DNA from: Roseinatronobacter alkalisoli
Lineage (GTDB): Bacteria > Pseudomonadota > Alphaproteobacteria > Rhodobacterales > Rhodobacteraceae
NCBI RefSeq assembly: GCF_028745735.1
Contig: NZ_JAQZSM010000001.1
Span: forward strand, 372,001 to 436,000
Direction: 5' to 3'
DNA: 64,000 nt
Numbering within the stretch: position 1 is the stretch's first letter; each line of letters begins with the position of its first letter. Made by a program: the position numbers and the translations under genes. The notes beneath the pieces were generated by a model that had not been told where the DNA came from, searched no databases, and was given only the letters and a program-made list of their open reading frames with translations. Below are positions 1 through 64,000 of the stretch, in pieces.

Positions 1-572
1 CCTGCTTTCACGCGCAGGGCTGTGGTTTCACCCATTTGCAGAAAATCTGCGGCGTCCTTGGTTTCAAATGCGACAACACCCCCCAGCGCGCCGGACCCAT
101 ACAGCGCTGATGACGCCGGCCCGCGCAGGATTTCGACGCGCTTGTACAGTTCGGGTTCACCAAAGAACTGGCCCACCCGATACAACTCGCCGTATTTTTC
201 GACCCCATCCACTGTGACAATGATCCGGTTCTGGTCAGATGCGTCGCCGCCGATCCCGCGAATATTAAAGTGCTGCCCCGTCATCCGGTCGCCGCCCTGC
301 ACGGTCGCACCGGGCACGGTGCGCAGCAGATCGCCCGGTGTGGCGGCCTGTTCGCGGTCGATATCTTCCTGTTCCAGCGTGCTGACAGCTTGCGGCGTGT
401 CAATCGCCGTGCGCGCGCGGCCAAAACCCAGAATGATACGCCCCAGAAACGATCCGGGCGCGGCTGCCGGTTCCTGACTGGTCTGCGCATGTGCGGGCAA
501 TGACACGCCCATAAATGCCGGTATGGCAATAACGCTTAACAGGCGCCCGTAGCGCCTTGTTGTCTTGTCCAT
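1..572 (-). CDS. hmuR: TonB-dependent heme/iron receptor, N-terminal part (cut by window edge)
   Basis: The reading frame runs from an ATG at 572 to the left window edge with no stop, giving the first 190 residues. It opens with a signal peptide (hydrophobic segment about residues 11-25, cleavage likely after AHA). A TonB plug domain follows, with the usual order: the RAxTAIDTPQAVS stretch, LLRTVPG, FNIRGIGG, VDGVEKYGE, EILRGPASSALYGSGALGGVV. The beta-barrel lies outside the window. Its product would carry heme or another iron compound across the outer membrane using energy from TonB. It follows hmuSTUV on the same strand but after a 90-base gap with its own promoter. The heme assignment rests on those neighbours. 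Confidence 0.88.
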   Translation of the reverse strand, partial: MDKTTRRYGRLLSVIAIPAFMGVSLPAHAQTSQEPAAAPGSFLGRIILGFGRARTAIDTPQAVSTLEQEDIDREQAATPGDLLRTVPGATVQGGDRMTGQHFNIRGIGGDASDQNRIIVTVDGVEKYGELYRVGQFFGEPELYKRVEILRGPASSALYGSGALGGVVAFETKDAADFLQMGETTALRVKA

Positions 573-625
573 TGGTATCCCCTTGGTGTTTTATGGCTGG
601 CGATACCGCTGGCGTTCTGACGGCT

Positions 626-654
626 TCGTTACTAATGCCTAGTAAAAGAGTCAA
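626..654 (-). promoter_or_regulatory. Promoter of the TonB-dependent receptor with a perfect inverted repeat in the spacer
   Basis: On the minus strand TTGACT (649-654) is separated by 17 bases from TAACGA (626-631), a sigma-70-like promoter about 55 bases upstream of the receptor start. Within it lies a perfect inverted repeat, TTACTA-N5-TAGTAA (629-645), covering the -10 element and half of the spacer. A protein bound there would block RNA polymerase. An iron- or heme-responsive repressor is the natural guess, but the repeat does not match a Fur or Irr consensus I can name with confidence. Confidence 0.55.
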
Positions 655-660
655 GATTTT

Positions 661-1449
661 TCAGGCAATTTCCGCAGCTTGTGGCAGAATAAATGCCTCG
701 CCCGCGCGGGGCAGGCTGGATACGCGAAGCGCGCAGCCATAGGCGTGCGACAGGTTGGTATCTGTCATCACATCGCGCACGCCGCCATGTGCCAGAACCT
801 GCCCGTCCAGCATCAGCGTGATGTCATCGGCGAACATCGCTGTCAGGTTCAGATCATGCATCACCGCGACCACACCGCCACCTGCGCGCGCGAAATCCCG
901 TGCCATTGTCATGACCTGCAATTGATGGCCAATGTCCAGCGCGGCAACCGGTTCGTCCAGAAACAGCCAGCGCGGCACCCCCGCGACGACCGGTTGCCAG
1001 ACCTGCAACAACACGCGGGCCAGTTGCGCGCGCGCCTGTTCCCCGCCGGACAGTTCCTGAAAATACCGCCCGCCATACCCCGCCAGCCCCACCCGTTCCA
1101 GCGCGCGGGTCGGCAAATGGGTGGCATCCGCGCGCAGGGCCGTTGCCCCCACCAGCCCCAGCCGCACGACTTCATGCACGGTAAAGGGAAAGGCAAGCTG
1201 GCTGGCCTGTGGCAGCACCGCGCGATATTCGGCCAGTGCCCATGCCGGTATCCTGCGCGTGTTCTGCCCGTTCAGGCAGACCGAACCGCTATGCGGCAGA
1301 TCGCCGGTGATGGCGCGCAGAAGCGTGGTTTTGCCGGACCCGTTGGGACCAACAATAACCGTCAGCCTGCCTGCCTGCGCCTGCAGGCTTGCGCCCCGCA
1401 GAATGGCTTTGCCGCCAAGTTCCACATCAATATCTTTTGCATCCAGCAT
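661..1449 (-). CDS. hmuV: Heme ABC transporter ATP-binding protein HmuV
   Basis: 262-residue ABC ATPase that would power heme import through HmuU. Walker A GPNGSGKT is at about residues 34-41, the signature LSGGEQ near 140, Walker B WLFLDEP with its catalytic Glu near 165-171, and an H-loop His in VMHDLN. The ATG at 1449 lies 6 bases past the hmuU stop (1455). An in-frame GTG three codons earlier overlaps that stop, and longer in-frame extensions run into hmuU. Fourth gene of hmuS-T-U-V, translationally coupled. Confidence 0.93.
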   Translation of the reverse strand: MLDAKDIDVELGGKAILRGASLQAQAGRLTVIVGPNGSGKTTLLRAITGDLPHSGSVCLNGQNTRRIPAWALAEYRAVLPQASQLAFPFTVHEVVRLGLVGATALRADATHLPTRALERVGLAGYGGRYFQELSGGEQARAQLARVLLQVWQPVVAGVPRWLFLDEPVAALDIGHQLQVMTMARDFARAGGGVVAVMHDLNLTAMFADDITLMLDGQVLAHGGVRDVMTDTNLSHAYGCALRVSSLPRAGEAFILPQAAEIA

Positions 1450-1454
1450 GGCGT

Positions 1455-2540
1455 TCACATATCCACAATGCCGCGGCGGCGCAGCAGTATCCACAGGAAA
1501 ACCGGCCCGCCCAGAACGGCCGTGACAATGCCGATCGGCAGTTCGGCAGGGGCGATGACAAGCCGTGCGATCATGTCAGCCATCAGCAACAGCCCGGCCC
1601 CCAGCAATGCGGCGGCGGGCAGCAGATACCGGTGGTCTGGTCCCATCGCCAACCTCAGCAGATGCGGCACCACGATTCCGATAAACCCAATCCCGCCGGA
1701 CACAGCGACGGCGGCCCCGGTCGCACCGGCAACGGTCAGGATGGCCAGGTTCTTCATGCGTTGTACCGGGATGCCCATATGCGATGCCGCGGCCTCGCCC
1801 AGGGCCAGTCCGTTCAGTGCGCGCGCCAGAACCGGCGCTGCAATCAGCGCCAGCACCATGATGGGCGCGGCGGCGGTCAGCTTGGCCCAGCTCGCGCCCG
1901 CTAGTGACCCCAGCCCCCAGAAGGTCAGGTCGCGCAATTGCTGGTCATCGGCGATATAGACCAGAATGCCCGTCAATGCGCCTGCCAGCGCGCCAAGCGC
2001 TATGCCTGCAAGCAGCATGGTTGCAACCGATGTGCGCCCGCGCCGCGTGGACACCCGGTACAGGATCAGCGTTGATGCCCAGCCCCCGAAGAACGCCGCC
2101 AGCGGTATCAAGTGCATACCCGTAAAGGCCAAAGCCGCGGGGGGCAGTAACCCGCCCAGCACAATCGCCAGCACCGCGCCCAGACCCGCCCCCGCACCCA
2201 CACCCACAATGCCGGGATCTGCCAGCGGGTTGCGGAACAACCCTTGCATGACCGCGCCGGACACTGCCAGCGATGCCCCGACCAGAAGGCCCGTCAACAG
2301 CCGCGGCAGGCGAATATCGAACAGCACCACCCGTTCACGCAGGCTCAGCGCTTCACCCGATGCCATTTTGCCCAGCACATCGGGCAAGGACACGCCCGCA
2401 GCCCCCACCCCCAACGACAGGACCGACACGGCCAGAACAAACACCGCCAGCGCGGCCATTGTGGCGCGTGCGCGTAAGGCCCGGTCCCCCGCGACGGCCA
2501 TTGCAGGGATGCGGCGGTTGGTGAACGGAAGTGCGACCAT
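1455..2540 (-). CDS. hmuU: Heme ABC transporter permease HmuU (FecCD family)
   Basis: 361-residue, strongly hydrophobic inner-membrane protein of the FecCD/BtuC family, with about ten membrane segments. The family motif region GxxMQGLFRNPLADPGIVGVGAGAG is partly visible around residues 95-120 (MQGLFRNPLADP). The start at 2540 is chosen because AGGGGG lies just in front of it and because hmuT stops five bases upstream; longer extensions overlap hmuT. It forms the channel for heme delivered by HmuT and is driven by HmuV. Confidence 0.92.
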   Translation of the reverse strand: MVALPFTNRRIPAMAVAGDRALRARATMAALAVFVLAVSVLSLGVGAAGVSLPDVLGKMASGEALSLRERVVLFDIRLPRLLTGLLVGASLAVSGAVMQGLFRNPLADPGIVGVGAGAGLGAVLAIVLGGLLPPAALAFTGMHLIPLAAFFGGWASTLILYRVSTRRGRTSVATMLLAGIALGALAGALTGILVYIADDQQLRDLTFWGLGSLAGASWAKLTAAAPIMVLALIAAPVLARALNGLALGEAAASHMGIPVQRMKNLAILTVAGATGAAVAVSGGIGFIGIVVPHLLRLAMGPDHRYLLPAAALLGAGLLLMADMIARLVIAPAELPIGIVTAVLGGPVFLWILLRRRGIVDM

Positions 2541-2544
2541 CCCC

Positions 2545-3387
2545 CTAGCCCCCCTTATGTGCCTGCGCAGGATAGATCGCGTCATGCAGATCGCGCGCCG
2601 CTTGTGCCGTGCGTGGGCCAAAACCCAGCAGGTAAATCCCGTCCATGCGAATGATCTGCCCGTTTTCTGCTGCGGGCGTCAGGCCAAGCGCGGGATGGCC
2701 GGTTATCTGATCATCGTTCAGGGCGTGGTCACCGTCGCGGTCCATCATCAGGATGACATCGGGGGCGGCGGCGGCAATCGCTTCGTCGCTCAGCAGCCGG
2801 TAGCCCGCGAAATCGTCAAAGGCATTGACGGCCCCGGCAAGGTGAATCATGGCCCCGGCGCCGGTGTCGCGGCCTGCGGCATTGATGCGCCCGCCTTGCG
2901 CGGACAGAACGAACATAACGCGCCGGGGGGCGTTGACCTGTGCGGTCTGATCCGCCAGTGCCGCGAAATCTGCGCGCAAATCAGTTATCAGCGCAGCGCC
3001 TTCGTCCTGCGCGTGCAGATGTTGCGCGACAAGTTCCACACGTTCCAGCACCCCCTCCATGCTTGGTGCTTCGGTTATCTGGACAAAGGGCACATCGGCG
3101 GATTGCATGATCTGGATCGTTTCCAGCGGTCCCGACCCTTCAGAGGCAAGGATCAGGTCGGGGTCCAGTTGCAGCAGTCCTTCGGGGGACAGCGCGCGCA
3201 TATAACCCACATCCGGCAGATCATTGACAGCGGGCGGGAAACTGGCGGTGGTGTCCCGGCCCACAAGGCGGTGTTCCTGCCCCAGCGCATAGACAATTTC
3301 GGCAAGGCCCCCGCCCACGACCACCACGCGGTCCTGTGCGGCGGCGGGGCTGACCAGCAACAGCGTTATCAGGCCAGCGCGGATCAT
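2545..3387 (-). CDS. hmuT: Periplasmic heme-binding protein HmuT
   Basis: 280-residue substrate-binding protein of the class III (BtuF/FhuD/HmuT) fold. It has a signal peptide (residues 1-17, cleavage after AAA) and the family segments GGGLAEIVYALG, GRDTTASFP and DVGYMRALSPEG. The Tyr in GYMRALS matches the position used for axial heme ligation in HmuT proteins. It hands heme from the outer-membrane receptor to HmuUV. Its ATG overlaps the stop of hmuS (ATGA at 3384-3387). Confidence 0.92.
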   Translation of the reverse strand: MIRAGLITLLLVSPAAAQDRVVVVGGGLAEIVYALGQEHRLVGRDTTASFPPAVNDLPDVGYMRALSPEGLLQLDPDLILASEGSGPLETIQIMQSADVPFVQITEAPSMEGVLERVELVAQHLHAQDEGAALITDLRADFAALADQTAQVNAPRRVMFVLSAQGGRINAAGRDTGAGAMIHLAGAVNAFDDFAGYRLLSDEAIAAAAPDVILMMDRDGDHALNDDQITGHPALGLTPAAENGQIIRMDGIYLLGFGPRTAQAARDLHDAIYPAQAHKGG

Positions 3388-4424
3388 GCTGCACCCCTTT
3401 GGGCGCGCGGCAGTTTTTCCAACAAGCCCTGAAACGCCACCGTGTCAGGGTCGCGTTTGCCGAAGATCTGCGTGATCAGCCCGCCTTCCGCGTCAAATGC
3501 CTCGACTGACCAGGCCATACCGTGGCGCGTGGGTTTGGACACCAGCCAGACCTCTGCCACGTGATCGGTGCGCAGATGCAGGTTGAAGCGCGGGTCCATG
3601 ACATTGATCCATGGTCCCATCGGTTTGACCTGTTCTATTTTGCCACCATGGATCTGGATGCAGCCCTGATTGCCCACAAAAATCATCAATGGCACAGCAT
3701 TCGTGGCCGCCAGATGCAGCAATTCGGTCACGGCACCCGGTTCAAGCGCCTGCGCCCATTGCGTCCCCACAATGCGGTAGGCACCAAGGCGGTTCATCTT
3801 CAGCCTGGACGCAAGGCGCAGGAACTGGTGCGTGTCGGTCATGGCCGCCCATTCGTGGCGCAGTTCTTCCAGCTTTTCAGGGCGTGATTTTGCCCCTTCA
3901 ACGGGGGCACGCGGGGTCAGCGTTACGCTGTCGGACTGATCAGGCAGGCGCAAATCTGCCACCAATGTATCAAATGCCGCGCGATCCGACCCATCGGTCA
4001 GGAACACCTTATGCACCGCATCGCCCGCCGCATCAAAAACCTGCACGGACGGGCGCGGCCCGTCGAGCTGCGCAAAACCATGGACCCAGTGGCGCGGGAA
4101 CATGCGCAGGTCAATCTCTGCACCCAGCACCATGGAAGCATGCGCGCCTGCGTGGTAATCCTCATATGTGCCTTTGCGTTCATGCACGACAGACTGGTTG
4201 CGCGTCAGCGCCATGACATCGCCCAGGCGCTGGATGGCGGGCATCAGCCGGTTCAGTGCGGGGTCAATGCGCACGACATGCGTGCCATCAACATGGGCGG
4301 CAACAAGTGCGGCTTCGGTCACACCGAAACTGTCGGCCAGATCGCGGGCGCGGGTTTTGGGGTGGTCCAGTCGTGCCTGCCGCAGATCAGCGGGCGTGGG
4401 GGTGGACACAAGGTCAAGCGTCAT
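3384..4424 (-). CDS. hmuS: Cytoplasmic heme-binding/degrading protein HmuS (HemS/ChuX family)
   Basis: 346 residues, the usual length of HemS/HmuS proteins, which consist of two similar halves that bind heme in the cytoplasm and help release its iron. The family stretches visible are the N-terminal helical region with DSFGVTEAALVAAH, then HERKGTYEDYHAGAHASMVLG and DLRMFPRHWVHGF in the first half, and VGNQGCIQIHGG in the second. The start at 4424 has AGGAG eight bases upstream. It is the first gene of the hmuSTUV operon and is divergent from the exbB-tonB operon. Confidence 0.9.
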   Translation of the reverse strand: MTLDLVSTPTPADLRQARLDHPKTRARDLADSFGVTEAALVAAHVDGTHVVRIDPALNRLMPAIQRLGDVMALTRNQSVVHERKGTYEDYHAGAHASMVLGAEIDLRMFPRHWVHGFAQLDGPRPSVQVFDAAGDAVHKVFLTDGSDRAAFDTLVADLRLPDQSDSVTLTPRAPVEGAKSRPEKLEELRHEWAAMTDTHQFLRLASRLKMNRLGAYRIVGTQWAQALEPGAVTELLHLAATNAVPLMIFVGNQGCIQIHGGKIEQVKPMGPWINVMDPRFNLHLRTDHVAEVWLVSKPTRHGMAWSVEAFDAEGGLITQIFGKRDPDTVAFQGLLEKLPRAQRGAA

Positions 4425-4515
4425 GGAATTGCTCCTGTCAGTGCGCGTGTTGTTTGGGTCAGGCGCGTGTCTGGCAGCAAGCTGGATGGCGCGAAACGGC
4501 AGTGCCGCCTCATTC

Positions 4516-4555
4516 TTGACAGTTTCACTAAGATAATGTTAGGCGCAGTTCAAGC
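4516..4555. promoter_or_regulatory. Divergent hmuS / exbB-tonB control region
   Basis: The 200 bases between hmuS and the four-cysteine gene must hold both operon promoters. A consensus TTGACA reads on the plus strand at 4516-4521, and a TTGAAC reads on the minus strand near 4547-4552. Between them is an AT-rich dyad, CTAA-N7-TTAG (about 4528-4542). No clear -10 hexamer fits the 17-base spacing on the plus strand, so the assignment is tentative. Confidence 0.35.
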
Positions 4556-4624
4556 GCAAATTCCGCGCCGCCAGCCAATGCGCCAGCCCTTTCCCGTAAC
4601 ACCTGTGTCATGAAAGGCCGCGAC

Positions 4625-5038
4625 ATGCGCGTTCTGCCTGTTTTCCATGCGTTTTCCGTATCTTTGGGGCTGGCGCTGCCGGTGCAGGCCGCAGATCCCG
4701 CCCTGCATATCCGGCTGGATCAGGCGACCCCGTTGCAGAATGACTGCCAGATGGTCTTTGTGCTGGAAAACCGCATGGGGACTGGCATTGACAGCCTGCA
4801 GGCCGAAACCGTGCTGCTAAGCGCGGAAAACCGTGTCCTGCGCCTGAGTCTGCTGGATTTCCAGTCATTGCCCGAAAACGGCTTGCGCGTGCGCAGTTTC
4901 AACTTCGCGGGGCTGGCCTGTGACCAGATCGGGCGGGTGCTGTTCAACGCGGTTGGACCCTGCGCGCCGCAGGGCGCAGCGGAATGCGCTGCAGCGCTGC
5001 AAGTTGGAAGTGAAACTGCGATCGAGGTGGTGAAATGA
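4625..5038 (+). CDS. Small exported four-cysteine protein heading the exbB-exbD-exbD-tonB operon
   Basis: I do not recognise the family. The protein is 137 residues with a signal peptide (residues 1-23, cleavage after QAA). The mature part is about 115 residues and has four cysteines (C41, C99, C113, C121), enough for two disulfides in the periplasm. The ATG at 4625 is preferred over one 15 bases upstream because AAAGG lies seven bases before it. Its stop overlaps the exbB start (ATGA at 5035-5038), so it is translated with the TonB-complex genes. A periplasmic accessory to TonB-dependent heme uptake is an inference from position only. Confidence 0.75.
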   Translation: MRVLPVFHAFSVSLGLALPVQAADPALHIRLDQATPLQNDCQMVFVLENRMGTGIDSLQAETVLLSAENRVLRLSLLDFQSLPENGLRVRSFNFAGLACDQIGRVLFNAVGPCAPQGAAECAAALQVGSETAIEVVK

Positions 5039-5754
5039 CATTCTTCCCTACGGCAGATCTGGTGGACAGCATTCTGGATTTTCTGGCGCTGGGCGGCCCG
5101 GTGGTTGCCCTGTTGCTGGCAATGTCGCTGGTCGCGCTGGCGCTGATATTGCTGAAGCTCTGGCAATTTCAGCGTGCAGGTGTCGGTCATCATGGCGATA
5201 TCATCGCCGCACTTGACCTGATGGACAAGGGCGCGGCACAGCACGCCATGAAACGCGCAGCGCAAGGGCGCAATCATCTTGCACCGCTGACAGTGCTGGC
5301 GCTGACGGCCGTCACAACGCGCGATGCCGCGCCTGAAGCGCTGCGCGCACGCCTGACGGGACTGGCCGAAGCGGCGACAACGCGCCTGCAATCCGGGTTT
5401 CGGGCATTGGACAGCATTGCGCAGGTGGCCCCCCTTCTGGGGTTGTTCGGCACGGTTCTGGGCATGATTACAGCGTTTCAGTCCTTGCAGGACGCGGGTG
5501 CCGCAGTTGACCCGTCCGCGCTGGCGGGGGGGATCTGGGTGGCGTTGCTGACAACGGCGGTCGGGCTGGGTGTTGCCATGCCCACGGCGTTGGTGCTGAC
5601 ATGGTTTGAATCGCGCGTCATGCGCGAAGCGCAACTGGCGATGCAGATCATTGACGTGGCGCTTTGTGCAGGGTTGTCCGCGCAGGACTGCCCGCTGGGC
5701 AGGCCAGCGGCGGGCGCAGTCACTGACAGCACCAGAGTGGTGCAGAATGCCTGA
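5035..5754 (+). CDS. exbB: ExbB proton channel subunit (MotA/TolQ/ExbB family)
   Basis: 239-residue inner-membrane protein with three membrane segments (about 18-42, 125-148 and 165-190) and the MotA/TolQ/ExbB domain: LDSIAQVAPLLGLFGTVLGM followed by the WVALLTTAVGLGVAMPTAL helix. ExbB forms the pentameric ring that, with ExbD, uses the proton gradient to energise TonB. The Thr residues in GTVLGM and LLTTA correspond to the proton-path positions of the family. It overlaps the genes on both sides. Confidence 0.92.
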   Translation: MTFFPTADLVDSILDFLALGGPVVALLLAMSLVALALILLKLWQFQRAGVGHHGDIIAALDLMDKGAAQHAMKRAAQGRNHLAPLTVLALTAVTTRDAAPEALRARLTGLAEAATTRLQSGFRALDSIAQVAPLLGLFGTVLGMITAFQSLQDAGAAVDPSALAGGIWVALLTTAVGLGVAMPTALVLTWFESRVMREAQLAMQIIDVALCAGLSAQDCPLGRPAAGAVTDSTRVVQNA

Positions 5755-6136
5755 CCGGTTGGATATTGCGATGCGCCGCAGGCGGTTGTCGATGACATCG
5801 CTGATTGACGTGATCTTTCTGTTGTTGCTGTTTTTCATGCTCAGTTCGACTTTCGCGCGACAGGGGGAATTGCCGCTTGATCTGGCGATGGCGGGGGCTG
5901 ACACCCCCCCTGCAACCCCGCCGCTGTTTTTGCAACTGCTGCCCGATGCGTTGCGCCTGAACAGTGTTGCGACCACGACGGACGACCTGCACGCCGCCCT
6001 TGACGATGCGGATGGCGGGTTGGTGCTGATTGCCATGGCAGACGGGGTTGATGCCCAGCGGCTGGCAGATATCCTGCATCTGATCCAGCGCCGGAACGGC
6101 TGGCGGATTGGCGTTATCGGGGCGCGCGGGTCATGA
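5747..6136 (+). CDS. exbD: ExbD-type stator/transducer subunit, first copy (with the conserved Asp)
   Basis: 129 residues. A short basic cytoplasmic tail is followed by one membrane helix (about residues 17-38) that starts TSLIDVIFLLLLFF and contains D21, the proton-carrying Asp of ExbD/TolR. A periplasmic domain of about 85 residues follows. The ATG at 5747 is chosen because it overlaps the end of exbB and gives the normal short N-terminus; longer in-frame starts lie inside exbB. It pairs with the second ExbD that starts four bases before its stop. Confidence 0.9.
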   Translation: MPDRLDIAMRRRRLSMTSLIDVIFLLLLFFMLSSTFARQGELPLDLAMAGADTPPATPPLFLQLLPDALRLNSVATTTDDLHAALDDADGGLVLIAMADGVDAQRLADILHLIQRRNGWRIGVIGARGS

Positions 6137-6519
6137 GGTGTGCGCTTTCCCTTGTGCCGCGCGCGCGACCTGAACCCACGATTGCGCTGATCAACATTGT
6201 TTTCCTGATGCTGGTGTTTTTCCTGATTGCGGGCAGTCTGGCACCACGCCCGGACCCTGACATAACCCTGATAAGCCTGTCGGACATTGCCACCGAACCC
6301 CCGCGCGATGCACTTTTGCTGCTGCCGGATGGGGGGCTGCGGCTGAACGGGCTGGATGTCGCCCTGGCCGATGCTGTGGCCCATTTCGCCGGGGAACAAC
6401 ATGTGCGCCTGTTGCCCGACCGGGCGGCCCCTGCGGCCAGGTTGATTGAAACCGCGCAGGCGTTGCGTGCGGGCGGGGCACAAAAACTGGTGATTGTCAC
6501 GCAAGAGGGGGTGAAATGA
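6133..6519 (+). CDS. ExbD-like subunit, second copy, with Asn in place of the proton-carrying Asp
   Basis: 128 residues with the same layout as the first ExbD: a short tail, one membrane helix (about 17-38) and a small periplasmic domain ending LVIVTQEGVK. Its helix reads IALINIVFLMLVFFL, so N21 (codon AAC) stands exactly where the first copy has D21. That residue is needed for proton flow in studied ExbD/TolR proteins, so this copy should not carry protons itself. It may form a heterodimer with the first copy inside the ExbB ring. It is coupled by ATGA overlaps to exbD upstream and tonB downstream. Confidence 0.87.
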   Translation: MRCALSLVPRARPEPTIALINIVFLMLVFFLIAGSLAPRPDPDITLISLSDIATEPPRDALLLLPDGGLRLNGLDVALADAVAHFAGEQHVRLLPDRAAPAARLIETAQALRAGGAQKLVIVTQEGVK

Positions 6520-7556
6520 CCGCTGCCGCCGTGTTCCGGGCCTGCCCAAAGGTGAATGGCTGCCCCTTTGTCACGACCCGCCATTTGCGCGCGCTGGACC
6601 TGCGCCCGAAGGCGCGCACCATCGCGCTGGCGCTGCTTGTATCCATGGGGTTGCATCTGGGGGCCGTGGCGGCATTTGGGCCGCAGGGGGCTGTTGTCAT
6701 GACCGAAGGCGGGGGCGAAGCGGCCCCGGCAGCCCTTGGCACCAGTTTCGAGGATTTCGCCATCGGCAGCAGTGAACCCGCGCCCATGACCGAGGCGCAG
6801 CTCCCGGATGCGGCGCAACCCACCACGCCCCCGCAGCAAACCGCCCCCGTAATGCCGGCTCAAAGCATGCCGCATGTGCCCGCGGCGCGCGTGCCAGACC
6901 AGATCATGCAGCCGGTTTTGACCGCGCAGACGCCTGAAGACGCGGTGTTGCCGCAGGTGGTGGACCCTGCCGTAATACCTGAAATCGTGCCGCCGTCGCT
7001 GTCTGAAAGCGCGCCCGCCCAACGCGCCGACACTATGGAAACCCATCGCCCCGCCCCTGTTGCGCCGGTAGAACAGGTGCGTGCGACCACAAGCCCCGAT
7101 ACCAGCCCCCGCCCGCCTGCGCGCCCGCCCGAACTGACAACGCCGCCATCCCCTGCGCCGCAGCAGGTTGCGGCCGCCCCTGCCGCCCCGCGCGGAAATG
7201 CAAGGCAAAACGCGCAGCGCGGCGCGCAACAAGGAACTGACGGGCAGGCCGCAAACACGGCCACTGCGCGCCCTGCTGCAACGCAGGCGGGCAATGCGGC
7301 TGTGTCCAGCTATCCGGGCGAGGTCATGCGCCGCATCCAGCGGGTGCGGCAGGTGCGCAGCCCTGCGCGCGGGCAGGTGGTCGTTGCCTTTGGCATCGCG
7401 GCGGATGGGGGGCTGGCATCAGCCAGTATTGCGCGCACATCGGGCAACGCGGGGCTGGATCAGGCGGCGCTGGACCATATCCGCCGCGCGGCTCCCTTTC
7501 CCGCACCGCCTGCGGGGGCACAGCAACAGTTCAATTTTGAATTCGTGGGGCGGTGA
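6516..7556 (+). CDS. tonB: TonB energy transducer
   Basis: 346 residues. A cytoplasmic tail of about 32 residues leads into one membrane helix (about 33-54) that contains the SxxxH motif as SMGLH, needed for coupling to ExbB-ExbD. A long Pro/Ala/Gln-rich periplasmic spacer (about 60-255) follows. The C-terminal TonB domain (about 265-346) has YPGEVMRRIQRV, a GQVVVAFGI strand and the ending FNFEFVGR. This domain binds the TonB box of outer-membrane receptors. Last gene of its operon; its product would serve the receptor at 1-572. Confidence 0.92.
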   Translation: MTAAAVFRACPKVNGCPFVTTRHLRALDLRPKARTIALALLVSMGLHLGAVAAFGPQGAVVMTEGGGEAAPAALGTSFEDFAIGSSEPAPMTEAQLPDAAQPTTPPQQTAPVMPAQSMPHVPAARVPDQIMQPVLTAQTPEDAVLPQVVDPAVIPEIVPPSLSESAPAQRADTMETHRPAPVAPVEQVRATTSPDTSPRPPARPPELTTPPSPAPQQVAAAPAAPRGNARQNAQRGAQQGTDGQAANTATARPAATQAGNAAVSSYPGEVMRRIQRVRQVRSPARGQVVVAFGIAADGGLASASIARTSGNAGLDQAALDHIRRAAPFPAPPAGAQQQFNFEFVGR

Positions 7557-7561
7557 TCATC

Positions 7562-7584
7562 CGGGAAAGTGCTGTCCTTTCCCG
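7562..7584 (+). terminator. Hairpin after tonB
   Basis: Perfect 8-base-pair stem CGGGAAAG / CTTTCCCG around a 7-base loop, starting five bases after the tonB stop. No T-run follows, so it is either a weak terminator or an mRNA 3'-end stabiliser. It lies in the short space between the convergent tonB and yhaN genes. Confidence 0.4.
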
Positions 7585-7645
7585 CGCCTTGGGCATTGCC
7601 AATATTCGATTCAAACCGGGCACCACCCATAAACGGGCCGCGCAA

Positions 7646-10600
7646 TCAGGCCAAAAGGTTGTGCAGGTTATGGATATGCGCATCAGGGCAGGCCCGCTGC
7701 GCAATGTCGCATAGATGGGCATGGTGGGTCAGGTAGATCACCTGCCCCTTGCGCGCCATATCCCCCAGCAACCCGAAGGCCGCCGCAGCCCGCGCGTCGT
7801 CAAAACTTTCCATGATGTCATCAGCGATGAAAGGCACCATCGGGCGATTGCCTGCAAGTTCCAGATACCCGGCGATCCGCAGCGCCAGATAAAGCTGGAA
7901 ACCAGTGCCCTTGGACAAGGTGTCCACTGGTTTGGCCGCACCACGCGCTTCCTGCGCAATCAGCAATTCGCGCGTACCGTCCGGGCGGGTGGTCAGGCCG
8001 CTGTAGCGCCCGCAGGTCAGCGCCGCAAATGCACGGCCCGCGCGTTCCATCATGCTGGAACGATGCGTGTCGCGGTAGCGTCGCAATGCCTGTTCCACGG
8101 CCAGAATACCGGCTTGCCGTGCCAGATAGTCGTGCGCTTCGTCCTTGATCTGCAAGATCAGGGTCTGGCGTTCTTCTTCCAGTTGGGCGGCGGCGTCATC
8201 CAGTCCGGCGCTGTCCCGTTCCTTCTGCGCGGCGGCCAGTCGGGCATAGGCTTCGCGTTGCGCCTGCTCCTGTGCTTTCAGCGTGGCGGCAAGCGTGTCG
8301 CGTTCCACAGCAGTGGCCTGCGGGTCCAATGCCTGAAGGCGCGTGATTTCGGCCTGAATATCGTCGCAATGCAGGTGGCGTGCCAGTTCGGCCTGGGTTG
8401 CCTTCAGCCGAGTGCTGGCGTCATTCGCGCGGGTGATGGTGGCGATCTGCGCGGCGATCCGGTCCAGCGACTGCGTATCGAACTTCGCGCGCAGGGCTGC
8501 GGTTGCCTGATCAAGCGCCTGTCTGCGACCCATCAGCCCGTTCAGATCTGCGCGCGCCTTGTCGCGCGCGTCGGACAGGCGTTTGCGCCGGGCTTCCATA
8601 TCCTGTGCGGCGCGCAGCCTGTCGCGCAATTGCGGCCATAGCATCCGCAGGTCAGAATTGGATGGCATGCCAAGCTCATTCGCCAGCGCCGCCAGTTGGT
8701 CGCAGAACGCGCGTTCATCCTTGCGGATGCTGTCAATCCGGTGCGTCAGCTCGTGCAATGTGTTGCGCAGGGGCGCAAGCGTTTCCAGTGCCTTCAGTAT
8801 GGCGCGCACCTGCGGCACGGATGATGTGGGCGCGATCCATGTCTGCGCCAGTGTGCCCGTCCAGCGCGTCTGCCAGTCGGTGCGTGCAGTCTGGATCTGG
8901 TCCGCCGCGTTTTGCCTGCGCGTGACATCCCCCTGCGCGCGGGTCAGCGCAGCGTGGCGTTCGGCCAGCCGTGCGGCATTGGCGTTCAGCGCTTCGGCTT
9001 GTGCGAGCAGAAGGGCGTAATCCGCGCTTTCATCGGGGGTGTGCCCCATTGCCTGAATCGCGCGGGCCAGCATTTGCTGCGCTTTGCATAACTGGCCTCT
9101 ACATGTGTCCAGTATCGCCCGGGCGTGCTTTTCCTGCGCGCAATCCTGCAAGGCTTTGCTGCGCCGCGCCTGCCAGTCCAGAAGGTCGGCAAGGCTGCGC
9201 GTCGCGCCGTCCGGTGGTGCAATCCGTGCCCAAAGTGCCGCGACCTGTTCATGCAGACCGGCCAGCGCCGCAGCCACCTGTTTGCGGTGGCCCGTTGCCA
9301 GCGCCAGATCGGCCTGATGGCTGCGCAACTGTTCCAGCCGTTCGGCCATGCGTGCCGCTGCGATCATCTGCGCGGCCAGCCTGTCATGGGTGGCCATGGC
9401 GGCTGCGAATGCGGCTGCTGAATGCGCGTCCATCTGTTGACAATGGGCGGCCCAAAGCCGGTCGCGTGTGTCGCGTGCCGCGGTCATGTCCTGCGCTTCG
9501 GGCGGCTGGTCCGGGCCGATACCGGCCTGCGCGCGGGCCAGAAGTGCGTCCAGCCGCCGGATTTCGGCATCGGCATCGCGCAGGGTGCTTTCGGTGTCGG
9601 TCATGCGCGCTTGCAGCGCGCGCAGTGTGTCGGGGGCGGGCAGGTCGATCGCGTGCAGATCGTCCGGCACGCCCCGCCATGGCAACAGGTCTGCGATGGC
9701 ATGATCGCGGGCCACGCGTGCGCTTTCCCATGCGGTCTGCGCTTCGTTGGCGGCGCGCGAAGGGTCATTGGCGCGCAGATCGGGTAGCAGGGCCTGTAGC
9801 CGGGCCTGCGCCTGGATCCGGTCTTCAGACGGTGGGGGGGTGCTGTCGTTGCCTGTCAGGTCTGCAAGGGTTTCGTTGGCCTTTTCCAGTTCCTGCGCGG
9901 CGTCCCAGGCGCGGTGTGACAGTTCAGCGTCCTGCGTGATCAGCGCTGACAGGGCGTCGATAACCGGCGGGGCCAGCTGCGCGGCGTCCTGGGTTGCTGC
10001 ACCCGGCCCCAGTTCATCCAGCACCTGCGTTATCTGCGCCTGCACAATGTCGCGTTGTGACAGCCGTCTGGGCAGATCATCCTGTTCCTTGGCGATCGCG
10101 CCGAAACGCGCTTGCAGGCCGTCCAGATCCGGCACATGGCGCAGTGCGGTCTGGTCGGGGTCCAACCCGTCAAGCTGCTGTGTTGCGTCGTCAAGTGCGG
10201 CCTGCGCCTGTGGTATCAGCGCGGCCAGCCGGGTGTTTTCCTGCACCCAGCCGGGCAGACCGGCCACCCATTCCGGTGGCAGGGGCACGGGGGCGGGCAG
10301 ACCGGCCAGCAGGGACTTTTCGTCCTGAAACCGTTCCAGAACGGGCAGGGCCGCCAGATCGCGGGCATGGGCATCATGCAGGGTCTGTGTCTGTGCGCGT
10401 GCATTCAGCGCGTGCTGATAAGCGTCTTCTGCGGATTGCACGTCGTCGCATAGTCTGCGCCACCCGCTGACCTGAAGATCAACTGCCTTCCGCGCATCGA
10501 CAAGCTGTTTCAGGCGGTCCTTATGGGCGTGAAGCTGTGTTTTGCGGGCGCGGGGCCGGAACCATTCGTCATTCTGTGTGCGCAAATCCCGCAATCTGTC

Positions 10601-11089
10601 GCCCAGTTCGGCCAGCCCCGCCGTGGCCTGAAACAACAGCTGCCCCAGATCGCCCTCGCTGGCCAGAATGCTGTCGCCGCCCCTGACCAATGTGGCTTCA
10701 TCAAGGGAAAACATCGTGGTGTAGCTGCCGCGCTCCAGCCCGCCCAGAAGTGCGCCAAGCGTGGATTCGGCCACTGGCTGGTTGGTTGCGGCATCCAGCA
10801 ATGTGTTCACATTCCCCTTGATCCGCGCCAGCGCATGGGGGGTGCCATGCGCGTCGCGCAGCCGGGCCCGCACCCGCAGCGCGCGTTTTTCGTGCAGGAA
10901 GTCATACTGTGTCTGGTTCGGGAACCCGAACAAAAAATCCAGCCAAGCCGCCAGAAGCGTGGATTTTCCCGCTTCATTCGGGCCGAAAACAATATGCAGA
11001 TCAGGCGTGCCCTGCGCGGGCGCAGGCAGGGTCAATGTTGCGTCGGTGAAATGGCCATAAGCAGTCAGGTTCAGGCTGTCCAGACGCAT
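7646..11089 (-). CDS. yhaN: YhaN-type AAA ATPase, SMC/Rad50-like
   Basis: 1147 residues. An N-terminal ATPase half with Walker A GPNEAGKS (36-43) is followed by roughly 900 residues rich in Ala, Gln, Arg and Leu heptads (a long coiled coil). A C-terminal ATPase half has a signature-like LSKGTGFQLYLALRIA and Walker B FIADDIMESFDD (about 1086-1096). This is the SbcC/Rad50 plan. It partners the nuclease encoded immediately upstream; the stop and start overlap (TGATG at 11087-11091). In this family the pair is expected to process DNA ends, but its exact task is not well defined. Confidence 0.85.
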   Translation of the reverse strand: MRLDSLNLTAYGHFTDATLTLPAPAQGTPDLHIVFGPNEAGKSTLLAAWLDFLFGFPNQTQYDFLHEKRALRVRARLRDAHGTPHALARIKGNVNTLLDAATNQPVAESTLGALLGGLERGSYTTMFSLDEATLVRGGDSILASEGDLGQLLFQATAGLAELGDRLRDLRTQNDEWFRPRARKTQLHAHKDRLKQLVDARKAVDLQVSGWRRLCDDVQSAEDAYQHALNARAQTQTLHDAHARDLAALPVLERFQDEKSLLAGLPAPVPLPPEWVAGLPGWVQENTRLAALIPQAQAALDDATQQLDGLDPDQTALRHVPDLDGLQARFGAIAKEQDDLPRRLSQRDIVQAQITQVLDELGPGAATQDAAQLAPPVIDALSALITQDAELSHRAWDAAQELEKANETLADLTGNDSTPPPSEDRIQAQARLQALLPDLRANDPSRAANEAQTAWESARVARDHAIADLLPWRGVPDDLHAIDLPAPDTLRALQARMTDTESTLRDADAEIRRLDALLARAQAGIGPDQPPEAQDMTAARDTRDRLWAAHCQQMDAHSAAAFAAAMATHDRLAAQMIAAARMAERLEQLRSHQADLALATGHRKQVAAALAGLHEQVAALWARIAPPDGATRSLADLLDWQARRSKALQDCAQEKHARAILDTCRGQLCKAQQMLARAIQAMGHTPDESADYALLLAQAEALNANAARLAERHAALTRAQGDVTRRQNAADQIQTARTDWQTRWTGTLAQTWIAPTSSVPQVRAILKALETLAPLRNTLHELTHRIDSIRKDERAFCDQLAALANELGMPSNSDLRMLWPQLRDRLRAAQDMEARRKRLSDARDKARADLNGLMGRRQALDQATAALRAKFDTQSLDRIAAQIATITRANDASTRLKATQAELARHLHCDDIQAEITRLQALDPQATAVERDTLAATLKAQEQAQREAYARLAAAQKERDSAGLDDAAAQLEEERQTLILQIKDEAHDYLARQAGILAVEQALRRYRDTHRSSMMERAGRAFAALTCGRYSGLTTRPDGTRELLIAQEARGAAKPVDTLSKGTGFQLYLALRIAGYLELAGNRPMVPFIADDIMESFDDARAAAAFGLLGDMARKGQVIYLTHHAHLCDIAQRACPDAHIHNLHNLLA

Positions 11090-12309
11090 CAGCGCGTGTC
11101 CCCCAACCGGGCCAGAACCTGTGCGAGTCCTTCATCGATCACTGCGGGGTCAAGCTGGTCAAAGCCAGCGCGCAGGGCAGGTTCGGGGGGCAGGGCAGCC
11201 TGCAGGGTGGCGCGCATGTCGTCCAGAGCGGCGAGGAAGCTGTCGGATTGGCGGAATTCATCGTCGATCAGGGCGGCAAGTTGCGCAAGTTCACCCGAAA
11301 CGGATGTCTTGTTCCCCAGATCGAGGACCAGCTTTTCCACCCATGTCTGGCCCAGCCCGCGGGCAAGTTCCTGTGCCTCTGCCAGGGCAAGGTCGCGGTC
11401 GCGCAGCAGGCGCTGCGCAAGGGGGGTGGCCCCGGTCAGGCGCAGACGTGCCACCAGATGCGGCGCGCGGCGCTGTGTTTGTTCCAGCCCGGTGCGGATG
11501 GCGCCCAGCAGGTCGTGCCATTGATCAAGGCCCGTCACATCCACGCGGACCGGACAGAAGGACGCCAGCGCAACGCAGCGCTCCGCCAGATGCAGGGTGC
11601 CGTCATCATCCACCGTGACCAGCGTGACGGTCCCGCCATCCGCCTCGCCAATATCGCGGCCTTGCGGAATGCCCGGCATCACGACACAGGCCGCGCCCTC
11701 ATGGACCATGCGCTTGTGGATATGGCCCAGCGCCCAATAGGCGAACCCACTTGCCTGCAGATCGGACAGGGCGCAGGGGGCATAGGGGTCATGCCCCGGC
11801 GCACCGTTCAGCGATGTGTGCATCAGGCCGATATTGATGGCATCCGCGACAGGCGGGCGGTATTTCGGCAGCAGGCTTTCGGGGGCTTTGGGTTCACGGA
11901 AACTCAGCCCGTGCAGGGCAATGCGCAATGGTCCCTTGTCGATCATCTCGACTCCTGGGCGCCCTTCAAACAGATGCACGCAGGGCGGCAGGGTCAGTTC
12001 GCGGGTGATGCGGCTTTCGGCGTCATGGTTGCCGCGTATGATGAAAGCGCGGATGCCCGCATCATTCAGCCGCGCAAGTTCGGCAGACAGAAAGCGCGCG
12101 GTCTTCATGCTGGTCTGCGACCCGTCATACAGATCGCCCGAAATCAGCAGCGCATCGACCTGTTCGGACAGGCACAGATCAATGATATTTCGCAGGGCAG
12201 TGCGCGTGGCCCCCGCAATCAACCCGGCCAGATCCGGGTCGCGCAACGCGAGAGAGCGCAGCGGACTGTCCAGATGCAGATCAGCAGTGTGAATGAAGCG
12301 AAAACCCAT
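11089..12309 (-). CDS. yhaO: YhaO-type DNA repair exonuclease (metallophosphoesterase)
   Basis: 406-residue SbcD/Mre11-like calcineurin-fold phosphoesterase. All metal-binding motifs are visible: HTADLHLDS near residue 8, LLISGDLYDG, IRGNHDAE, GLMHTSL and ALGHIHK. The start at 12309 (MGFRFIHTADLHLD) puts the first motif at the normal distance from the N-terminus; the longer frame to 12450 runs into a dispersed repeat and has no family resemblance. It forms a two-gene unit with the YhaN-like ATPase. Confidence 0.88.
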   Translation of the reverse strand: MGFRFIHTADLHLDSPLRSLALRDPDLAGLIAGATRTALRNIIDLCLSEQVDALLISGDLYDGSQTSMKTARFLSAELARLNDAGIRAFIIRGNHDAESRITRELTLPPCVHLFEGRPGVEMIDKGPLRIALHGLSFREPKAPESLLPKYRPPVADAINIGLMHTSLNGAPGHDPYAPCALSDLQASGFAYWALGHIHKRMVHEGAACVVMPGIPQGRDIGEADGGTVTLVTVDDDGTLHLAERCVALASFCPVRVDVTGLDQWHDLLGAIRTGLEQTQRRAPHLVARLRLTGATPLAQRLLRDRDLALAEAQELARGLGQTWVEKLVLDLGNKTSVSGELAQLAALIDDEFRQSDSFLAALDDMRATLQAALPPEPALRAGFDQLDPAVIDEGLAQVLARLGDTR

Positions 12310-12454
12310 GGCGTGACACTGCCTTGCTTCGCGCAGGTGCGCAAGGGCGGGAACCCGGAGCATAGGGGGGCGGGGCAGGATCAGGGCAGGGTGTTTCGGG
12401 CCGTTCGCGGACGAAACTGACCTGAAGGGGACGTTGAGGCGCATTCCCAAAGGT

Positions 12455-12693
12455 GCGGAGCAAAGGCCGCAGGGTTTGAAGGGACCGTCGCGCCAGTGGC
12501 GCGGCGAAAGCCCGGAAAACGCGCCATCGGCGGGCCGTCCCGCGGCCTGCCGATTTCGCTGATGTCACGCCAAGCCTTTGAATGCAGGATTGCGCCGCCT
12601 GCATAAAGTGAACTAATCCAATGTGGGACCGGCAGACCCCGGCCCACCGATGGCGCGGGCTATATCCGAGTGCGAATGTCCCCTTCAGGCCAG
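12455..12693 (+). repeat. Dispersed intergenic repeat, copy A
   Basis: Copy A of a repeat found three times in the window. The core runs from the GTCCCGCGGCCTGCCG block (12537-12552) through CCAAGCCTTTG, GCCTGCATAAAGTGAAC and CGGCAGACCCCGGCCCACC to GGCGCGGGCT (about 12660). Shared flanks extend the match to GGAGCAAAGGC upstream and TTCAGGCCAG downstream. The CCGCGGCCTGCCG and CGGCAGACCCCGG blocks are imperfect inverted repeats, so the element can fold. It fills much of the 395-base space between yhaO and the sirtuin gene, which holds no convincing gene. Confidence 0.75.
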
Positions 12694-12704
12694 CCTTGCA
12701 GGGG

Positions 12705-13418
12705 TCACTTTCCCTGGCGACCGTGTTTGCCTGCCAGAACCTCATCCACCCAAGCGGGCACGATCTGGCTTGCCGGGCCAAGGCGCCTGTCCTCGAACAG
12801 CCCCGCCGTGGTAGAGGCTTCAAGGTTCAACTCCAGCGTGGCGGCCCCTGCCGCTGCGGCCTGTTGCACGAACCCCGCCGCCGGATAGACATTGCCCGAC
12901 GTGCCGATGGCCACGAACATATCCGCCTGTATCAGGGCATGTTCGATCCGGTCCATGTAATAGGGGTATTCGCCGAACCATACGATATCCGGACGCGTTG
13001 CAGGACGGGCGCAGGCGGGGCAGGGGGCGGATGGGTCCATGACCTGTGGCGCGTCCCATCTGTGGCCGCAATCTGCACACAGCGCGCGTGTCAACTGCCC
13101 GTGCATATGCACCACATCCGCCGCGCCTGCGCGTTCCAGCAGGTCATCGACATTCTGTGTCACCAGACACACGCTGTCGGGGGCCGCGCGCTGCAGACGT
13201 GCCAGTGCATGATGGGCGGGGTTGGGGCTGGCCGCCAGACAATTGGCACGTCGCGCGTTGTAAAATTCATGCACCAGCGCGGGATTGCGCGCAAACCCTT
13301 CGGGGGTGGCCACATCGTTCAGGTCGTATCTGGTCCACAGCCCGTCCTTGTCGCGGAAGGTGCCCAGCCCGCTTTCTGCTGATAATCCCGCGCCGGTCAG
13401 AATGACAATCCGCTCCAT
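12705..13418 (-). CDS. cobB: NAD-dependent protein deacylase (sirtuin, CobB-like)
   Basis: 237 residues with the sirtuin motifs GAGLSAESG (9-17), TQNVDDLLERAG, the catalytic His in HMHG, two zinc-binding CxxC pairs (CADC, CPAC) and GTSGNVYPAA. It removes acyl groups from lysines using NAD. FYNARR carries the YxxR pair that marks class III (SIRT5/CobB-like) enzymes and favours succinyl or malonyl lysine. The ATG at 13418 has AAGGTG six bases upstream; a GTG at 13427 overlapping the uvrC stop is the alternative. It lies 6 bases downstream of uvrC. Confidence 0.9.
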   Translation of the reverse strand: MERIVILTGAGLSAESGLGTFRDKDGLWTRYDLNDVATPEGFARNPALVHEFYNARRANCLAASPNPAHHALARLQRAAPDSVCLVTQNVDDLLERAGAADVVHMHGQLTRALCADCGHRWDAPQVMDPSAPCPACARPATRPDIVWFGEYPYYMDRIEHALIQADMFVAIGTSGNVYPAAGFVQQAAAAGAATLELNLEASTTAGLFEDRRLGPASQIVPAWVDEVLAGKHGRQGK

Positions 13419-13423
13419 GCCTG

Positions 13424-15304
13424 TCACCTTGCGTTCAGATGGTCATGAATGACCTGCGCCAGTGTTTCCGAAATGCCGCCCACTGCCTGCAAATCCGAAA
13501 GCCCTGCGCGGGCCACGGCCTTGGCTGACCCGAAATGCGCCAGAAGCGCACGTTTGCGCCCCGCACCCACGCCCGGAATATCATCCAGCGGCGAGGCGCT
13601 GACCGCCTTGGCCCGTTTCGCGCGGTGGGTGCCGATGGCAAAGCGGTGGGCCTCATCGCGCAGGCGCTGGACGAAATACAGGATGGGGTCATTGTGGCGC
13701 AGCGCAAAGGGGCGCGCACCGGGGCGGTGGAATTCTTCCTTGCCTGCATCGCGGTCAATACCCTTGGCCACGCCCACGACCGGAATGTCATCAACCCCCA
13801 GATCGCCCATGATTTCGGCCACGACACTGACCTGACCCGCGCCGCCGTCAATCAGCAACAGGTCGGGCCATGTGTCGCCCTGGCGGTCAGGGTCTTCCTT
13901 CAGCAGGCGCTGGAAGCGGCGGGTCAGAACTTCTTTCATCATGCCGAAATCATCGCCCGGTGTCAGGCTGTCACCACGGATGTTGAACTTGCGATACTGG
14001 CTTTTGATGAACCCGTCCCGCCCTGCAACAATCATGGCGCCCACGGCATCCGTGCCCTGAATATGGCTGTTGTCATAAACCTCAACACGTTCGGGCGGCC
14101 CGTCCAGCCCGAAGGCTTCGGCAAGCCCGTCCAGCAAACGCCCCTGCGCGGCGGTGGAGGCCATGCGCATCGCCAGACTTTCGCGTGCATTGCGCAGCGC
14201 GTTTTCGACCAGTTCCGCCTTTTCACCGCGCCGGGGCACGGTCAGGTCCACCTTGCGGCCTGCGCGTTCCCCCAACGCGGTGGCGACCAGATCGGCATTT
14301 TCCAGATCATGCGACAGCAGCAGCAATCGCGGTGGTTCCTTGCCATCATAGAACTGTGTCAGGAAGGCTTCCAGAATTTCGGGTTCTTCCGCCCCCGCAC
14401 CGGTTGCGGGATAAAAATCGCGGTTGCCCCAGCTTTGATTGGCGCGGATGAAAAACACCTGCACGCAGGCTTGCCCCTTTTCCAGATGCACGGCAATCAC
14501 ATCCGCTTCGGTCACGCCGCGCGGGTTGATGCCCTGGGATTGCTGCACATTGGTCAGCGCGCGGATACGGTCGCGCAGCGCGGCGGCGCGTTCAAATTCC
14601 ATCCCGTCAGATGCGGCCTGCATATCTTTTGCCAGTTGCGCCTGAATCCGCGTGCTTTTGCCCGACAGGAAGCGTTCGGCATCGGCCACCAGCCCCGCAT
14701 ATTCATCTTCGGACACATAGCCCACGCAAGGCGCGCTGCACCGCTTGATCTGATACAGCAAACAGGGGCGGGTGCGGCTGTGGAACACGGAATCGGTGCA
14801 ATTGCGCAGCAGGAACACCCGCTGCAACTGGTTCAGCGTGCGGTTCACGGCACCCGCGCTGGCGAAGGGGCCGAAATAGCTGCCTTTCACCGACCGCCGC
14901 CCGCGATGCTTGCGCAATTGCGGGAATGCGTGATCCTTGGGCAGCAGGATATAGGGAAAGCTTTTGTCATCGCGCAGCAGCACGTTGTAGCGCGGTTTCA
15001 ACTGCTTGATCAGGTTCTGTTCCAGCAGCAGCGCTTCGGTTTCCGTGCGCGTGGTCAGGAACATCATGCTGGTGGTTTCCGAAATCATCCGCGCGATGCG
15101 CGCCGAATGCCCCGAAGGGCGCGCATAGTTCGACACCCGCATGCGCAGGCTGCGCGCCTTGCCGACATACAGCACTTCGGACTTTTCGTTCAGCATGCGG
15201 TAGACGCCTGGCGAATTGTCCAGCGATTTCAGATAGGACTGAATGCAGGCATGACCGCGCAGTTCCGGGTTTGTCATATCCGTTGTCGGGGTGCTGTCCG
15301 TCAT
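13424..15304 (-). CDS. uvrC: Excinuclease ABC subunit C
   Basis: 626 residues with the full UvrC layout. The GIY-YIG nuclease domain is at about 30-110 (SPGVYRML...VLYVGKA). A Cys cluster ([13 protein letters not shown]) follows, then the UVR/UvrB-binding helix ([11 protein letters not shown]), the RNase H-like endonuclease domain with [11 protein letters not shown], and C-terminal helix-hairpin-helix motifs ([17 protein letters not shown]). It makes the two cuts of nucleotide excision repair. The start at 15304 has AAGGAC eight bases upstream. Confidence 0.95.
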
Positions 15305-15383
15305 CGCGCGAAGTCCTTGCTGATTCTGTCCTTGTCTGCAATGTCCAGACTGGTCCTGCAACCTGAATCCTGTCCACTGAATC

Positions 15384-15510
15384 TGTGGATAAGTCTGTGG
15401 GCGAAAACGGGAACTGAACGATTTTCCCTTGAATCCCTGTCGGTTTCAAGGCCTGCCTAAAAAATAGGCAATATCGCAAGTCATTGTTTTTAATTATAAT
15501 TTAATTCTGT
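15384..15510. promoter_or_regulatory. uvrC upstream region: DnaA box, inverted repeat and AT-rich tract
   Basis: The 299 bases between uvrC and the next gene hold no gene. A perfect DnaA box (TGTGGATAA at 15384-15392, the complement of TTATCCACA) lies 80 bases upstream of the uvrC start. A perfect inverted repeat TGCCTA-A5-TAGGCA is at 15454-15470. A tract of A and T (about 15484-15506) is unusual in this GC-rich window. The uvrC promoter probably lies here; no exact -35/-10 pair is claimed. Confidence 0.45.
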
Positions 15511-15603
15511 CCGGCCAAGGCACTGAAATTTCTTAATAAATGGTTACGGTTTTGTGACCGGACCGTGAACGGTGTACAACTTGGCAGATATTGCGATGCA
15601 GGA

Positions 15604-16386
15604 CTATTGTATGCCCGCCCCTTCAGGGGAGTGCCATCCCAGATGCTGGCCGCCATCCACACATAAAATCTGGCCTGTAACCGCTGATGAATCCATGAAA
15701 AAACCCAGTGCTGCGGTAATGTCGGACAGGTTGGCCCCGCGCGCCAGAATTGTAGAGCGGCGGCTGTGCAGATAGGCTCCTTCGGTTTGATCCGCAGCTT
15801 GCAATGTCGGGCCGGGGCCGATGGCATTGACCCTGACATGCGGTCCCAGTTCCTGCGCGGCCATGCGGGTGAAGGCCCACAGCCCCATCTTGGCGATGGA
15901 ATAGGTCATATGCTGTGGGGTCAACCTGCGCACTTTCTGGTCAATCATGTTGACGACCAGCCCGCCTGCCACAGCTTCGCCCACAGCGTCGCGCGTTGCC
16001 GGGGGGCATTGCGCCGCAAAGGCCTGAGTCAACACGAAGGGCGCGCGCAAATTTGTCATCATATGCATGTCCCAGCTTGCGCGGGTGGCGCTGGCAATGC
16101 TGTCTTCCTTGAATATTGAGGCGTTGTTGACCAGCATGCTCAGTGGGCCGGTGCCAAGGGCCTGCACGGCGTCGGGCACAACCCGGTCCAGCGCATCCTC
16201 ATCCAGCAAATCCGCCTGAACGCAGACTGCCTTGCGCCCCATTGCGGTGATTTCGGCCTGCAGGCTGTGCGCGGCCGCGTCGGAACTGGCGTAATGAATG
16301 GCGATATCATACTCCCGCCGCGCCAGATACAGGGCCATTTCGCGCCCGAGCCTGTGGGCTGCACCGGTTACAAGGGCATTGGGCAT
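15604..16386 (-). CDS. Short-chain dehydrogenase/reductase, pteridine-reductase-like (FolM/PTR1)
   Basis: 260-residue SDR with the cofactor motif TGAAHRLG (7-14), NNAS (87-90) and the catalytic YSIAK (Y162, K166), ending in the SDR tail VTGQILCVDGGQHLGW. Where classical SDRs have a catalytic Ser, this one has MIDQK (D149). PTR1 and FolM use Asp at that place, and the TGAAHRLG start also looks like theirs. Reduction of dihydropterins is therefore the best guess, but substrate is not proven by sequence. It lies four bases downstream of the exchanger gene, so they are probably one transcript. Confidence 0.8.
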   Translation of the reverse strand: MPNALVTGAAHRLGREMALYLARREYDIAIHYASSDAAAHSLQAEITAMGRKAVCVQADLLDEDALDRVVPDAVQALGTGPLSMLVNNASIFKEDSIASATRASWDMHMMTNLRAPFVLTQAFAAQCPPATRDAVGEAVAGGLVVNMIDQKVRRLTPQHMTYSIAKMGLWAFTRMAAQELGPHVRVNAIGPGPTLQAADQTEGAYLHSRRSTILARGANLSDITAALGFFMDSSAVTGQILCVDGGQHLGWHSPEGAGIQ

Positions 16387-16390
16387 GCGG

Positions 16391-17332
16391 TCACACTCCG
16401 ATTTGCATCAATGCCCAGATGTAGCCCGCATATCCCAGAAGCAACACCCCCCCCCATATCCGGGTGATCGGCTTTTCGGTCCAGATGAACGGGGCCAGAA
16501 CAAGTGATGCGCCCAGCATGACCCACAGATCAAGCTGCACCATCTGCGCTGGAATCACCATGTCCCCGACCTGCCCCGCTACCCCCAGGATCAGTGCCAG
16601 ATTGAACAGGTTCGACCCGATGATATTGCCCAGCGCAACGCCCCCTTCGCGGCGGATGGCGGCCATCAGGGTTGTGGCCAGTTCCGGCAGCGACGTGCCG
16701 ACAGCAACAATGGTCAACCCGATCATCAGGTCGGACACGCCCAGCGTTTCGGCAATATCGACCGCACCGCTGACCAGCAGATTCGCGCCCAGTGGCAGGC
16801 CAATAATGCCAATCACGGTATAAAGTGCGATCCGCGCGCCGGGCATGGACGGGTCCGCGCCTTCCAGCGCATCAGGTTGCGTGCGGCTCTCGCGGCCCCG
16901 CCGGATGCTGTCGGCCATGAACAGCGCGAATGCCGCCAGCAGAACCAGTCCCTGCCACCCGCCGATCACGCCCGTCAGCGCCAGTGCTGTGAACAGGACC
17001 GACACTGCCAGCATCATCAGATAATCGCGCAGTACCTCTCGGTTGACCGCAAGTGCGGATACCAGCGCGGGCAGGCCCAGCACCAACAGGATATTGGCGA
17101 TATTGGACCCCACGACATTGCCCAGTGCCAGCCCGCCCGCATCCTGCAATATGGCCTTGACCGATACCAGCAATTCAGGCGCGGATGTGCCGAATGCCAC
17201 GATCGTCATGCCGACCATCAGCGCGGGAATGCACAGCCGCAGCGCCAGATTGACCGCGCCGCGCACCAGCAAATCCCCCGCCAGCAACAAGACCACAAGG
17301 CCCACTGCGACTTGCGCAAGGTCAATCAGCAT
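16391..17332 (-). CDS. Calcium/sodium exchanger (YrbG/CaxA family)
   Basis: 313-residue membrane protein made of two homologous halves, about ten membrane segments in all. Each half carries the alpha-repeat: FGTSAPELLVSV...GNVVGSN in the first, VGTSLPELATTL...GNIIGSN in the second. These acidic residues line the ion site of K+-dependent and K+-independent Na+/Ca2+ exchangers. A cytoplasmic loop near residue 150 (RRGRESRTQPDALEG) separates the halves. It probably exports Ca2+ in exchange for Na+ or H+. Confidence 0.9.
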   Translation of the reverse strand: MLIDLAQVAVGLVVLLLAGDLLVRGAVNLALRLCIPALMVGMTIVAFGTSAPELLVSVKAILQDAGGLALGNVVGSNIANILLVLGLPALVSALAVNREVLRDYLMMLAVSVLFTALALTGVIGGWQGLVLLAAFALFMADSIRRGRESRTQPDALEGADPSMPGARIALYTVIGIIGLPLGANLLVSGAVDIAETLGVSDLMIGLTIVAVGTSLPELATTLMAAIRREGGVALGNIIGSNLFNLALILGVAGQVGDMVIPAQMVQLDLWVMLGASLVLAPFIWTEKPITRIWGGVLLLGYAGYIWALMQIGV

Positions 17333-17354
17333 TCACAACCCTTTCAGAAGAAGA

Positions 17355-17543
17355 TCAGCCCTTGCAGCGACAATTATCGTCGTTCAGCAGGAATTTACCA
17401 CAGGTCTTGCATTTGCGCGGGCGGGGCAATTTTGCCTGACGCAACCGGTCAAGGGGCGTCTTATGTGCCGGGTTCAGGAATTTCTTGATCGCGCCCATCA
17501 CAACCATGAACACCAGAAACGCGGCCACGATTTTTATGATCAT
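17355..17543 (-). CDS. Small membrane-anchored zinc-ribbon protein
   Basis: 62 residues. A single membrane helix (about 2-19, MIIKIVAAFLVFMVVMG) is followed by a basic linker and a C-terminal knuckle with C45, C48, C58 and C60 (CKTC...CRC). This pattern suits one zinc ion. The ATG at 17543 begins five bases after the stop of the S49 peptidase gene, so the two are probably co-translated. Function unknown; a membrane-bound adaptor is possible. Confidence 0.75.
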   Translation of the reverse strand: MIIKIVAAFLVFMVVMGAIKKFLNPAHKTPLDRLRQAKLPRPRKCKTCGKFLLNDDNCRCKG

Positions 17544-17547
17544 TGGC

Positions 17548-18342
17548 CTACATCCCGTAATGCGCGTAAAGCACGCGTTCCTGCGACAATTCCAGTGCAT
17601 CGGTCATGACACCCAGCCCTAGCCGCGACAGAAACGGGCGCCGAATGCCGTACTGCCGGAAACGGACCTTTTCGCCATAGCGGGCCTTCATCATCGGCAC
17701 CAGATGGCCCAGCCCGTCGGCCAGGCCCAGGTCAACCGCGCGCGTGCCCACCCAGAATTCGCCGGTGAACAGACTGTCATCCTGCGCCAGTTTCGCGCCG
17801 CGCCGGTCCTTGACCTGCGCGATGAAATTCTGATGGACCTGATCCTGCAACTGGCGCAGGCGGGCTACATCTTCGGGGTTTTCGGGGCGGAACGGGTCCA
17901 GCTGCGACTTGGACGTGCCCGACGTGTAGACCCGCCGTTCAATGCCGTGGCGCGCAATCAGATCCTGCAAGCCGAACCCGGCCGAGATGACACCGATGGA
18001 GCCGACAATCGAATTGGCGTCAACATGGATGTCATCGCCCGCAGTTGCCAGCCAATACCCGCCCGATGCGGCCAGATCCTCGACAAAGGCGTGAACGGGT
18101 ATCTTCACCTCCTCCGCCATACGACGGATGCGCGCCGCGATCAGCGCACTTTGCACCGGGCTGCCGCCGGGCGAATTGATGACCAGCGCCACAGCGGCGG
18201 GTTTGCCACGGCGGAACGCAGCCTCAATCAACGGCGCGAGGCTGGCATCATTCAACCGCCCTGGACTGGCGCTTGCGGCAATCATGCCTTGCAACCGGAT
18301 GACGGCGACGGTCGTTTTTTTTGGAAGGAAAGGTAAATTCAT
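17548..18342 (-). CDS. S49 family peptidase (SppA/SohB-like signal peptide peptidase)
   Basis: 264 residues, the short single-domain form of the SppA family. The clp-like fold motifs INSPGGSP (about 56-62) and the nucleophile region DLAASGGYW (S93) are present. IVGSIGV and the TSGTSKSQLDPF region follow; the latter is where family members place the catalytic Lys. No strong N-terminal membrane helix is seen, so the protein may be cytoplasmic or peripheral. The start at 18342 (MNLPFLPKK) is chosen over one two codons upstream on weak grounds. Confidence 0.88.
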   Translation of the reverse strand: MNLPFLPKKTTVAVIRLQGMIAASASPGRLNDASLAPLIEAAFRRGKPAAVALVINSPGGSPVQSALIAARIRRMAEEVKIPVHAFVEDLAASGGYWLATAGDDIHVDANSIVGSIGVISAGFGLQDLIARHGIERRVYTSGTSKSQLDPFRPENPEDVARLRQLQDQVHQNFIAQVKDRRGAKLAQDDSLFTGEFWVGTRAVDLGLADGLGHLVPMMKARYGEKVRFRQYGIRRPFLSRLGLGVMTDALELSQERVLYAHYGM

Positions 18343-18481
18343 GAACATAGGCCTGCATGTAGGGTGCTGGGGCAGGGGCAACAAGGCTGCATCGCCGAAG
18401 ATTGCAACATTGCCTGCGATTTCCTGTGCCCGCGCCTGTCACAGCCGGTATCAGCGGCAAATCCCTGCCGGAAGGGCCGTG

Positions 18482-19918
18482 TCACAGCAGCGGACTGGCC
18501 AGTGCCAGAATGTTGTTGCGCAGCCTGCGGATGATGGACCAACCAGCGACATCGGCGCGGTCGATGGTTGTCGCGCGGGCAATATAGCTGCGCTGCCGCG
18601 CATCAAGGCAGGCGGTGAAATCGGGGCATTGGAACAGCAGCGAATTTTCATAATTCAGATCGAAACTGCGGTGGTCCAGATTGGCGGTGCCGATCATGCC
18701 GAACTGCCCGTCAACTGTGGCAATCTTGGAATGAATCAGCCCCGGTTCGAACAGATGGATGCGCACACCCGCGCGCAGCAGGTCCGGATACAGGCTTTCA
18801 CTGGCCGCCCCCACAATTGCACTGTCATTCCGCGCGGGCACAATAAGGTCGACCTGCACCCCGCGTTCCGCCGCCGAACAAATGGCCGTGTGCAGCGCGG
18901 GGTCTGGCACGTAATAGGGCGTGGTCAGCATCAGCCCTTCGGTGGCCGCATAGATTATCGCGCGCAGCGCATCCGAGGGCGTGGTGTAAATGTCGTCCGG
19001 CCCAGAGGCGATGACCTGCGCCGTGACCTTGCCTTGCGGGTCTTGCGGCGCGGGCGGTATGGGGGTGCGCAGCATATGGCTAAGATCTTCTGCGTGATGT
19101 GTCATCCAGTCATGCAGAAAAACGGCCTGCTGTTGCTGTACGACCGGCCCTTCCAGCCGCACCAGAATGTCCACCCAGGGCGCGAACCGTGGTTTGATGG
19201 CAAAAGCCGCATCCGCGCAGTTGCGGCTGCCGATCCAGCTGAGGCGGTTGTCGACCACGATGATCTTGCGGTGATTGCGCAGGTCGATGCGCTGAAACAG
19301 CATGCTGATGAAGGGGTTGCCGACAGGGGCGGCGCGTTCCAGCGCAACACCAGCGGCTCCCATCAACTGCCACAGGTTCGACCGGATCAGACGGCGCGCG
19401 CCATGATCGTCAACCAGAACCCGGCAGGTCACCCCGCGCCGCGCCGCATCCATCAGTCCCTGCGCCATACGGGTTCCCGTGTCATCCGGCAGCCAGATAT
19501 AGAACAACACATGGACATGATCGCGCGCTGCAGCGATGGCGTCGAAAACGTCCTGCATCATCTCATCGCCTTCGACAAGCAGGGTCAGACGATTGCCGCG
19601 TACCGGGGGAAACTGGCTTGTTGCCTGACCCGCAGCAAAAGCCGGGCGTGCCGCGCCGGTATGCAGGATCATGCTTTGCGGGCTGGCGCGCTGGGCGGCC
19701 AGCAGTTTATGGCGGACCTCGCGCATGCGTTCGCGGCCCGCGCGCGCCAGCCGGATTTCGCCGAACAGGAAATAAGCCGCAATCCCAACGCCGGGCAGCG
19801 CTGAAATGATCGTCACCCAGGCCAGCCGTGCAGACGGTGACAGCCCCGCGCGCAGCAACGCCCGGATGATGAAGCCCACTTGCAAAATGACAACCAGAAC
19901 AACCGTTGCGGGAGCCAT
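18482..19918 (-). CDS. cls: Cardiolipin synthase (phospholipase D family)
   Basis: 478 residues. Two N-terminal membrane helices (about 5-25 and 32-55) are followed by two phospholipase D domains, each with an intact HKD motif: HRKIIVVDN near residue 228 and HSKIATVDG near 405. The enzyme joins phosphatidyl groups to make cardiolipin at the inner membrane. The start at 19918 has AAGGAAC six bases upstream. It is divergent from the CPBP gene, and their promoters share the 138-base space between them. Confidence 0.93.
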   Translation of the reverse strand: MAPATVVLVVILQVGFIIRALLRAGLSPSARLAWVTIISALPGVGIAAYFLFGEIRLARAGRERMREVRHKLLAAQRASPQSMILHTGAARPAFAAGQATSQFPPVRGNRLTLLVEGDEMMQDVFDAIAAARDHVHVLFYIWLPDDTGTRMAQGLMDAARRGVTCRVLVDDHGARRLIRSNLWQLMGAAGVALERAAPVGNPFISMLFQRIDLRNHRKIIVVDNRLSWIGSRNCADAAFAIKPRFAPWVDILVRLEGPVVQQQQAVFLHDWMTHHAEDLSHMLRTPIPPAPQDPQGKVTAQVIASGPDDIYTTPSDALRAIIYAATEGLMLTTPYYVPDPALHTAICSAAERGVQVDLIVPARNDSAIVGAASESLYPDLLRAGVRIHLFEPGLIHSKIATVDGQFGMIGTANLDHRSFDLNYENSLLFQCPDFTACLDARQRSYIARATTIDRADVAGWSIIRRLRNNILALASPLL

Positions 19919-20056
19919 GACCTGTTCCTTAACACGATAAGGTGTCACATTGTCATGTCATCGCGCCATTGTCACGCCGCGCCTGATCTGCTTCAAGCAG
20001 AGGGCTTATACCAGCCGATACACCGCAGATATTTTCCTTCGGGGGTTTGATTCATC

Positions 20057-20947
20057 ATGTTGCAGCCACTGGTTTTTGACGCCTTTGTCGCCCCCGCTCG
20101 CCTGCGCCCGCAGCTATGGCGCCTGTTGCTGGGGCTGGGGGTGATGATCGTGATTTATCTGGGCTGGATGGCCCTGATGGGCGCGGGCTTTGTGGCGCTG
20201 AGAGGGTGGCGCAGTTTTGACGGCGGCATTGCTGGCATGAGTATTGGCGGAACGCCCGCAGCGCTGGTGGGATTGCTGTTTACCTTCGCGGGCATGGCAC
20301 TGGGCACATTCGCGGCGGTACGGTTGATTCATCATCGCAGTATCGCATCCCTTTTTGGTCCATGGGCGGTTCTCTGGCGTGATTTCATGGCCGGAATGGG
20401 TATCTTCATGGCGGTTTCCGTGCCGGGGGTGCTGTATTTCCTGCTATTCGTCGATCTGTCTGGCGGGGTGGTCTGGACTGTCTGGCTGGCATGGCTGCCG
20501 GTCGCAGTTGTCGGCTTGCTTATTCAGACCGGCGCGGAAGAAGTGGTCTTTCGCGGCTATCTGCAACAGCAACTGGCCGCACGTTTCCTGTCACGCTGGG
20601 TGTGGATGGTGCTGCCTTCCGTGCTGTTCGGGCTGGTGCATTATGCGCCGGAAGAAATGGGCGATGCTGTCTGGATGGTGGTGTTCGTGACAGGGTTTTT
20701 CGGGTTGTTGCTGGCTGATCTGACCGCGCGCAGTGGCAGTCTTGGCATGGCGTGGGGGCTGCATTTTGCCAATAACCTGCTGGCCATCTTTCTGTTCACC
20801 ACGGGCGAGGCACTGGACGGGCTGGCGCTGTACCGCTTGCCCTTCGGGCCGAAAGATACTGAGATCATGACTTTCATGCTGGGAATGGACATGGCGGGCA
20901 TGGTGCTGGTCTGGGGCATATGCCGGTGGTGGCTGCGCGCTCGCTGA
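20057..20947 (+). CDS. CPBP family intramembrane metalloprotease
   Basis: 296-residue polytopic membrane protein with about eight membrane segments. The CPBP (CAAX protease and bacteriocin-processing) signature is visible: EEVVFRGYL (about 160-168, the glutamates and Arg of motif 1), FGLVHYAP (motif 2 His) and HFANN (motif 3). These residues form the intramembrane active site. The substrate is unknown. It sits alone between cls and accD. Confidence 0.87.
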
Positions 20948-21003
20948 TTGCATTTCGTGCGCATGCCGATTATCTCAGGCCAGATGCCCTGCAGGATGTT
21001 TCG

Positions 21004-21939
21004 ATGAACTGGATAACCAATTACGTTCGCCCCACCATCAACTCGCTTTTTTCCCGGCGGGAGATGCCTGAGAATTTATGGGTCAAATGCCCGGAATGCG
21101 GCACAATGCTGTTTCACCGGGAACTGACCCAGAACCAGCAGGTCTGCACGTCGTGCAACCACCATATGCCGATCTCACCCCGGGAACGATTCGCGAATTT
21201 CTTCGATGCGGGGATGTTTACGGAAATCGCGGTGCCCCAGCCAATTGCGGACCCGCTGCATTTCCGCGACCAGAAAAAATATCCTGACCGGATGAAAGCC
21301 GCGCAGAAAGGCACTGGTGAAAAGGAAGCCATGCTTGTCGCCGAAGGCCAGGTGCTGCGCACCCGCCTTGTTGCGGTCGCGCAGGATTTCAGCTTCATGG
21401 GCGGGTCCATGGGCATGTATGTGGGCAATGCCATCATTGCCGGTGCCGAACATGCGATTGCCCGCAAACTGCCGCTTGTGTTGTTTTCGGCAGCCGGTGG
21501 CGCGCGCATGCAGGAAGGTATCCTGTCGCTGATGCAGATGCCGCGCACCACTGTCGCTGTGGATATGCTGCGCGAAGCGGGCCTGCCCTATATTGTGGTA
21601 CTGACCCATCCCACCACCGGCGGGGTGACGGCCAGTTACGCCATGCTGGGCGATGTACAGATTGCCGAACCCAACGCGCTGATCTGTTTTGCCGGCCCGC
21701 GCGTTATTGAACAGACAATCCGCGAAACACTGCCTGAAGGGTTCCAGCGCGCCGAATATCTGCTGGATCACGGCATGCTGGACCGCGTGACGCCGCGCAA
21801 GGAATTGCGCACTGAAATCGCGACAGTGCTGCGCATGCTGACTGGGCAACCTGCGGTTGTATATGGCGATCTGCCTGCACCGGAACAGGCCGCCGAGGCC
21901 GGGACCGAAGCCTTGCCTGAACCGGGCGCTGAACGGTGA
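21004..21939 (+). CDS. accD: Acetyl-CoA carboxylase carboxyltransferase subunit beta
   Basis: 311 residues. The N-terminal zinc ribbon is complete (C29, C32, C48, C51: CPEC...CTSC) and the carboxyltransferase crotonase-like core follows, with [12 protein letters not shown] and [12 protein letters not shown]. It transfers the carboxyl group from biotin to acetyl-CoA, the first committed step of fatty acid synthesis. The start at 21004 ([10 protein letters not shown]) gives the normal N-terminus. Its stop overlaps folC (GTGA), the accD-folC pair common in bacteria. Confidence 0.96.
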
Positions 21940-23207
21940 CAGGCGCAGGCTCTGACGCGCTTCTGGCGCGCATGATGGCGTTCCACCCGAAAATCATTGA
22001 CCTGACGCTGGACCGTGTCTGGCGTCTTCTGGCCGCACTGGACCATCCCGAACGCAGCCTGCCACCCGTCATTCACATTGCGGGCACCAATGGCAAGGGC
22101 AGCACCCAGGCCATGATCCGTGCCGGCCTGGAAGGGGCGGGATGCAGCGCGCATGCCTATACCAGCCCGCATCTGGCGCGGTTTCATGAACGTATCCGGC
22201 TTGCCGGGGATCTGATTTCGGAACCGGCCCTGTCGGCCCTGCTGGACGAATGCCTGCGCGCCAACGGTGACGACGCGATCACCTATTTTGAAATCACCAC
22301 TTGCGCGGCATTGCTGGCATTCGCCCGCACGCCTGCGGATTACACATTGCTGGAAGTGGGGCTTGGGGGGCGGCTGGACGCCACCAATGTTGTGGACCGC
22401 CCCGCGCTGAGCATCATCACCCCTGTCAGTCTGGACCATCAGCAATATCTGGGCGAAACACTGACCGAAATCGCGGGCGAAAAGGCAGGGATCATCAAGC
22501 GTGGGGTGCCCTGTGTGGTGGCCGCGCAGGAAGATGCCGCGCTGGACGTGATTGAAGCGCGCGCGGCACGTCTGGGCGCGCCCTTGCTGGTGCAGGGGCA
22601 GCATTGGCATGTCACGGCCGAAGGCGGGCGGCTGATCTATCAGGACGAAACCGGCCTGCTGGATCTGCCTTTGCCCAATCTGGCGGGGCCGCATCAGGTA
22701 CAGAATGCGGGAACGGCCCTTGCAGCGCTTCGCGCGCTTGGCCATGGCGCGGGGGCAGAGGCGGCGGTGAGCCGCGCGTACTGGCCCGCGCGTATGCAGC
22801 GTTTGCGCCATGGGCCGCTGGTTGATGCCCTGCCACAGGGGCGGCTGTGGCTGGATGGCGGGCATAACCCGGCGGCAGGACAGGCGATTGCCGACACGCT
22901 GGCGCAATTGAAGCTGGGCAGGCTGTGGCTGATCTGCGGTATGCTGAACACCAAGGACGTGGCGGGTTTCATGCGCCCGCTGGCCGATGTGACCGCGCGC
23001 CTGTATGCTGTGTCCATCCCCGGAGAGGCCGCGACGCTAAGCGCAGAAGACACCGCCAAAGCCGCACAATCCGCCGGAATAGATGCGCGACAAGCCGAAA
23101 GCGTGGCCAGCGCGCTGGCTGATATCGCGGGGCAGGACGCGCAGGCCAAGGTTCTGATCTGCGGGTCACTGTATCTGGCCGGGCAGATATTGCGCGAAAA
23201 CGGCTGA
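21936..23207 (+). CDS. folC: Bifunctional folylpolyglutamate synthase/dihydrofolate synthase
   Basis: 423 residues with the Mur-ligase-type ATP site GTNGKGST (50-57), the folate-binding region [14 protein letters not shown] and [10 protein letters not shown], and the C-terminal domain beginning near LDGGHNPA. It adds glutamate to dihydropteroate and to folates. It starts with GTG overlapping the accD stop. The window also holds folD, fhs and folK, but these are not in one operon with it. Confidence 0.95.
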
Positions 23208-23253
23208 TATGCGGTCGGGTCAGGGCGAAACGGCGCAGTAGTTTCCCTCTGGC

Positions 23254-23452
23254 GCGAAGCAAAGGCTGCGGGCTGGCCCACGCCACAGGTCTGGCCGTCC
23301 CGCGGCCTGCCGGTTTCGCCAGCGTCATGCCCGGCCTTGGACGTCGGAGTTGTGACGCAAGCATAAACTGAACTCCTCCCACGCAGGACCGGCAGTCCCC
23401 GGCCCACCGCCAGCGCGGGCTTTGTGCATATCCTATGGTCCATTCAGGCCAG
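23254..23452 (+). repeat. Dispersed intergenic repeat, copy B
   Basis: Second copy, in the same orientation as copy A, filling most of the 359-base space between the convergent folC and cytochrome c genes. It shares with copy A an identical block of about 20 bases at 23294-23313 (GGCCGTCCCGCGGCCTGCCG). It also shares GACCGGCAG-CCCCGGCCCACCG and GCGCGGGCT, plus the flanks AGCAAAGGC and TTCAGGCCAG. The internal part (GCATAAACTGAACTCC) matches copies A and C with a few changes. Confidence 0.75.
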
Positions 23453-23509
23453 AAAACACCCGGCTTTGCGGCGCGGCCAGACGTGACCCCGCGCCCCGTG
23501 ATGCCGCAA

Positions 23510-23536
23510 AAGAAAAGGGGCCATGGTCTGGCCCCT
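23510..23536 (-). terminator. Terminator of the cytochrome c gene
   Basis: On the minus strand AGGGGCCA-N5-TGGCCCCT forms an 8-base-pair stem followed by TTTCTTTT, a rho-independent terminator 31 bases after the cytochrome c stop. Confidence 0.7.
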
Positions 23537-23566
23537 ATTTGGATATCTACAATTGCAGCGCGTGAC

Positions 23567-24004
23567 TTATTCTTCTTCCGCGCTGTATTGTGCCAGATAG
23601 GCATACAGATCTTCAGCCGAGCCGCGCAGACGGTGGTTCATGTTGCCGCGCGCGCGCGCATCTCCCGTCACCTCGCGTAGGAAACCGACGGGATCGGTGA
23701 CATAGGCAACGAAGTTTTCTTCATCCCAGATCACGTCATGTTCAGCCCCTGCGGCCTGCATTGCACTGGAAAAACGCTCATACCCTTCATAGGTGCCTGC
23801 CTGACGGCCTGCCACGCCCCACAGATTGGGGCCTGTCGGGGCCAATCGCTGGATGACATCGCCATCAGGGGACACAATACCATGACAGCTGGCACATTGG
23901 CGGAAGTTCTGTTCACCCGCTGCGGCATCGCCGGTGGGTTCTGCCTGTGCGGCGAACGGAAGGGCGAACAGCACAGCCAGCGCTGCGGTCTTGACCTTGA
24001 ACAT
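23567..24004 (-). CDS. Exported class I c-type cytochrome
   Basis: 145 residues with a signal peptide (1-21, cleavage after AQA). The heme site is CASCH (C37, C40, H41) and the likely Met ligand is M122 in GNMNHRL. GPNLWGVAGR is typical of the cytochrome c2/c550 class. It would carry electrons in the periplasm. There is no redox partner gene beside it: folC is convergent on one side and urtE ends upstream on the other. The upstream 185 bases (24005-24189) must hold its promoter. Confidence 0.88.
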   Translation of the reverse strand: MFKVKTAALAVLFALPFAAQAEPTGDAAAGEQNFRQCASCHGIVSPDGDVIQRLAPTGPNLWGVAGRQAGTYEGYERFSSAMQAAGAEHDVIWDEENFVAYVTDPVGFLREVTGDARARGNMNHRLRGSAEDLYAYLAQYSAEEE

Positions 24005-24189
24005 CAGTCTCTCCTCTCAGTGCGGGGGGAACCCGCTGCCTAACAGTAACGCGACACCCGACGACTCGGGGTTGATGGGCAGTCTAGCGGGACAATACAT
24101 CTACGCAAGTATACATAGGTGCAGGTTCCCTGACCTTTTACCCCCCTGCGACGATTTAACCTACCTCTGAGTGCGCGCGTGTGCCGGTC

Positions 24190-24885
24190 CTAAATAGACA
24201 CCCGTTCAAGGATTTCCGGTTTCGTGACCTGACTTGCCGGGCGGGACAGGACGACTTCGCCCCGGTTCAGAACGCAGAATTCATTCGCCAGCCCATAGGC
24301 GAAATCGAAGTACTGTTCGACCAGCACAATGGCGATTTCACCCTCGCTGCGCAGCAATTCGATGACCTTGCCGATCTGCTTGATGATATTGGGCTGAATG
24401 CCTTCGGTCGGTTCATCCAGCAGCAACACCTTCGGCTGCGCAATCAGCGCACGCGCAATGGCAAGCTGTTGTTGCTGGCCCCCTGACAGGTCGCCGCCGC
24501 GCCGGTCTTTCATCTGCTCTAGCACCGGGAACAGGTCATAAATCCGTTCGGGAATGCGATGCTCTGACCGGGGCAGGCAGGCAAATCCGGTCTGCAGGTT
24601 TTCGGTCACACTCATCAGCGGGAAAATTTCACGGCCCTGCGGTACATAGGCTATGCCTGCGCGCGCAGCCTGTGCGGCGCTCGGGTGGTCCAGCACCAGC
24701 CCGTCCAGTTCAATTGTGCCCCCGGAATATGGGTGGCGGCCCGCGATTGCACGCAACAGACTGGTCTTGCCCACGCCATTGGTGCCCATCACGGCAGTAA
24801 CCGCGCCCGCGCGCGCCTGCATCGAAATACCATACAGGATTTGTGAAGCCCCGTAATGCAGGGTCAGATTTTCGACTTTCAACAT
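24190..24885 (-). CDS. urtE: Urea ABC transporter ATP-binding protein UrtE
   Basis: 231-residue ABC ATPase of the LivF type with Walker A GTNGVGKT (near 34-41), signature LSGGQQQQLAIARAL and Walker B VLLLDEPTEGIQP. The GIQP ending after Walker B is characteristic of UrtE. It is the last gene of urtABCDE and lies three bases after urtD. With UrtD it hydrolyses ATP to import urea. Confidence 0.93.
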   Translation of the reverse strand: MLKVENLTLHYGASQILYGISMQARAGAVTAVMGTNGVGKTSLLRAIAGRHPYSGGTIELDGLVLDHPSAAQAARAGIAYVPQGREIFPLMSVTENLQTGFACLPRSEHRIPERIYDLFPVLEQMKDRRGGDLSGGQQQQLAIARALIAQPKVLLLDEPTEGIQPNIIKQIGKVIELLRSEGEIAIVLVEQYFDFAYGLANEFCVLNRGEVVLSRPASQVTKPEILERVSI

Positions 24886-24888
24886 GTG

Positions 24889-25629
24889 TTATCGCCCCAG
24901 ATAAACATCAATCACCTGCTGGTTTTTCGTCACATGGTCCAGGCTGCCTTCGGCCAGAACCGATCCTTCATGCAGCACGGTCACGCGGCATTCCAGCCTG
25001 CGGATGAATTCCATGTCATGTTCAATCACCATGACCGCACGGGTCTGCGCCGCGCGTTTCAGCAGGTCGGTTGTGTGTTCGCGTTCTGCCGGGGTCATGC
25101 CGGCGGCGGGTTCATCGACCAGCAGCAGGCGCGGATCCTGCGCCAGCAACATGCCGATTTCCAGCCATTGTTTCTGCCCATGGCTCAGGTCACCGGCGCG
25201 GTCATCAAGGCGGTCCTGCAACCCGATTTCGGTTGCCAGTTCAACGATGCGCCCGGCATCCTCGCGGGTCATATGCCACATCAGCACGGAAAACGGGCCG
25301 CGCTTGTTGCGCAGCGCCATGGCCAGGTTGTCGCGCACGCTTTGTTCTTCAAACACCGTGGGTTTCTGAAACTTGCGCCCGATTCCTGCCTTGGCGATCT
25401 GGCTTTCGGACAGTTTCAGCAGATCCACCTGCCGTTCGCCCCAGCGCACGGACCCTTCATCGGGGCGGGTTTTCCCAGTGACAATATCCATGAATGTCGT
25501 CTTGCCTGCACCATTGGGGCCGATCACGGCGCGCAGTTCCGGTTCGCTGATGGCAATCGACAGGTTGTTGATGGCGCGGAACCCGTCAAAAGTGACCGAC
25601 ACGCCCGACACTTCCAGAAGTGTTGTCAT
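24889..25629 (-). CDS. urtD: Urea ABC transporter ATP-binding protein UrtD
   Basis: 246-residue LivG-type ABC ATPase with Walker A GPNGAGKT (39-46), signature LSHGQKQWLEIGM and Walker B LLLVDEPAAGMTPAE. LSHGQKQ and GMTPAE are the forms usual in UrtD. Its start overlaps the urtC stop (ATGA at 25626-25629), and it is followed closely by urtE. Confidence 0.93.
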   Translation of the reverse strand: MTTLLEVSGVSVTFDGFRAINNLSIAISEPELRAVIGPNGAGKTTFMDIVTGKTRPDEGSVRWGERQVDLLKLSESQIAKAGIGRKFQKPTVFEEQSVRDNLAMALRNKRGPFSVLMWHMTREDAGRIVELATEIGLQDRLDDRAGDLSHGQKQWLEIGMLLAQDPRLLLVDEPAAGMTPAEREHTTDLLKRAAQTRAVMVIEHDMEFIRRLECRVTVLHEGSVLAEGSLDHVTKNQQVIDVYLGR

Positions 25630-26828
25630 GGCTTTTTCCTTACCAGATAGTCAAACAACCCGCCGATACCCTTGGGAAAGAACAGCGTCACAGCGACGAA
25701 CCCAAGACCCAGAACAACCAGCCACCAATCCGTCCACAAGAAACGGTAATTGCCAAAGCTGATATTCGGCGCACCGCCCCCTGTCAGCCAGCTGGACATC
25801 AGCGACACGGTTGCGGCGCCTATCACGGCACCATAAAGCCGCCCACGCCCCCCGATCGCCACCCAGACCGCCAGATAGATCGACGCGATGGGCGCAATTT
25901 CCGCGGGGTTGATGATGCCTGCCTGCGGGTAATACAGCGCGCCCGCAATGCCCGACACCACAGCCGTCAGGGCAAAAACGAATAGCTTGTATCCTTCAAC
26001 ATTATAGCCAAGGAACCGCACCCGCGCTTCATTGTCGCGGATGGCCTTGATCACGGACCCGAACTTGCCCGATACGACCCATGCAAACAGCAGATACCCC
26101 GCGCCCAGCGCAAAGGCAGACGCCCAGAAGAACCACATCGACAGCACTGATTGCGGCACATGCAGCGCGCCGGGAATGTTCTGCAACCCCGACAGCCCGT
26201 TATTGCCGCGCAGGCCCGTGTCATTCTGGAACAGGTACAGCGACAGCGCCAGCGTCATGGCCTGTGTCAGGATGGACAGGTACACCCCGGTCACCCGCGA
26301 CCGGAAGGCCAGCCAGCCAAAGACCAGCGCCAGCAGCCCCGGCACCAGCACCACCATGGCCAGTTGCAGCGGCAGCGATCCTGCAAAACTCCAGATCAGG
26401 GGCAATTCGGAACTGCCCACGACGCCGAAAATCTGGGCGGTGACGGCATCTGTTATCTCCACCTCGGTCGGTGGGATGGTCGCGCCTGACAGGCTGTCGC
26501 GAATGACGATTTCGGTGCGCGCATACATCAGCCACATACCTATGGCATAGCCCCCAAGCCCGAAAAAGGCGAAATGCCCAAGGCTGAGGATGCCGCAGTA
26601 GCCCCAGACCACATCCATGCAGACCGCAATCAGGCACAGGCACAGCGTCATGCCAAGGATCTTGACCATCGAGGTGGACAAAACGCCAATCCCCATCCCT
26701 TCGGACAGAATGCTGACACCCAGCGTGAACAGGCCCAGTAGCCCCATGAACCACAGAACAGACGGGTTGGTGTGCAGCAGGCCGCGGCGTGCGGGGCGGG
26801 GCTGATCGGTTGGTGTTGTGGAAACCAT
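25626..26828 (-). CDS. urtC: Urea ABC transporter permease UrtC
   Basis: 400-residue LivM-type permease with about ten membrane segments and the family stretch WGYCGILSLGHFAFFGLGGYAIGMWLM partly visible (LSLGHFAFFGLGGYA) near residue 85. A periplasmic insertion around 115-150 contains SLSGATIPPTEVEITD. The start at 26828 has AAGG just upstream and lies five bases after the urtB stop. With UrtB it forms the inner-membrane urea channel. Confidence 0.92.
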   Translation of the reverse strand: MVSTTPTDQPRPARRGLLHTNPSVLWFMGLLGLFTLGVSILSEGMGIGVLSTSMVKILGMTLCLCLIAVCMDVVWGYCGILSLGHFAFFGLGGYAIGMWLMYARTEIVIRDSLSGATIPPTEVEITDAVTAQIFGVVGSSELPLIWSFAGSLPLQLAMVVLVPGLLALVFGWLAFRSRVTGVYLSILTQAMTLALSLYLFQNDTGLRGNNGLSGLQNIPGALHVPQSVLSMWFFWASAFALGAGYLLFAWVVSGKFGSVIKAIRDNEARVRFLGYNVEGYKLFVFALTAVVSGIAGALYYPQAGIINPAEIAPIASIYLAVWVAIGGRGRLYGAVIGAATVSLMSSWLTGGGAPNISFGNYRFLWTDWWLVVLGLGFVAVTLFFPKGIGGLFDYLVRKKP

Positions 26829-26832
26829 GGCC

Positions 26833-28812
26833 TTAATCCCCCGCCGCACGGCCCTTCAGGGCGACAATGCCCTTTGGCCGGAATTGAATGAACAGAATGA
26901 TGAACAGCACCATATAGGTCTGTGCCGCCAGCGTGTTGGTGGGATTGAACCATTCGATCCCCTTTTGCAGTGCGCCGATCAGACCCGCGCCTGCAAGCGT
27001 GCCAAAGACCGATCCGACACCGCCCACAACCACGGTCATGAAACTTTGCACGATGTAATTCGCGCCCATTTCCGATGTGACCTGCGCATACATGCCAATC
27101 GCCACGCCCGCGACACCGGCAATGCCCGACCCCAGCCCGAAGGTCAGCATGTTGATGCGGTCAGGGTTGATACCCATGCTGGCCGCCATGCCGGGGTTCT
27201 GGGTGACTGCGCGCACTTCCAGACCCAGCCTTGTGCGGTTCAGGATGAACAGCAGCAGGACCAGGAACATCAGCGCCATGAAGAAGATGCCCACGCGCAA
27301 CGTGCTGATACTGACAAGGTCATTCAGCGCCAGCGACCCGGCCAGCCAGTCCGGCGCGGTCAGGGGGCGGGCCTGCGTGCCAAAGATATTCTTGGCCAGT
27401 TGTTGCAGCGCGATGGAAATGCCGAATGTCGCCAGCAGCGTTTCCAGTGGGCGGGTATACAGATGGCGGATGACCAGCCGTTCCATTGCCACGCCTGCGG
27501 CAAAAGTCACGCCAAAGGCCAGCGGCAGCGCCACCACCAGCGACACGGTGTAGTCGGGGATCATCGTCTGGACAACATAGCCGGTATAGGCCCCCATCAT
27601 GATGAATTCGCCATGCGCCATGTTGATCACGCGCATCACCCCGAAGGTGATGGCCAGCCCGATTGCGGCCAGAAAGAAGATGGATGCCAACGACAACGCA
27701 TCCAGCGACAGACTCAGGGCCTGAAACGCCCCTATGCGGGTGCGCGTGCTGTCAAGGGCGTCGCGCGCCGCATCGGTCACTGCAGCATCCGGTTCAAGAT
27801 AGGCATCGAAAAAGACATATTGCGCGACTGCGGCTTCCATATCGGCCTGTGTCACCAATGGCGGCACGGTGCCCGCATCCTGCAAGGCGCGATAGGCTGC
27901 TACGCGGTTGTCATCCGTGTTCAGCTGGTGAACCGGCACACCGCCCACGCTGCCATTCACCACATTGGCGCGCAGCACATCGCGGATGGCATTGCGGCCG
28001 GGGCGGGGCGGGAACAAATCTGCATCCGACAAGACCGCATAGGCGGCGTGCAGGTCCATATCCTCGCCCGGTATGCGGATGCGTGCGATATTGGCGTCCT
28101 CGGGCAGGGTTTGGGCGAAATCGCTGCGGGTCTGCAGAAGCTGGTTCAGAACGCGCCGCGCTTCGGTGGAAATATCGCCGCGCAGCCCGTCAATGGCATC
28201 GACGCGGGTTGCCGTGTCGGTTGTAAACCGCGCATTCAGCAGGTCCAGCAGCCGTTCCATGCGCGCAGCGATCCGGGCATCGGTTTCAGACGCAAGCGCC
28301 AGTTCCAGCGCGGGTATCTGTTCGGGATCGGGGCTTCTGGTCGCGGATTCCAGTGCTGCGATACGGCGGGCGGGATCGGGGTTCATCAGTTCGAACTGCA
28401 CAAGTGCTGCGTTGATTTCGCGCCGGACGCCCGCATTGGGCCGTATCTGGTTCACATCGCGGGTGCTGACCTGCGCGACGATTTCGCCGCTGTCGATATC
28501 GGTCAGTTCAGCCATACCGCCGGTTTCATTGGCGAAGAAGAACAACCCATCTTCGGGGCGTTCAATAACGCCGCGGTCCTGCCATGCGCGCAGGAATTCC
28601 ACGGTTCCCGGCGCATCGCGTTCCAGCAGGGCCGACAGGACGTCAGGCACCGTGCCGCGTGACGGGCTTGCCACCTGCGCCTGCACGGATTGCAGCACAT
28701 CCTGCAAGGGCGTGTCGCTGGTGCTTTGGGCGCGGCCAGCAACAGGGTGCAGGACCACGGTAAGGGAAATCAGGCACGCGCATAAACACGCGAGGCGGGG
28801 CAATCGCAACAT
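26833..28812 (-). CDS. urtB: Urea ABC transporter permease UrtB with large periplasmic N-terminal region
   Basis: 659 residues in two parts. Residues 1-29 are a signal sequence, and about 30-360 are a soluble, probably periplasmic region rich in Ala, Arg and Asp. From about 365 to the end is a LivH-type permease with about eight membrane segments (LASIFFLAAIGLAITFGVMRVINMAHGEF is partly visible as INMAHGEFIMMG). Extended UrtB forms are known in proteobacteria; the role of the extra part is unclear. A strong stem-loop separates it from urtA. Confidence 0.9.
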   Translation of the reverse strand: MLRLPRLACLCACLISLTVVLHPVAGRAQSTSDTPLQDVLQSVQAQVASPSRGTVPDVLSALLERDAPGTVEFLRAWQDRGVIERPEDGLFFFANETGGMAELTDIDSGEIVAQVSTRDVNQIRPNAGVRREINAALVQFELMNPDPARRIAALESATRSPDPEQIPALELALASETDARIAARMERLLDLLNARFTTDTATRVDAIDGLRGDISTEARRVLNQLLQTRSDFAQTLPEDANIARIRIPGEDMDLHAAYAVLSDADLFPPRPGRNAIRDVLRANVVNGSVGGVPVHQLNTDDNRVAAYRALQDAGTVPPLVTQADMEAAVAQYVFFDAYLEPDAAVTDAARDALDSTRTRIGAFQALSLSLDALSLASIFFLAAIGLAITFGVMRVINMAHGEFIMMGAYTGYVVQTMIPDYTVSLVVALPLAFGVTFAAGVAMERLVIRHLYTRPLETLLATFGISIALQQLAKNIFGTQARPLTAPDWLAGSLALNDLVSISTLRVGIFFMALMFLVLLLFILNRTRLGLEVRAVTQNPGMAASMGINPDRINMLTFGLGSGIAGVAGVAIGMYAQVTSEMGANYIVQSFMTVVVGGVGSVFGTLAGAGLIGALQKGIEWFNPTNTLAAQTYMVLFIILFIQFRPKGIVALKGRAAGD

Positions 28813-28865
28813 GGGATGGGGCCTTCATATCTTCGGGCAGGACATGCGGGAGATGTCGGAGAGGG

Positions 28866-28892
28866 GGGATGCAGGCGACTGGCCTGCATCCC
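28866..28892 (-). other. Stem-loop between urtA and urtB
   Basis: Perfect 11-base-pair stem, GGGATGCAGGC / GCCTGCATCCC, with a 5-base loop, starting nine bases after the urtA stop. There is no T-run on the minus strand, so it is not a classical terminator. Such structures after a binding-protein gene protect its mRNA end and raise binding protein over membrane subunits. Confidence 0.7.
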
Positions 28893-28901
28893 TGCTGCGC
28901 C

Positions 28902-30185
28902 TTAGTAGTTCGAGGTCAGCTGAACGCAGGTTTCAGTCGCGGTGTCGAACATGCCGCAACCCAGTTCCTGCCAGTCGCTAACCAGCGTTGCGCTTTCGTC
29001 CAGATAGGGCGTCCATGCAGCGCCTTCGACTTCTTCAGTCTGGCTGATGATGTCGAATTGCCCGTCTGCGCGGATTTCACCGATCAGCACGGGTTTTGCC
29101 AGATGGTGGTTGGGCAGCATGATGGCGGTGCCACCGGTCAGGTTGGTGAATTCCTGTCCCCACATCGCTTCGCGCACGGCGTCCACATCCGTTGTGCCAG
29201 CAGCTTCGACCGCGTTTACCCACATGTTGAAGCCGATGTAATGCGCTTCCATCGGGTCATTGGTCACACGGTTCGTGTCGCCGATGAAGTCATGCCATGC
29301 AGCGATGAAAGCTTCGTTTTCCGGGGTGTCTGCCGACATGAAGTAGTTCCACGCGGCCAGATGGCCGACAAGCCGCGATGTGTCGAGGCCCGAGAGTTCT
29401 TCCTCACCCACAGAGAAAGCAACTACGGGAATGTCATCGGCGCTGACGCCCTGCGCGGAGAGTTCCGTGTAAAAGCCGATATTGGCGTCACCATTGATGG
29501 TGGAAATCACGCCGACCTGCTTGCCGCCCGCACCAAGTGCCACAACATCGGATACGATGGTGGACCAGTCGGAATGACCAAAGGGCGTGTAGTTCACAAA
29601 GATGTCTTCTGCGGCAATGCCCTTGGACAGCAGATAGGCTTCCAGAATGGCATTGGTGGTGCGGGGATAGACATAGTCGGTGCCCAGCAAAGCGAAGCTT
29701 TCAACGCCCAGTTCTTCAAGGAAATAATCCACGGCCGGAATGGCCTGCTGGTTGGGGGCCGCGCCGGTATAGAACACGTTGCGTGAACTTTCCTGCCCTT
29801 CATACTGGACCGGATAGAACATCAGACCGTTCAGTTCTTCCAGAACCGGCAGCACCGCCTTGCGGCTGACTGATGTCCAGGCCCCGAAAATGACGTCCAC
29901 TTCGTTGACAGTCAGCAATTCGCGCGCACGTTCTGCAAAAAGCGGCCAGTCCGATGCGGGGTCAACGACAACGGCTTCGATGTCACAGCCCAGCAGGCCG
30001 CCATTGGCATTTTGCTGTTCGACCAGCATCAGCATCACATCGCGAAGTGTGGTTTCAGAAATCGCCATACTGCCGGAAAGTGAATGCAGCACACCCACCT
30101 TGATCGGGCAATCTGCAAATGCCGGGCCGGACGCGATCAGAAGCGCAGAGGCCGCAGCCGAAGCGAGCAGGGTTTTGGTTGTCAT
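28902..30185 (-). CDS. urtA: Periplasmic urea-binding protein UrtA
   Basis: 427-residue type I periplasmic binding protein with a signal peptide (about 1-24, ending GPAFA). It has the UrtA/AmiC-type segments KVGVLHSLSGSMAISE, DVIFGAWTSVSRKAVLPV, FYPVQYEGQE and GTDYVYPRT, and MWVNAVEAAGTTD in the second lobe. The Ser/Gly of LHSLSGSMA and the YEGQE segment line the urea site in the family. The ATG at 30185 is chosen because AAAGGAG sits ten bases upstream; the ATG at 30194 is only one base from that site. First gene of urtABCDE. Confidence 0.94.
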   Translation of the reverse strand: MTTKTLLASAAASALLIASGPAFADCPIKVGVLHSLSGSMAISETTLRDVMLMLVEQQNANGGLLGCDIEAVVVDPASDWPLFAERARELLTVNEVDVIFGAWTSVSRKAVLPVLEELNGLMFYPVQYEGQESSRNVFYTGAAPNQQAIPAVDYFLEELGVESFALLGTDYVYPRTTNAILEAYLLSKGIAAEDIFVNYTPFGHSDWSTIVSDVVALGAGGKQVGVISTINGDANIGFYTELSAQGVSADDIPVVAFSVGEEELSGLDTSRLVGHLAAWNYFMSADTPENEAFIAAWHDFIGDTNRVTNDPMEAHYIGFNMWVNAVEAAGTTDVDAVREAMWGQEFTNLTGGTAIMLPNHHLAKPVLIGEIRADGQFDIISQTEEVEGAAWTPYLDESATLVSDWQELGCGMFDTATETCVQLTSNY

Positions 30186-30268
30186 AAGACGCATTCTCCT
30201 TTGATGATCTTATGCGACTGACGGTCTGGCTTGCTTTATGTTATTCAAGACCCCATATCCGTCAGAGC

Positions 30269-30284
30269 AGCATTCTTGTTGCCA
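30269..30284 (-). promoter_or_regulatory. Possible sigma-54 promoter of urtA
   Basis: On the minus strand TGGCAACAAGAATGCT has the GG-N10-GC spacing of a -24/-12 promoter, about 85 bases before the urtA start. The match to TGGCAC-N5-TTGCW is partial. In Rhodobacter NtrC works with the housekeeping sigma factor, so a sigma-70 promoter is an equally open possibility. Confidence 0.3.
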
Positions 30285-30420
30285 TGTCCAGCGGTCGGCA
30301 TCTGCCAGGATCAGGCCGTTGGACATGTTTGATGCTGATCCACGAACCAGCAATAATGTTGTGTATCGTCCTTTCGTCGGATGCAATTTCGGGGCAGTAC
30401 GATCCCGCGACATCAGGGCA

Positions 30421-30450
30421 GGGCATGGGCGTATGCCCAATTATTGGGCA
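30421..30450 (-). promoter_or_regulatory. NtrC-like palindrome upstream of urtA
   Basis: TGCCCAATTATTGGGCA (30434-30450) is a perfect 17-base palindrome. It fits the TGC-N11-GCA frame of NtrC sites and agrees with TGCACC-N5-GGTGCA at 10 of the 14 core and adjoining positions. It overlaps a second dyad, GGGCAT-N6-ATGCCC (30421-30438). At about 250 bases before urtA it sits where an enhancer site would. The rest of the 30186-30687 space holds a small GCCTGT-AAA-ACAGGC hairpin (30533-30547) and no convincing gene. Confidence 0.5.
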
Positions 30451-30687
30451 AATTGGCGCGGCGATGCCTGATAATAGTGCTGCATTGCGGCCATCCGGTT
30501 TGAAACGCGGGGGGAAGTGCCTGCATCGTAACGCCTGTAAAACAGGCAACATGTTCAGGATTCGGCGTTTTCCGGGATCACGGTTCTGGCCAACAGGGAC
30601 ATTTCGCGTATTCTTGGCAAGGTGAAGATGTATGACGGGGTTGCGAAAGCCCGTCGTGTGACTCTCCGCCGCGTTTCTGGCGGGAAA

Positions 30688-31350
30688 TCAGGCGCTTTGA
30701 ATGTCCGGAACCGGTTCGGGGTGCAGGGCAAGGCCGCCTTCGCGTTCTAGGAATGCCACCACCTGATCCAGCCCAATGCCATGTTTCAGACTGGCCAGAA
30801 CATAGGGTAAGCTGCCACGCGCCCTTTGTGTGTCCTGTTCCAGAAGGACAGGATCAACGCCCACATGCGGGGCCAGATCGATCTTGTTGACGACCAGCAT
30901 GCCGGATTTCGTAACCCCCGGCCCGCGTTTGCGCGGAATGTCCTGCCCTGCGGCAGTGTCGATCACATAGATGGTGATATCCGCCAGTTCGGGCGAAAAG
31001 GTTGCGGCAAGGTTGTCGCCGCCCGATTCAATCAGGATCAGGTCCAGATCGGGGAAAGCGTGGTTCAGTTCCGCAATGGCCGCAAGGTTGATGCTGGCAT
31101 CTTCGCGGATGGCGGTATGCGGGCAGCCGCCGGTTTCCACCCCGCGAATGCGTGCGGCTGGCAGCACCTGCGCGCGCACCAGCGCGTCGGCATCTTCGCG
31201 GGTGTAGATGTCATTGGTGATGACCGCCATGGAACAGCGTTGCGCCAATGCGCGGGCCAGATGTTCGGTCAGCGTGGTTTTGCCCGCACCGACGGGGCCA
31301 CCAATGCCCACGCGCAAGGGGCCGTGCAGGTTGGAAGACAGTGTGCTCAT
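30688..31350 (-). CDS. ureG: Urease accessory GTPase UreG
   Basis: 220-residue SIMIBI GTPase with P-loop GPVGAGKT (18-25), the nickel-binding CPH in [11 protein letters not shown], and [17 protein letters not shown]. It supplies GTP-driven nickel delivery to urease together with UreE, UreF and UreD. It overlaps ureF (ATGA at 31347-31350) and is the last urease gene, 490 bases before urtA. Confidence 0.96.
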
Positions 31351-31985
31351 GTCCGGTACAGCCTTGTTTCCTTGATTTCATGGTGCATTGCGGCCAGATC
31401 GGCAGCAAGGCAGGAATTTGCGAATGCGTCAATCTCTGCGGTTTCTGCGTTTGTGGCGATGGTCACAATCAGCGGCAGCAGATCGGCCAGCACCTTCTGG
31501 CCTGCGCTTTGGCCCAGTGGAATATGCTTGACCCCCATGGTGACCAGATTGCTGACGAATGCCTGAAGATAAAGGGCGATCACATCTTTTGCGGGCAGGT
31601 CCAGCGGGCGCGCGGCGCAGGCAACAGTCAGCGGCAGGGTGCGGGCGGGGATATGCTGGCCGGTCATGGTGCCCAGGGTGCGTGCGAAGGCAGCACCCTG
31701 TTCGCGTGCTTCCTGCAACCGTTCGGCGCAGGGTTGCAGGGCCACGCAAAGCGCGTCCAGCGCATCCGGATCGGCCCCGTCTTTTAACGCATGGGTCATA
31801 AGAACCGCATCTTGCCAGCCGGTTCCGAACTGCACCACATCGGCCAGCCAGTCGTGCAGGCTGGCGGCATCATGCACGCAGCCATCGGCAATGACCTGTT
31901 CCAGCCCATGACTATAGGCGAAGGCCCCGGTCGGAAATGCCGGGGACAACCATTGAACAAGGGTCAGCGCAGCGGGGGACAGCAT
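31347..31985 (-). CDS. ureF: Urease accessory protein UreF
   Basis: 212-residue all-helical UreF protein. The family start is visible ([27 protein letters not shown] is partly seen as [13 protein letters not shown] near residues 17-29), and the end has the conserved Tyr-Arg tail (RLYRT). It acts as scaffold between UreD-bound urease and UreG during nickel insertion. Three bases follow ureE. Confidence 0.94.
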
Positions 31986-31988
31986 GAA

Positions 31989-32498
31989 TCAGGCGTGCGT
32001 ATGGTGGTGATGGTGGTGATGACCATGCGCATGCCCGTGGTCATGCGAAGGGCCGTGTGAATGGCCCATCGTGCGGCCATGCCCATAGGCCCCCCCTTCG
32101 GGGGTGAAAGGGGCGCTGATATGGCGCAGGCTGGCGCCCAGTTGCTGCAACATCGCTTCTATTACATGATCACGGCGCACCAGCAGGCGTGTTCCCTCGA
32201 TCCGGCAAGGGGTGTGGCGGTTGCCGATATGCCAGGCAAGACGGGGCAGGTCGCCTGTCACCTCAATCAGGGGTTCATCGGCGGCGACAATTTCAAGCGT
32301 GGTGCCGTCCGTCAGTTCGAACCCCCAATAAGCGTCCAGATTGGTGACTTCCGGCAAATTGACCATGAAGCCGCGCCCTTCGGCGGTGGTCAGGCGTTTG
32401 CGTCGTATCATGCGGCCGTCATAATCCAGAATAACGGCCCCGTCACAGCGGTCGGGGCGGGTTTTCAACAGCCGGTTCAGGGGAGGAAGATCAGTCAT
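31989..32498 (-). CDS. ureE: Urease nickel chaperone UreE
   Basis: 169 residues. An N-terminal peptide-binding domain is followed by the metal-binding domain with GNRHTPCRIEG (the conserved His site) and DHVIEAMLQQLGASL. The last 30 residues are an extended His-rich tail (HSHG...HDHGHAHG followed by a run of His) that can bind several nickel ions. Its start overlaps the stop of the DUF1127 gene (32495-32498). Confidence 0.95.
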   Translation of the reverse strand: MTDLPPLNRLLKTRPDRCDGAVILDYDGRMIRRKRLTTAEGRGFMVNLPEVTNLDAYWGFELTDGTTLEIVAADEPLIEVTGDLPRLAWHIGNRHTPCRIEGTRLLVRRDHVIEAMLQQLGASLRHISAPFTPEGGAYGHGRTMGHSHGPSHDHGHAHGHHHHHHHTHA

Positions 32499-32728
32499 TT
32501 TGCACCTGTGTGGAAAAGATCGCGGTAAACATGGGCTGCCAACCCGCGCCGCGACAGGCCCATCGCGGCGAGTGCCCTGTCCGGCAGGCGGTCAAGGCGC
32601 GCGAATTCGGCCTCTCTCGACATGCGGCCATGGGATGGGTTGCAGCCGAAGCCGGTATTGGCCAGAAAGCAGTCAATCTGCCGCGATTGCTGCGGGCTAA
32701 GGTTGGAATTTGCTGGTCGTTGTCGCAT
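32495..32728 (-). CDS. DUF1127 protein inside the urease operon
   Basis: 77 residues ending in the DUF1127 signature: LDRLPDRALAAMGLSRRG (45-62) and the AHVYRDLF tail. The start at 32728 has a strong GGAGG site six bases upstream. Longer in-frame extension is possible but has no family match. DUF1127 proteins are small, often Arg-rich, abundant in alphaproteobacteria, and some bind RNA. The gene lies 155 bases after ureC, and its stop overlaps the ureE start, so it is translated with the nickel-chaperone genes. Confidence 0.8.
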   Translation of the reverse strand: MRQRPANSNLSPQQSRQIDCFLANTGFGCNPSHGRMSREAEFARLDRLPDRALAAMGLSRRGLAAHVYRDLFHTGAK

Positions 32729-32883
32729 TTCACCCTCCGTCAGGTAGAAACACTCCTCCCACGGACTGGCAGTATCACAGCAGGGCGTAAATTTCTTCTC
32801 AACTGCGCGTGCGCTGTGCTGCGATGCGGCAATTCCGGGGTGACTGTTGCATCCTTGCGTCAAAGCTGCGCAAAACATAGGCA

Positions 32884-34602
32884 TCAGAACAGGAAATAGC
32901 GCTGCGCCAGCGGCAGTTCGGTTGCCGGTTCACAGGTCAGCAACACCCCATCGGCGCGCACCTCATAGGTTTCGGGGTCCACGTCTATGGCGGGGGTGGC
33001 GCTGTTCAGGCGCATGTCGGATTTGCCGATGCCGCGGCAGTTTTCCACCGCCAGCGTGGTTTTTGCCAGCCCCAGTTCCGCGCCAATGCCCGCGGATTGC
33101 CCCGCTTGCGACACGAACACCACGGCAGAGCGTTCGACCGCGCGCCCGAATGCCCCGAACATAGGGCGCGAATGCATAGGCTGCACCGGGATCGAGGCAT
33201 TGGGATCGCCCATCTGCGCCACGACGATGGATCCGCCCATCAGCACCATTTCGGGCTTCGCGCCGAAAAACGCGGGCGACCACAGCACCAGATCGGCGCG
33301 TTTGCCTTCTTCCACGCTGCCGATATGGCGTGACATGCCATGTACGATGGCGGGGTTTATGGTGTATTTCGCAATATAGCGGCGCACGCGGAAATTGTCG
33401 TTATTGCCGGTCTCTTCCGCCAGCCGCCCGCGCTGCGCTTTCATCTTATGGGCAGTCTGCCATGTGCGGGTAATCACCTCGCCCACGCGGCCCATGGCCT
33501 GGCTGTCCGAGGAGATGACGGAAAATGCGCCCATGTCATGCAGGATGTCTTCGGCGGCAATGGTTTCGCGCCGGATGCGGGATTCGGCGAAGGCCACATC
33601 CTCGGGCACTTTGCGGTCCAGATGATGGCACACCATCAGCATATCGAGATGTTCTTCGATGGTGTTGACCGTATAGGGCATGGTCGGGTTGGTGGAGCTT
33701 GGCAGAATATTCTGGCTGCTGACCACCTTGATGATGTCAGGCGCGTGGCCGCCGCCCGCCCCTTCGGTATGGAAGGCGTGAATGGTGCGGCCCTTGATGG
33801 CGGCCAGCGTGTTTTCCACAAAGCCCGATTCATTCAGCGTATCGGTGTGGATCATGACCTGAATATCGGTCTGTTCGGCCACGTTCAGGCAGCAATCGAT
33901 GGCGGCGGGTGTGGTGCCCCAGTCTTCGTGCAGTTTCAGGGCTGCCGCGCCTGCGCGCACCTGTTCATGCAGCGCATCGGGCAGGCTGGCATTGCCCTTG
34001 CCCGCAAACGCCAGGTTCATCGGGAATGCATCAGCGGCCTGCATCATCCGCCCCAGATGCCAGGGGCCGGGGGTGCAGGTGGTGGCCAGCGTGCCATGCG
34101 CGGGGCCGGTGCCCCCGCCCAGCATTGTGGTCAGGCCGGAATGCAGCGCATCGTCAATCTGCTGCGGGCAGATGAAATGGATATGCGCGTCAAACCCGCC
34201 TGCGGTCAGAATTTTGCCTTCGCCGGCGATAATTTCGGTTCCTGGTCCGATGATGACGTCCACACCGGGCTGGGTATCGGGGTTTCCTGCCTTGCCGATC
34301 TTGGCAATACGCCCGTCACGCAGGCCCACATCAGCCTTGATGATGCCGGTATAATCCACGATAAGCGCGTTGGTGATGACCGTATCCATGGCTCCTGCCG
34401 CGCGCGTCAGTTGCGACTGGCCCATCCCGTCGCGGATAACCTTGCCGCCGCCGAATTTGACTTCTTCACCATAACCGCCGCGTTCCGCGATCAGGTCGCG
34501 TTCCACTTCGATAATCAGGTCGGTGTCGCCCAGACGCACCTTGTCGCCCACAGTCGGGCCATACATGTCGGCATAGGCTTCGCGTGTGATCTTGTATGAC
34601 AT
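32884..34602 (-). CDS. ureC: Urease subunit alpha (catalytic)
   Basis: 572 residues, the normal UreC length. The nickel ligands and active-site groups are visible: H140 and H142 in AHIHF, K223 in LKLHEDWG (the carbamylated Lys that bridges the two nickels), the His in IHTDTLNE, and the flap with the catalytic His (VCHHLD, near 325). It hydrolyses urea to ammonia and carbamate. It lies one base after ureB. Confidence 0.97.
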
Positions 34603-34908
34603 TTACAGCGCCCCCATAACCTTGGCATTGAACCCGTAAACCATGCGCGCCCCGCCATAGGGCACAAGTGCCACTTCACGCCGCTGGCCCGGTTCAAACC
34701 GCACGGCGGTTCCTGCCGGAATGTCCAGCCGCAACCCGCGCGCGGCGGTGCGGTCGAAGTCCAGGCCCGCGTTGGCCTCGGCAAAATGGAAATGGCTGCC
34801 CACCTGAATGGGGCGGTCGCCGGTATTGGCGACCATCAGCGTTGTGACCGGCTGGCCTGCATTTACCTCGATTTCGCCATCGGGGGTGAAAATCTGACCG
34901 GGGATCAT
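34603..34908 (-). CDS. ureB: Urease subunit beta
   Basis: 101 residues with the UreB hallmarks: [16 protein letters not shown] at the start, the [18 protein letters not shown] stretch near residues 31-50, and [14 protein letters not shown]. It is a structural subunit of the (UreABC)3 complex. Its start overlaps the ureA stop (ATGA at 34905-34908). Confidence 0.96.
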
Positions 34909-35222
34909 GCGCTTGCCCTTTCGCGGATGGGGTGATGAACCGTGACCAGCTTGGTGCCATCGGGAAAGGTGGCTTCAACCTGCACGGAATGGATCATGTC
35001 AGGGATGCCGGGCATGCATTGGTCCGCGGTGATGACATGTGCGCCTGCCTGCATCAGGTCCGCCACGGTGCGCCCGTCGCGCGCGCCTTCGACCACGTAA
35101 TCGGTGATCAGGGCAATCGCTTCGGGGTGGTTCAGTTTCACGCCGCGCGCCAGCCGGTTGCGCGCCACCATGGCGGCCAAGGCCACCAGAAGCTTGTCTT
35201 TTTCACGGGGGTTCAGGTTCAT
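34905..35222 (-). CDS. ureA: Urease subunit gamma
   Basis: 105 residues, close to the usual 100. [25 protein letters not shown] at the N-terminus is partly visible, and [20 protein letters not shown] and [19 protein letters not shown] are family stretches. It is a structural subunit of urease. Separate ureA, ureB and ureC genes are the common bacterial arrangement. It lies ten bases after ureD. Confidence 0.96.
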
Positions 35223-35232
35223 GAAGGTCTAC

Positions 35233-36042
35233 TCACATTTGCCAGACACGGGGAAGGGCGGTTGGGCGCAGCGCCTGCAACAGGCGCACCATCTGTTGTC
35301 GCAAGGGCCAGTTGTCGCGCGCCATCAGGCGCACGACCAGCCGCCCCGGCATGGCGGATGCGGCGGCATTCACATCGGGGTCGGGGTGCAGGGCCGCGCG
35401 CGCCAGCGCCAGCTTGTCCTGCGCGCCTTCTGCGACCAGCACAAGCGTTGCGAAAGCCCGCATGCCCGCTAAGCCCGCAGCGCGGCTGTTCAGGCGTGGG
35501 GCGTCCAGCGCAAGTGCTTCGGCGTGGCAAGGCGTGTCGCCCTGCCGGATCAGTCGCCAGTCGTGAAAATCCAGCGTGTTGACCTGCTCGCCCATTGCGG
35601 CGCGCCCCAGAACCACGGTTTCGGCCATCAGGCAGCTTGCGCCCTTGCCAAGGGTGATGATGGTGCGCCGCCGCAATTGCGCGGCGTCAAACAGGATGGT
35701 TTCCTGCGGCAGCCAGTCCAGATGCGCGCCATCGCCGACATGCATGCCGATATCGACATGCGCGGCACCCGATGTGCTGCGATAGGCGCGCTCAGCCGTT
35801 TGGGTGGTGGCGGTCAACCGGCACCCTGCGCCCAGGGTTATGTTCAGCGCCAGCCTGTCGCCCCCCGTCAACCCGCCGGAAGTGTTCAGAAACACCAGTT
35901 CCGGCCCCGGCAGCAAGATCAGCTTCGCGGACCCTTGCTGATATAATTCCCCCAGAACCGCCCGCCCGCCCCGCGCAAAAAAATCCGCGCGGGCAATGCC
36001 CTTGCTGCGCTGGTGGGTTTCGGACAGTTTCAGCGGGATCAT
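35233..36042 (-). CDS. ureD: Urease accessory protein UreD
   Basis: 269 residues with the UreD/UreH segments GELYQQGSAKLILLPG, FLNTSGGLTGGDRLAL, TTQTAERAYRS, LDWLPQETILFD and the C-terminal LVVRLMARDN. UreD binds the urease apoprotein and forms the tunnel for nickel delivery with UreF-UreG. The start at 36042 has GAGG five bases upstream. First gene of the urease operon, divergent from asd. Confidence 0.94.
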   Translation of the reverse strand: MIPLKLSETHQRSKGIARADFFARGGRAVLGELYQQGSAKLILLPGPELVFLNTSGGLTGGDRLALNITLGAGCRLTATTQTAERAYRSTSGAAHVDIGMHVGDGAHLDWLPQETILFDAAQLRRRTIITLGKGASCLMAETVVLGRAAMGEQVNTLDFHDWRLIRQGDTPCHAEALALDAPRLNSRAAGLAGMRAFATLVLVAEGAQDKLALARAALHPDPDVNAAASAMPGRLVVRLMARDNWPLRQQMVRLLQALRPTALPRVWQM

Positions 36043-36154
36043 GAACACCTCGATATCTGATGTGTCGCTATCAAGGGGCCGGGGAACCAATCCAGCCCCG
36101 CCGCACCAGTGCCCGCAGGAAAGCGGGGCCATGCGGGCCGGCCCGATATGCGGT

Positions 36155-36188
36155 GATTAATTCATGTGCGAAACGATTAATTTATAGT
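36155..36188. promoter_or_regulatory. Shared ureD/asd control region with a 20-base-spaced direct repeat
   Basis: GATTAATT occurs twice with a 20-base period (36155-36162 and 36175-36182), immediately before TATAGT (36183-36188), a possible -10 for asd. On the other strand the same place reads TATAAA, a possible -10 for ureD. The two AT-rich boxes lie on the same helix face. No matching -35 element stands out in either direction. Confidence 0.35.
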
Positions 36189-36334
36189 CTGTTTTGAATC
36201 GCCCTTTGGTGGTCGGGTGGGCGGCAGCGGGTAGCAGGGGCAAACCGGTGCCATCTGCCAATGAAATAACAGTGCCCCTTCACCTTTCGCTGCAGATGCG
36301 TTATGGCCCGACCACTTGTTTCAAGGAGGCCAAT

Positions 36335-37357
36335 ATGGGCTACAGAGTCGTCGTCGTGGGTGCCACAGGTAATGTGGGCCGCGAAATGCTGAATATCCTC
36401 GCCGAACGCGAGTTTCCGGTTGATGAGATTGCCGCGCTGGCGTCGCGCCGCTCTCAGGGAACCGAAGTCAGCTTTGGCGACCGAACTTTGAAATGTCAGG
36501 ATCTGGAACAGTTCGATTTCACGGGCTGGGACATGGCATTGTTTGCCATCGGGTCCGATGCAACCCAGAAATACGCGCCCATTGCCGCCAAGGCGGGCTG
36601 TGTGGTGATCGATAATTCGTCGCTGTATCGCTACGACCCTGATGTGCCGCTGGTGGTGCCGGAAGTGAACGCCGAAGCGGTGGATGGCTACACAAAGAAA
36701 AACATCATTGCCAACCCCAACTGCTCGACCGCGCAGATGGTTGTCGCGCTGAAACCCCTGCATGACCGCGCGCGCATCAAGCGCGTGGTGGTCAGCACCT
36801 ATCAATCGGTGTCGGGGTCCGGCAAGGAAGCCATCGATGAGCTGTGGAACCAGACCAAAGGCGTTTATGTCCCCGGTCAGGAAGTGGCGCCAAGCGTCTA
36901 TCCAAAGCAGATCGCGTTCAATGTGATTCCGCATATCGATGTCTTCATGGAAGACGGGTCGACCAAGGAAGAATGGAAGATGGTCGTCGAGACCAAGAAG
37001 ATCATTGACCCGAAGATCAAGGTCACGGCAACCTGCGTGCGCGTGCCGGTTTTTGTGGGGCATTCGGAATCCATCAATATCGAATTCGAGGATTTTCTGG
37101 ATGAAGATGAGGCGCGCGACATTCTGCGTGAAGCGCCGGGTATTCTGGTGATCGACAAGCGCGAAAACGGTGGCTACATCACTCCGGTTGAATGCGTGGG
37201 TGACTATGCGACCTATATCAGCCGCATTCGTCAGGATTCGACCATCGACAATGGCCTGAACCTGTGGTGCGTCAGTGACAACCTGCGCAAGGGTGCCGCG
37301 TTGAATGCGGTGCAGATTGCCGAAGTTCTGGGGAACCGCTGCCTGAAAAAGGGCTGA
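36335..37357 (+). CDS. asd: Aspartate-semialdehyde dehydrogenase
   Basis: 340 residues with the NADP site GATGNVGREM (near 9-18), the catalytic Cys in NPNCSTAQM (near 130) and the substrate region TYQSVSGSGKEA. It reduces aspartyl phosphate on the way to lysine, diaminopimelate, methionine and threonine. The start at 36335 has a consensus AAGGAGG five bases upstream, so in-frame codons to 36194 are not used. Single-gene unit ending in a clear terminator. Confidence 0.97.
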   Translation: MGYRVVVVGATGNVGREMLNILAEREFPVDEIAALASRRSQGTEVSFGDRTLKCQDLEQFDFTGWDMALFAIGSDATQKYAPIAAKAGCVVIDNSSLYRYDPDVPLVVPEVNAEAVDGYTKKNIIANPNCSTAQMVVALKPLHDRARIKRVVVSTYQSVSGSGKEAIDELWNQTKGVYVPGQEVAPSVYPKQIAFNVIPHIDVFMEDGSTKEEWKMVVETKKIIDPKIKVTATCVRVPVFVGHSESINIEFEDFLDEDEARDILREAPGILVIDKRENGGYITPVECVGDYATYISRIRQDSTIDNGLNLWCVSDNLRKGAALNAVQIAEVLGNRCLKKG

Positions 37358-37379
37358 GCATCCCTTTCACCATTTTGCC

Positions 37380-37409
37380 AAGGCACGGGTTCGCACCCGT
37401 GCCTTTTTA
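37380..37409 (+). terminator. Terminator of asd
   Basis: Perfect 10-base-pair stem AGGCACGGGT / ACCCGTGCCT with a TCGC loop, followed by TTTTTAT, 23 bases after the asd stop. Confidence 0.9.
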
Positions 37410-37565
37410 TATGGTGCGCAGGTTTCCCGCTGTGACCCTTTGGTTTCCAATCGGAAATGTGAAAGGCGTTTCCGGTGTCGAAAATGTCGGAATCGCGGCT
37501 GTGCGTTCTGTCTTGCCCCGTTATAGCTGTGCCAACAGCGACAACTTACCGCAGGGAAGAGAGAC

Positions 37566-39242
37566 ATGACCTTCAAGACCGATATCGAAATCGCGCGCGA
37601 GGCCAAAAAACGGCCCATTCAGGAAATCGGCGCGAAACTGGGCATTCCGTCAGAGCATCTGTTGCCCTTCGGGCATGACAAGGCCAAGGTCAGTCAGGAA
37701 TTTGTGGCCGATGCGCGCGGACGCAAGCGCGGCAAGCTGATCCTTGTGACCGCGATCAACCCGACCCCTGCGGGCGAAGGCAAAACCACGACAACCGTTG
37801 GGTTGGGCGATGGGCTGAATGCCATTGGTAAGAACGCCGCGATCTGCATTCGTGAAGCCAGCCTTGGGCCGAATTTCGGCATGAAGGGTGGCGCGGCCGG
37901 TGGCGGCTACGCGCAGGTTGTCCCCATGGAAGACATGAACCTGCATTTCACTGGTGATTTCCACGCCATCACCTCTGCGCATAATCTGCTGTCGGCGATG
38001 ATCGACAATCATATCTACTGGGGGAATGAGCTGGAAATTGACGAGCGCCGCATCACATGGCGCCGTGTCATGGATATGAATGACCGCGCATTGCGCGATA
38101 TGGTCGTCAGCCTTGGCGGTGTGTCGAACGGTTTTGCCCGCCAGACCGGTTTTGACATTACTGTTGCGTCCGAAGTGATGGCGATCCTGTGCCTTGCTGC
38201 TGATCTGGAAGATCTGCAAAACCGTCTGGGCGATATCGTGATTGCCTATCGCCGCGACAAGACACCGATCTATTGCCGCGATATCGGGGCAGAAGGCGCG
38301 ATGACGGTTCTGCTGAAAGACGCGATGCAGCCCAATCTGGTGCAGACGCTGGAAAACAACCCCGCCTTTGTGCATGGCGGCCCTTTTGCCAATATCGCGC
38401 ATGGCTGCAATTCGGTTGTTGCCACGCAAACCGCGCTGGGCCTGGCCGATTATGTCGTCACCGAAGCAGGCTTCGGCGCCGATCTGGGGGCTGAGAAGTT
38501 CTTCAACATCAAATGCCGGAAAGCAGGATTGACGCCATCGGTCGCGGTGATCGTGGCCACTGTGCGCGCGATGAAAATGAATGGTGGTGTCGCGAAGGCG
38601 GATCTTGGTGCGGAAAATGTAGAGGCGGTGCAGAAAGGCTGCCCGAACCTGGGGCGCCATGTCGAGAATGTGAAATCCTTCGGGGTGCCGGTGGTTGTGG
38701 CGATCAACCATTTCCATTCCGACACGGACGCGGAAGTTGACGCCGTGAAAGAATATGTCGCCTCGCTTGGTGCGGAAGCGATTCTGTGTCGCCATTGGGC
38801 GCAAGGGTCTGCGGGGATTGCCGAACTGGCCACACGCGTAGCGGAAATTGCCGATGGTGACCGGGCACAGTTTGCGCCCCTTTACGGCGATGACATGCCG
38901 CTGTTCGAGAAAATCGAAACAGTTGCACGGCGGATTTACCGGGCAGATGAAGTGCTGGCAGATGGCAAAATCCGCAGCCAGCTGAAAGAATGGGAAACGG
39001 CGGGATATGGCCATTTGCCGATCTGCATGGCAAAGACGCAGTATTCCTTTACCACCGACCCGAACCGCCGCGGCGCGCCCGTCAACCATTCGGTGCCGGT
39101 GCGTGAAGTGCGCCTTGCGGCAGGGGCCGGGTTCATTGTGGTTATCTGCGGGGAGATCATGACCATGCCGGGTCTGCCGCGCAAACCGGCGGCACAATCG
39201 ATCCGGTTCAATGAGGAAGGACTGATTGAAGGGCTGTTCTGA
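37566..39242 (+). CDS. fhs: Formate-tetrahydrofolate ligase
   Basis: 558 residues with the ATP-binding signature [18 protein letters not shown] (near 68-85), the family stretch [19 protein letters not shown], and [10 protein letters not shown] later. It makes 10-formyl-tetrahydrofolate from formate, ATP and tetrahydrofolate. Together with folD, 450 bases downstream, it connects formate to the one-carbon pool. The 157 bases before it hold no recognisable gene. Confidence 0.97.
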
Positions 39243-39250
39243 TCGCGGCG

Positions 39251-39308
39251 GGGGATGGTGGACGGACGCTCGCGCCCTTGCGGGCGCATCGCCCCGCCCA
39301 CCATCCCC
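39251..39308 (+). terminator. Nested inverted repeat after fhs
   Basis: Outer arms GGGGATGGTGG and CCACCATCCCC (11 base pairs, perfect) enclose an inner hairpin GCGCCC-TTG-CGGGCGC. The structure starts nine bases after the fhs stop. There is no T-run, so it may be a 3'-end stabiliser or a rho-assisted stop rather than a simple terminator. Confidence 0.5.
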
Positions 39309-39378
39309 TGTGGGCGCATTGAACTGATGCGGTGAACAGGCTAGGAGGCGGCAGGTTCATGAAGAATGGAAAGCCTCT

Positions 39379-39675
39379 ATGCCCAACCCCGCAGAATGCC
39401 AGAGCATGAAGGAATTACGCGCCGAGATTGACCGGATTGATTGCGCCCTGATTGCCTTGCTGGCGGAACGTTCAGGATATATCGATCGCGCGGCCCAGTT
39501 GAAGCCCGCCGAAGGATTGCCCGCCCGCATAGATGACCGTGTGGCGCAGGTTCTGGAAAATATTCGCCAAAATGCCACGCGTGCCGGGTTGGACCCCAGA
39601 TTGGCGCACTGTCTGTGGCAGCAGATCATTGACTGGTCAATCGCGCGCGAAGAGCGTGTGCTGGGACCCCGCTGA
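39379..39675 (+). CDS. Chorismate mutase (AroQ class)
   Basis: 98 residues, all helical, with the AroQ start LRAEIDRIDCALIALLAERSGYI (partly visible, near 13-35) and the later QIIDWSIAREE helix. It converts chorismate to prephenate for Phe/Tyr synthesis; the similar isochorismate-pyruvate lyase fold is a less likely alternative. It lies between fhs and folD, with 15 bases before folD, so folD may be read with it. Confidence 0.85.
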   Translation: MPNPAECQSMKELRAEIDRIDCALIALLAERSGYIDRAAQLKPAEGLPARIDDRVAQVLENIRQNATRAGLDPRLAHCLWQQIIDWSIAREERVLGPR

Positions 39676-39690
39676 AAAGAGGATCGACAT

Positions 39691-40581
39691 ATGAGCGCAG
39701 CTATTATTGACGGTAAGGAATTCGCAGCGCGGGTCCGGGCCAGGGTTGCGGAGAATGTCGCAAGATTGAAGGCGGATCACGGTCTGACGCCTGGGCTGGC
39801 TGTGGTGCTGGTGGGCGAAGATCCTGCCAGCCAGGTCTATGTACGGTCAAAGGGTAAGCAGACCCTTGAGGTCGGAATGGCATCTTTCGAACATAAGCTG
39901 CCTGATGATACATCTGAAAAAGAGTTGCTTGATCTGATCGATCGTCTGAACCGTGACCCGGAAGTGCATGGGATTCTTGTTCAATTGCCGCTTCCAGCAC
40001 ATCTGGATTCAGATCTGGTGATCAACAGGATTGATCCGGCCAAGGATGTGGATGGCTTTCATATTTCCAATGTAGGGCTTTTGGGAACCGGACAGAAAAG
40101 CATGGTGCCCTGCACCCCGCTGGGCTGTCTGATGATGTTGCGCGAATATCATGGCGACCTGTCGGGGATGAATGCAGTGGTCGTGGGCCGGTCGAATATT
40201 GTCGGCAAACCCATGGCGCAGCTTCTGCTGGGTGACAGTTGCACTGTTACGATTGCGCATTCCCGCACCAGGGATCTGCCGGATATGTGCCGCAGCGCCG
40301 ATATTCTGGTTGCGGCGGTTGGCCGTGCGGAGATGATTCCGGGGGATTGGGTGAAACCGGGGGCGACGGTCATTGATGTGGGTATCAACCGGGTGGAACG
40401 CGAGGGCCGCAACACGCTGGTGGGCGATGTGCATTTTGACAGTGCCGTTCAGGTGGCGGGCGCAATTACCCCGGTGCCGGGCGGGGTTGGTCCCATGACT
40501 ATTGCCTGTTTGCTGGCCAATACAGTAACTGCGGCCTGCCGCGCCAATAAACTGGCGGAACCTGAAGGGCTGACGGCCTAG
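39691..40581 (+). CDS. folD: Methylenetetrahydrofolate dehydrogenase/cyclohydrolase
   Basis: 296 residues with the FolD motifs [16 protein letters not shown] (the Lys and Tyr of the active site), [21 protein letters not shown] (NADP site) and [11 protein letters not shown]. It interconverts methylene-, methenyl- and formyl-tetrahydrofolate. The 40 bases between it and the convergent lysR gene contain a loopless CCCCCGCGGGGG palindrome but no clear terminator. Confidence 0.96.
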
Positions 40582-40621
40582 GCACATGGTGCGCCCCCGC
40601 GGGGGGGGGACGCGACAGGTG

Positions 40622-41545
40622 CTACGGGACGGATGCCCCGGGTTCAGCAAGCGCGGCCCTGATGCGTGCGGCAATGAAATCCGTGAAAAGCGTCACTTTC
40701 AGGTCGCGCAAGCGTCTGTGTGGTGTCAGCGCGGCCAGGGTGACGGGCTGGGGAGGCGTGGATTCCGCCACAGGTACCAGCGCGCCTGAGCGCAGGTGAT
40801 CCGCGACCTCGAATATCGGTTTCATGACAATGCCATGTCCGTCCAGCGCCCAGCCGGTCAGAACATCGCCGTCATCGGATTCGAATGGCCCGCTTATCTT
40901 GAACCGCTGCGGGCCTGATTGCGTCTGCAAGGTCCATTGAAATTCACGCGCACCGGGAAAGCGCAGATTCAGGCAGTCATGCCCCTGCACCACCAGGGCT
41001 GCGCCATCCTGCGGCATTCCGCGCCGTTCAATATAAGCAGGGGCGGCACACAGGATGCGCGGGCATTGCGCGATGACACGCATTTTCAGAGCGGAATCTT
41101 CCAGCGGGCCAAGGTGAAACGCCAGATCCAACCCTTCGGCGGCGACATCAATACTGCGGTCGGACAGGCGCAGACGCAATTCGATGCCGGGGTTTTCATC
41201 CTTGAAGGCGGGCACGTGCGGCGCAATCAGCCGTCTGCCGATGCCAAGGGGGGCCGCGACGAACAGCGTGCCACGCGGCTGGGCGGTGGCATGGGTCAGG
41301 ATGGCTTCTGCCTCGGTGATGGCATCAAGGATTTTCAACGCGCCATCGTAGAACAACACCCCGTTCGATGTTGGTTTCAGGCTGCGCGTGGTCCGGTTGA
41401 ACAACCGCACGCCCAGATGCTTTTCCAATTCGCCCACGCGCGCTGATGCCACAGCCGGCGATGTGCGCTGATCGCGTGCGGCTGCCGACATGCTGCCCAA
41501 TTCATAGACACGCACGAACATCCGGATATTGTTGATATAGGCCAT
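40622..41545 (-). CDS. LysR family transcriptional regulator
   Basis: 307 residues. The N-terminal winged helix-turn-helix (about 5-62: MSAAARDQRTSPAVASARVGELEKHLG is partly visible as SPAVASARVGELE) is followed by a LysR substrate-binding domain (about 90-300). It is divergent from puuD with 106 bases between the start codons, the usual layout of a LysR protein and its target. A purine-derived ligand is therefore possible. The ligand cannot be read from sequence. Confidence 0.88.
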   Translation of the reverse strand: MAYINNIRMFVRVYELGSMSAAARDQRTSPAVASARVGELEKHLGVRLFNRTTRSLKPTSNGVLFYDGALKILDAITEAEAILTHATAQPRGTLFVAAPLGIGRRLIAPHVPAFKDENPGIELRLRLSDRSIDVAAEGLDLAFHLGPLEDSALKMRVIAQCPRILCAAPAYIERRGMPQDGAALVVQGHDCLNLRFPGAREFQWTLQTQSGPQRFKISGPFESDDGDVLTGWALDGHGIVMKPIFEVADHLRSGALVPVAESTPPQPVTLAALTPHRRLRDLKVTLFTDFIAARIRAALAEPGASVP

Positions 41546-41651
41546 CTGTATTTTCAGGCTGCATTTGAAAGTGTTCGGGGTTTTACTGGATTATCAGAAA
41601 GCCACGCTGCGGTATAGCCTGCGTGTCATACGTCAAAATGGAGGAAACCCC

Positions 41652-42881
41652 ATGCTGGAACTGGCTGTTATTGGTGCCTGGGCAGAATTCGCCCTGCGCT
41701 GGCTGCATGTGATCACGGCGATTGCCTGGATTGGGTCCAGCTTCTATTTCATCGCGCTTGATCTTGGCCTGCGCAAATCCCCCGACCTGCCACCGGGTGC
41801 ATATGGCGAGGAATGGCAGGTCCATGGTGGCGGATTCTATCATGTCCAGAAATACCTGGTCGCGCCTGCCCACCTGCCCGAACATCTGATCTGGTTCAAA
41901 TGGGAAAGCTACGCGACATGGCTGTCGGGTTTCGCGCTGATGGCGCTGATCTATTATGTCGGCGCGGAATTCTACCTGATCGATGCAGATATGCTTGATC
42001 TGGCGGTGTGGCAGGCCATTGCGATTTCGATTGCCTCGCTCGGGTTGGGGTGGGTCATTTATGACGCCCTGTGCAAATCCCGTTTCGGTGACGACAATAA
42101 CCGCCTGATGGTACTTCTGTTCGTGCTGCTGGTCATCATGGCCTGGGGCTATACGCAGGTTTTTACCGGCCGCGCGGCGTTGCTGCATCTGGGTGCGTTT
42201 ACCGCGACGATCATGAGTGCGAATGTCTTCATGATCATCATTCCCAACCAGAAAATTGTGGTGGCCGATCTGCGTGCGGGCCGGACCCCGGATGCGAAAT
42301 ATGGTCGCATCGCCAAACAGCGGTCCACCCATAACAACTATCTGACGCTACCGGTCATTTTCCTGATGCTGTCCAACCACTATCCGCTGGCCTTCGCGTC
42401 TGATTACAACTGGCTGATCGCGGGGCTGGTTTTCCTGATGGGGGTAACGATCCGGCATTTCTTTAACACCATGCATATGGGTGGCGGCTATAAATGGTGG
42501 ACCTGGGCTGCAACCACGGTGCTGTTCATCGCCATCATCTGGCTTTCGACGCTTGGCCAGCCACGCGATGAAGACGACGCGCTTGCCAGTCTGTCCCCCA
42601 CTGCGGCACGTTTTGTCGAAGATCCGCATTTCGAAGATGTCTATTGGACAGTGGTGGGGCACTGCTCCATGTGTCATGCGCAGGATCCCGTCTGGCCGGG
42701 TCTGCACTGGGCGCCCAAGGGCATAATTCTGGAAACCGAAGCGCAGGTGGCGCGCGCCGCGCAGGTGATCTATCTGCAATCGGGTGTCAGCCACGCCATG
42801 CCGCCGGGAAGCACTGTACTTATGGACAATACTGCCCGCGCGCAGATTGCGGACTGGTATCGGCGCGTCAGCGGGTCATAA
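41652..42881 (+). CDS. puuD: Membrane urate hydroxylase PuuD with C-terminal cytochrome c domain
   Basis: 409 residues. About 320 residues form a polytopic membrane domain (about eight helices) with ALRWLHVITAIAWIGSSFYFIALD partly visible (HVITAIAWIGSSF), GFYHVQKY and NTMHMGGGYKWW. A cytochrome c domain with CSMCH near residue 337 and a Met ligand in SHAMPPGS follows. This is the plan of PuuD, which oxidises urate to 5-hydroxyisourate and passes electrons to the respiratory chain. The start at 41652 has GGAGG upstream. Its product pathway ends in urea, which the urt/ure block could use. Confidence 0.9.
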   Translation: MLELAVIGAWAEFALRWLHVITAIAWIGSSFYFIALDLGLRKSPDLPPGAYGEEWQVHGGGFYHVQKYLVAPAHLPEHLIWFKWESYATWLSGFALMALIYYVGAEFYLIDADMLDLAVWQAIAISIASLGLGWVIYDALCKSRFGDDNNRLMVLLFVLLVIMAWGYTQVFTGRAALLHLGAFTATIMSANVFMIIIPNQKIVVADLRAGRTPDAKYGRIAKQRSTHNNYLTLPVIFLMLSNHYPLAFASDYNWLIAGLVFLMGVTIRHFFNTMHMGGGYKWWTWAATTVLFIAIIWLSTLGQPRDEDDALASLSPTAARFVEDPHFEDVYWTVVGHCSMCHAQDPVWPGLHWAPKGIILETEAQVARAAQVIYLQSGVSHAMPPGSTVLMDNTARAQIADWYRRVSGS

Positions 42882-42950
42882 GCGCATCTTGCGCTGATCA
42901 CCTTCGGGGACGCCGCAGGCCGGGGGGGCAAAGTCACTTGGTATGAGCAG

Positions 42951-42985
42951 AAAAAAGCCCCGCCGAAGGTTGGGCGGGGCTTCTT
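42951..42985. terminator. Bidirectional terminator between puuD and pckA
   Basis: Perfect stem AAGCCCCGCC / GGCGGGGCTT with an 8-base loop. On the minus strand it is followed by a run of T (pckA terminator, 20 bases past the stop). On the plus strand CTTCTTC follows, a weaker stop for puuD. Confidence 0.88.
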
Positions 42986-43004
42986 CATGTAGGTCAGGTC
43001 AGGT

Positions 43005-44603
43005 TCAGCCGATCGCGGCTTGCCTGACCTCATCATCGATGAAGGGGACGTATTGGGCGAAATTCTCGGCAAACATGGCGACAAGCTTTGCCGCCTGCAC
43101 ATCATAGGCTTTGGGATCTTCCCATGTTCTGCGCGGGTCCAGAAGCACATCTGCCACGCCGGGAACCGAAACCGGCACATCGAAGCCGAAATTCGGGTCG
43201 CGCCGGAATTCCGCTGTTTTCAGTGATCCGTCCAGTGCCGCACTCAGCAATGCGCGGGTTGCCTTGATCGGCATGCGCGATCCACTGCCATAGGCCCCGC
43301 CTGTCCAGCCGGTATTCACCAGCCAGCATTCGGCACCGAATTTTGCGATCTTCTGTTGCAGCAACTTCCCGTAAACTTCGGGTCTGCGCGGCATGAACGG
43401 TGCGCCGAAACAGGTCGAGAAGGTGGGTTGCGGTTCGGTCACGCCTTGTTCGGTGCCCGCCACTTTGGACGTGAACCCGGACAGGAAATGATACATCGCC
43501 TGCGCGGGGGTCAACCGTGCGATCGGGGGCAGCACGCCAAAGGCATCGCAGGTCAGCATGATGATGTTCCTGGGAACACCCCCCAGTGACGTGTCAGACG
43601 CGTTCGAAATAGCATCCAGCGGATAGGCGACGCGCGTGTTTGCGGTCAGGCTGTCATCGGTGAAATCCAGTTCCAGCGTGTCAGGGTCGAATACCATGTT
43701 TTCCACAACACTGGCAAAGCGATGCGTGGTTGCATAGATTTCGGGTTCTGCTTCGGCGTCCAGATTGATGGTCTTGGCATAGCAGCCACCCTCGAAATTG
43801 AAGATGCCCTTGTCTGACCAGCCATGTTCGTCATCGCCGATCAATATGCGCGAAGGGTCCGCGGACAGTGTGGTTTTGCCAGTGCCCGAAAGCCCGAAGA
43901 ACACGGCTGCATCCTCGGGGTTGTCAAGCGCGTGGTTGGCGGAACAATGCATCGGCATGATGCCCTTCGCGGGCAGCAGGTAGTTCAGCAAGGTAAAGAC
44001 GGATTTCTTGTTCTCGCCAGCATAGGCGGTGTTGGCGATAAGGATCAGCTTGCGGTCGAAATTCAGCGCAATCACGGTTTCGGACCGGCAGCCATGGCGT
44101 GCCGGGTCGGCCTTGAAGCTGGGGCAGTTAATGATGGTGAATTCGGGCGCGAAGCTTTCCAGTTCCGATGCGTCCGGCCTGCGCAGCATGTGCCGGATGA
44201 ACAACCCGTGCCATGCCAGTTCCGTGACCACACGCACATCCAGCCGATGCGCAGGGTCGGCCCCGCCATACAGATCCTGAACGAATAATTCGCGGCCTTT
44301 GACATGCGCGAGCATGTCTTCATACAGCCGGTCGAAGGCATCCGGCGTCATAGGGGCGTTGTTTTCCCACCAGATTGTGTTTTCAACCGTGTCGGAGCGC
44401 ACCACGAACTTGTCCTTGGGCGAGCGGCCGGTATGCGTGCCGGTTGAGGCCAAAAATGCGCCGCCCAGTCCGATCTGCCCTTCACCGCGCTTGACCGCGG
44501 CTTCAACTAGTGCAGGCTCCAGCAGGTTGTAATATACCGCCGACGCGCCTGTAATGCCTTGATCTTCCAAGCGTTTATTTGGGTTGACGCGGAATTTTTT
44601 CAT
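43005..44603 (-). CDS. pckA: Phosphoenolpyruvate carboxykinase (ATP)
   Basis: 532 residues with the ATP-type PEPCK motifs [15 protein letters not shown] (kinase 1a), LIGDDEHGW (kinase 2, metal-binding Asp) and the substrate region with NCPSF and the [17 protein letters not shown] stretch partly visible. It makes phosphoenolpyruvate from oxaloacetate, the entry to gluconeogenesis. It is divergent from chvI-chvG. The pckA-chvI arrangement is conserved in alphaproteobacteria, and in several of them pckA responds to that two-component system. Confidence 0.97.
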
Positions 44604-44747
44604 TATGCCTGCTCCGTCTGGCGCTAGAACAATTTGGGTCAGGGCCGGTCATGGCCGACAAGAATACAACAGCGTCAGTGGCCCGACGCTGCCATACCCA
44701 ACGCTATAGCACCTGCAATATGGCGATTGATAGGCGTGTTTCCCGCA

Positions 44748-44777
44748 GTTAGCGCAACCAAATGCACGTTAGCGCAA
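44748..44777 (-). promoter_or_regulatory. Tandem 10-base boxes upstream of pckA
   Basis: GTTAGCGCAA occurs twice exactly, at 44748-44757 and 44768-44777, with a 20-base period. This puts both boxes on the same face of the helix, 145-175 bases before the pckA start. On the pckA strand they read TTGCGCTAAC. GCGC-centred, TAAC-ended boxes are the sort of half site a LacI-family carbon regulator (PckR/CceR type) might use, but I cannot confirm that. Confidence 0.45.
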
Positions 44778-44839
44778 TATTAATACCGGCAGGAAATAAA
44801 TGTGTTGCGAATTCGCACGATCCGGGACGAATCGCAGCC

Positions 44840-44868
44840 TTGCCAACTAACCTGACAAGTATTTTATT
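44840..44868 (+). promoter_or_regulatory. Possible chvI promoter
   Basis: TTGCCA (44840-44845) is separated by 17 bases from TTTATT (44863-44868), about 85 bases before the chvI start. Moderate match to a sigma-70 promoter; no other pair in the space looks better. Confidence 0.3.
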
Positions 44869-44950
44869 GCGTCTCACCTGTGCATGAGTGAATATGTGGC
44901 AAAAATAAGGCAGTCAGGCCGGTTACAGCAGCAGTGAAAAGGACAGGCAT

Positions 44951-45649
44951 ATGTCGAGGATCGCACTTGTCGATGATGACAGGAACATTCTGACTTCCGT
45001 TTCGATTTGCCTGGAAGCAGAAGGTTTTGAAGTCGAAACCTATAATGACGGGCAATCCGCATTGGAAGCATTCAATCGCAAACTGCCGGATATGGCGGTT
45101 CTCGATATGAAGATGCCCCGCATGGACGGAATGGAATTGCTGCAGCGCCTGCGCCAGAAAACCCAGATGCCGATCATCTTTCTGACCTCCAAGGATGATG
45201 AGATTGACGAGGTTCTGGGCCTGCGCATGGGGGCCGATGATTATGTGAAAAAGCCCTTTTCACAACGACTTCTGGTGGAACGCATTCGCGCCCTTCTGCG
45301 GCGCAAGCAGGCCCTTGAAAGCGGCGATGACGGTGGCGAGGAAGCAAAGACTATTGTTCGCGGCAATCTGGAAATGGACCCACTGCGCCATTCGGTGAAA
45401 TGGAAGGGTAAGGATGTCACGCTGACCGTGACGGAATTCCTGCTGCTTCAGGCTTTGGCGCAACGTCCGGGCGTGGTGAAATCCCGCGATCAGCTGATGG
45501 ATGTCGCCTATGACGATCAGGTCTATGTCGATGACCGGACGATTGACAGCCACATCAAGCGCCTGCGCAAGAAGATGCGCAGCGTTGACGAAGAATTCTC
45601 TTCGATCGAAACCCTTTACGGGATCGGCTACAAGTATAACGAAGCCTGA
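44951..45649 (+). CDS. chvI: Response regulator ChvI (OmpR family)
   Basis: 232 residues. The receiver domain (1-120) has acidic residues LVDDD, the phospho-acceptor Asp in [12 protein letters not shown] (D52 region) and the switch Lys in LTSKDD. The winged-helix output domain (about 135-230) ends [15 protein letters not shown]. Partner of the ChvG kinase encoded next. In related bacteria ChvG-ChvI responds to acidity, envelope state or growth conditions and controls exopolysaccharide and central carbon genes. Confidence 0.94.
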
Positions 45650-45672
45650 TATACGAGGGGTGGCCCTTTGGG

Positions 45673-47352
45673 GTGGCAGCAGGTGTTGGTGTGAAAACAG
45701 AAGTTGCAGCGTCCAGAACCGACGTTGTTCTTGGTGATGACTGGGTTGGACCTGGCGACGCGGTGGAATCCGAGGTGCGCGCCACCCGTGCCAAGCGCGG
45801 GTTTCTGAGTATTTCCAGTTCGCCACTTGCGCGCAAGATCGTGTTGTTCAACCTGGTTGCGTTGGTCATTTTGGTGGTCAGCGTCCTGTTTACCAACCCG
45901 TTTCGCGACAGTCTGCTGCGCCAGCAGGAACAAACGCTGGGCCAAACCGCCCAGATTGTGGCTGATATCGTCGGCGCTGCTGGCGGGATAGAGGCATCAA
46001 AGGATGTTCTGGCCCGCCGTCTGACACTGGATCAGCGGTTCGAGATTGTTCTTGTCGCGACCGATGGCACGGTTGCGGCCCATTTGCACGGCAGCGAACG
46101 TCCCGGTTCTGAACCGGTAACCGAGAAAAGAACGTTCATCAGTGATTTGTTGACGCGGATATGGTCGGGCATGACCTATGTGACTGGGGCGCGGCTGGTC
46201 GAACAGCGCCCAGCGGAATTTTCCGAAGTTGCCCAGGCCCTTTTTGCGCGCAACCAGCAGGGCCACAGGGACAGCTACACCCATCGCGGCCCGAATGATG
46301 ATATGTGGATTGCCGCTAGCGCGCCGGTGTTGAACAATGACGTGTTCGGTGGCGCCGTTATTCTGCGGCGTGATGCGCGCGATACTGCAACCCTGATGCG
46401 CCACGACCGTGAACAGGTCCTGCAGTTCTTTCTGATCGCGCTGCTTGTATCTATCGGACTTAGCTTCGTTCTGGCCTCGACAATCGCGAACCCGCTGGCT
46501 GATCTGGCGATGGCGGCGGAACTGGGCAAGCGGCGCGACGGGCGGCGCACCCATGCGGGGCGCGTGCGTATTCCGGACCTGACGGGGCGGCCGGATGAAA
46601 TTGGCGATCTGTCGCGCGCGATGCGCGGGATGGTCAGCGCACTCTATGACCGGGTTGAAGCGAACGAACAATTCGCAGCCGATGTGGCCCATGAAATCAA
46701 GAACCCGCTTGCATCCTTGCGTTCGGCGGTCGGGTCGCTGCGGATGGCCAAGCGCGAAGATCAGATACAGCGGCTTCTGGATGTGATCGAGCATGATGTG
46801 CGCAGGCTGGACCGGCTGGTTTCCGACACGTCGAATGCATCCCGTCTGGATGCGGAACTGGTCAAGGAAGAAGAAGAAGAATTCGATCTGATAAAACTTC
46901 TGGACAACCTGTGCGAACACCTGAGTCAGGAAGCTGTAAGCAAGGGGGTCGAATTCATCAAGTTGTTGCCCCAGGGGCCGATTCTGGTGACCGGGCTGGA
47001 AGGGCGGCTTGCGCAGGTATTCGTCAACCTGATCACCAATGCGATTTCCTTTTGCGAAGATGGTGATGCCGTGCGTATCTGGGCGCGCAAGCGCAATGAA
47101 CGTCTGCTGATTGTCGTTGAAGATACCGGTCCCGGCATTCCCGACAATGCGCTGCAAAAGGTGTTCAAAAGGTTCTATTCCGAACGTCCGGTCAAGCAGT
47201 TCGGGAACCATTCCGGACTTGGGCTTGCCATATCAAAACAGATTGTAGAGGCCCATCAGGGCGTGATCTGGGCAGAGAATATCCGCTTGCAGGATGCGCC
47301 ACCGGGCAGTCCGCCACTTGGCGCACGGTTCGTTGTGGGCCTGCCGGTGTGA
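45673..47352 (+). CDS. chvG: Sensor histidine kinase ChvG
   Basis: 559 residues. Two membrane helices (about 55-75 and 255-275) flank a periplasmic sensor domain. A HAMP region, the H-box DVAHEIKNPLASLRS (phospho-acceptor His near 340) and the N, G1 and G2 boxes (NLITNAISFC, DTGPGIP, HSGLGLAISKQIV) follow. The start at 45673 is a GTG with GAGGGG about 13 bases upstream; a GTG six codons later is also possible. Its stop overlaps the hprK start. Confidence 0.93.
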   Translation: MAAGVGVKTEVAASRTDVVLGDDWVGPGDAVESEVRATRAKRGFLSISSSPLARKIVLFNLVALVILVVSVLFTNPFRDSLLRQQEQTLGQTAQIVADIVGAAGGIEASKDVLARRLTLDQRFEIVLVATDGTVAAHLHGSERPGSEPVTEKRTFISDLLTRIWSGMTYVTGARLVEQRPAEFSEVAQALFARNQQGHRDSYTHRGPNDDMWIAASAPVLNNDVFGGAVILRRDARDTATLMRHDREQVLQFFLIALLVSIGLSFVLASTIANPLADLAMAAELGKRRDGRRTHAGRVRIPDLTGRPDEIGDLSRAMRGMVSALYDRVEANEQFAADVAHEIKNPLASLRSAVGSLRMAKREDQIQRLLDVIEHDVRRLDRLVSDTSNASRLDAELVKEEEEEFDLIKLLDNLCEHLSQEAVSKGVEFIKLLPQGPILVTGLEGRLAQVFVNLITNAISFCEDGDAVRIWARKRNERLLIVVEDTGPGIPDNALQKVFKRFYSERPVKQFGNHSGLGLAISKQIVEAHQGVIWAENIRLQDAPPGSPPLGARFVVGLPV

Positions 47353-47807
47353 GGGCGCAAGCCGAAACCCTGCTGCATGCAAGCACAGTGGCTTTCGAAA
47401 CAGCCGATGGATGGCACGCAATTGCCCTGAACGGGCGTTCCGGGGCCGGGAAATCCGAACTCGCGCTTGAACTGATGGCGTCTGGGGCGCGGCTGGTTGC
47501 CGATGATCAGACCCGCATTATTCGCGATGGGGCCTTGCTGTTAGCCGACGCGCCTGCGCCTATCCGGGGCATGATCGAAATGCGCGGTATGGGCCTGATA
47601 CGTGCGGCACCCCTGTCGATGGTGCGGTTGTCACTGATGGTTAATCTGGACGTGACGGAAACGGCCCGCCTGCCGGAATATCACCAGACATCTGTACTGG
47701 GGGTTGATGTGCCAACATTATACAAAGTCGGGAGCAGGGCTTTCCCTGCTGCTTTGCGGCAATATGTGCTTACGCAATCGTGGCTTGATCGGGACGAACC
47801 GGGATGA
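47349..47807 (+). CDS. hprK: HPr kinase/phosphorylase, catalytic domain only
   Basis: 152 residues with the P-loop GRSGAGKS (29-36), VADDQTRI and the HprK signature region EMRGMGLIR. It phosphorylates and dephosphorylates Ser46 of HPr. It lacks the N-terminal domain of Gram-positive HprK, as do other alphaproteobacterial forms, so it is not a broken gene. It starts with GTG overlapping the chvG stop and overlaps rapZ by four bases. Confidence 0.9.
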   Translation: MRAQAETLLHASTVAFETADGWHAIALNGRSGAGKSELALELMASGARLVADDQTRIIRDGALLLADAPAPIRGMIEMRGMGLIRAAPLSMVRLSLMVNLDVTETARLPEYHQTSVLGVDVPTLYKVGSRAFPAALRQYVLTQSWLDRDEPG

Positions 47808-48736
47808 GCAAGGCTTCTGACAATACATCGCAGGACGATGGCTTTCCGCAGGATGCTGAACGCCTGATCCTGATAACCGGCCCGGCGGGATCGGGGCGCA
47901 GCACAGCGCTGAAAGCGTTGGAAGATGTGGGGTTTGAAGCGATTGACAATATGCCGTCATCGCTGGTGCCGCGACTTGTCAGATCGCCTTTGCCGCGCCC
48001 GCTGGCCCTGGGTATTGATACGCGCAACCGTGATTTTTCGGTAAATTCCGTTCTGACACTGGTGGAAATGCTGGCGGGGCTGCCAGGCCTTGATTTTGAA
48101 CTGGTGTATCTGGACTGCGCCCCCGGAACGCTGATCCGGCGGTTTTCGGAAACGCGCAGGCGCCATCCGCTGCGCCCCGATGCGCCGGTCAGGGATGGTG
48201 TCGAACTGGAACTGAACCTGCTTGCACCAATGCGTCAGCGCGCTGATGTGCTGATCGACACCAATGCCATGACACCGCATGACCTGCGTGCCGAAATCCA
48301 TAAGTTGTTTGACAGGGACGGGCAGGGCGGGATGCATGTGCAGATTCAGTCATTTTCGTTCAAGCGCGGATTGCCTGCTGCGGTTGACATGGTTTTTGAC
48401 TGCCGTTTCCTGCAAAACCCGCATTGGAACCCAGATCTGCGCGCCTTTGACGGGCGCGACCCGAAAGTGGCGGCTTTCGTCGCCAGTGATCCGCGGTTTG
48501 GTCCTTTCTTTGAGCGCGTACTCGGTATGGTTGAGAGCTTGCTTCCAGAATTCGCGCATGAGGGGAAATCGCATCTGACAATCGCTTTCGGATGCACTGG
48601 CGGACGTCACAGATCGGTTGCAACTGCAGAAAAACTGGTCGAATCCCTTGCACAGACCAAGTGGCGCGTGTCTAAACGCCATAGGGAACTGGAACGCGTT
48701 TCGGCATTGCTGCCGAAGGTTGGCAAAGATGAGTAA
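47804..48736 (+). CDS. rapZ: RNase adapter/P-loop protein RapZ
   Basis: 310 residues. The N-terminal P-loop domain begins GPAGSGRST (26-34), with Arg where a standard Walker A has Lys. The conserved FEAIDNMPSSLVPRL follows, then a C-terminal domain with GCTGGRHRSVATAEKL. In E. coli RapZ binds small RNAs and senses cell-envelope sugar status; in alphaproteobacteria its role is less clear, but it is regularly placed beside PTS genes as here. Confidence 0.92.
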   Translation: MSKASDNTSQDDGFPQDAERLILITGPAGSGRSTALKALEDVGFEAIDNMPSSLVPRLVRSPLPRPLALGIDTRNRDFSVNSVLTLVEMLAGLPGLDFELVYLDCAPGTLIRRFSETRRRHPLRPDAPVRDGVELELNLLAPMRQRADVLIDTNAMTPHDLRAEIHKLFDRDGQGGMHVQIQSFSFKRGLPAAVDMVFDCRFLQNPHWNPDLRAFDGRDPKVAAFVASDPRFGPFFERVLGMVESLLPEFAHEGKSHLTIAFGCTGGRHRSVATAEKLVESLAQTKWRVSKRHRELERVSALLPKVGKDE

Positions 48737-48745
48737 GGTCTGGGC

Positions 48746-49144
48746 GTGATCGGAATCGTGATCGTCGCACATGGGGGGCTGGCGCGGGAATATCTCGCGG
48801 CAATTGAACATGTGATCGGCAAACAGAATGGTATCCGGGCGATCGCGATCGAATATGATCACGACCGCGATGCCAAGAAGCTGGAAATTCTGGACGCAGT
48901 TGATGCGGTTGATACCGGACAAGGTGTGATCGTTGTCACGGACATGTTCGGTGGCTCTCCGTCGAACCTGTCGCTGCCTGCCTGCGCATCGCCGAACCGG
49001 CGCATTCTATACGGAGCGAATTTGCCCATGCTGATAAAGCTTGCGAAATCGCGCGATCTGCCGATGCAGGACGCAACCACTGCCGCACTGGATGCCGGCC
49101 GCAAATACATTAATTCACTTGAAATCGGCGGTCAGGGTGTATGA
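48746..49144 (+). CDS. PTS mannose-type EIIA protein
   Basis: 132 residues matching the EIIA-Man domain, with the phospho-acceptor H9 in GIVIVAHGGLA and the VVTDMFGGSPSNLS stretch. No EIIB, EIIC or EIID genes follow, so it is part of a regulatory, non-transporting PTS that takes phosphate from HPr. GTG start with AAGG seven bases upstream, nine bases after rapZ. Confidence 0.9.
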   Translation: MIGIVIVAHGGLAREYLAAIEHVIGKQNGIRAIAIEYDHDRDAKKLEILDAVDAVDTGQGVIVVTDMFGGSPSNLSLPACASPNRRILYGANLPMLIKLAKSRDLPMQDATTAALDAGRKYINSLEIGGQGV

Positions 49145-49181
49145 ATAACTGCCTGACGCTGCTGAAGGAATACAATTCACG

Positions 49182-49451
49182 ATGGTCGAACTGGTGTTGG
49201 AAATCATAAATGAAAAGGGTCTGCATGCGCGGGCCTCTGCCAAGTTTGTCGAAGTGGTGGAACGCCATGACGCCACCGCAGAAGTCAGTAAGGACGGCAT
49301 GAGCGTGCCGGGGGATTCCATCATGGGCCTGTTGATGCTGGCCGCATCGCGCGGCACATCCATCAATGTCAGCATTCGCGGGGAACAGGCACAGGATCTG
49401 GCGGATGCCCTGCGCCATCTGGTCAGTGACCGTTTCGGAGAGCGGATGTAA
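49182..49451 (+). CDS. ptsH: Phosphocarrier protein HPr
   Basis: 89 residues with the EI phosphorylation site at H15 (KGLHARASA) and the HprK site at S46 (GDSIMGLLML). It receives phosphate from enzyme I and passes it to EIIA proteins; HprK modification at Ser46 tunes this. Enzyme I is not in the window. Last gene of the chvI-ptsH run, ending in a strong terminator. Confidence 0.95.
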   Translation: MVELVLEIINEKGLHARASAKFVEVVERHDATAEVSKDGMSVPGDSIMGLLMLAASRGTSINVSIRGEQAQDLADALRHLVSDRFGERM

Positions 49452-49480
49452 TCACGAATCCCATCATGATGCGGCCAGTC

Positions 49481-49514
49481 AAAAGCCGGGGCTTTGTTCA
49501 AGCCCCGGCTTTTA
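49481..49514. terminator. Bidirectional terminator between ptsH and the NYN gene
   Basis: Perfect 14-base-pair stem AAAAGCCGGGGCTT / AAGCCCCGGCTTTT with a TGTTC loop. The T-run on each strand lets it stop both convergent transcripts. Confidence 0.9.
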
Positions 49515-49555
49515 TTGTGTTTCAGAAATAGGTAGCAAGGCAGATCGTGTTCGCC

Positions 49556-50128
49556 TTACTCCACGGATTCCTGTTCCTGCGGTTGGTCAAAGCGTGGCTC
49601 ACGCGGGGGGCGACCAATCACGTCACGCAATTCATCCAGCTCGATGAAATTGTCGGCCTGGCGGCGCAATTCATCCGCAATCATGGGCGGCTGGCTGCGA
49701 ATCGTTGAAACCACCGATACGCGCACACCCTGACGTTGCAGGCTTTCGACCAGAGGGCGAAAATCCCCGTCACCGGAAAACAGCACTGCATGGTCCAGTC
49801 GCGGCGCAAGTTCCATCGCATCCACGGCCAGCTCGATATCCATGTTGCCCTTGACCTTCCGGCGCCCCATGGAATCAGTGTATTCCTTCGCGGCCTTTGT
49901 CACCATGCTGTAACCATTATAGTGTAACCAATCGACCAACGGGCGGATGGGGGAATATTCGTCGTTTTCCAGCAATGCGGTGTAGTAGAATGCACGCAGC
50001 AATTTGCCACGGCGCATGAATTCCTGTCGCAGAAGTTTATAGTCAATGTCGAAACCAAGTGCTTTTCCGGCGGCGTAAAGGTTCGATCCGTCGATGAAAA
50101 GCGCCAGGCGCTCATCTTTGTAAAACAT
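49556..50128 (-). CDS. NYN domain protein (LabA/DUF88 family, PIN-like)
   Basis: 190 residues with the NYN core: LALFIDGSNLYAAGKALG (first Asp near 13), KGNMDIELAVDAMELA and HAVLFSGDGDFRPLVESL. The Asp residues match the metal site of PIN-type ribonucleases, so RNA cleavage or binding is likely. The last 30 residues are acidic and Pro/Arg-mixed. It is divergent from folK with only 53 bases between their starts. Substrate unknown. Confidence 0.85.
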   Translation of the reverse strand: MFYKDERLALFIDGSNLYAAGKALGFDIDYKLLRQEFMRRGKLLRAFYYTALLENDEYSPIRPLVDWLHYNGYSMVTKAAKEYTDSMGRRKVKGNMDIELAVDAMELAPRLDHAVLFSGDGDFRPLVESLQRQGVRVSVVSTIRSQPPMIADELRRQADNFIELDELRDVIGRPPREPRFDQPQEQESVE

Positions 50129-50181
50129 AGTTTTACCTTTGTGTTTTTTAACCTATCACACCACGACTTTCTCGAATACGT

Positions 50182-50820
50182 ATGATGGCTATGCCTGATA
50201 TCCAAAGTCCATCAAGGACAGATTCATACATGCTAGATATCGCAAACCGGTCCGAGTTCAATCCGATCCTTGTTGCACTCGGGTCAAACCTGGCGGGGCA
50301 TTCGGATAGTCCGATTGCCCAACTGCGCGGCGCGATTGACGAAATGTCAAAAAAATCCTTTAAAATTATAGCCAGAAGCCGGTGTTTTCGCACGCCGTGC
50401 TTTCCCGCAGGTGCCGGGCCTGATTTCGTGAATGCCGTGATCGTGTGTGAATGTGATCTTGGTCCGCGTGCCGTTCTGGATGCTTTGCATAGTATTGAAG
50501 ATGCAGCAGGGCGGCATCGGTCTGCCCGCTGGCAGGCGCGTGTTCTGGACCTTGATCTGCTGGCGATGGGGGGGCAGGTTCTGCCTGATATGCCGACCTA
50601 CCGGCAATGGGCGGAACTGGAACCCGGGCAGCAAATGAAACAAGCCCCGCCAGAGCTGATCTTGCCGCACCCCCGCATTCAGGACCGTGGCTTTGTTCTG
50701 GTGCCGCTGATGGATGTTGCCCCGGATTGGGTGCATCCGGTTAGTGGCCAAACGGTGCGGGCGATGCATGCCGCGCTTGATCCGGCGGAATTGGCGCAAA
50801 TTACCCCGATTTCACACTGA
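50182..50820 (+). CDS. folK: 2-amino-4-hydroxy-6-hydroxymethyldihydropteridine pyrophosphokinase
   Basis: 212 residues, somewhat longer than the usual 160. The HPPK motifs are clear: LVALGSNLAG near residue 31, ARVLDLDLLAMGG (metal-binding Asp pair) and LPHPRIQDRGFVLVPL. It transfers pyrophosphate from ATP to the pterin precursor of folate. The extra N-terminal residues suggest the true start could be the ATG at 50230; both have only moderate ribosome-binding sites. Confidence 0.92.
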   Translation: MMAMPDIQSPSRTDSYMLDIANRSEFNPILVALGSNLAGHSDSPIAQLRGAIDEMSKKSFKIIARSRCFRTPCFPAGAGPDFVNAVIVCECDLGPRAVLDALHSIEDAAGRHRSARWQARVLDLDLLAMGGQVLPDMPTYRQWAELEPGQQMKQAPPELILPHPRIQDRGFVLVPLMDVAPDWVHPVSGQTVRAMHAALDPAELAQITPISH

Positions 50821-50919
50821 TGCGCATGGAATTGTGACTTGCGGACGCTTGCACAAAGGTGATTCGCGCAGTATGCAGCAACTTCTGGCCCACATCTGTT
50901 CTGAAATTGGAGTCTGCCC

Positions 50920-51279
50920 ATGGCCCGCGTAACGGTAGAAGATTGCGTTGACAAGGTTCCCAACCGCTTCGAACTGGTCGCTTTGGCGGCACATCGTGCG
51001 CGTGAAATCGCTGCTGGTGCACCCATCACTGTTGACCGCGACAATGATAAGAACCCGGTCGTTTCCTTGCGCGAAATCGCGGATGAAACGCAATCAGCCG
51101 ATGAGTTGCGCGAGCGTCTGATCGAAAGCCTGCAAACCCAGATCGAGGTTGACCTGCCCGAAGATGACAACATGGCGTTGTTGATGGGCCGCGCCGAACA
51201 GGACAAGCCCGAAGAAGACAGCATGAGCGAAGAGCAGATGCTGCGCGCGCTGATGGAGGCGCAGGGGCAGGCAGGCTGA
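50920..51279 (+). CDS. rpoZ: RNA polymerase omega subunit
   Basis: 119 residues. The N-terminal 60 residues match omega ([30 protein letters not shown] is partly visible as [14 protein letters not shown]), and the C-terminal part is an acidic tail usual in alphaproteobacteria. It stabilises RNA polymerase and contributes to ppGpp binding. It stands directly upstream of the ppGpp synthase/hydrolase gene, a conserved pairing. Confidence 0.95.
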
Positions 51280-51353
51280 AGTGTCGCGCTGGCGGGCATA
51301 ACACCGCCAGCCCGTGACCTGACAGGAATATTTTCGGGGAAGGTTATTCGCGC

Positions 51354-53471
51354 GTGATCACACTTGCTGATCTGATCGCTTTGGTGCGCAACTATAACCC
51401 GAAAACGGATGAAGACCTTATTCGTCGCGCCTGGGTTTACGGCGAAGCGATGCATGAAGGCCAGTTCCGGCATTCGGGAGAGCCTTATTTCACGCATCCG
51501 GTCGCCGTTGCCGCGTTGCTGACAGAAATGCGTCTGGATGACTCCACGCTTGTCACGGCGCTTTTGCACGATACGATCGAAGACACCAAATCGACCTATT
51601 CCGAGGTCGCGCAGATGTTTGGCGAAGAAATTGCCGAACTTGTCGACGGTGTTACCAAGCTGACAAACCTGCAGATTTCGTCATCCGAGGCGAAACAAGC
51701 AGAGAATATCCGCAAACTGCTGATTGCCATGTCGCGCGATTTGCGTGTCATTCTGGTGAAGCTGGCGGACCGCTTGCACAATATGCGCACCATCAGGTCC
51801 ATGAAACCCGCCAAGCAGGCCCAGAAAGCCCGTGAAACCATGGATATCTATGCGCCTTTGGCAGGGCGCATGGGCATGCAATGGATGCGCGAGGAACTGG
51901 AGGATCTGGCGTTCCGGGTGCTGAACCCGGAAGCGCGCAATTCCATCCTGCGCCGGTTTATCACGCTTCAGCGCGAGGCGGGGGACGTGCTGCACCGGAT
52001 CAGCGGTGATATCCGCACCGAACTGGAACGTGCCGAAATCGACGCTGTTGTGTTCGGGCGCGCGAAGAAACCGTATTCCATCTGGCGCAAGATGCAGGAA
52101 AAGGAACTTGCCTTTTCGCGGCTGTCCGACATTTACGGGTTTCGCATCATCACCAATTCGGTTGATGAATGCTATACTGTTCTGGGGCTGATGCATGGCC
52201 GCTGGCGTGCTGTGCCGGGGCGTTTCAAGGATTATATCAGCCAGCCGAAATCGAACGGTTACCGGTCCATTCATACCACAGTGTCGGGACGCGATGGCAA
52301 GCGCGTTGAAATCCAGATACGAACCCGCGAAATGCACGAAGTGGCGGAAGCGGGTGTTGCTGCGCATTGGGCGTATCGCGACGGTGAACGCAGCGTGAAC
52401 CCGTTTGCGGTTGACCCCGCCAAATGGATCGCCACCCTGACCGAAGGCCTGGGTTCCGAAGAGGATCACGACGCATTTCTGGAACATGTCAAACTGGAAA
52501 TGTATTCTGATCAGGCGTTTTGCTTCACGCCCAAGGGGGACGTGATTCAGTTGCCGCGCGGGGCGACGCCGCTTGATTTCGCCTATGCGATCCATACGCG
52601 CATCGGCAATAGCTGTGTGTCCGCAAAGGTGGACGGGCTGCGCGTGCCGCTATGGACGCGCCTGCGCAATGGTCAGTCGGTCGAAATCATTACCGCCGAG
52701 GGGCAACGGCCACAGGCAAGCTGGATAGACATCGTTGCCACAGGGCGCGCGAAAGCTGCCATCCGCCGGTCACTGCGCGATGAGGACCGCGCGCGCTTCA
52801 TGCGTCTGGGCGGCGAATTGCTGCGTGCCGCGTTTGAGAATGCAGGCCGCGACATGAGTAATAAGGCGCTGGCGACAGCTGCCAAGATCATGGGCATTTC
52901 TGATGCAGCGGAATTGCGCGCGCGCGTTGGCGCGGCTGAAATCAGCGCACGGCGGGTTGTGGCGGCGCTGTATCCGGATGGCGTGTCCGAGACCCCGCAG
53001 GTCGATGCCTCGCGCCCTGTCCTGGGTCTGAATGCTGATCAGTCCTTTCGCCGCGCCGCCTGCTGTCAGCCGTTGCCGGGGGAACGTATTGTCGGGATTA
53101 CCTACCGTGGCAAAGGGGTGGTGGCCCATGCGATGGATTGCGACGCCCTGGCAGAATTCGAGGACCAGCCCGACCGCTGGATTGACCTGCGCTGGCAGGA
53201 CGGTACACATCCCGCAGTATATGGTGTGACCTTGGACCTGACGATTTCGAATGATGCCGGCGTATTGGGGCGCGTCTGCAGCTTGATCGGCGAGCATAAG
53301 GCGAATATCTCGGATTTGCGCTTTATGGATCGCAAACCGGATTTTTACCGTCTTATGGTTGAGGTGGAAATGCGCGGCGTGTCACATTTGCACGAAGTGA
53401 TGACCGCGCTTGAAGCCGAAACGTCCGTTGCGCGTATTCTGCGGACACGCGATCCGTCCCTGCGCCCATGA
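51354..53471 (+). CDS. Bifunctional (p)ppGpp synthase/hydrolase (RelA/SpoT)
   Basis: 705 residues with all long-RSH domains. The HD hydrolase is at about 25-180 (YFTHPVAVAALL, LLHDTIEDT). The synthetase is at about 235-350 (KKPYSIWRKMQEK, DIYGFRII, YRSIHTTV), then come TGS (about 390-450, FCFTPKGDVIQLP) and C-terminal ACT. Both active sites look intact, so it should make and degrade ppGpp. GTG start. It is the only RSH gene in the window. Confidence 0.95.
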   Translation: MITLADLIALVRNYNPKTDEDLIRRAWVYGEAMHEGQFRHSGEPYFTHPVAVAALLTEMRLDDSTLVTALLHDTIEDTKSTYSEVAQMFGEEIAELVDGVTKLTNLQISSSEAKQAENIRKLLIAMSRDLRVILVKLADRLHNMRTIRSMKPAKQAQKARETMDIYAPLAGRMGMQWMREELEDLAFRVLNPEARNSILRRFITLQREAGDVLHRISGDIRTELERAEIDAVVFGRAKKPYSIWRKMQEKELAFSRLSDIYGFRIITNSVDECYTVLGLMHGRWRAVPGRFKDYISQPKSNGYRSIHTTVSGRDGKRVEIQIRTREMHEVAEAGVAAHWAYRDGERSVNPFAVDPAKWIATLTEGLGSEEDHDAFLEHVKLEMYSDQAFCFTPKGDVIQLPRGATPLDFAYAIHTRIGNSCVSAKVDGLRVPLWTRLRNGQSVEIITAEGQRPQASWIDIVATGRAKAAIRRSLRDEDRARFMRLGGELLRAAFENAGRDMSNKALATAAKIMGISDAAELRARVGAAEISARRVVAALYPDGVSETPQVDASRPVLGLNADQSFRRAACCQPLPGERIVGITYRGKGVVAHAMDCDALAEFEDQPDRWIDLRWQDGTHPAVYGVTLDLTISNDAGVLGRVCSLIGEHKANISDLRFMDRKPDFYRLMVEVEMRGVSHLHEVMTALEAETSVARILRTRDPSLRP

Positions 53472-53514
53472 CTGGCCTGGCCGGGTCAGGTTGAATGAAG
53501 GTCTGCCGCCCGTG

Positions 53515-54141
53515 GTGTTCAAACGACGAAATCCAAGGAATTTTCGCCAGAGACTGGTGAATCTCTTCGTTCCGGGCGGGGGATGGGGGCGGTCCGCCAG
53601 TTATGTCATGCATCGGTTGCGCCGATTGCCTGACAGCCCTGAACGAATCGCGCGCGGCATTGCGGCAGGCGTTGCTGTCAGTTGCACGCCACTGTTCGGA
53701 TTGCATTTCGTGGTATCGGGGATCGTGGCATGGCTGTTGCGCGGCAATATACTTGCATCCCTGCTGGCGACATTCTTCGGCAACCCTTTCACCTTTCCGA
53801 TCATCGCGCTTTCGGCGCTGGAATTAGGCAGCTTCATTCTGGGCATTGATAACACGTTGCAGGGCAAGCACGCGATCCGCGCCTTCGGGGCTGTATGGGC
53901 GGAATTGTGGCACAACAGTGTATCGATGTTTACGTCAGAACCGGTCAGTTGGCAGAATATGGCGCATTTCGGGTGGGATGTGTTTGCGCCCTATATGCTG
54001 GGCGGAACGATCATCGGTGTGATCTGTGGTGTACCAGCCTATTTTCTGTCATTACCCCTGATCCGCGCCTATCGCAAACGCCGGATCAAGAAGGTGCAGG
54101 AACGGTTTGAACAGGCACGGAAGAATGATCAGGCACGGTGA
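53515..54141 (+). CDS. DUF2062 membrane protein
   Basis: 208 residues. A basic N-terminus (FKRRNPRNF) is followed by two or three membrane helices (about 55-80, 85-105 and 155-180) and a basic, Lys/Arg-rich C-terminus. The DUF2062 stretches ARGIAAGVAVSCTPLFGLHF and LATFFGNPFTFP are clear. Function unknown. The GTG at 53515 is chosen because MFKRR is the typical start; it lies 43 bases after the RelA/SpoT gene. Confidence 0.8.
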   Translation: MFKRRNPRNFRQRLVNLFVPGGGWGRSASYVMHRLRRLPDSPERIARGIAAGVAVSCTPLFGLHFVVSGIVAWLLRGNILASLLATFFGNPFTFPIIALSALELGSFILGIDNTLQGKHAIRAFGAVWAELWHNSVSMFTSEPVSWQNMAHFGWDVFAPYMLGGTIIGVICGVPAYFLSLPLIRAYRKRRIKKVQERFEQARKNDQAR

Positions 54142-54228
54142 ATAATCTGCGCAGTCATTGAGTTTGGCGCGTCACCCGCTATGGTGTGACGCGATGACAG
54201 GTAAGGCATTGTGAATGCGGGGATCAGC

Positions 54229-54984
54229 ATGAATGGACGAACAGACCGGCCTTTGCGCCTTGGGGTGAATATTGACCATGTGGCCACCTTGCGCAATGCA
54301 CGTGGCGGACGCGACCCTGACCCGGCCCGCGCGGCCAGACTGGCGCAGCAGGCCGGCGCCGACGGCATTACCCTGCATCTGCGCGAAGATCGCCGCCATA
54401 TTGTGGACGCGGATGTGCCCGCTGTGATGGCGGCGGTGACATTGCCCATCAACCTGGAGATGGCCGCCACGGCCGAAATGCAAGCCATCGCGCTGGCGCA
54501 TAAGCCGCATGCCGTGTGCATTGTCCCCGAACGGCGCGAAGAACGCACCACCGAAGGCGGGCTGGACGTGGCCGCAGATGTGGACCGGTTGCACGATTTC
54601 ATCGCACCCCTGCGTGCCGCTGGCAGCAGGGTTTCGCTGTTCATCGCACCGGATGAGGCCCAGGTGGAAGCGGCGGCGCGCGTTGGGGCGCAGGTTGTGG
54701 AACTGCATGTCGGCGCCTATTGCGAGTATTGCGCAGACGGGGATGACGCAGCGTGTGATGCCGAGCTGCGTCGCTTGTTCACCGCGTCTGCGCTGGCCCA
54801 TGAACTGGGGCTGGAAGTGCACGCAGGGCATGGGTTGAATTTCAGCAATGTCGGTCCGATCGCGGCAATTCCCGAATTGGTGGAACTGAATATCGGGCAT
54901 TTCCTTGTGGGCGAGGCCGTGTTCATCGGGCTGGACGCTGCGATCCGTGAAATGCGCAGGCAAATGACCCAGGCGCGGATGTGA
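54229..54984 (+). CDS. pdxJ: Pyridoxine 5'-phosphate synthase
   Basis: 251 residues, TIM barrel, with the PdxJ motifs [16 protein letters not shown] near the start, [25 protein letters not shown] and [11 protein letters not shown]. It condenses amino-propanone phosphate with deoxyxylulose phosphate to make pyridoxine phosphate. A GTG at 54211 with TAAGG upstream is an alternative start. It lies eight bases before acpS, a standard pairing. Confidence 0.95.
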
Positions 54985-54991
54985 TCGGGAA

Positions 54992-55393
54992 ATGATATTG
55001 GGGGTGGGCACCGATCTGGCGAATATCGACCGGATCGCGGGCACATTGGCGCGGTTTGGTGACCGGTTCCGCAACCGCGTCTTCACCGAAGAAGAACTGG
55101 CGCGAGCGCGCAGGCGGGGCGATGATGTCGCGACCTATGCCAAGCGCTGGGCTGCGAAAGAAGCCTGTTCCAAGGCGCTGGGCACTGGTCTTGCCATGGG
55201 AATATCATGGCGGGACATGTGGGTGACAAACCTGAAGGGGGGGCAGCCGGTCATGCATGTATCCGGATGGGCGGCCGCCCGTCTTGCAGACATGACACCG
55301 CCGGGACATGAGGCCGTGATTCATGTCAGCCTGACAGATGATTTTCCATGGGCGCAGGCATTTGTTGTGATCGAGGCGCGGATTCTACGTTGA
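54992..55393 (+). CDS. acpS: Holo-[acyl-carrier-protein] synthase
   Basis: 133 residues with the two AcpS motifs: [12 protein letters not shown] (4-15, the magnesium-binding Asp) and [15 protein letters not shown] (near 52-66, Glu and Lys). It attaches phosphopantetheine to acyl carrier protein. It is read with pdxJ. Confidence 0.95.
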
Positions 55394-55415
55394 TCGGCCT
55401 ATTGATATCTGACAT

Positions 55416-55441
55416 ATGATAGTGCATAGATAAACTATCAT
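55416..55441 (+). promoter_or_regulatory. Perfect inverted repeat upstream of the XRE gene
   Basis: ATGATAGT-N10-ACTATCAT is a perfect 8-base-arm dyad ending 23 bases before the XRE gene start. It lies in an AT-rich stretch that probably contains the promoter. It is the natural operator for the XRE protein or another dimeric regulator. Confidence 0.6.
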
Positions 55442-55464
55442 TTCTTTGGTTCAGAATATTCCCA

Positions 55465-55716
55465 ATGATGACCGCCGCCCAGATGCGCGCCGCGCGCGCC
55501 CTGCTTCGCATTGATCAGAAAACCCTTGCCGAACTGGCGGGCCTGTCAGTGCCGACAATCCAGCGTATGGAATCCAGCGATGGCGATGTGCGCGGTGTCG
55601 TCGACAGCCTGATCCGCGTTGTCACCGCGCTGGAGAACGCCGGTATCGAACTGATCGGCGAAGGCAGTGTCAGCCAGACCGGGGGGCGTGGTGTGCGTTT
55701 GAAACCGCCATCCTGA
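55465..55716 (+). CDS. Small XRE-family DNA-binding protein
   Basis: 83 residues, essentially one Cro/C1-type helix-turn-helix domain (about 5-60) with TLAELAGLSVPTIQRMESS as scanning and recognition helices, then the tail ALENAGIELIGE seen in many such proteins. Likely a repressor. It stands 78 bases upstream of the SulP transporter on the same strand, and a perfect dyad lies in front of it. Confidence 0.88.
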   Translation: MMTAAQMRAARALLRIDQKTLAELAGLSVPTIQRMESSDGDVRGVVDSLIRVVTALENAGIELIGEGSVSQTGGRGVRLKPPS

Positions 55717-55794
55717 AGGCCATCCCAGCGGAATAAATGCCGCGACTGCGGCCTCTCCATCAGCGCAGAACAGTACACAAGGTGCAGCCTCGGG

Positions 55795-57501
55795 ATGACC
55801 AGATCGAAACTTGACCAACACCCACGCCCGAGCTTCGCTGAACAATTCGCACCGAAATTATTGACGGTGCTGCGCGAAGGCTATGGGGTGACGCAGCTTC
55901 GCGCGGACGCAGTTGCCGGGTTGACCGTCGCTATTGTCGCCTTGCCGTTGTCCATGGCGATCGCAATTGCGTCAGGCGCAACGCCTGCACAGGGGCTTTA
56001 CACAGCGATTGTAGGCGGGTTCATCGTGTCCTTGCTGGGCGGGTCACGCTTCCAGATCGGGGGCCCTGCGGGCGCGTTCATCGTGTTGGTGGCGACAACG
56101 GTTGCGCTGCATGGAATGGACGGGTTGATTCTGGCAACATTTCTGTCGGGGTTCATGCTGGCCGCAGCGGGCTTCCTGCGGTTGGGAACCTTTGTCAAGT
56201 TCGTGCCGTTTCCCGTAACGGTCGGGTTTACGGCGGGTATTGCTGTCATCATCTTTGCCAGCCAGATCAAGGAATTATTCGGTCTGACACTGACGCGGGA
56301 ACCGGGCGGGTTGCTGGAAAAGCTTCCGGCACTCTGGCTGGCGCGTGATAGTCTGACGCCCGCAGCACTTGTACTCTCATTGGCGACCATCGCACTGATT
56401 GTGGCGGTACGGCGCTGGCGGCCAAACTGGCCGGGTATGCTGATTGCGGTCGGTCTGGCGTCGGTGGTGGCGGCGTTGTGGAACCTGCCGGTTCAGACGA
56501 TTGGGACGCAGTTCGGGGGCATTCCGTCCACACTGCCAGCACCAGGCCTGCCTGCGGTGACATGGGCCAAGGTCGTTGCTGTGCTGCCGGCGGCACTGTC
56601 CTTTACGCTTCTGGGGGCGATTGAATCATTGCTGTCTGCGGTTGTCGCAGATGGCATGACCGGGCGACGACACCGGTCGAATTGCGAACTGGTCGCGCAG
56701 GGCGCGGCCAATATCGGCACATCGCTTTTTGGTGGTTTCTGCGTGACCGGCACCATCGCGCGGACCGCAACGAATGTGCGCGCGGGTGCCTATGGCCCCG
56801 TTGCGGGAATGTTGCATGCAGTGTTTTTGCTGCTGTTCATGCTGCTTGCTGCGCCGCTGGCGGGGTATATTCCGTTAGCGGCATTGGCCGGGGTGCTGGC
56901 GGTGGTGGCATGGAACATGATCGAGAAAACCGCCATTTCCATCCTGCTGCGGTCCGGCTGGGGTGAAGCCACCGTGCTGGGCGTGACCTTTTTCCTGACC
57001 ATCTTCCGTGACCTTACCGAAGCAATTGTGGTGGGGGTCGCGATCGGGTCAATCCTGTTCATTCACCGGATGGGCCGCGCCACTGCCATAGATGCGCAGA
57101 CCCCGTTTGTTGCCCGTGACGAGGCCGACATGGCACGCCCGCGTGCGGCCTATGGCGATGGCCTGGCGGCGAATCCCGATGTGGTGGTCTACCGGATTTC
57201 CGGGGCGTTGTTTTTCGGCGCGGCGGCAAGTATCGGGTCGGTGCTGGACCGGATACAGGACAATCACAAATCCCTGATCGTGGATTTTTCGTCGGTGCCG
57301 TTTCTGGATTCAACCGGCGCGAACATGATCGAGGAACTTGCGCATAAGGCGCAGAAACGCGGTGCAACGCTTTGGCTGACCGGGGCCAGCCGGGACGTGC
57401 GGCGCGTGTTCCTGACGCATGGGTTGCGCAAGCCGCTGGTGCGCTATGCCCCAAGCGTTGACGCCGTGCTGTCCGGGCTTGACGGTATGTCAGCGCAGTA
57501 G
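55795..57501 (+). CDS. SulP family anion transporter with STAS domain
   Basis: 568 residues. The SulP membrane domain (about 35-410, 10-14 helices) has ADAVAGLTVAIVALPLSMAIAIASG partly visible (VALPLSMAIAIASG), the anion-site region GGSRFQIGGPAGAF and a helix with FVKFVPFPVTVGFTAGIA. A C-terminal STAS domain (about 455-555) has SLIVDFSSVPFLDSTGANMIEEL. Sulfate, bicarbonate or another anion may be the substrate. The ATG at 55795 has no strong site, so the N-terminus is uncertain. Confidence 0.9.
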   Translation: MTRSKLDQHPRPSFAEQFAPKLLTVLREGYGVTQLRADAVAGLTVAIVALPLSMAIAIASGATPAQGLYTAIVGGFIVSLLGGSRFQIGGPAGAFIVLVATTVALHGMDGLILATFLSGFMLAAAGFLRLGTFVKFVPFPVTVGFTAGIAVIIFASQIKELFGLTLTREPGGLLEKLPALWLARDSLTPAALVLSLATIALIVAVRRWRPNWPGMLIAVGLASVVAALWNLPVQTIGTQFGGIPSTLPAPGLPAVTWAKVVAVLPAALSFTLLGAIESLLSAVVADGMTGRRHRSNCELVAQGAANIGTSLFGGFCVTGTIARTATNVRAGAYGPVAGMLHAVFLLLFMLLAAPLAGYIPLAALAGVLAVVAWNMIEKTAISILLRSGWGEATVLGVTFFLTIFRDLTEAIVVGVAIGSILFIHRMGRATAIDAQTPFVARDEADMARPRAAYGDGLAANPDVVVYRISGALFFGAAASIGSVLDRIQDNHKSLIVDFSSVPFLDSTGANMIEELAHKAQKRGATLWLTGASRDVRRVFLTHGLRKPLVRYAPSVDAVLSGLDGMSAQ

Positions 57502-57502
57502 A

Positions 57503-57548
57503 GTATGTCGCCGGAACGTGGTTTCCGGCTTCGGGCTTTTCGACATAC
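57503..57548 (+). terminator. Terminator-like structure after the SulP gene
   Basis: GCCGGAA-N6-TTCCGGC (57510-57529) is a perfect 7-base-pair stem followed by TTCGGGCTTTT. It is itself enclosed by a perfect outer dyad, GTATGTCG / CGACATAC (57503-57510 and 57541-57548). Confidence 0.6.
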
Positions 57549-57557
57549 GAAGATAAT

Positions 57558-57655
57558 ACGCCAAGCCTTTGATGTCGGGGTATGCTGCCTGCATAAAGTG
57601 AACCCCTATAACGTGAGATCGGCAGTCCCCGGCCCACCTACGGCGCGGGCTTTGT
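57558..57655 (+). repeat. Dispersed intergenic repeat, copy C
   Basis: Third copy, same orientation as A and B, but lacking the upstream CCGCGGCCTGCCG block, so it is 5'-truncated. It keeps ACGCCAAGCCTTTGA, GCTGCCTGCATAAAGTGAAC, ATCGGCAGTCCCCGGCCCACC and GGCGCGGGCTTTGTG. It lies in the 240-base space between the convergent SulP and recO genes, directly after the SulP terminator. Confidence 0.75.
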
Positions 57656-57741
57656 GAATGCCTCAAACGCCCGCTTCAGCCCACAATCTTCCACCAGCGG
57701 TGGTTTTTCCAACTGATATGATCATGCCCCGGCAGGGGCCA

Positions 57742-58452
57742 TTACACCAATGCCGCAATCAACCGCGCGCGCGCTTCGGGCAGGCGCTTTTCCATGGAAT
57801 GCGCCAGCCAGTGCTGCAGGAAATGCCCGCTGAGCGCCAGCGATTGTGCCAGATCTGTCGTGTCCAGTGGCGCACCACTGACCAGCGCTGCGGGCAGGGG
57901 CAGAAGCCGCGCCGAATATTCGCCCGCTCCTTCGATGGTGACTGCGCGGCCCGTGCGCGGGCTGACATAAGCCAGCCCCTGCTGCGCGCCCGTCACAGCG
58001 CAACGGTCCAGGTCCAGCCCGAAGCCGGTTTCTTCCAGCAATGTCAGTTCCCAAAGTGCGTAGGACTGCAGCCAGCCCGGCTGACCCAGTGTATCCAGTA
58101 GTTCAGTTGTCGCGGCGTACAGGCCCGGATAAGGCGCGCGCTCGGGCAGGGCGAAGCGGCACAATGCGCAGATTGACCCCAGCGCCAGTAATGCCAGACG
58201 ATCCCCCAGAATATGCGCGGCACGGGGCTGCAGCAATTCGACGGTGAAATTGCCCATCTGGTCTTCAAGCCGCGCGCGCCAGTGCAGATCCAGCTGCGCC
58301 CCTGGTTGCAGAACAGGGGCCATCCTGCGTGACGCGCCGCCGCGCACAGCGCCTGCATGGCGACCATGCAGGGCGGTGAACACCTCTGTCAGGGCGGTCG
58401 CTTCGCCATGTTTGCGAACGCTGAGCAATATACCTTGATCACGCCAGTCCAT
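57742..58452 (-). CDS. recO: DNA repair protein RecO
   Basis: 236 residues. The N-terminal OB-fold begins MDWRDQGILLSVRKHGE, and a helical domain follows with LLALGSICALCRFALPE and LALWELTLLEETGFGLDL-type stretches. RecO loads RecA on gapped DNA with RecR and RecF. The Cys residues of the zinc site are incomplete, as in some alphaproteobacterial forms. The start at 58452 is set by MDWRDQG; the open frame further upstream is not conserved-looking. Confidence 0.9.
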   Translation of the reverse strand: MDWRDQGILLSVRKHGEATALTEVFTALHGRHAGAVRGGASRRMAPVLQPGAQLDLHWRARLEDQMGNFTVELLQPRAAHILGDRLALLALGSICALCRFALPERAPYPGLYAATTELLDTLGQPGWLQSYALWELTLLEETGFGLDLDRCAVTGAQQGLAYVSPRTGRAVTIEGAGEYSARLLPLPAALVSGAPLDTTDLAQSLALSGHFLQHWLAHSMEKRLPEARARLIAALV

Positions 58453-58561
58453 GATGCAAAGCCTTGCCCCGGAGGATGGATTTCGGCAAGTGTTATTGCA
58501 TGACCGCGTCCAGGAATTCCCATCCCGGGCATAGTAGTTGCAGGAGTTTCCGGTTTTGCCA

Positions 58562-59167
58562 ATGGATCCGAAATACCGCGTTGTCGCGGGCATGATCGGT
58601 ACGCTTGCCCTGACCGCGCTGGTTGCGCATTTGCTGTTGCGTATGGGCAGCGGGGGCGTGTTTGCAGCGCTGTGGCGGTCGGGTGGGTATTTTACCATCC
58701 TGACAACCGCGCTGACAGCGGGCACATTCCTTGCCATCGCCATCAGGGGGCGGCGGCTGTCTTTCGGCTGGATGAGCATGCTGACCCTGTCGATGATCAT
58801 GGTCGGGCTGGTTTATCACGTCCTGCTGTCGCATCTGTTCAACCCGCGAGGGTTGCACTGGTGGATTGATCAGGCATTCCACACGGTTTTACCTGCCGCA
58901 GTACTGTGGTTCTGGCTGATGGAGGTGACACGCCATGAACCGCGCACAGGCGCCCGCCCGTTGTTATGGGCCATCTGGCCTGTCTGTTACGGCGTCTATG
59001 CGCTTTTGCGCGGGGCGCTTACGGGCTGGTATCCCTATCCTTTTCTGAATGTGGCGCGGCTGGGCTGGGATGGGGTGCTGCCCAATCTTGCGGGGGTTGC
59101 ACTGGTCTTCGTGATTCTGGCCTATGGGATGAACTATATTGGCCAGCGGATGCCGCTGCGCGATTAG
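58562..59167 (+). CDS. Pr6Pr family membrane protein
   Basis: 201 residues with six predicted membrane segments. Family features of the FAR-17a/Pr6Pr group are visible: SGGYFTILTTALTAGTF, the GLVYHVLLSHLFNPRGLHWWIDQAFHTVLP stretch (partly) with its conserved His residues, and LTGWYPYPFLNV. Function not established. Its TAG stop overlaps the TAA stop of the convergent glk gene (59164-59167). Confidence 0.8.
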   Translation: MDPKYRVVAGMIGTLALTALVAHLLLRMGSGGVFAALWRSGGYFTILTTALTAGTFLAIAIRGRRLSFGWMSMLTLSMIMVGLVYHVLLSHLFNPRGLHWWIDQAFHTVLPAAVLWFWLMEVTRHEPRTGARPLLWAIWPVCYGVYALLRGALTGWYPYPFLNVARLGWDGVLPNLAGVALVFVILAYGMNYIGQRMPLRD

Positions 59168-60132
59168 CGCGACGCGATATAGGCGGCGCAGCCCGCAAGT
59201 GCGGCATAGTCATCTTCGACCAGGGAAACCGGAATACGCTGCACCAGTGGCGACATGCGCCCCATATCGGTAAAGGCCGATTCGAACCCGAATTGGTCCA
59301 GCCATGGGGCAAAAGCGCGCGCTACCCCGCCGATCAGGTAAATCCCGGCATAGGGCAGGGTGACAAGTGCCAGACTGGCCGCCGTCTGTCCCAGAAGGCG
59401 CACATAATGGCGGCCCGTGCTTTGGGCCAAGGTGCAGCCTGTCTCCATTGCTGCAAGAATCGCTGCCGCATCCTTGCCACCGGCCAAACCGGCCTGTTCG
59501 GCATGGAAACTGTATAAACGTTCCAGTCCTGCCCCGGCCAGAACATCCTCGACCGAGGCGATCCCGCGCCGCGCAATCAGCCAGTCGGCCAGATCATAGT
59601 CATCCTGCCCGTGCAAGGGCAGGTGGATATGCCCGGATTCGGACGCGGGAACGATGGTCTGACCAGTGCTTGTGGGGAATACCGGCGCGGCATTGACACC
59701 GGTTCCCAGCCCGATCACCAGACGCGTGGCCCCTTCGGGCTGTCCCGGCCTGATGGTGCGAAGATGGCTTTCGGGTAACCCCGCCACAGCATGACCCTGA
59801 GCCTGCAGGTCATTCAGGAAATGCACTTTTGCAATGCCATTATCGCGCGCGATGTCCCGTGCGTTGGCTTTCCATCCCAGATTGGTCATATCCGCATCAT
59901 CGCCGTGAACCAAGCCAGCCAGTGCAAAGGCGGCTTTTTCCGGCTTCTCCGCGTGCTGCGACAGGAAGCGCGCAACAATGTCCCCAAGGCCCGCGAATTC
60001 CGCATTCCGGAAACGTTTGGTGCTGCTTGCGACCAGACCATGCCCGCGCGCAAAGGCCATGCGTGTATTCGTGCCACCAATATCCGCGACCAGAACAAGC
60101 GGAGCGGAAGTTGTGCTGTGCTGTGCGGTCAT
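59164..60132 (-). CDS. glk: Glucokinase
   Basis: 322 residues, ROK/hexokinase-type ATPase fold of the bacterial Glk group. The phosphate-1 motif LVADIGGTNTRMAFA, HFLNDLQAQGHA (catalytic Asp), GLGTGVNAA, the SESGHIHLPL sugar site and GGVARAF near the end are visible. It phosphorylates glucose released from imported glucosides. It lies 200 bases downstream of the LacI gene on the same strand and beside the alpha-glucoside transporter operon. Confidence 0.93.
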   Translation of the reverse strand: MTAQHSTTSAPLVLVADIGGTNTRMAFARGHGLVASSTKRFRNAEFAGLGDIVARFLSQHAEKPEKAAFALAGLVHGDDADMTNLGWKANARDIARDNGIAKVHFLNDLQAQGHAVAGLPESHLRTIRPGQPEGATRLVIGLGTGVNAAPVFPTSTGQTIVPASESGHIHLPLHGQDDYDLADWLIARRGIASVEDVLAGAGLERLYSFHAEQAGLAGGKDAAAILAAMETGCTLAQSTGRHYVRLLGQTAASLALVTLPYAGIYLIGGVARAFAPWLDQFGFESAFTDMGRMSPLVQRIPVSLVEDDYAALAGCAAYIASR

Positions 60133-60332
60133 GGGGCCAGCCCTTGTCAGTTCATGGTTGCGCTAACGTGTTTCCCGCGCGTGATAAGACGCTTCTTGCA
60201 GGTGCTGCAAGCATTTAAAACCGGAACTGCGCAGCATGTGCGATATTTCATGACCAATTCCTTTACAGGATCGCCCAGTGATGCACCAGAAGGCACCGCG
60301 CATCAGGTGCGGGGCGCGCGCCACGCGCGTGG

Positions 60333-61391
60333 CTACTGGCGCGCGGTGTCACGCGGGCGGCTTCCGGGTGCGGGGCCTGTGCTTTCGCCAACAATCAATG
60401 TTGTTTCCATCAGGCAGGTCAATGGACCCTGACCGGGCGCGGAAATCAAAGACAGCACCATTTCCGCAGCTTTGCGGCCAGCGTCGCGCACGGAAGATCG
60501 TGTCGCGGTGAACAGGGGTACATCGCGCCCATTGGGCAAATAGGACAGATCATCATCATGGGTAATCACTGACACATCCCGTCCCATGCGACACCCCTGA
60601 TCGACCAGTGCGCGCCGCAAACCATATGCCACCAGCATGGACGACGACAGGAACGCCGTGGGCGGATCGGGCAGGCGCATTAATTCGGTTGCTGCGCTAT
60701 GGCCGAAAACTTCGGTCATTTCGGCCTGACGCATCAGCGCTGGGTCAGGGGTGAGGCCCGCTTCGTGCAATGCCTGAAGATAGCCGTTGCGGCGGCGCAT
60801 GGCGAAATCCATGTTCTCCAGGCCATTGACCAGCGCGATTCTGCGATGGCCAAGTTGCAGCAGGAATTCGGTTGCCCGCCGGAAGGACCGGTTATTGTTG
60901 ATGTCCAGCCAAGAATAGGGCGCATCCACGCCGCTGGAGCGGCCATGCACCACAAAAGGTACCCCCAATTGTGTCAGCAGGGCAATGCGCGGGTCATTCA
61001 GCTTCGGGCCATGGACGATCATGCCATCGACGGCGCCGCGCGCGATCATGTCGCGATAGGCCTGGGCTTCGTCCGAATCGGGGACCATGCTCAGGACCAT
61101 CTCATAGCCCGCGCGGGAATAGGCTTCGCCGGCACCCGCGATGAAATCGGCAAAGACAGGGTTCACAATTTCATGGCTGTCCGACAGTGCAATGACATGG
61201 CCGATGGCATGTGTGCGCCCCGTGGCCAGACTTCTTGCGCGGGTATTGGGGTGGTAATTCGCGCGTTCTGCCGCATCCCGGACCCGTTTGCGGGTTTTCG
61301 CATTGACTTCAGGATAGCCGTTCAGCGCCCGTGATACTGTCGTGGGCGACAGGTTCAGAGAGGCTGCGAGTTCTTTCAGGGTGACGCCCAT
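60333..61391 (-). CDS. LacI family regulator of the alpha-glucoside operon (AglR-like)
   Basis: 352 residues. The N-terminal LacI helix-turn-helix (VTLKELAASLNLSPTTVSRALNG, partly visible as SPTTVSRALNGYPEV) and hinge helix are followed by a periplasmic-binding-protein-like sensor domain with VHGRSSGVDAPYSWLDINN and GHRRIALVNG. It is divergent from the aglE-aglF operon, which it probably represses in the absence of sugar; glk lies downstream of it. The inducer is inferred from those neighbours. Confidence 0.9.
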   Translation of the reverse strand: MGVTLKELAASLNLSPTTVSRALNGYPEVNAKTRKRVRDAAERANYHPNTRARSLATGRTHAIGHVIALSDSHEIVNPVFADFIAGAGEAYSRAGYEMVLSMVPDSDEAQAYRDMIARGAVDGMIVHGPKLNDPRIALLTQLGVPFVVHGRSSGVDAPYSWLDINNNRSFRRATEFLLQLGHRRIALVNGLENMDFAMRRRNGYLQALHEAGLTPDPALMRQAEMTEVFGHSAATELMRLPDPPTAFLSSSMLVAYGLRRALVDQGCRMGRDVSVITHDDDLSYLPNGRDVPLFTATRSSVRDAGRKAAEMVLSLISAPGQGPLTCLMETTLIVGESTGPAPGSRPRDTARQ

Positions 61392-61471
61392 TGTTTAGTC
61401 AAACCGTGTTGGAAAGTTTGATGCAGTATGCGCAAAAAACGCACCGGCGAAAGCAGTATTTGCAAATTCGG

Positions 61472-61491
61472 AATGCTGCATGCGCAGCATT
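61472..61491. promoter_or_regulatory. Long inverted repeat between the LacI gene and aglE
   Basis: AATGCTGC-ATGC-GCAGCATT is a perfect 8-base-arm dyad, 80 bases before the LacI start and about 190 before aglE. Other dyads nearby are TCAAAC-N11-GTTTGA (about 61398-61420) and a TGCG...CGCA pair. It may be an operator for the LacI protein or a second regulator. Confidence 0.4.
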
Positions 61492-61526
61492 GATCAATGA
61501 AAACAGGGTAATTGCAACATAATCGA

Positions 61527-61590
61527 TTGACTTGGCAATAGTGATAAGCGAATGATGCAAAATCCAAAGCGTTTTGGAAAATGATTCCAA
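61527..61590 (+). promoter_or_regulatory. aglE promoter and LacI-type operator
   Basis: TTGACT (61527-61532) and AATGAT (61551-61556), 18 bases apart, form a plausible promoter. Just beyond the likely start of transcription is TTGGAA-N5-TTCCAA (61574-61590), a perfect 17-base dyad. A LacI-family dimer there would block elongation. The central CG common in LacI operators is absent, so the identity of the binding protein is unproven. Confidence 0.5.
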
Positions 61591-61661
61591 TTTGCTGGGA
61601 TACTGATCAGCACAAGCCATAAAATTGTGCGCAATGGATCGTCAACCTTGGGAGGATGACA

Positions 61662-63014
61662 ATGAAAGCCAAGTTTTACGCAGGCGTTGCGACGCTTGCC
61701 CTGTTTGCAGGTGGTGCGTTTGCGCAGGACCTGATCATCGCGCCGGGCACCGACGGGTTCAACTGGGACAGCTATGAGGAATTTTCGTCCGCGCATGATT
61801 TCAGTGGCGAAACGATTTCCGTGACTGGTCCATGGCTGCAACCGGATGCGGGTATGCTGCGCAACGTGCTTGCCTATTTTGAAGAAGCCACGGGTGCGAC
61901 TGTCAATTATTCCGGTTCTGACAGCTTTGAGCAGGACATCGTGATCGCGGTTCAGGCCAATTCCGCGCCCAATATCGCTGTTTTCCCGCAGCCTGGACTG
62001 GCATCGGACATGGCGGCCATCGGGGCGCTGTCGCCGCTGGGTCAGGAAACTGCCGACTGGATGGTCGAAAACTACGCCGCTGGTCAATCCTGGGTGGATC
62101 TGGGCAGTTTTGCCAATGCCGATGGCGAACAGGAAATGTTCGGGTTTTTCTACAAGGTCGATGTGAAGTCGCTGGTCTGGTACAGCCCGGAACAGTTTGA
62201 CGAAATGGGCTATGATATTCCCGAAACACTTGAAGACCTGAAGGCGCTTTCGGCGCAGATCGTCGAGGATGGGGGCACGCCCTGGTGTATCGGCCTTGGG
62301 TCCGGTGCGGCAACAGGCTGGCCCGCGACCGACTGGGTTGAGGATATGATGCTGCGCCTGCATGAGCCGGAAGTCTATGACGGCTGGATCACCAATGAGG
62401 TGGCATTCAATGACCCCCGTGTGGTCGAAGCGATCGAGGCGTTTGGCGAATTCGTGCGCACGGATGGTTGGGCGCAGGGCGGGGCGGAAGCATCGGCTAC
62501 GACCGATTTCCGCGACAGCCCGGCTGGCTTGTTCCAGATCCCGCCTGCCTGCTACATGCACAAACAAGCGTCTTTTATTCCATCCTTCTTTCCTGAAGGG
62601 GCCGAATTTGGTATTGATTTCGACTTCTTCTACTTCCCGGCGTCAAGTGAACGTGACCTTGGCGAACCGGTTCTTGGTGCGGGTACGCAATTTGCCATCA
62701 CCAATGACAGCCCTGCCACGCGCGGTCTGATCGAGTTCCTGAAAGCGCCCATCGCCCATGAAATCTGGATGGCACAATCAGGGTTCCTGACCCCGCATAC
62801 CGGTGTGAATCTTGACACCTTCGGCGACGACTCGCTGCGGGCGATGAATGAAATCCTGCTGAATGCGACCACGTTCCGCTTTGATGCATCCGACGTAATG
62901 CCGGGTGAAATCGGGGCGGGTGCGTTCTGGACTGGCATGGTTGATTACACGACCCAAGGCGATGCGCAGGCCGCAGCAGACGCGATCCAGTCGCGCTGGG
63001 ACGCAATGCGCTAG
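61662..63014 (+). CDS. aglE: Sugar ABC transporter substrate-binding protein (AglE-like)
   Basis: 450 residues with a signal peptide (1-22, cleavage after AFA) and the extracellular binding-protein family 1 fold. Regions visible are VTGPWLQPDAGMLRNVLAYFEEATG (partly), ANSAPNIAVFPQPG, WYSPEQFDEMGYDIPETLEDL and WPATDWVEDMMLRLH. It binds alpha-glucosides (sucrose, trehalose or maltose type) in the periplasm. The start at 61662 has GGAGG six bases upstream. First gene of the agl operon. Confidence 0.9.
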   Translation: MKAKFYAGVATLALFAGGAFAQDLIIAPGTDGFNWDSYEEFSSAHDFSGETISVTGPWLQPDAGMLRNVLAYFEEATGATVNYSGSDSFEQDIVIAVQANSAPNIAVFPQPGLASDMAAIGALSPLGQETADWMVENYAAGQSWVDLGSFANADGEQEMFGFFYKVDVKSLVWYSPEQFDEMGYDIPETLEDLKALSAQIVEDGGTPWCIGLGSGAATGWPATDWVEDMMLRLHEPEVYDGWITNEVAFNDPRVVEAIEAFGEFVRTDGWAQGGAEASATTDFRDSPAGLFQIPPACYMHKQASFIPSFFPEGAEFGIDFDFFYFPASSERDLGEPVLGAGTQFAITNDSPATRGLIEFLKAPIAHEIWMAQSGFLTPHTGVNLDTFGDDSLRAMNEILLNATTFRFDASDVMPGEIGAGAFWTGMVDYTTQGDAQAAADAIQSRWDAMR

Positions 63015-63023
63015 GACCGTTTC

Positions 63024-63057
63024 CGCGGGGCCGCGTATTCTGCGGCCCTGCGTTTTT
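63024..63057 (+). terminator. Attenuating hairpin between aglE and aglF
   Basis: GGGCCGC-N7-GCGGCCC (63028-63048), extended by CGC/GCG, followed by TTTTT. It sits 10 bases after the aglE stop. It can lower expression of the permease genes relative to the binding protein, as at other binding-protein genes. Confidence 0.75.
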
Positions 63058-63147
63058 CAAGTGGCTTTCTAACGGAAAACGCGGCTGGCGTGGCGTGTTC
63101 AGGACTTCGGAACTGACAGGACGCGCGACAGCGAAGGGGGGGGGAAG

Positions 63148-64000
63148 ATGTCACCAATCTTGCAAGGGATCGTGACCATTATCATCGGGGTCGGTGGGTG
63201 TGTCGGGTATTTCTATGCGTCGAACCTGATACTGGACAAGGTCATCTTTCCGGCGCGTGGGGCGCATATAGGGCGCAATATCAACCGCGCCAACAAAGTG
63301 CGCCCATGGCTGTTTTTGTTTCCCGCCATCTTCGCGCTAAGCCTGTATCTGGTGTATCCGGTGATCGGGTCTTTCTATCGGTCGCTTTTTGACCGTTCCG
63401 GCATGGGCTTCATCGGATTGGGGAATTATTTCGATCTGATGCGTGAAGGGACATTCCGCACAGCGGTGTTCAACAATCTGCTTTGGGTTCTGTTTGTGCC
63501 CGCGCTGGCCACATTTCTGGGGCTGCTGGTCGCGCAACTGACGGACCGGCTGTCCTGGGGCAACATCGCCAAATCCCTGATCTTCATGCCGATGGCGATT
63601 TCCTTCGTGGGCGCGTCGCTGATCTGGAAATTTGTCTATTCTGCAAACCCGGATATTGGCATTCTCAACTCAATGCGCGATTTTTTCGGGATGGCCCCGG
63701 TTGATCCGGTCCAGATACCATTCTGGAACAATTTTTTCCTGATGTTCATTCTGGTGTGGATTCAGACAGGCTTTGCCATGGTGATCCTGTCTGCGGCACT
63801 GCGCGGTATCCCTGAAGAAACCATCGAGGCCGCCATTATTGACGGAGCGAACCCGTTTCAGGTGTTCTTTTCTATCAAGGTGCCGCAGATCATGGGCACG
63901 ATTGTTGTCGTCTGGACCACGATCACCATTCTGGTGCTGAAAGTGTTCGACATTGTCTACACCATGACAGGGGGCAATTTTGGCACGCATATCCTGCCCA
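63148..64000 (+). CDS. aglF: Sugar ABC transporter permease (AglF-like), C-terminus beyond the window
   Basis: The frame from the ATG at 63148 is open to the right edge (284 codons). It encodes an N-terminal helix (about 6-25), a cytoplasmic stretch, then five or more membrane segments of the binding-protein-dependent permease family. The EAA loop EAAIIDGANPFQVFFSIKVP is complete. The extended N-terminus before the usual first core helix is typical of AglF/MalF-like permeases. It follows aglE after an attenuating hairpin; aglG and aglK are expected beyond the window. Confidence 0.9.
   Translation, partial: MSPILQGIVTIIIGVGGCVGYFYASNLILDKVIFPARGAHIGRNINRANKVRPWLFLFPAIFALSLYLVYPVIGSFYRSLFDRSGMGFIGLGNYFDLMREGTFRTAVFNNLLWVLFVPALATFLGLLVAQLTDRLSWGNIAKSLIFMPMAISFVGASLIWKFVYSANPDIGILNSMRDFFGMAPVDPVQIPFWNNFFLMFILVWIQTGFAMVILSAALRGIPEETIEAAIIDGANPFQVFFSIKVPQIMGTIVVVWTTITILVLKVFDIVYTMTGGNFGTHILP

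Follow-up and report, generated by a model that had tools for sequence, protein, structure and literature searches.

Tandem exbD genes with an Asp/Asn pair at the transmembrane proton site in a Ton motor module beside a heme uptake cluster of Roseinatronobacter alkalisoli

We describe a Ton system with two adjacent exbD genes, of which the first has the transmembrane aspartate that is required for activity in studied ExbD and TolR proteins while the second has an asparagine in its place. The genes were found in a 64,000-nucleotide stretch of Roseinatronobacter alkalisoli DNA, which was analysed as a whole and is referred to as the window. The Asp/Asn pairing is not a local mutation; it is a rule that is kept across many families and at least two classes. 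The explanation that we consider best, and hold with somewhat more confidence than doubt, is a Ton motor in which two specialised ExbD chains, paired as an obligate heterodimer, would form the axle inside the ExbB pentamer.

The motor genes and the two exbD copies

Five genes on the plus strand overlap in series and encode a small protein, ExbB, the two ExbD copies and TonB; the hmuSTUV genes and a receptor gene lie on the minus strand. The exbB gene, the exbD pair and tonB thereby adjoin on one strand, which is the gene order of a Ton system (ExbB-ExbD-TonB). The features of this region of the window are as follows.

4610 to 5038, plus strand: small protein, first gene of the motor module, without a match in Pfam or NCBIfam and, as judged by eye, probably secreted
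5035 to 5754, plus strand: exbB (Pfam MotA_ExbB, 98.3 bits)
5747 to 6136, plus strand: exbD1, the Asp copy (Pfam ExbD, 52.3 bits), with Asp21 at 5807-5809
6133 to 6519, plus strand: exbD2, the Asn copy (Pfam ExbD, 29.0 bits), with Asn21 at 6193-6195 and Glu14 at 6172-6174
6516 to 7556, plus strand: tonB (Pfam TonB_2, 44.7 bits, and TonB_C, 34.9 bits; NCBIfam tonB_Cterm, 51.2 bits)
3384 to 4424, minus strand: hmuS, HemS/ChuX heme-handling protein (Pfam HemS, 268.1 bits, and ChuX_HutX, 182.8 bits)
2545 to 3387, minus strand: hmuT, periplasmic binding protein (Pfam Peripla_BP_2, 139.5 bits)
1455 to 2621, minus strand: hmuU, FecCD-type permease (Pfam FecCD, 309.7 bits)
661 to 1494, minus strand: hmuV, heme ABC transporter ATPase (NCBIfam PRK13548, 301.9 bits, cut-off 261)
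1 to 572, minus strand: N-terminal part of an hmuR-like TonB-dependent receptor, the gene of which extends further to the left, outside the window; start codon picked by eye

The two exbD genes overlap by 4 nucleotides and both products pass the cut-off of the Pfam ExbD family (PF02472, 25.4 bits). The helix of exbD1 reads TSLIDVIF, with Asp21 encoded by GAC, and that of exbD2 reads IALINIVF, with Asn21 encoded by AAC. When a profile of second copies was aligned to the solved E. coli ExbD (6tyi), the Asn fell on Asp25, the residue with which the Asp of exbD1 is also aligned, and both copies align with ExbD across the helix and the periplasmic domain. This confirms the starting point of an earlier sequence-only reading of the same DNA, according to which the second of two adjacent ExbD genes has Asn for the proton-carrying Asp.

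The AlphaFold model of exbD2 (pLDDT 87) has a single helix at residues 16-36 followed by an alpha/beta periplasmic domain. A Foldseek search with this model returned ExbD and TolR structures as its seven best matches, among them ExbD bound to pieces of TonB; 8vgc and one chain of 8p9r were matched with a TM score of 0.75 of the target and rmsd values of 1.9 and 1.6, and the E value was below 0.001 for the top match (8pek) only. The Asn copy is still an ExbD protein, with a periplasmic fold that is predicted to be kept. As judged from its sequence exbD2 is an ExbD homologue, but the way of working of the studied ExbD proteins cannot be assumed for it.

A tandem exbD in a Roseobacter heme operon is already in print: the hmu operons of Ruegeria sp. 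TM1040 comprise ten genes, namely hmuRSTUV, exbB, exbD1, a duplicate exbD1a, tonB and a hypothetical gene, and inactivating hmuR confirmed that it takes part in heme uptake (PMC5225302). The gene set is the same as here, including the tandem exbD. In the available part of that paper exbD1a is treated only as a duplicate, and nothing was seen there about which residue it has, how conserved it is or how it works. Likewise, an ExbD that regularly has Asn was not found described in a literature search that covered only few of the subscription journals.

Constancy of the Asp/Asn pair among relatives

A scan of 255 loci yielded 185 distinct tandem pairs, of which 177 were Asp-then-Asn and 8 were Asp/Asp; these numbers are not a frequency, since the queries were aimed mostly at Asn copies, and they describe constancy within the module and not how common the module is. 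One collection was made with a peptide pattern containing the Asn and several others with Asn-copy queries. Left out of the scan were L002, L004 and L117 (same place as L005) as well as L227 and L230, which are not ExbD loci, and 34 duplicates were dropped. All 36 distinct lone ExbD copies in the scan had Asp, and no Asn copy without a preceding Asp copy was found among the 255 loci.

The first 114 loci contained 113 pairs, all of them Asp then Asn, a count in which the window itself appears three times (L002, L004 and L005) and a second module of the same genome once. Weaker relatives from the same family were Asp/Asn in 20 of 20 cases, and places in other families of the host's class and in other classes of the phylum were Asp/Asn in 18 and Asp/Asp in 2 of 20 cases. 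Among the best 30 loci from 185 genomes of a second class there were 13 Asp/Asn pairs, one of them a place already in the collection, 17 lone Asp copies and no Asp/Asp pair.

We also ran a search that was not aimed at Asn, using the Pfam ExbD profile on 58 genomes, about one per family of the host's class, with the residues read from the DNA. Asp/Asn was found in 13 of 19 tandem pairs, in 10 families, and Asp/Asp in the other 6. The profile itself gave 18 of these pairs (12 Asp/Asn and 6 Asp/Asp); the 19th is a pair on contig C13 of the R. alkalisoli genome, the Asn copy of which lies below the threshold. The sequence-only reading had staked its interpretation on the second copies of homologous pairs not usually having Asp, and both kinds of search bear it out.

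The Asp/Asp pairs are of two kinds. Six belong to other types of operon, with the TonB match upstream of ExbB in four, in one of these on the opposite strand only (L216), and downstream in two. The remaining two, L145 and L150 (rows L192 and L191 of the tree below), are built like the D/N modules but have a second copy with Asp, and offer natural controls for the effect of the Asn. Since these second copies have Asp, the Asn is not indispensable in every lineage.

Tandem operons in Xanthomonas, Stenotrophomonas and Sphingobium likewise have two adjacent exbD genes, one exbB and one tonB (PMC3551730, PMC11002078, PMC8599685), but tonB comes first in these operons and last in the window. All three ExbD-like proteins of Sphingobium SYK-6 are reported to have Asp25. 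An Asp/Asp operon of the SYK-6 type has Asp in both copies and tonB upstream of exbB, and the window has neither feature.

A further dataset comprised 172 distinct pairs and 19 lone copies, after removal of L002, L004, L117 and duplicates; of other sequence sets, A1 contained 34 of 42 chosen second copies, A3 54 of 80 sequences and A4 35 of 80. In a tree of 166 second copies the key residue needs two changes, as against a minimum of 31 switches of the Asn codon between AAC and AAT. In conservation the Asn column ranks third in the second copy, and 8 of the 10 most conserved columns lie in the helix. The median dN/dS value was 0.14 for the Asp copy as well as for the Asn copy in 18 close pairs, which are those within the limits of the script and are not all independent, some loci being part of more than one pair. 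By this measure, purifying selection acts equally on the Asn copy and the Asp copy.

When a tree was built without the Asp/Asn column, most first copies and most second copies fell into old groups that are largely separate from each other and have subgroups that match, as far as 119 rows, a short search and many weak forks allow. Five Asn copies (L131, L133, L134, L139 and L141) fell outside the main second-copy group. The second copy of L150 fell inside the Asn group and that of L145 outside it, which suggests either a change to Asp or retention of an old state. By the constancy of the residue, the dN/dS values and the tree, the Asn copy is thus old, kept and used.

Specialised chains and proposed models of the axle

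The two copies also differ in front of the helix. Of 36 lone ExbD and TolR copies, 30 have an acidic residue (Asp or Glu) at positions -9 to -5 relative to the key Asp. In the D/N pairs such an acid was present in 172 of 177 Asn copies versus 2 of 177 Asp copies, and 171 pairs had it in the second copy only; five Asn copies were without it. The acid of the Asn copies is mostly a Glu at -7, in the window Glu14 of exbD2, seven residues before Asn21, as opposed to mostly -8 or -6 in the lone copies. The positions thus differ, and the two acids are presumably equivalent.

The pairs L145 and L150 have the acid in none of their two first copies and in both second copies; in the six other Asp/Asp pairs it was found in three first copies and in all six second copies. 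Since the same split is seen in L145 and L150, it is not tied to the Asn, and rather marks first and second copies as specialised. This split of the acids between the copies is new here. Specialisation of this kind favours, without proving, that the two chains work together.

The heterodimer axle draws on the Asp/Asn order of 177 of the 185 pairs in the mostly Asn-aimed collections, the Asp of all 36 lone copies, the failure to find an Asn copy lacking a preceding Asp copy, an ExbB match in front of the pair in all 164 distinct D/N modules, and the acid split. The constancy of the Asn despite the codon switches, the blanked tree, the dN/dS values, the ExbD fold of the exbD2 model and the Thr at both ExbB pore positions also speak for it. 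Against it stand the Asp in the second copies of L145 and L150, with the same acid split, and the five Asn copies without the acid, and co-inheritance of neighbours is no proof of contact. In these modules the exbD genes overlap or sit close to each other, which suits equal amounts of the two chains; the nearest start of the second gene lay 4 nucleotides inside the first in 60 of 164 modules, as counted by a script that chose the start nearest to the stop and is biased to small gaps.

The E. coli ExbBD-TonB system shares the ExbB, ExbD and TonB homologues and the pore Thr positions of ExbB with the module described here, but has one exbD and hence Asp on both axle chains, whereas here there are two genes with Asn on one. 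In published models the two axle Asp residues swap protonation at each 36-degree step (PMC12905483, PMC9389320). The transmembrane Asp is called absolutely required (PMC12905483), and the MotB variant D22N is said to imitate protonation (PMC9389320), which speaks for Asn as a stand-in for a protonated Asp. Because the models need both Asp residues, a one-Asp axle would have to work differently, or another group would have to substitute. The AglRQS gliding motor of Myxococcus similarly combines one ExbB/MotA-like with two ExbD/MotB-like subunits, for which the heterodimer question is left open, but both of these are predicted to have the conserved Asp (PMC9389320), in contrast to one Asp and one Asn here.

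In the proposed axle, chain 1 (exbD1) would carry the sole proton-accepting transmembrane Asp. Chain 2 (exbD2) would present Asn, which is neutral and resembles Asp in its protonated form, and would add an acid, lacking in chain 1, where the helix opens to the cytoplasm. Such an axle would have a single site open to protonation and deprotonation, so that a turn would take about five protons in five working strokes of 72 degrees, as compared with ten in strokes of 36 degrees. Alternatively, the gearing may be such that the Asn half-steps are passed without work, or another group may stand in for the second Asp. Through the TonB encoded next to the pair, the motor would pull on the one TonB-dependent receptor, which belongs to the hmu cluster, and would thereby drive heme uptake. 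A D/N heterodimer with a single proton site is plausible; its place in the pore, its stoichiometry, its gearing and heme as its substrate are what we infer from the genes. A broader proposal, to which we give somewhat less than an even chance, is that these modules represent a widespread class of 5:2 rotary motors with an obligate Asp/Asn axle, one proton site and about five protons per turn, which would break the two-Asp exchange rule and whose chains would have split the ancestral acids between them.

The sequence-only reading, which as a whole is partly supported, had also given the heterodimer a built-in direction. The sequence gives no information about direction, and the idea lacks support because in the rotary model the direction of rotation is set by that of proton flow (PMC9389320).

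The alternative that we take most seriously, although we consider it unlikely, is that two kinds of homodimer share one ExbB: Asp/Asp would be the motor that works, and Asn/Asn a proton-tight complex by which ExbB and TonB would be stored or braked. It accords with the alignment of both copies to ExbD over the helix and periplasmic domain, with the fold kept in the exbD2 model, and with operons elsewhere that have two exbD genes and one exbB (PMC3551730). It leaves unexplained, however, why only the second copy has the acid in 171 of 177 pairs and why no Asn copy without an Asp copy was found.

Less likely again is an Asn copy outside the pore, an accessory that would hold TonB or peptidoglycan by its periplasmic domain with the helix as an anchor. 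The predicted periplasmic fold of exbD2 does match ExbD-TonB D-box structures, and exbD2 of Xanthomonas is reported to be dispensable for iron uptake (PMC3551730), but a mere anchor has no need of a helix with most of the best conserved columns, the Asn ranking third. We find it improbable that the Asn copy acts as a gate in the axle, with a resting D/N state that is swapped for D/D on TonB loading: dissociation and re-association of the ExbD dimer is one published gating idea (PMC12905483), but there is no sign of exchange in the sequence and the closely coupled genes suggest fixed ratios. That the Asn copy is a decaying duplicate, as its weak Pfam score of 29.0 bits might suggest, is contradicted by the constancy of the residue over two classes and by a dN/dS value of about 0.14, and can hardly be correct.

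What gives the heterodimer axle its interest is that current models of ExbBD, TolQR and MotAB have two equivalent Asp residues and ten protons per turn, for which the D/N pair is seemingly a natural decisive mutant. It makes two questions testable, whether both sites must work and whether the two chains are equivalent, and two genetically distinct axle chains can be labelled separately.

Partners of the pair and its substrate

The ExbB protein of the window has Thr at the positions of E. coli Thr148 and Thr181, which we take to be the pore Thr residues in E. coli ExbB numbering, and Val at the Glu176 position. Both pore positions were Thr in 164 of 164 D/N modules, and the Glu176 position was Glu in 37 and another residue in 127. 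We considered loss of this Glu as a partner of the Asn and rejected it, since the loss does not track the Asn: 37 of the 164 modules keep Glu, and one of the two Asp/Asp modules of the same type has Val. A Trp or Tyr stands just before the Glu176 position in all 164 modules, and the motif GGI(W/Y) was found in all of these and in L145 and L150 and was absent from the six other Asp/Asp pairs. As a private mark of D/N modules the Trp/Tyr was nevertheless rejected, being present in 1 of 19 lone-copy loci and in several lone-copy loci of the second class.

A TonB match on the same strand was found downstream in 145 of the 164 modules, upstream in 4 and not within the stretch examined in 15. Four D/N modules (L057, L072, L108 and L110) show a variant gene order, with the TonB match upstream of the small gene and not downstream of exbD2. 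For the His of the TonB helix, a crude scan detected a hydrophobic segment with His in 121 of the 164 products encoded downstream; the misses are due to the scan, and we base no claim on it.

A relative of the small protein was encoded just upstream of the ExbB match in 80 of 80 loci (L035-L114), and the small protein was found upstream in 119 of 164 D/N modules, a count limited by short flanks; it is possibly a fifth part of the motor. Four Cys residues are invariant in 36 aligned relatives. The predicted fold is all-beta (pLDDT 91.8), and its best Foldseek match was E. coli IrmA (5ek5, E = 4.9e-5).

A Ton system requires a TonB-dependent receptor, and the gene for one reaches into the window. 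This gene, at the left end of the window and in the hmu cluster, is the one PF00593 match in the whole genome; its open reading frame of 701 amino acids (read in L230) matched the Pfam receptor barrel with 155.5 bits and the Plug domain with 87 bits. With a single receptor and hmuSTUV alongside, the motor therefore very likely powers heme uptake in this genome, as the sequence-only reading had held.

A motor for heme in general is not supported, since another contig of this genome carries a second D/N module and many other families also have the pair, the range of which exceeds heme. A tblastn match to any hmu gene of the window was found at only 12 of 80 loci with 3-kb flanks. Of four longer loci of the same type (L223-L226), three had all four hmu genes and L225 had none. 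Because the hmu linkage is sparse elsewhere, the case for heme rests on this genome and two Phaeobacter records. These are plasmids with the same cluster in the order receptor, small gene, exbB, exbD, exbD, tonB, again with Asp/Asn. In Phaeobacter inhibens, a marine species that can be grown, the module lies on a sequenced plasmid of strain P66.

The second module of the R. alkalisoli genome lies on the minus strand of contig C13 (L115:6695-10753). It includes a relative of the small protein (L115:10202-10753, minus strand), and its last gene, in the place of tonB, encodes 515 amino acids without a Pfam match, in a genome in which only one receptor was found. In the window, the minus strand at 7646-12450 carries two large open reading frames of 1147 and 453 amino acids, which by eye resemble an SMC/AAA-type ATPase and its nuclease partner.
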